DNA of 13,642 nucleotides from Treponema sp. (GTDB lineage Bacteria > Spirochaetota > Spirochaetia > Treponematales > Breznakiellaceae). The notes below the pieces were generated by a model. That model did no database searches, was not told where the DNA came from, and was given only the letters and a program-made list of their open reading frames with translations. How positions within the stretch are numbered: the stretch's first letter is position 1; the number at the start of each line of letters is the position of its first letter. Shown here piece by piece: positions 1 through 13,642 of this stretch. Location of the stretch: assembly GCA_031278755.1 (NCBI GenBank), contig JAITJV010000197.1, forward strand, positions 1-13,642. The letters run 5' to 3'. The position numbers were made by a program, and so were the translations under genes.

Positions 1-2
1 CC

Positions 3-1037
3 CTTTACGACTGGTTTATTAAAGAAGCGGAAGTGTTTCCTTCGCGCCAGATCGAATTCGCAAGGCTTAACCTTACCCATACGGTGATGAGCAAACGATG
101 GCTTCTCCGCCTTGTGGAAGAAAAACACGTCTCAGGCTGGGACGATCCGCGCATGCCTACCATCGCGGGACTCCGCCGCCGCGGCTATACCCCCGAGGCC
201 ATACGCAGCTTTGTTTCCCAGATAGGGATCGCCAAAAACGACAGCATGGTTGATATTGCCTTTCTGGAATACTGTCTCCGTGAAGATCTTAACAAGCGGA
301 GCCTGCGGGCAATGGCGGTGCTGAAGCCGCTGAAGCTCATCATTGAAAACTGGCCCGCCGGAAAGGTTGAAGAACTTGACGCGGTCAACAATCCCGAAGA
401 CGAGTCGGCGGGAACGCGGAAGATCCCCTTCTCGGGCGAACTGTGGATAGAGCGTGATGATTTTGAGGAAATTCCCCCGCCCAAATACTTCCGCCTTTAT
501 CCGGGGAACGGCGAACGCTGCGGTAACAGCGTAAGACTCCGTTACGGCTACATCGTTACCTGCACCGGTTTTGACAAAGATTCCGCGGGAAACATAAGCG
601 CGGTACGCTGCACGTATGATCCTGAAACCAGGGGGGGCAACGCCGGCGCCAGCAGCGCCTTTGACAAACGCAAGGTTAAGGGAACCATACACTGGGTTTC
701 CGCGGCTCATGCCGTTCCCATTGAAGTGCGCATTTACGACTACCTTTTCAGCGCCGAGCGGCCCATGGAAACCGCCCCGCGGCCTGATGGAACGCCCGGC
801 TCTTTTATCGACAACCTTAATCCTTTTTCTCTTGAGATCATTCCCCACGCATGGGGAGAACCGGCGCTTGCTAAAGCGGGAAGCGGCGGTCTTTTGGACC
901 GCCGCGGTCTTTTGGACCGCTGGCAGTTTGAACGGCTCGGGTATTTTGTGCGGGACCCTGACGCCTCCGGCGGAAAGCCCGTGTTTAACAAGACCATAGG
1001 CCTCAGGGACACCTGGGCCAGGATAAAGGAAAAGTGA
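3..1037 (+). CDS. glnS: Glutaminyl-tRNA synthetase, C-terminal part (5' truncated by window edge)
   Basis: Charges tRNA-Gln with glutamine in the cytoplasm (class I aminoacyl-tRNA synthetase). The reading frame is open from base 3, so the N-terminal part with the HIGH motif lies outside the window; 344 residues remain, against about 554 for the whole E. coli enzyme. The fragment opens with [20 protein letters not shown], then [14 protein letters not shown], whose VMSKR (84-98) is the class I KMSKS-type loop of GlnRS. Next come [20 protein letters not shown] and the REDLN...[16 protein letters not shown] stretch that leads into the beta-barrel anticodon-binding domain. The C-terminus [13 protein letters not shown] is typical of GlnRS rather than GluRS. 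Oddity: compared from memory with E. coli, about 10 extra residues, made by an 18-bp tandem duplication (886-920), sit between GEPAL and QFERLGYF. The stop lies 4 nt before the next gene, so the two may be co-transcribed. The GTG at 33 is not the true start. Confidence 0.95.
886..920 (+). repeat. Tandem 18-bp duplication of a small palindrome inside glnS
   Basis: A 17-bp unit at 886-902 is repeated exactly at 904-920 (18-bp period). Each unit is an inverted repeat, GCGGTC-ttttg-GACCGC, with a 6-bp stem and 5-nt loop, so the region could form two adjacent hairpins. The duplication is in frame and gives [11 protein letters not shown] in the C-terminal domain of GlnRS. Confidence 0.85.
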
Positions 1038-1041
1038 AAAC

Positions 1042-1932
1042 ATGGAAAAAATAAAATTATTGTTCTGTACCTTGTTGTCTTTTTCCGCGTTGCTTCCTGT
1101 TTTTGGACAGGATGCCGAAGATTTTCAATATATCGTGGAAGCGGGAAACGTAACCATTACCGCTTATAACGGCGCGGCTTCCGATGTTATAGTGCCGGAT
1201 CAGATAAACGGCCTTCCGGTAACGGTTATAGGGGAGGAAGGATTTTCAAAAACCGAAATTGTTTCAATAGTCGTCCCCGAAAGTGTGAAGATCATAAGAG
1301 ACGCCGCCTTTTATGACTGCAAAAAACTTGTATCGGTTAGGCTGCCCGGCGGATTAACGGATATAGGCTACCGGGTATTTGAATACTGTGTTTCCCTGTC
1401 CGCCGTCAATCTTCCCGCCGGCATAACCGGCGTTCCGGAACGGGCCTTTTACGGCTGTTCTTCCCTCAAGGCAATCGAAATACCCCAGGCGGTAACCGCC
1501 ATAGGACGCTATGCGTTTGAACGCAGCGGCCTTGTTTCCGTTATAATTCCCGGCGGAGTAAAAGCCATTGAAGAAAGCGTGTTTTCAACATGCAGGGATT
1601 TAACATCGATAGAAATCCCCCAGGGCGTCACCCGTATCGGGTTCAGGGCGTTTATGGGCTGCTATGCGCTTGCGTCAATTACGATCCCCCAGGGCGTTAT
1701 TACCATAGGGGCCACCGCGTTTTCAGGCTGCCGGGAACTTGCCGAAGTTGTTATACCCAACAGCGTTACCGGTATAGGCGACAGCGCGTTTCGCAACTGC
1801 GTCAAACTTACCGCAATTACTATTCCCTTTAGTGTAACAACCATGGGAAGAAGGGTCTTTGGCGGCTGCGCCAACCTGGACCCGGCGGTAAAAGAAGAAA
1901 TCGAAAGCCGTTTCGGAAGCGGTGTTTTTTAA
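1042..1932 (+). CDS. Secreted BspA-type leucine-rich-repeat protein
   Basis: A 296-residue exported protein of the BspA/LRR_5 family. The N-terminus (MEKIKLLFCTLLSFSALLPVFG) is a signal peptide with likely cleavage near residues 22-23 and no lipobox cysteine. A short lead domain (FQYIVEAGNVTITAYNG, then VIVPDQINGLPVTVIG) is the usual start of BspA repeat regions. About nine to ten repeats of 23 residues follow, from about residue 55 to 285, with the pattern IG..AF.GC..L..I.IP.GVT. The repeat ladder is regular except for one 22-residue unit without the Cys (IGRYAFERSGLVSVIIPGGV). There is no cell-wall or outer-membrane sorting domain at the C-terminus (ends SRFGSGVF). In Treponema and Tannerella such proteins are surface or secreted adhesins; the ligand here is unknown. 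The start ATG has an AAAGGAAAAG stretch upstream, inside the end of glnS. It converges with the TonB receptor gene, with 16 nt between and no visible terminator. Confidence 0.88.
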   Translation: MEKIKLLFCTLLSFSALLPVFGQDAEDFQYIVEAGNVTITAYNGAASDVIVPDQINGLPVTVIGEEGFSKTEIVSIVVPESVKIIRDAAFYDCKKLVSVRLPGGLTDIGYRVFEYCVSLSAVNLPAGITGVPERAFYGCSSLKAIEIPQAVTAIGRYAFERSGLVSVIIPGGVKAIEESVFSTCRDLTSIEIPQGVTRIGFRAFMGCYALASITIPQGVITIGATAFSGCRELAEVVIPNSVTGIGDSAFRNCVKLTAITIPFSVTTMGRRVFGGCANLDPAVKEEIESRFGSGVF

Positions 1933-1948
1933 ATCGAATTAAACCGGA

Positions 1949-3940
1949 TCAGTCGTTTCCCAAATTCATCCGCAGCCCCAGAACGGCGGTGATGCCCGGC
2001 ATGGGGTATTCCGCAAAAGATTCGTATTGCCGGTTCAGCGCATTGCGGAGAACGGCGAAGGCTGATAAATTTTTATTTATCTTCCTGTTAAGGGAAACAT
2101 TAAGAATAAAATGGGGATCAAGCGCGCCGGTGTTTCCTGCGGCGGTATAGCCCGCGTAACGCAGGCTCTCATAGCGGCCGGAAACAAGAAGGGAGCCTTT
2201 TTCCCAGGGAATTTCAAGGGATAGCCCCGCCGTATGTACGGGCATATAGGGAATTCTGATATTGGATGAAAAACCCATACGATCGCCCGTTGTGCCCGCG
2301 AGAATATAGCTTAAAAGAAATTTATACGAAAGGGACGGGATAATTTTTTTTACCGGTCCGAAAGGGACGGGGATTTCAAAACCGATCTTCGAATCCCAGC
2401 CAAAAAACACCGCCTGCGCCGCGTTCTCCGGCCTTTTGGTGAAACTGTTCCAGTGTATGGAATTGTCCGTTTCCTGAATAAAAACAGTGCTTTCCACATT
2501 AAAATAATTTCCGAAAAGATACGCCGCGGTCAGATCCGCCCCCCAGCCGTCTTCCGGTTTAAGGTCCGGGTTTCCCCTGTATTCACCCTGGACCCAGTAG
2601 AGATCGTCAAAATCGGGGAATTTAAAACTGCGGAAATAATTGTTTTTAATGGTGAGGGAGTCGTTCGGCGTCCAGAGAAAACCCAGTTTGGGAACGGGAA
2701 CCGCCTCCGCGCCGTTCAGGATCATTTTTACGGATGAAATAATCAGAAATTTTTTTACCGGCTTTACCTCCACGGTAAAGTATATTCCACCGTCGTGCCT
2801 GCCGCGCCGGCCCGCGTTGTCGGAATCAAGATAACTGTAACGGTAGTCCCCTCCCGTTCTCAGGGTAAGCCGATCCAGGGGAAACCAGCTCCAGCGGCTT
2901 ACAGCCTGAAAAGCGTTCATTAAATGAAACAAATCTTCGGAAGCTTTGTAGTTCAGGGTCTGCCATGTACCGCCGATGGAAAATTCGGCGGCAAGATCGT
3001 CCCGGAATATCCGCGGCATATCAAGCATAAAATTCTGACGCAGGGAAAAATCACGCTGATTTCCGAAGATCCCCGCCACAGCGGTCAAGGGGAAATTTTT
3101 GCTGCCGTAATAGGCGCCGCCTGAAGCAATGAACTTTGCATACCCGGGCAAATCCCATATAAAAGAAGCCGACGTCCCCGAGTCCCACACTTCGTTGTGT
3201 TCCTTCCGCCGGGTTATTCCATGGAAATTATTTATAAGATAATGATTGGCGGCCCGGGTTCCGAACCATGCCGCCGACCCTGAAAATTTTTCCGTCCCGA
3301 ATCCGGCCGAAAGATTAAGACGCTGGGCGTCAAGAAGATCCATCCATCGGGGGCCTTCCTTGAGGCCCGCGCCGTTGTAATATTTTCCGGGCAGGGTGGA
3401 AGTATTTGAGACGGTTCCTCCCGCGCGCCATCCTGTCTTTTGTTTTTTAATGGTAATGATGTTAACAATCCCGCCCAGGGCGCCTGAAACATTGTATTTT
3501 GTATCCGATCCTCCGTAGATCACTTCGATTTTTTCCACCGCGTCAATATTGATCATGCTGAAATCAAAGTCGCCCGACATGGGGGAATTAACGGGGACGC
3601 CGTCTATGAGTACGGCGATCCGCTCCGTATCAAACCCCCTGATGTTAATATCCGCCTGATTGCCGTAGGGGCCGTAGCGGGTTGAAGACGAATGCAGAAG
3701 CTGTTCCAGAAGGGCGGGAACATCCGGGGCATGAACCTGATCTATTTCTTCTCTGGAAATGATCCTCATGTGCTGGGTGGTTTCCGGAGTCCCCACAATG
3801 GTGATTCCTTCGTCTTCCATAAAGGGAATTTCATCATCGAATTCATACTGTGAATTTTCATCAGCGTACAGGGGAAAGAACGCGGCAAGGATCAGCAGTG
3901 TAAAAAGAAAATTCCTGTACCCGCGTAAAGAAATCAGCAT
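1949..3940 (-). CDS. TonB-dependent outer-membrane receptor, probable cobalamin/corrinoid transporter (BtuB-like)
   Basis: A 663-residue TonB-dependent receptor. Residues 1-26 form a signal peptide ending FFPLYA. A probable TonB box (EGITIVGT, about 44-51) precedes the plug domain (about 53-165), with marker motifs NIRGFDTERIAVLIDGVPVN, IDAVEKIEVIYGG and GALGGIVNIIT. The rest, about 175-663, is a 22-strand-type barrel rich in alternating aromatic residues. The C-terminal part has FRSFKFPDFDDLYW, GNPDLKPEDGW and RNALNRQYESFAEYPMPG, all typical of the family. The last residues are LRMNLGND, not the usual terminal aromatic residue. Family resemblance alone would allow corrinoid, haem or siderophore. 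The upstream cobalamin riboswitch, with only a small lipoprotein gene between, makes corrinoid the best assignment. Start ATG lies 14 nt after the lipoprotein stop; an AAAAGG about 10 nt upstream is the likely ribosome binding site. No TonB/ExbBD or BtuCDF genes are in this window. Confidence 0.9.
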   Translation of the reverse strand: MLISLRGYRNFLFTLLILAAFFPLYADENSQYEFDDEIPFMEDEGITIVGTPETTQHMRIISREEIDQVHAPDVPALLEQLLHSSSTRYGPYGNQADINIRGFDTERIAVLIDGVPVNSPMSGDFDFSMINIDAVEKIEVIYGGSDTKYNVSGALGGIVNIITIKKQKTGWRAGGTVSNTSTLPGKYYNGAGLKEGPRWMDLLDAQRLNLSAGFGTEKFSGSAAWFGTRAANHYLINNFHGITRRKEHNEVWDSGTSASFIWDLPGYAKFIASGGAYYGSKNFPLTAVAGIFGNQRDFSLRQNFMLDMPRIFRDDLAAEFSIGGTWQTLNYKASEDLFHLMNAFQAVSRWSWFPLDRLTLRTGGDYRYSYLDSDNAGRRGRHDGGIYFTVEVKPVKKFLIISSVKMILNGAEAVPVPKLGFLWTPNDSLTIKNNYFRSFKFPDFDDLYWVQGEYRGNPDLKPEDGWGADLTAAYLFGNYFNVESTVFIQETDNSIHWNSFTKRPENAAQAVFFGWDSKIGFEIPVPFGPVKKIIPSLSYKFLLSYILAGTTGDRMGFSSNIRIPYMPVHTAGLSLEIPWEKGSLLVSGRYESLRYAGYTAAGNTGALDPHFILNVSLNRKINKNLSAFAVLRNALNRQYESFAEYPMPGITAVLGLRMNLGND

Positions 3941-3954
3941 AAACTTACGGCCTT

Positions 3955-4470
3955 TTAAGGAGATCTGGTGAAGGAATCCAAACCATAATAATAATCATCG
4001 CCGTCCCCTATGGTGAATTCCGCTTCCGCTTCTTCCTGTGTCGGTCTGCCGCTATCGCCCGGCGCTCCGTCGTTGGCTACGCACATATCCGCGGTACCTA
4101 TGCCATCGCTGAAGTTCTCCCAATAAAGGACGCAGAAAGAGCCTACCGGACTACCGTAGGAAAGGGTGTTCATCGTATATTGAAACGTGATATAACCAGT
4201 GCCGCCGCCTGCGCCGTCATCGCGTACATGAACAATATTTCCTGAATATCCGGCGACTCCCCCGTAGCCGGCCGTGAATTTCGCCGCGCTTATTTCGTAT
4301 TCGTCGCCCATTGGCGAAAGCCATTTTCCGGTAAGGGCGGCGGGCAGCGGGATAGTGCTGTCCTTCGTATACAACAAGAGTCCGCTGCCTGTGCTTGTAT
4401 CGCAGCCGGCGGAAAAAAGAAACGCGGCGAGGCACAGCGCGCCGATAAAAAGACGGGTTTTCTTCAACAT
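3955..4470 (-). CDS. Small lipoprotein in a cobalamin-riboswitch operon
   Basis: A 171-residue predicted lipoprotein, first gene of the B12-controlled unit. The signal peptide (MLKKTRLFIGALCLAAFLFSAGC) ends in a lipobox FSAGC with lipidated Cys at residue 23. The mature part starts with a short linker (DTSTGSGL), then a compact beta-rich domain: LTGKWLSPMGDEYEISAAKF, then SGNIVHVRDDG, GYITFQYTMN, GSFCVLYWENFSDG, and EEAEAEFTIGDGDDYYYG near the end. I recall similar GxW...YEI...YW domains in lipoproteins of gut treponemes, but name no function. No haem, iron or BtuG/BtuH-like motif is seen. It could capture corrinoid at the cell surface and pass it to the receptor encoded 14 nt downstream; this is inference from gene order. 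Start ATG is preceded by AAAGGA six bases upstream (4482-4477), part of which lies in a hairpin. Lys-Lys-Thr-Arg at the N-terminus fits the chosen start. Confidence 0.82.
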   Translation of the reverse strand: MLKKTRLFIGALCLAAFLFSAGCDTSTGSGLLLYTKDSTIPLPAALTGKWLSPMGDEYEISAAKFTAGYGGVAGYSGNIVHVRDDGAGGGTGYITFQYTMNTLSYGSPVGSFCVLYWENFSDGIGTADMCVANDGAPGDSGRPTQEEAEAEFTIGDGDDYYYGLDSFTRSP

Positions 4471-4478
4471 GATTTTTC

Positions 4479-4505
4479 CTTTCTGCGGATATCCGCCGCA
4501 GAAAG
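4479..4505 (-). promoter_or_regulatory. Ribosome-binding-site sequestering hairpin (riboswitch expression platform)
   Basis: A perfect 10-bp inverted repeat, CTTTCTGCGG (4505-4496 read on the minus strand) and CCGCAGAAAG (4488-4479), with a 7-nt loop. The 3' arm contains the first part of the AAAGGA Shine-Dalgarno (4482-4477) of the lipoprotein gene, whose ATG starts at 4470. No U-tract follows, so it looks like a translational rather than a transcriptional switch. It lies about 115 nt after the aptamer end, as expected for the switching part of a cobalamin riboswitch. Confidence 0.75.
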
Positions 4506-4620
4506 CCGGGGAAGGATATGCCTTACCGGAGAAAGAACGCCCTTATGTTATTGATGTGAAATCTTCTCAAGGCCCAGTCCCCGAAGCCTTAGAACAGGAT
4601 ACGAACCCAAACGGATCCGC

Positions 4621-4860
4621 CGTATACCAAAGTTTCCTGGCTTGGGGGTTGCGCATACACGGATACATTCGGCAAGGCGCACGTATCCATGTACGAGCGG
4701 TTTTCCGTCGGTCTTCCCAATCAAATTGATCAGTGGCCGGGAAATACCTGGCGGCATTTCCCCGCGGTTTCTGACGAAACGGCGCTTACGGAATTGGATG
4801 CCCGGTTACAGTTACGGGATAGCGGGGGAATTGCACCCCACTTCCTTTGAAATATACAGG
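4621..4860 (-). promoter_or_regulatory. Cobalamin riboswitch aptamer
   Basis: On the minus strand the conserved cobalamin aptamer blocks occur in the right order: AAAGGAAG then GGGGTGCAATTCCCC (4838-4824, hairpin), GCTATCCCGTAACTGTAACC (4823-4804; family consensus is close to GC.G..CCCGCAACTGTAA), GCCACTG (4737-4731), GGGAAG (4718-4713) and the B12 box AAGCCAGGAAACTTTGG (4643-4627). The ends pair: GTATA..CAAAG (4857-4845) with CTTTGGTATAC (4632-4622) forms P1. Other helices are visible: CCCG/CGGG around the ACTGTAA loop, GGGAAATGCC/GGTATTTCCC (4762-4739, one wobble), ATCA/TGAT between GCCACTG and GGGAAG, and a long arm CGTACATGGATAC/GTATCCGTGTATG near 4695-4653. Paired arms with G-U wobbles argue for RNA rather than protein coding. 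It should bind adenosylcobalamin or a related corrinoid and repress the lipoprotein and receptor genes when corrinoid is plentiful. The large P6 side and the extra arm suggest the AdoCbl-type class, which I cannot prove. Confidence 0.93.
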
Positions 4861-4863
4861 TTC

Positions 4864-4892
4864 AGTATAGAAACGGTATGGAAAAAGATCAA
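4864..4892 (-). promoter_or_regulatory. Sigma70-type promoter of the riboswitch-lipoprotein-receptor unit
   Basis: Minus strand TTGATC (4892-4887), a 17-nt spacer and TATACT (4869-4864). Transcription is expected to begin around 4857, exactly at the 5' arm of riboswitch P1. The hexamer match, ideal spacing and position relative to the aptamer support each other. Confidence 0.75.
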
Positions 4893-4893
4893 G

Positions 4894-4899
4894 TATAAT
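4894..4899 (+). promoter_or_regulatory. Candidate -10 box for the divergent lactonase-ribulokinase operon
   Basis: A perfect TATAAT at 4894-4899 on the plus strand, 53 nt before the lactonase ATG; transcription would start near 4906. No good -35 hexamer stands 16-18 nt upstream (the sequence there is close to AAACGG), so an activator may be needed or the call may be wrong. It directly abuts the -35 box of the divergent B12 promoter (4892-4887), so the two promoters may compete for polymerase. A GC-rich inverted repeat (GGCCC..GGGCC, 4902-4914) lies just downstream in the leader. Confidence 0.4.
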
Positions 4900-4952
4900 T
4901 CGGCCCCGCCGGGCCAATCGACACAAAAAATAAAACATGTTATTCTTGCGGT

Positions 4953-6020
4953 ATGGTATCAGGGTATATAGGAACCTACACCGAAGGCGCAGGCGGCAAA
5001 GCAAGGGGAATTTATTCCTTTGCCATGAACGCGGCGGGCCTTATTGAAGATTTCCGTCTCGCGGCCGAATCGGTGAATCCGTCCTGGCTTGTCCTTTCGC
5101 CCGGCGGAAAATTTCTCTATGCGGCAAACGAGACCGCCTCATACGAAGGCAAAGGCGGTTCCGGCGGCGTCTCTGCTTTTGCCGTGGGCGCGGATGGCGG
5201 GCTTTCTTTTCTTAACGGCAGACGGTCCGGGGGAAAGCATCCGTGCCATCTTGCGATCAGCAGGGAAGGGAACCGTCTTATAGCCTCAAACTATACAAGC
5301 GGCGTTCTTTCGGTATTTCCCCTTGATGAAAAGGGCTTTCTCGGCGGCTGTATGCAGACGATACGCTTTACCGGCGGCGGCCCCGTCAGGGACAGGCAGG
5401 AAAAATCCCACGCCCATTCTTTCATGTTCGATAAGGATTACCGTTACGGTTTTGCCTGCGATCTTGGTTCAGACAGGATCATGGCTTACCGTTTTGACGG
5501 GAACGCAAAGCTCCCCCTTGTTCCCGCCGATCCTCCCTTTTATCCGGCAAAGCCCGGCTCGGGGCCGCGGCACGGGGCGTTCTTTCCATCCGGAACTTTT
5601 GCCTATTGTCTTAATGAACTTTCGTCAACGGTGGATGTGCTGCGCTACGATCTGGAAGGCGGTTTCAAAAAGATCCAGAGTATTTCGGCTCTTCCCCGAA
5701 TAAAAAAAGCCGCGCCCAGCATCGCGGCTGCGGTGCGCATAAGCGGCGATGGTAAATTCATCTATACGTCAAACCGCGGCCGGGACACCATCAGCCTTTT
5801 CAAAATAAAGAAAAGCGGCATTCTGGAATTTGTTGAAAGCTCAGGCTGCGGCGGAAAACATCCGCGGGATTTTATCATTGATCCTGAAGGCAATTTTCTT
5901 ATCGTCCTTAACAAGGATTCGGATAACCTTGTTATTTTTGGCATCAGCCGTTCGACGGGCAGGCTTAAAAAAGTGCGCGAGTATCCGGTCCTGTCGCCTG
6001 TTTCCATTGTTTTCAGGTAA
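4953..6020 (+). CDS. Lactonase, seven-bladed beta-propeller (6-phosphogluconolactonase YbhE/Pgl type)
   Basis: 355 residues, the usual length of this family (about 330-370). The protein opens with GYIGTYTEGAGGKARGIYSF, the standard first blade, and shows the family markers: VNPSWLVLSPGGKFLYAANE (42-60), GGKHPCHLAISREGNRLIASNYTSG, SHAHS (152-156), GSGPRHGAFFPSG (203-214), NELSSTV (221-227), SNRGRDTIS (273-281) and GKHPRDFIIDPEGNFL. It probably hydrolyses a sugar (phospho)lactone in the cytoplasm; there is no signal peptide. Whether the substrate is 6-phosphogluconolactone or an aldonolactone cannot be told from sequence. It is the first gene of a plus-strand operon and stops 3 nt before the ribulokinase ATG. 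The chosen ATG has no Shine-Dalgarno (preceding bases TTATTCTTGCGGT), but an earlier in-frame start is absent and the first beta strand begins at residue 4. Confidence 0.87.
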   Translation: MVSGYIGTYTEGAGGKARGIYSFAMNAAGLIEDFRLAAESVNPSWLVLSPGGKFLYAANETASYEGKGGSGGVSAFAVGADGGLSFLNGRRSGGKHPCHLAISREGNRLIASNYTSGVLSVFPLDEKGFLGGCMQTIRFTGGGPVRDRQEKSHAHSFMFDKDYRYGFACDLGSDRIMAYRFDGNAKLPLVPADPPFYPAKPGSGPRHGAFFPSGTFAYCLNELSSTVDVLRYDLEGGFKKIQSISALPRIKKAAPSIAAAVRISGDGKFIYTSNRGRDTISLFKIKKSGILEFVESSGCGGKHPRDFIIDPEGNFLIVLNKDSDNLVIFGISRSTGRLKKVREYPVLSPVSIVFR

Positions 6021-6023
6021 GGC

Positions 6024-7712
6024 ATGGAGTTGCAAAAGGGAGAAAACCGGGTGCTGGGGCTGGACTTCGGCACCGATTCATGCCGCGCCGTGATCCTTGA
6101 CGCGGCGTCAGGCGAAGAAACCGCGTCGGCCCATGCGGAATATACCCGCTGGGCCAAAGGCCTTTACTGCAGCAAAACCGAAAGCCGCTTCCGCCAGCAT
6201 CCGCTTGATTATATCGAAGCTCTTGAATCCTGCGTGCGGGAGGCGGTGAAAAAGGCGGGGGCCGCAGAGAAGATACGCGGCATAGGCATAGATGCCACCG
6301 GCTCAACCCCCTGCGCTGTTGACAGGGAAGGCGGCCCTCTTGCGCTGAAAGATGAATTTGCCGAAAACCCTTCCGCTATGTTTGTTTTATGGAAGGATCA
6401 TACATCGGCTCCTGAAAGCGAAAAAATCAACCGTATCGCAAAAGAGTGGAAAGGCGTCAACTATCTTTTATACAACGGCGGCGTACATTCGCCTGAATGG
6501 TTCTGGTCCAAAGTTATGCGGGTGCTTTCCGAAGATGCGGAGGTCGAGGAAGCGGCCTTTTCTTTTCTGGAACATTGTGAATGGCTGCCGTTCCTTCTGA
6601 CGGGGGGAAGGGACGCGCGCGCGGTAAAACGCTGCCGTTGCTCAATGGGGCTGCGCGCCCTCTGGCATCCCGAATTCGGCGGTTACCCTCCGGTTGAATT
6701 TTTTGAAGCAATAGATCCGCGCCTTCCGCGTATTCTTGAAACCATGGGGAACGAAACATGGCCCGCCGATACCGCGGCGGGCCTCTTGAGCGGCGAATGG
6801 GCGGAGAGACTCCGCCTTCCCGCGGGCATTCCGGTTACCGTCGGGGCCATAGACGCCCATGTCGGCGGAACAGGCGGCGGGGTCAGGCCCGGATGGATGG
6901 TCATGGTGGCGGGCACTTCAACCTGCGATCTTCTCGTTGCGCCGAAAACGGACGGGCCGCAAAAGGCAATACGGGGAATCTGCGGACAGGTTGAAGGGGC
7001 CGTCGTGCCCGGTATGACGGGTTACGAAGCAGGGCAGAGCGCGTTCGGCGACGTGTACGCATGGTTCAGGGATCTGCTCCTTTGGCCGCTTGAAGAGGCG
7101 CTTCCCCGTATATATCAGGATTTGCCGGGACTCGATCCGTCAACCGGTGAAAAGCTCAGGTCCGCGCTCCGCGGGCGCGTCATTCCCGCCCTTGAAGCGG
7201 CGGCGGAAAGAATCGATCCCGTTTCAAGCGGCATTACGGCCCTTGACTGGCTTAACGGACGGCGCACGCCCGATGCGGATCTTCTGGCAAAGGGCGCCGT
7301 CGTGGGGCTTACCCTGGGATCCGATGCCCCCCGGGTGTACCGCGCCCTGGCCGACGCGACGGCTTTCGGTCTCAGGGCCATCGTTGAACGTTTCAGGGAA
7401 GAGGGAATTCCCGTTGACGGTATTTTCGCTGTCGGCGGCGTCGCCCGCAAATCTTCGCTTGTCATGCAGATCGCCGCTGATGTGCTTGACATGCCCATTC
7501 ACGTCCGTTCCGGCGACGAGTCGGTTGCGCGCGGATCGGCCATGTTCGCCGCCGTCGGAGCCGGCCTTTACCCGGATATTCCTTCAGCCCAGGAAAAGCT
7601 CTGTTCGCCTGTTGAAAAAATTTACCGGCCCCGGTCCGGAATGGTACTTGCCTATAACCGGCTTTACGGCCAATATAAAGAATTAGGAGAAAACTATGGC
7701 AGGAATTCTTGA
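6024..7712 (+). CDS. araB: Ribulokinase (FGGY carbohydrate kinase)
   Basis: 562 residues, close to E. coli AraB (566). It phosphorylates ribulose to ribulose 5-phosphate with ATP; E. coli AraB accepts both L- and D-ribulose. Motifs in order: phosphate-1 loop [13 protein letters not shown] (12-24), [23 protein letters not shown] (119-128) with the sugar-binding [34 protein letters not shown] with the catalytic Asp (about 276), the phosphate-2 motif [10 protein letters not shown] (about 296-305), then [20 protein letters not shown] and GDVYAWF, which are specific to ribulokinases within FGGY kinases, and the adenosine motif [18 protein letters not shown] (about 471-488). The start ATG follows AGGTAAGG at the end of the lactonase gene. 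The 3' end overlaps the dehydrogenase gene by 17 nt. No araA or araD is beside it, so the usual L-arabinose operon is not evident here; the partner dehydrogenase suggests a pentitol source of ribulose. Confidence 0.93.
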
Positions 7713-8481
7713 TCGTTTTAGACTGGATGGAAGGACCGCGCTCGTTACAGGCGGCGGTCAGGGAATAGGGCAGGCGTTCTGTTTTGCCCTGGGTGAAGCA
7801 GGGGCGAAGATCGCCGTTGTTGACATCAACCTTCCCGCGGCCGAGGAAACCGCCGGCCTGCTTGAGAAAAAGGGAATAAACGCCGTCGCCGTCAGGGCCG
7901 ATGTTACCAACGAGGATGATGTGCAGAAAATGGTGAAGTCTGTTGTTGACAAATGGGGCTTCCTGACCATTGGCGTAAACAACGCCGGTATGGGCGTCTG
8001 GCGTTCGGCCCTTACGCAGGAATTCGGCGAATGGCGTAAAATCCTTGCCCTTAACCTTGATTCGGTTTTTCTCTGCGCGCGGCATGAGGCGCGGGTGATG
8101 GAGCAGAAAGGTTACGGCAAGATTATCAACACCGCGTCCATGTCGGCCCACATCTCCAACACGCCGCAGGATCAGTGCGCCTATAACGCTTCAAAGGCGG
8201 GCGTCCTTCATCTTACCCGCAGCCTCGCGGCGGAATGGGCCCCCGGGAATATCAGGGTGAACAGCATCAGCCCCGGCTACACCAAGACCATGCTTGTTGA
8301 CAAACTTCTTGAAACCCCCGAAGGAAAAACCATGCTCCCCAAATGGCTTGCAAAAATTCCCATGGGCCGAATGGCAACCGTCGAAGATTTACAGGGCGCG
8401 GCGGTGTACCTTGCCTCGGAAGCTTCAGACTATGCGACAGGTACAGATATCATCATAGACGGCGGCTATTGCTGCTGGTAA
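7696..8481 (+). CDS. Short-chain dehydrogenase/reductase, probable pentitol or ketose (sorbose/arabinitol-type) dehydrogenase
   Basis: 261 residues, a classical SDR. It has the NAD(P) motif TGGGQGIG (18-25), an Asp at the end of beta strand 2 (VVDIN, Asp43) that favours NAD(H), NNAG (95-98), Asn120, a Ser in NTASMS (148 or 150) and YNASK with Tyr163 and Lys167; the end reads [13 protein letters not shown]. The block [12 protein letters not shown] followed by [14 protein letters not shown] resembles sorbose reductase and D-arabinitol 2-dehydrogenase-like SDRs more than fatty-acid or sugar-epimer SDRs. With ribulokinase immediately upstream, a likely role is oxidation of a pentitol (ribitol, D- or L-arabinitol) to ribulose; the substrate is inferred. 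The ATG has a strong TAGGAG seven bases upstream, inside araB, and overlaps the end of araB by 17 nt, so translation is probably coupled. Its 3' end overlaps the end of the opposite-strand M50 protease gene by 16 nt. Confidence 0.88.
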
Positions 8482-9101
8482 AAAAATATCCCTATAATCG
8501 CGTGTACCGCCTTTCCAATGGGGAGGATGTTGATCCCCGTTCTGCCCTGAACGATAAGGAGGATAAAAAGGAGGGGCGTTCCTATACGCATGATCCTGTA
8601 TTCGGTTTCACTCTTGAGGTTAAGGCCGGAAAAAACAATGTGGCTGCCGTCAAGGGGTGGAATGGGGATAAGGTTGAACACAAAAAGCCCAATGTTGATC
8701 GTGATGAGCGAACTTAAAAGCATCAGCGTTTGTTTGGCAATCACTCCGTTCCAGTCCGATGCTGTCTGCAGGAATATAACGGCCTTTATCAGAAGAATAA
8801 AGAGTATGCCCAGAATCAGATTGGAGAGGGGGCCGGCCGCGGCGATAATGGCCTTGTCCCGCCGGGGAGACTTAAGCCTTTCGGGATTGAACCTTACCGG
8901 CCGCGCCCAGCCGAATCCCGCGAACAGTATAAAAATAAAGCCTATTATGTCTATGTGCCTGAGCGGATTTAATGTGAGCCGTCCTTCGTCCCGCGCGGTT
9001 GTATCGCCCAGTTTGTACGCGGCAAACGCATGGCAGAATTCATGAACGGTAAATCCAATGATTATGCCGGGAATGGAAAGGACGGCGCTTTCAATATTCA
9101 T
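8466..9101 (-). CDS. Site-2 protease family (M50) membrane metalloprotease
   Basis: 211 residues, a short membrane zinc protease without a PDZ domain, like the compact bacterial M50B members (YwhC-like group). Zinc site: HEFCH (His20, Glu21, His24) in the first membrane segment and the third ligand Asp151 in [14 protein letters not shown]. Also typical are [14 protein letters not shown] (60-73) and [12 protein letters not shown] (87-98). Four to five hydrophobic segments are visible (about 5-28, 51-66, 84-113, 125-147, 172-186). Substrates are unknown; the family cuts transmembrane segments, often anti-sigma factors or leftover signal peptides, but no anti-sigma gene is nearby. Its ATG lies one base after the DUF2156 stop (TAA-A-ATG), so the two are translated as a coupled pair. 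The C-terminus ends FFYQQQ in sequence shared with the tail of the dehydrogenase gene on the other strand. Confidence 0.92.
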
Positions 9102-9102
9102 T

Positions 9103-10014
9103 TTACTGCTTTATACCGGTGTATTTTTTAACGTACCCGCAGGGCCGGTATGTCTCCTTGGCCTGCCTGAGTCCCGGATCTCCCAGATCCTGCTCGCGGT
9201 TGATCCAGGTAAAGAAGCGGGGGAGTGAAGCGGCAAAAGCCTGATTCATATACTGATAGATTCCCTTGTATTCGTCCAGTGCCTTTTCAAAGTGGACGGC
9301 GAAGCTCCGCCCTTTGGCTATACTTTCCCCAAGGCACCAGCCGGCAGGTTTTTCATCCACATAAAAAACAGAACCTTTCAGATTAAGGATTCCGTAAAGT
9401 TCAAGGGCTTCCCGGGCGGCTGCATAATCCCCGTCTTTGCCCTTGTCCCGTTTCCATCCTTCAAGCACCGTAAATGCATCGGGAATAAGATCCCCCCTGA
9501 GCGGCCTTATCCCATGATTGGGGTATGCATTATTAAAAGCGTTTACAAGGTTTCTTTTTTTGTGGTACTTCTTCCCCTCAAGCTCCGCAAGATCGTCTCT
9601 GAGGTAGAGGTAGTCAAAGTTGTCCCTGTCTTCGCCTGTCTGTATCCCCCATCGTTCAAGGTTTTCCCGTTCCGTTTTAATCACGGATTCGGGAATATTC
9701 TTCCAGTAATCATGATCGCTGAAAAGGCTTTCAAGAATTTCCCGCCCGGGCGATGCGCAGGGAGTCATAAAAAATTTCTTTCCGTCCCGTTCACCTGAAA
9801 TGATAAAACTTTCTTCCGGCCCCATGGCGACCGTATAGTGATAACGGTGGCGAAAAAGGTACAGATTGGCAAAGGTGAACTCCGAAACGCCGTCCTGGGT
9901 CAGCGAAAGATGGGGGTGCAGGTCGCCCTTTAGTTCAAGGGCGACAGGTGTAAATTCAGGATAATATGGTATAGGCATATATATATAATAAGCAATATTT
10001 CCGTGAATGTTCAT
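9103..10014 (-). CDS. DUF2156 protein (lysyl-phosphatidylglycerol synthase C-terminal-domain-like, GNAT fold)
   Basis: 303 residues, soluble. The second half carries the DUF2156/LPG_synthase_C signature: FDYLYLRDDLAELEGKKYHK (133-152), KRNLVNAFNNAYP, GSVFYVDEKPAGWCLGE (214-230), FAVHFEKA (238-245), then INREQDLGDPGLRQAK (271-286) and a closing TYRPCGYVKKY. In MprF this fold moves an aminoacyl group from tRNA to phosphatidylglycerol; stand-alone DUF2156 proteins have no settled function, so I assign only a likely acyl or aminoacyl transferase fold. It lacks the MprF membrane half. The start is ATG at 10014 with AAAGGA upstream; an internal ATG at residue 13 (before PIPYYPEF) is a possible alternative that would remove an unusual Tyr/Ile-rich lead. 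It is the first gene of a two-gene unit with the M50 protease, and divergent from pepT with 47 nt between. Confidence 0.85.
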   Translation of the reverse strand: MNIHGNIAYYIYMPIPYYPEFTPVALELKGDLHPHLSLTQDGVSEFTFANLYLFRHRYHYTVAMGPEESFIISGERDGKKFFMTPCASPGREILESLFSDHDYWKNIPESVIKTERENLERWGIQTGEDRDNFDYLYLRDDLAELEGKKYHKKRNLVNAFNNAYPNHGIRPLRGDLIPDAFTVLEGWKRDKGKDGDYAAAREALELYGILNLKGSVFYVDEKPAGWCLGESIAKGRSFAVHFEKALDEYKGIYQYMNQAFAASLPRFFTWINREQDLGDPGLRQAKETYRPCGYVKKYTGIKQ

Positions 10015-10061
10015 CCCATAATCCTTTACTTCACGGGGAATTCAGGGCATAATAGGAGAAT

Positions 10062-11372
10062 ATGGCTTTTACGGGAAATACTGTCTTCCATATTGACGAT
10101 GCGGCCCTGAGAGAACTTATTGTTCCCCGTTTTTTGCGTTATGTCGCGTACTGGACGACAAGCGATCCCCATGTCGAAGAGACTCCCTCAACGCCGGGGC
10201 AGTGGGAGCTTGCCAAAGCCCTGGCCGGTGAGCTTTCCGGCCTTGGGATCAGGAACGTGGAACTGACAAGACATTGTTATGTGATCGCCCGCCTTTCTCC
10301 GAGTCCCGGAAAAGAAGGCGCGCCCGTGATTGGGTTTCTTGCCCACATGGATACGGCGGACGATGTCAGCGGCAGGGACGTAAAAGCGCATCTGGTTGAA
10401 CATTACGACGGAAAAAGGATAAGGCTTGCCGGAGGAACCGCCGGCGCGGACGGCGGCGGAGAGGATGTCCCGGCGCTTTTCCTCGATCCCGCCTCGGATC
10501 CGGATCTTGCCGCGCAAAAGGGAAAAGCGATCATCCATACGGACGGGGCCACCCTCCTCGGCGCGGATGACAAGGCGGGAATCGCCGAGATTATGGCGGC
10601 GGCCGAATACCTTGCCGCCCATCCTGAAATTCCCCACGGCCCTGTGGAGATCATCTTTTCTCCCGACGAAGAAACCGGAAAGGGGCTTCCCTGCTTCCCC
10701 CTTGAAGCGATAAAGTCAAAAGCCTGTTTCACGCTGGACGGAGGGCCGCAGGGCGAACTTGAGATTGAGTGCTTTAACGCGTGGAAAGCGGACGTGGTAT
10801 TTACGGGAAAGGTGATACACCTGGGAACGGCACGGGGGATCCTTGCAAACGCAGCCCTCATGGCGGCGTGTTTCGCCTGCATGCTTCCCCGCAGCGAAAG
10901 CCCCGAAGCCTCGGACGGCTGCTACGGGTATTATTGCCCCGCTGAAATCCGGGGCAGCCTTGAGAGCGCCCGTCTCGAAGTCTTTCTCCGCGATTTTGAT
11001 GAAGGCGGAATGAAGCGCCGCCTTGAGGCTCTTGAAACTTTCGCCGGGGCGGTGGAGGCGCAGTTTCCCGGAGGAAAAGCGGTTGTTAACGTAAAAAACC
11101 AGTATTGCAACATGAAGCAGGAAATAAACAAAAGGCCGGAAGTGATCGCGCTCTTGAAGCAGGCCTTTGTCAACTGCGGAATAGAATGCCGGGAGAAGCC
11201 CATACGCGGCGGGACGGACGGCTCCCGCCTTACCGAGCTTGGAATACCCACGCCGAATATTTTTACCGGGGGAAGAAATTTCCACAGCCGGCTTGAATGG
11301 GTTTCCGTTCCGGAAATGACGGCCGCCGCGAAAATCATTATAGAACTAATTCGTCTATGGGGAGAAAAATGA
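10062..11372 (+). CDS. pepT: Peptidase T (M20 tripeptide aminopeptidase)
   Basis: 436 residues (E. coli PepT 408). A cytoplasmic di-zinc enzyme that removes the N-terminal residue of tripeptides. Visible active-site elements: FLAHMDTADDVSG with His95 and Asp97, TLLGADDKAGIAEIM with bridging Asp169, FSPDEETGKG with Glu203 (base) and Glu204, FTLDGGPQGELEIECFNA with Asp226, and GGRNFHSRLEWVSVPEM with His408 as last ligand. RGGTDGSRLTELGIPTPN is also diagnostic. The lid-domain motif usually read as VHPGTAKG is IHLGTARG here, with Leu for Pro. The extra length over E. coli sits mainly around residues 120-155, a Gly/Ala/Asp-rich insertion. The ATG is preceded by AGGAGA five bases upstream. Its TGA overlaps the start of the acyltransferase gene (ATGA), so the two are coupled. 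It probably supplies amino acids from imported peptides. Confidence 0.94.
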   Translation: MAFTGNTVFHIDDAALRELIVPRFLRYVAYWTTSDPHVEETPSTPGQWELAKALAGELSGLGIRNVELTRHCYVIARLSPSPGKEGAPVIGFLAHMDTADDVSGRDVKAHLVEHYDGKRIRLAGGTAGADGGGEDVPALFLDPASDPDLAAQKGKAIIHTDGATLLGADDKAGIAEIMAAAEYLAAHPEIPHGPVEIIFSPDEETGKGLPCFPLEAIKSKACFTLDGGPQGELEIECFNAWKADVVFTGKVIHLGTARGILANAALMAACFACMLPRSESPEASDGCYGYYCPAEIRGSLESARLEVFLRDFDEGGMKRRLEALETFAGAVEAQFPGGKAVVNVKNQYCNMKQEINKRPEVIALLKQAFVNCGIECREKPIRGGTDGSRLTELGIPTPNIFTGGRNFHSRLEWVSVPEMTAAAKIIIELIRLWGEK

Positions 11373-12256
11373 TGGATACACTGAATTCGGCGTTCAAAGA
11401 TTATATTAAGGAAGCGGTAGGCCTTGCAAATGTTTCAACCGTTGTAACCGAAAATACGGTCTACCAGGAGGCCAACACGCCTATTCTTCCTTTCCTTGAT
11501 AAAATGGTTGAACAGCTCAGCCTTCCGGGTTCCCGCCTTGACGGCCTTGAACATCTGGAAGATCTGCTTGCAAAAGCCAGGGATGGATATTCGTGTCTTC
11601 TTCTTCTTGAACATTACAGCAATTTCGATCTTTCCATTTTTTCCTGGTTTGTGCGCCGGGCCGGAGGCGGAGATATACACGACGCGCTTGTCGCAATTGC
11701 GGGAATGAAGCTCACCGAAGACAGCCCCATCGTCGCAGTTTTTGCCAGCGCGTATACAAGGCTTGTGATCTACCCCAGCCGTTCACTTCAGGAACTTGAT
11801 GTGGAAAAGAACAGGGCGGAGATCATCCGCAGCAACGGCATCAACCGCGCAGCCATGAAAAAACTTTCAGAAATAAAAACAAAGGGAAAGATCATCCTTA
11901 TATTTCCTTCGGGGACGCGTTACCGGCCCTGGGATCCTTCAACCAAAAGGGGAGTCCGCGAAATTGATTCTTATATCCGTTCTTTCGATTATATGTGCCA
12001 TGTCGCCCTGAACGGCGAAATTCTCCACGTCAGGCAGGGCGATATGATGGAAGATTCGGTATGCAAAGATCTTCTCCTTGTTACCGCCGGTCCGGTGCAC
12101 CCCTGCGCCGAATTCCGCGAAAAGGCCCGCGCCGCAGCCGACGCCGCGGGCATTGAGGATAAAAAACAGGCGGTAGTTGACGCTATCATGGCCGAGCTTG
12201 AAAAGATGCACATAGCCGCCGAAGAAAAACGGCAGAAACTTTTGAAAGCGCGGTGA
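11369..12256 (+). CDS. LPLAT-superfamily acyltransferase (glycerol-3-phosphate / 1-acylglycerol-3-phosphate acyltransferase-like)
   Basis: 295 residues from the ATG in the ATGA overlap with pepT, preceded by GGGGAGA. A longer in-frame start at 11297 would lie inside pepT and is unlikely. The catalytic HX4D motif is HYSNFD (His82-Asp87) in LLLLEHYSNFDLSIF; a second LPLAT block is LIFPSGTRYRPWDP (177-190), corresponding to FPEGTR of PlsC enzymes but with Ser for Glu. After that come KRGVREIDSYIRSFDYMCHV and a helical, charged tail (about 250-295, rich in Ala, Glu and Lys) that may form a coiled coil. It lacks a clear transmembrane segment, more like soluble glycerol-3-phosphate acyltransferases than PlsC. 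The likely role is an acyl transfer step in phospholipid synthesis; which of the two steps is not decided. It is convergent with nrdG. Confidence 0.78.
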   Translation: MMDTLNSAFKDYIKEAVGLANVSTVVTENTVYQEANTPILPFLDKMVEQLSLPGSRLDGLEHLEDLLAKARDGYSCLLLLEHYSNFDLSIFSWFVRRAGGGDIHDALVAIAGMKLTEDSPIVAVFASAYTRLVIYPSRSLQELDVEKNRAEIIRSNGINRAAMKKLSEIKTKGKIILIFPSGTRYRPWDPSTKRGVREIDSYIRSFDYMCHVALNGEILHVRQGDMMEDSVCKDLLLVTAGPVHPCAEFREKARAAADAAGIEDKKQAVVDAIMAELEKMHIAAEEKRQKLLKAR

Positions 12257-12267
12257 CGGGGAAACGC

Positions 12268-12281
12268 CCAAAGTTCTTTGG
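12268..12281. repeat. 14-bp perfect palindrome between converging genes
   Basis: CCAAAG-TT-CTTTGG lies in the 26-nt gap between the acyltransferase stop and the nrdG stop. The stem is 6 bp with a 2-nt loop and no T-run on either side, so it is at best a weak bidirectional terminator or a protein site. Confidence 0.35.
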
Positions 12282-12282
12282 T

Positions 12283-12771
12283 TCAATCCGCCGGCGGTTT
12301 ACTCGTTTTAACAATCCGTTGATTCGTACTTCCCCTGAACGCAAGGGAAGGGGAATAGTTTTCTTCTTCAAAACGGCCGTCAACGACAACGTCGATATAG
12401 TCCAGACACGGCCTAAGCGAATCCTGCGCGGTCAATTCTTCGTATAAATATCCGGTATAGCACCAGATATTCATGCGGGTTGCAGCTTTAATTATTTTTA
12501 AAAGCGCCTGAAAAGAAGAAGGGTAATAAAAAGGATCGCCGCCTGAAAAGGTTATCCCGTCAAGCAGCGGATCTGAATTAATCTCTTGTATGATCCTGTC
12601 AAGGTAGTCTTCCGTCAGTAATTTTCCTGCCGACGGGTCCCAGCTTTCGGGATTATGGCACCCCTTGCAATGATGCCGGCATCCCGCCAGATAAATGGAA
12701 TACCGCAGCCCTTCGCCGTCCGAAATTGTTTCACGGTATATTTTTAATATACAGACAGGATCGTCAAACAT
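12283..12771 (-). CDS. nrdG: Anaerobic ribonucleotide reductase activating protein (radical SAM)
   Basis: 162 residues from the ATG at 12771, giving MFDDPVCILKIYRETISDGE. An upstream in-frame start at 12837 would add 22 residues that read as NrdD tail sequence on another frame, so the shorter start is preferred; GAAGAGA lies just upstream. The radical SAM cluster motif is CX3CX2C at Cys31, Cys35 and Cys38 (GCRHHCKGCHNPESWD), followed by GITFSGGDPFYYP, the SAM-contact GGDP motif. YTGYLYEEL and IDVVVDGRFEE are usual for NrdG. It uses a [4Fe-4S] cluster and S-adenosylmethionine to place a glycyl radical on NrdD in oxygen-free cells. Its start overlaps the end of nrdD by 8 nt, so expression is coupled. 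The final residues KTSKPPAD are a common-looking but variable tail. Confidence 0.93.
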   Translation of the reverse strand: MFDDPVCILKIYRETISDGEGLRYSIYLAGCRHHCKGCHNPESWDPSAGKLLTEDYLDRIIQEINSDPLLDGITFSGGDPFYYPSSFQALLKIIKAATRMNIWCYTGYLYEELTAQDSLRPCLDYIDVVVDGRFEEENYSPSLAFRGSTNQRIVKTSKPPAD

Positions 12772-13642
12772 GCGTCTCTTCGGGCTGCGGACGCAGGGAA
12801 GCCGGTTGTACGGCGCCGCTTTCGGCGGCCTGCACATGCTTTACCCGATCTTTTTCCTCCGCCTGTTTGGCGGAATTCCATGTTTCAAGACTCCCGGTTA
12901 AATAGCCGGTAATACGGCGCATCCGTACAATGTTATCACTTTTGCAGATCGGGCAATTCGAATAAATTATTCCCCTATACCCGCAATGACTACAGGTATC
13001 GACAGGGTGGTTTATCGAACCATAGCCGATATTTTCCTTCCGCATTTGACGTACGATTTTTAAAATAACCGATATGTTTTTTTTCGCTTCTCCGTCAAGT
13101 TCAACATAGGTAATGTGCCCGCCTTTGGTAATCGCGTGAAAGGGAGCTTCCAGTTTTATTTTTTCGGCGGCGGTAATGTGTTCTTTTACATCAATATGAA
13201 AAGAATTTACATAATAATCCCTGTCCGTCACGCCCGGAATAATACCGTATTTCTTTTTATCCAGTTTTGTGAAACGTCCCGAAAGGCCTTCCGCGGGCGT
13301 GGCAAGAACGGAATAATTCAGGTTGTATTTTTCTTTATATTCGTCTACGACCTTATTCATTTCAAGTATGGCGTCGTAGAGCGTTTGGTAGGCGCGCTTG
13401 TTTGTTCCATGCCCTTCGCCATAGATGGCGGCCATGGCGTTGTGTCCGCCGATAAATCCGATTCCAAGAGTGCCGGAATTAATTACGTCTCCTATTCTGT
13501 CGGCCGCCCCAAGAGCGCCTCCGTCTTTCCAGATATTGTTCCCCATCATAAAGGGAAATTGTTTTGCAAGCGCCGTCCGCTGATACTGATAGCGATCGTA
13601 GAGCTGCTCGGCTATCATTTGAGTTGTTTTACGCACCGATTC
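12764..13642 (-). CDS. nrdD: Anaerobic ribonucleoside-triphosphate reductase, C-terminal part (5' truncated by window edge)
   Basis: The frame is open to the window end, so the N-terminal part (roughly 400 or more residues of about 700) is outside; the GTG at 13636 is only an internal codon. NrdD makes deoxyribonucleotides without oxygen using a glycyl radical. The fragment contains GNNIWKDGG, INSGTLGIGFIGGHNAMAAI, LNYSVLATPAEGLSGRF, then DRDYYVNSFHIDV and GHITYVELDGE. The four-cysteine zinc site is CSHC (around 12990) and CPIC (around 12950). The radical glycine is in RRITGYL, codon at 12905-12907. Forty-six residues follow that Gly, about 15 more than in E. coli NrdD; the extra tail (QAAESGAVQPASLRPQPEET) is low-complexity and overlaps the start of nrdG. 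The presence of NrdDG indicates growth without oxygen. Confidence 0.95.
   Translation of the reverse strand, partial: ESVRKTTQMIAEQLYDRYQYQRTALAKQFPFMMGNNIWKDGGALGAADRIGDVINSGTLGIGFIGGHNAMAAIYGEGHGTNKRAYQTLYDAILEMNKVVDEYKEKYNLNYSVLATPAEGLSGRFTKLDKKKYGIIPGVTDRDYYVNSFHIDVKEHITAAEKIKLEAPFHAITKGGHITYVELDGEAKKNISVILKIVRQMRKENIGYGSINHPVDTCSHCGYRGIIYSNCPICKSDNIVRMRRITGYLTGSLETWNSAKQAEEKDRVKHVQAAESGAVQPASLRPQPEETHV

Follow-up and report, generated by a model that had tools for sequence, protein, structure and literature searches.

A probable translational cobalamin riboswitch upstream of a lipoprotein and BtuB-like receptor operon in Treponema

The stretch of DNA analysed here, referred to as the window, comprises 13,642 nucleotides of a Treponema sp. 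contig, and the genome it comes from is incompletely assembled (1.73 Mb in 322 contigs, 62% completeness), an assembly of a kind that presumably originates from termite guts. A non-coding stretch of 482 bases (4471-4952), a length given in an earlier note on this DNA and borne out here, lies between two gene starts, the ATG of a lipoprotein gene (4470) and the start of a divergent lactonase-family open reading frame (4953). The lipoprotein gene is followed on the minus strand by a TonB-dependent receptor gene (Table 1). Adjoining the receptor gene on the opposite strand is a BspA-type leucine-rich-repeat protein (PF13306, 1042-1932).

Table 1. Positions of the genes and predicted leader elements at the locus; the aptamer, promoter position, P1, P13 and ribosome-binding-site hairpin are established by sequence and by comparison among relatives.
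Feature	Position	Strand	Detail or basis
TonB-dependent receptor, BtuB-like, 663 aa	1949..3940	-	PF07715 + PF00593
Lipoprotein gene, 171 aa, predicted lipocalin-like	3955..4470	-	no Pfam/NCBIfam family
Shine-Dalgarno AAGGA, 6 nt 5′ of ATG	4477..4481	-	sequence
10-bp hairpin over ribosome-binding site	4479..4505	-	stem 4505-4496/4488-4479, loop 7 nt
UUCCCCGG, complementary to L13 loop, candidate element of B12-free fold	4506..4513	-	unconstrained minimum-energy fold
P13 hairpin, loop L13 CGGGGACU at 4583-4576, L5 partner	4568..4591	-	conserved hairpin
Cobalamin riboswitch aptamer	4622..4857	-	RF00174, Rfam span 4892-4612
P1 3′ strand GGUAUAC, after B12-box stretch (from 4643)	4622..4628	-	pairs with 4857-4851
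L5 loop UCCCG	4815..4819	-	comparison of sites
P1 5′ strand GUAUAUU	4851..4857	-	pairs with 4628-4622
Predicted transcription start G, P1 first base	4857	-	placed 7 nt past the -10 hexamer
Promoter -10 hexamer TATACT, 17-nt spacer	4864..4869	-	promoter scan; conserved position
Promoter -35 hexamer TTGATC	4887..4892	-	promoter scan; conserved position

The lipoprotein carries the lipobox SAGC and has no match in Pfam or NCBIfam; one of 33 members of its family matches DUF6929, at 0.008. Its predicted lipocalin-like fold comes from a match to solved lipocalin-like structures and a G-x-W at the first strand. The profile search with this protein drifted at its tail to unrelated open reading frames (a window frame with LPG_synthase_C, and L021), and only hits at E ≤ 1e-15 were used. 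Among solved structures the receptor is closest to 8p97 and to 8p98, which bears the name vitamin B12 transporter BtuB, and 19 of 21 named contigs among the receptor's relatives are Treponema sp. Against TIGR01779 (BtuB, vitamin B12 receptor) it scored 87.1 bits, the best of 22 NCBIfam rows, and did not reach the equivalog cut-off of 599.7 bits, so we call it BtuB-like only. A receptor-like frame follows the lipoprotein gene in 25 of the 29 loci that were not brought in through the receptor search (29 of 35 when receptor-search loci, where the receptor is present by construction, are counted in).

This lipoprotein family, which has no Pfam or NCBIfam model, stands 3′ of cobalamin riboswitches and 5′ of BtuB-like receptors. 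A B12-type TonB receptor and a lipoprotein likewise share one locus in Bacteroides, as BtuB with BtuG and BtuH, in the available parts of the reports (PMC10404256, PMC8941943, PMC6143338). As an apparent difference from BtuG and BtuH, the window protein falls in no Pfam family, and its predicted fold is lipocalin-like; it is set beside them by its locus setting. It is a candidate B12-capture protein on the strength of these predictions, and the uncharacterised family can be flagged as a candidate spirochaete B12 scavenger in a setting analogous to that of BtuG and BtuH. A literature search, outside which most subscription journals lie and whose sources were partly accessible, returned nothing on a B12-binding lipocalin of spirochaetes or on a Treponema cobalamin riboswitch of the kind described below.

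RF00174 (Cobalamin) is the sole Rfam family with an above-threshold match in the whole window. The match lies at 4892-4612 on the minus strand (46.6 bits, gathering cut-off 31.5, E = 3.5e-09) and its alignment spans the full model (positions 1-189), with two long arm inserts of 46 and 48 nt; this search was the check that the earlier note had named beforehand for its proposed B12 sensor, and the presence of a cobalamin riboswitch in the window is confirmed. In folding, the leader also did better than each of 100 shuffles (z = -3.08). The riboswitch is a member of an established family, and comparable layouts are on record. Core, B12 box, L5, long arm and a predicted P13/L13 kissing loop are common to the window and to the class I type of RF00174, which we take to be its type.

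Matches to RF00174 at E ≤ 0.001 occur in 143 of the 195 genomes of the family, and above the cut-off in 138 of 195. The comparison set, taken from the best-scoring matches and not from every match, has 140 rows for 139 distinct sites, the window counted in and 100 fetched regions among them. Duplicate sites L144 and L146 were removed, and L068a, which is the site of L039, is double-counted in the P1, P13, L5/L13 and start-distance tallies. The sequences are related, and row statistics ignore this kinship. By the search pattern, one of the 140 rows is without a B12 box; P1 is window-like (TTTGG after the B12 box) in 110 rows, of the CTGCC type in 8 and of another type in 21.

The earlier note had placed a TTGATC-17-TATACT promoter so that transcription starts at P1, and comparison upholds this arrangement. 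Taken alone the window promoter, with a score of 9/12, is near chance, the region holding 2 such sites against 0.8 ± 0.9 in shuffles; we take it as real because its place is conserved, not because of its own score. When the best sigma-70-like site within 80 nt was located in each leader (109 of 112 usable; two were without an anchor and one was too short), it ended 17-21 nt short of the GGAA core in 93 of the 108 distinct leaders (the window among them), with a score of at least 9/12 in 87 of the 93; if the doubly counted site is kept, the figures are 94 of 109 and 88. The corresponding figures from 50 mononucleotide shuffles of the 109 rows were 10.7 placed and 1.2 at a score of at least 9. 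The distance is exactly 18 or 19 nt in 86 of the 109 rows (one site counted twice). Among the 15 rows without a position-locked best site, 11 have their best site at distance 5, and 10 of these also carry TTGAC at the usual place, the remaining one (L084) having TTGAT. Because the promoter position is locked relative to the GGAA core, the transcript should begin at G4857. Drawn from that base, P1 forms all seven pairs in 89 of 108 rows (one site counted twice) as well as in the window, and its inner pairs show compensatory changes, pair 2 being T-A in 74 and C-G in 14, and pair 4 T-A in 75, C-G in 11 and G-C in 7.

This arrangement differs from that in other families of the phylum, where none of 26 sites has a promoter at 17-21 nt; it lies at least 30 nt upstream in 25 and at 2 nt in one, in a scan (26 of 30 loci usable) whose 150-nt search stretch and different anchor rule make it not strictly comparable with the main one. 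Several of those sequences show a hairpin such as GGCGCCCTTCGGGGC immediately 5′ of the core. The RF00174 model also has a 5′ hairpin, the <<<<<< >>>>>> columns before the core, which is variable and not needed for membership; in the window it is absent, and its columns fall on the promoter. From the position of the promoter here as against the other families, we read the first 35 Rfam-aligned bases as promoter DNA in place of a 5′ hairpin missing in the window's lineage, a sign that the boundary drawn by Rfam is displaced by ~35 nt in this lineage. The earlier description of conserved blocks complete with their pairing ends is supported by the RF00174 score; what has to be corrected is the Rfam alignment at 4892-4858, which is promoter DNA, not RNA. 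What is newer in this system is the lineage trait, a promoter fused to P1 without the 5′ hairpin, together with the lipocalin-like lipoprotein. We offer tentatively, at somewhat less than even confidence, that they mark a lineage-specific cobalamin riboswitch subtype in Treponema relatives, in which the 5′ hairpin was lost, the promoter was fused and +1 became the first base of P1, and which in many genomes would drive a B12-capture operon whose first product, a new lipocalin-fold lipoprotein, would hand B12 to a BtuB-like receptor.

The leader had been called complete, and its core, P1, promoter and ribosome-binding-site hairpin stand; the description missed the switch element P13/L13 (4591-4568). 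A hairpin with a CGNGG loop lies 3′ of P1 in 95 of the 105 rows that have at least 100 nt there (one site counted twice), against a mean of 4.1 and a maximum of 8 in 30 dinucleotide shuffles and 2-9 for five other motifs. Its stem varies among 77 distinct P13 hairpins, with a closing pair of T-G in 38, T-A in 19 and C-G in 16, and G-C or A-T further out. Across 114 sites with a P13 candidate, in a scan partly selected for the motif, the L5 core is xCCCG in 112 (TCCCG in 78, ACCCG in 21, GCCCG in 13; GTCCG in 2) and the L13 loop is CGNGG in 102. In the window, L5 UCCCG (4819-4815) is complementary to L13 CG(G)GGA (4583-4578) and could form five pairs if the third base of the loop bulges out. 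For the A. halodurans cobT riboswitch, the accessible part of PMC10653944 describes a kissing loop that likewise contains a bulge. No consistent covariation was found at positions flanking the L5-L13 core, where the L5 A before CCCG faces an L13 A in 18 of 19 cases.

Two minor variations accompany this element. The GTCCG form of L5 comes from one genome (L141, L151), and the P13-like loop of L151, CGATGAC, may have kept the kissing loop by compensation, with two bases bulged. In several distant-start leaders (for example L128, L142 and L148) P13 is followed by a further element, GAGAAAAA..CCG..CGGUAUUUUUU, whose A-run could pair with the U-run on either side of P13; the element is largely lost in the window.

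Downstream, the perfect 10-bp hairpin that had been reported over half of the Shine-Dalgarno sequence is indeed present and covers AAG of AAGGA. Dinucleotide shuffling of the 387-nt leader produced such a perfect stem once in 300 trials, and shuffling of its last 70 nt alone once in 1000; the local fold is -16.6 kcal/mol. Four species of the genus have the hairpin, and one of its pairs has changed in a compensatory way (pair 6, U-A in the window and C-G in three congeners); none of the three congeners keeps the outermost pair, and one has lost pair 2 as well. With 62 nt between the two, this hairpin is not P13. Its loop, CGGAUAU, can pair with a UAUCC at L5 and was considered as L13; comparison among relatives led to rejection of this reading, since the partner of L5 that is conserved is P13 (4591-4568). 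In many relatives the Shine-Dalgarno sequence also lies within a local hairpin. Among 102 rows with a window-type P13, the start codon is distant in 71, within 25 nt of P13 in 17 and uncallable in 14, a tally of automatic start calls in which some starts and P13s are misassigned and one site is counted twice.

The sole terminator-like site on the minus strand lies at 4917-4900, upstream of the promoter; between 4857 and the start codon there is neither a terminator-like site nor a U-run, in keeping with the earlier remark that a U-run is absent. From this, from the Shine-Dalgarno hairpin and from the family-wide coupling of P13 to Shine-Dalgarno burial in folding models, we infer translational control. 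A genuine riboswitch might instead act on transcription, with blocked translation exposing the message to Rho or with a weak hairpin after P13 terminating it. Rho action favoured by a translation block is described for riboswitches in general (PMC11260477, in the part available), and in some relatives GAGAAAAA..CCG..CGGUAUUUUUU after P13 forms a weak hairpin followed by U; with no terminator-like site or U-run between 4857 and the start codon and with the Shine-Dalgarno sequence of many relatives in a local hairpin, we regard this as improbable.

The reading we favour, and consider probable, is that an RF00174 cobalamin riboswitch controls translation of the lipoprotein and BtuB-like receptor operon. 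G4857, at the 5′ end of P1, would be the first transcribed base. With cobalamin bound, L5 (UCCCG) would kiss L13 (CG-G-GGA, third base bulged) and lock P13, the downstream leader would then favour the hairpin covering the Shine-Dalgarno sequence, and translation of lipoprotein and receptor would fall. Without B12, P13 would yield, and L13 and the 3′ strand of P13 would instead form a long-range helix with the downstream leader, the partners in the window being UUCCCCGG (4513-4506) and stretches before it, and opening of the start site would be favoured. We infer ligand binding, the direction of control and the opening step, the last weakly for the window leader alone.

Folding was computed for 49 of 54 distant-start leaders (L130, L161, L163 and L169, in which P13 or the start looked wrong, and the duplicate L068a were left out). 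In sampled folds the Shine-Dalgarno sequence was more open without P13 by >0.05 in 25 leaders and the reverse held in 3. A repeat with controls gave a mean openness difference of 0.083, against 0.005 in 588 sequences whose P13-to-Shine-Dalgarno segment had been shuffled (12 replicate means, -0.027 to 0.028). These models support the family-wide tendency that a formed P13 goes with a hidden Shine-Dalgarno sequence, which argues for repression by B12. In the window, openness was 0.44 without P13 and 0.37-0.39 with it, a difference of 0.05-0.07 that lies within its own 12 shuffles. When L13 together with the 3′ strand of P13 was tested for duplex formation with the region before the Shine-Dalgarno sequence, the family mean z was -0.79, with 21 of 49 below -1, and the window z was +0.76, worse than shuffles; such simple pairing was therefore rejected as proof for the window and describes a family tendency only. 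Left unconstrained, the window leader folds with its L13 stretch paired to 4513-4506 and the 3′ strand of P13 paired to sequence further down the leader. This fold is more stable than the P13 fold by about 2-3 kcal/mol, a balance that a kissing loop, which nested folding cannot represent, could tip. The ribosome-binding-site hairpin persists in both computed folds, so the model leaves its opening in the window leader unexplained.

That persistence, a coupling not above the window's own shuffles and an RF00174 score that is low beside relatives reaching 86.7 bits would all suit an aptamer that binds B12 next to a constitutive hairpin half covering the Shine-Dalgarno sequence, with regulation weak or lost. 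We hold this to be unlikely, as none of core, P1, L5, P13 and promoter is missing, and as TTCCCCG, in the 4513-4506 region, is identical in the four compared species of the genus, in which the ribosome-binding-site hairpin is also kept.

The long arm of the window aptamer, with GCCACUG and GGGAAG, aligns to the full RF00174 model, and we take it to be a mark of the AdoCbl-type class I. This speaks against a natural ligand other than adenosylcobalamin (methyl-, hydroxo- or pseudo-cobamide). Cobalamin riboswitches are reported to be broadly corrinoid-sensitive (PMC9600662, available part), and we consider another corrinoid rather unlikely, though a serious minority possibility.

The favoured translational reading has counterparts among characterised switches, as far as the accessible parts of the sources go. 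In E. coli btuB and in env8HyCbl, P13 is stabilised by the kissing contact, which also favours formation of the ribosome-binding-site hairpin (as cited in PMC10653944). In P. megaterium metE, as proposed for the window, L5-L13 stabilises P13 and the P13 3′ side has an alternative downstream partner, whereas its output is a terminator and that of the window would be the Shine-Dalgarno hairpin (PMC10653944). The M. tuberculosis metE switch is translational, as is predicted for that of the window, and like it without an intrinsic terminator, and differs in sequence, host and gene; its aaTIR hairpin carries L13, with the aTIR ~60 nt downstream, whereas P13 in the window is a short conserved hairpin 51 nt from the box start and the Shine-Dalgarno sequence sits in a separate local hairpin (PMC11260477). 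With the start at G4857, P1, L5, L13 and the separate Shine-Dalgarno hairpin, the exact RNA to test is now defined.

The source genome has one further RF00174 match (C191:3292-3487, 57.8 bits). This riboswitch precedes NRDD model positions 2-144 at its contig end (L001 1804-2793), and positions 305-562 of the same model lie at the right end of the window (12764-13636). The two parts probably belong to a single nrdD gene divided between the two contigs, which would place a B12 riboswitch 5′ of a B12-independent reductase.
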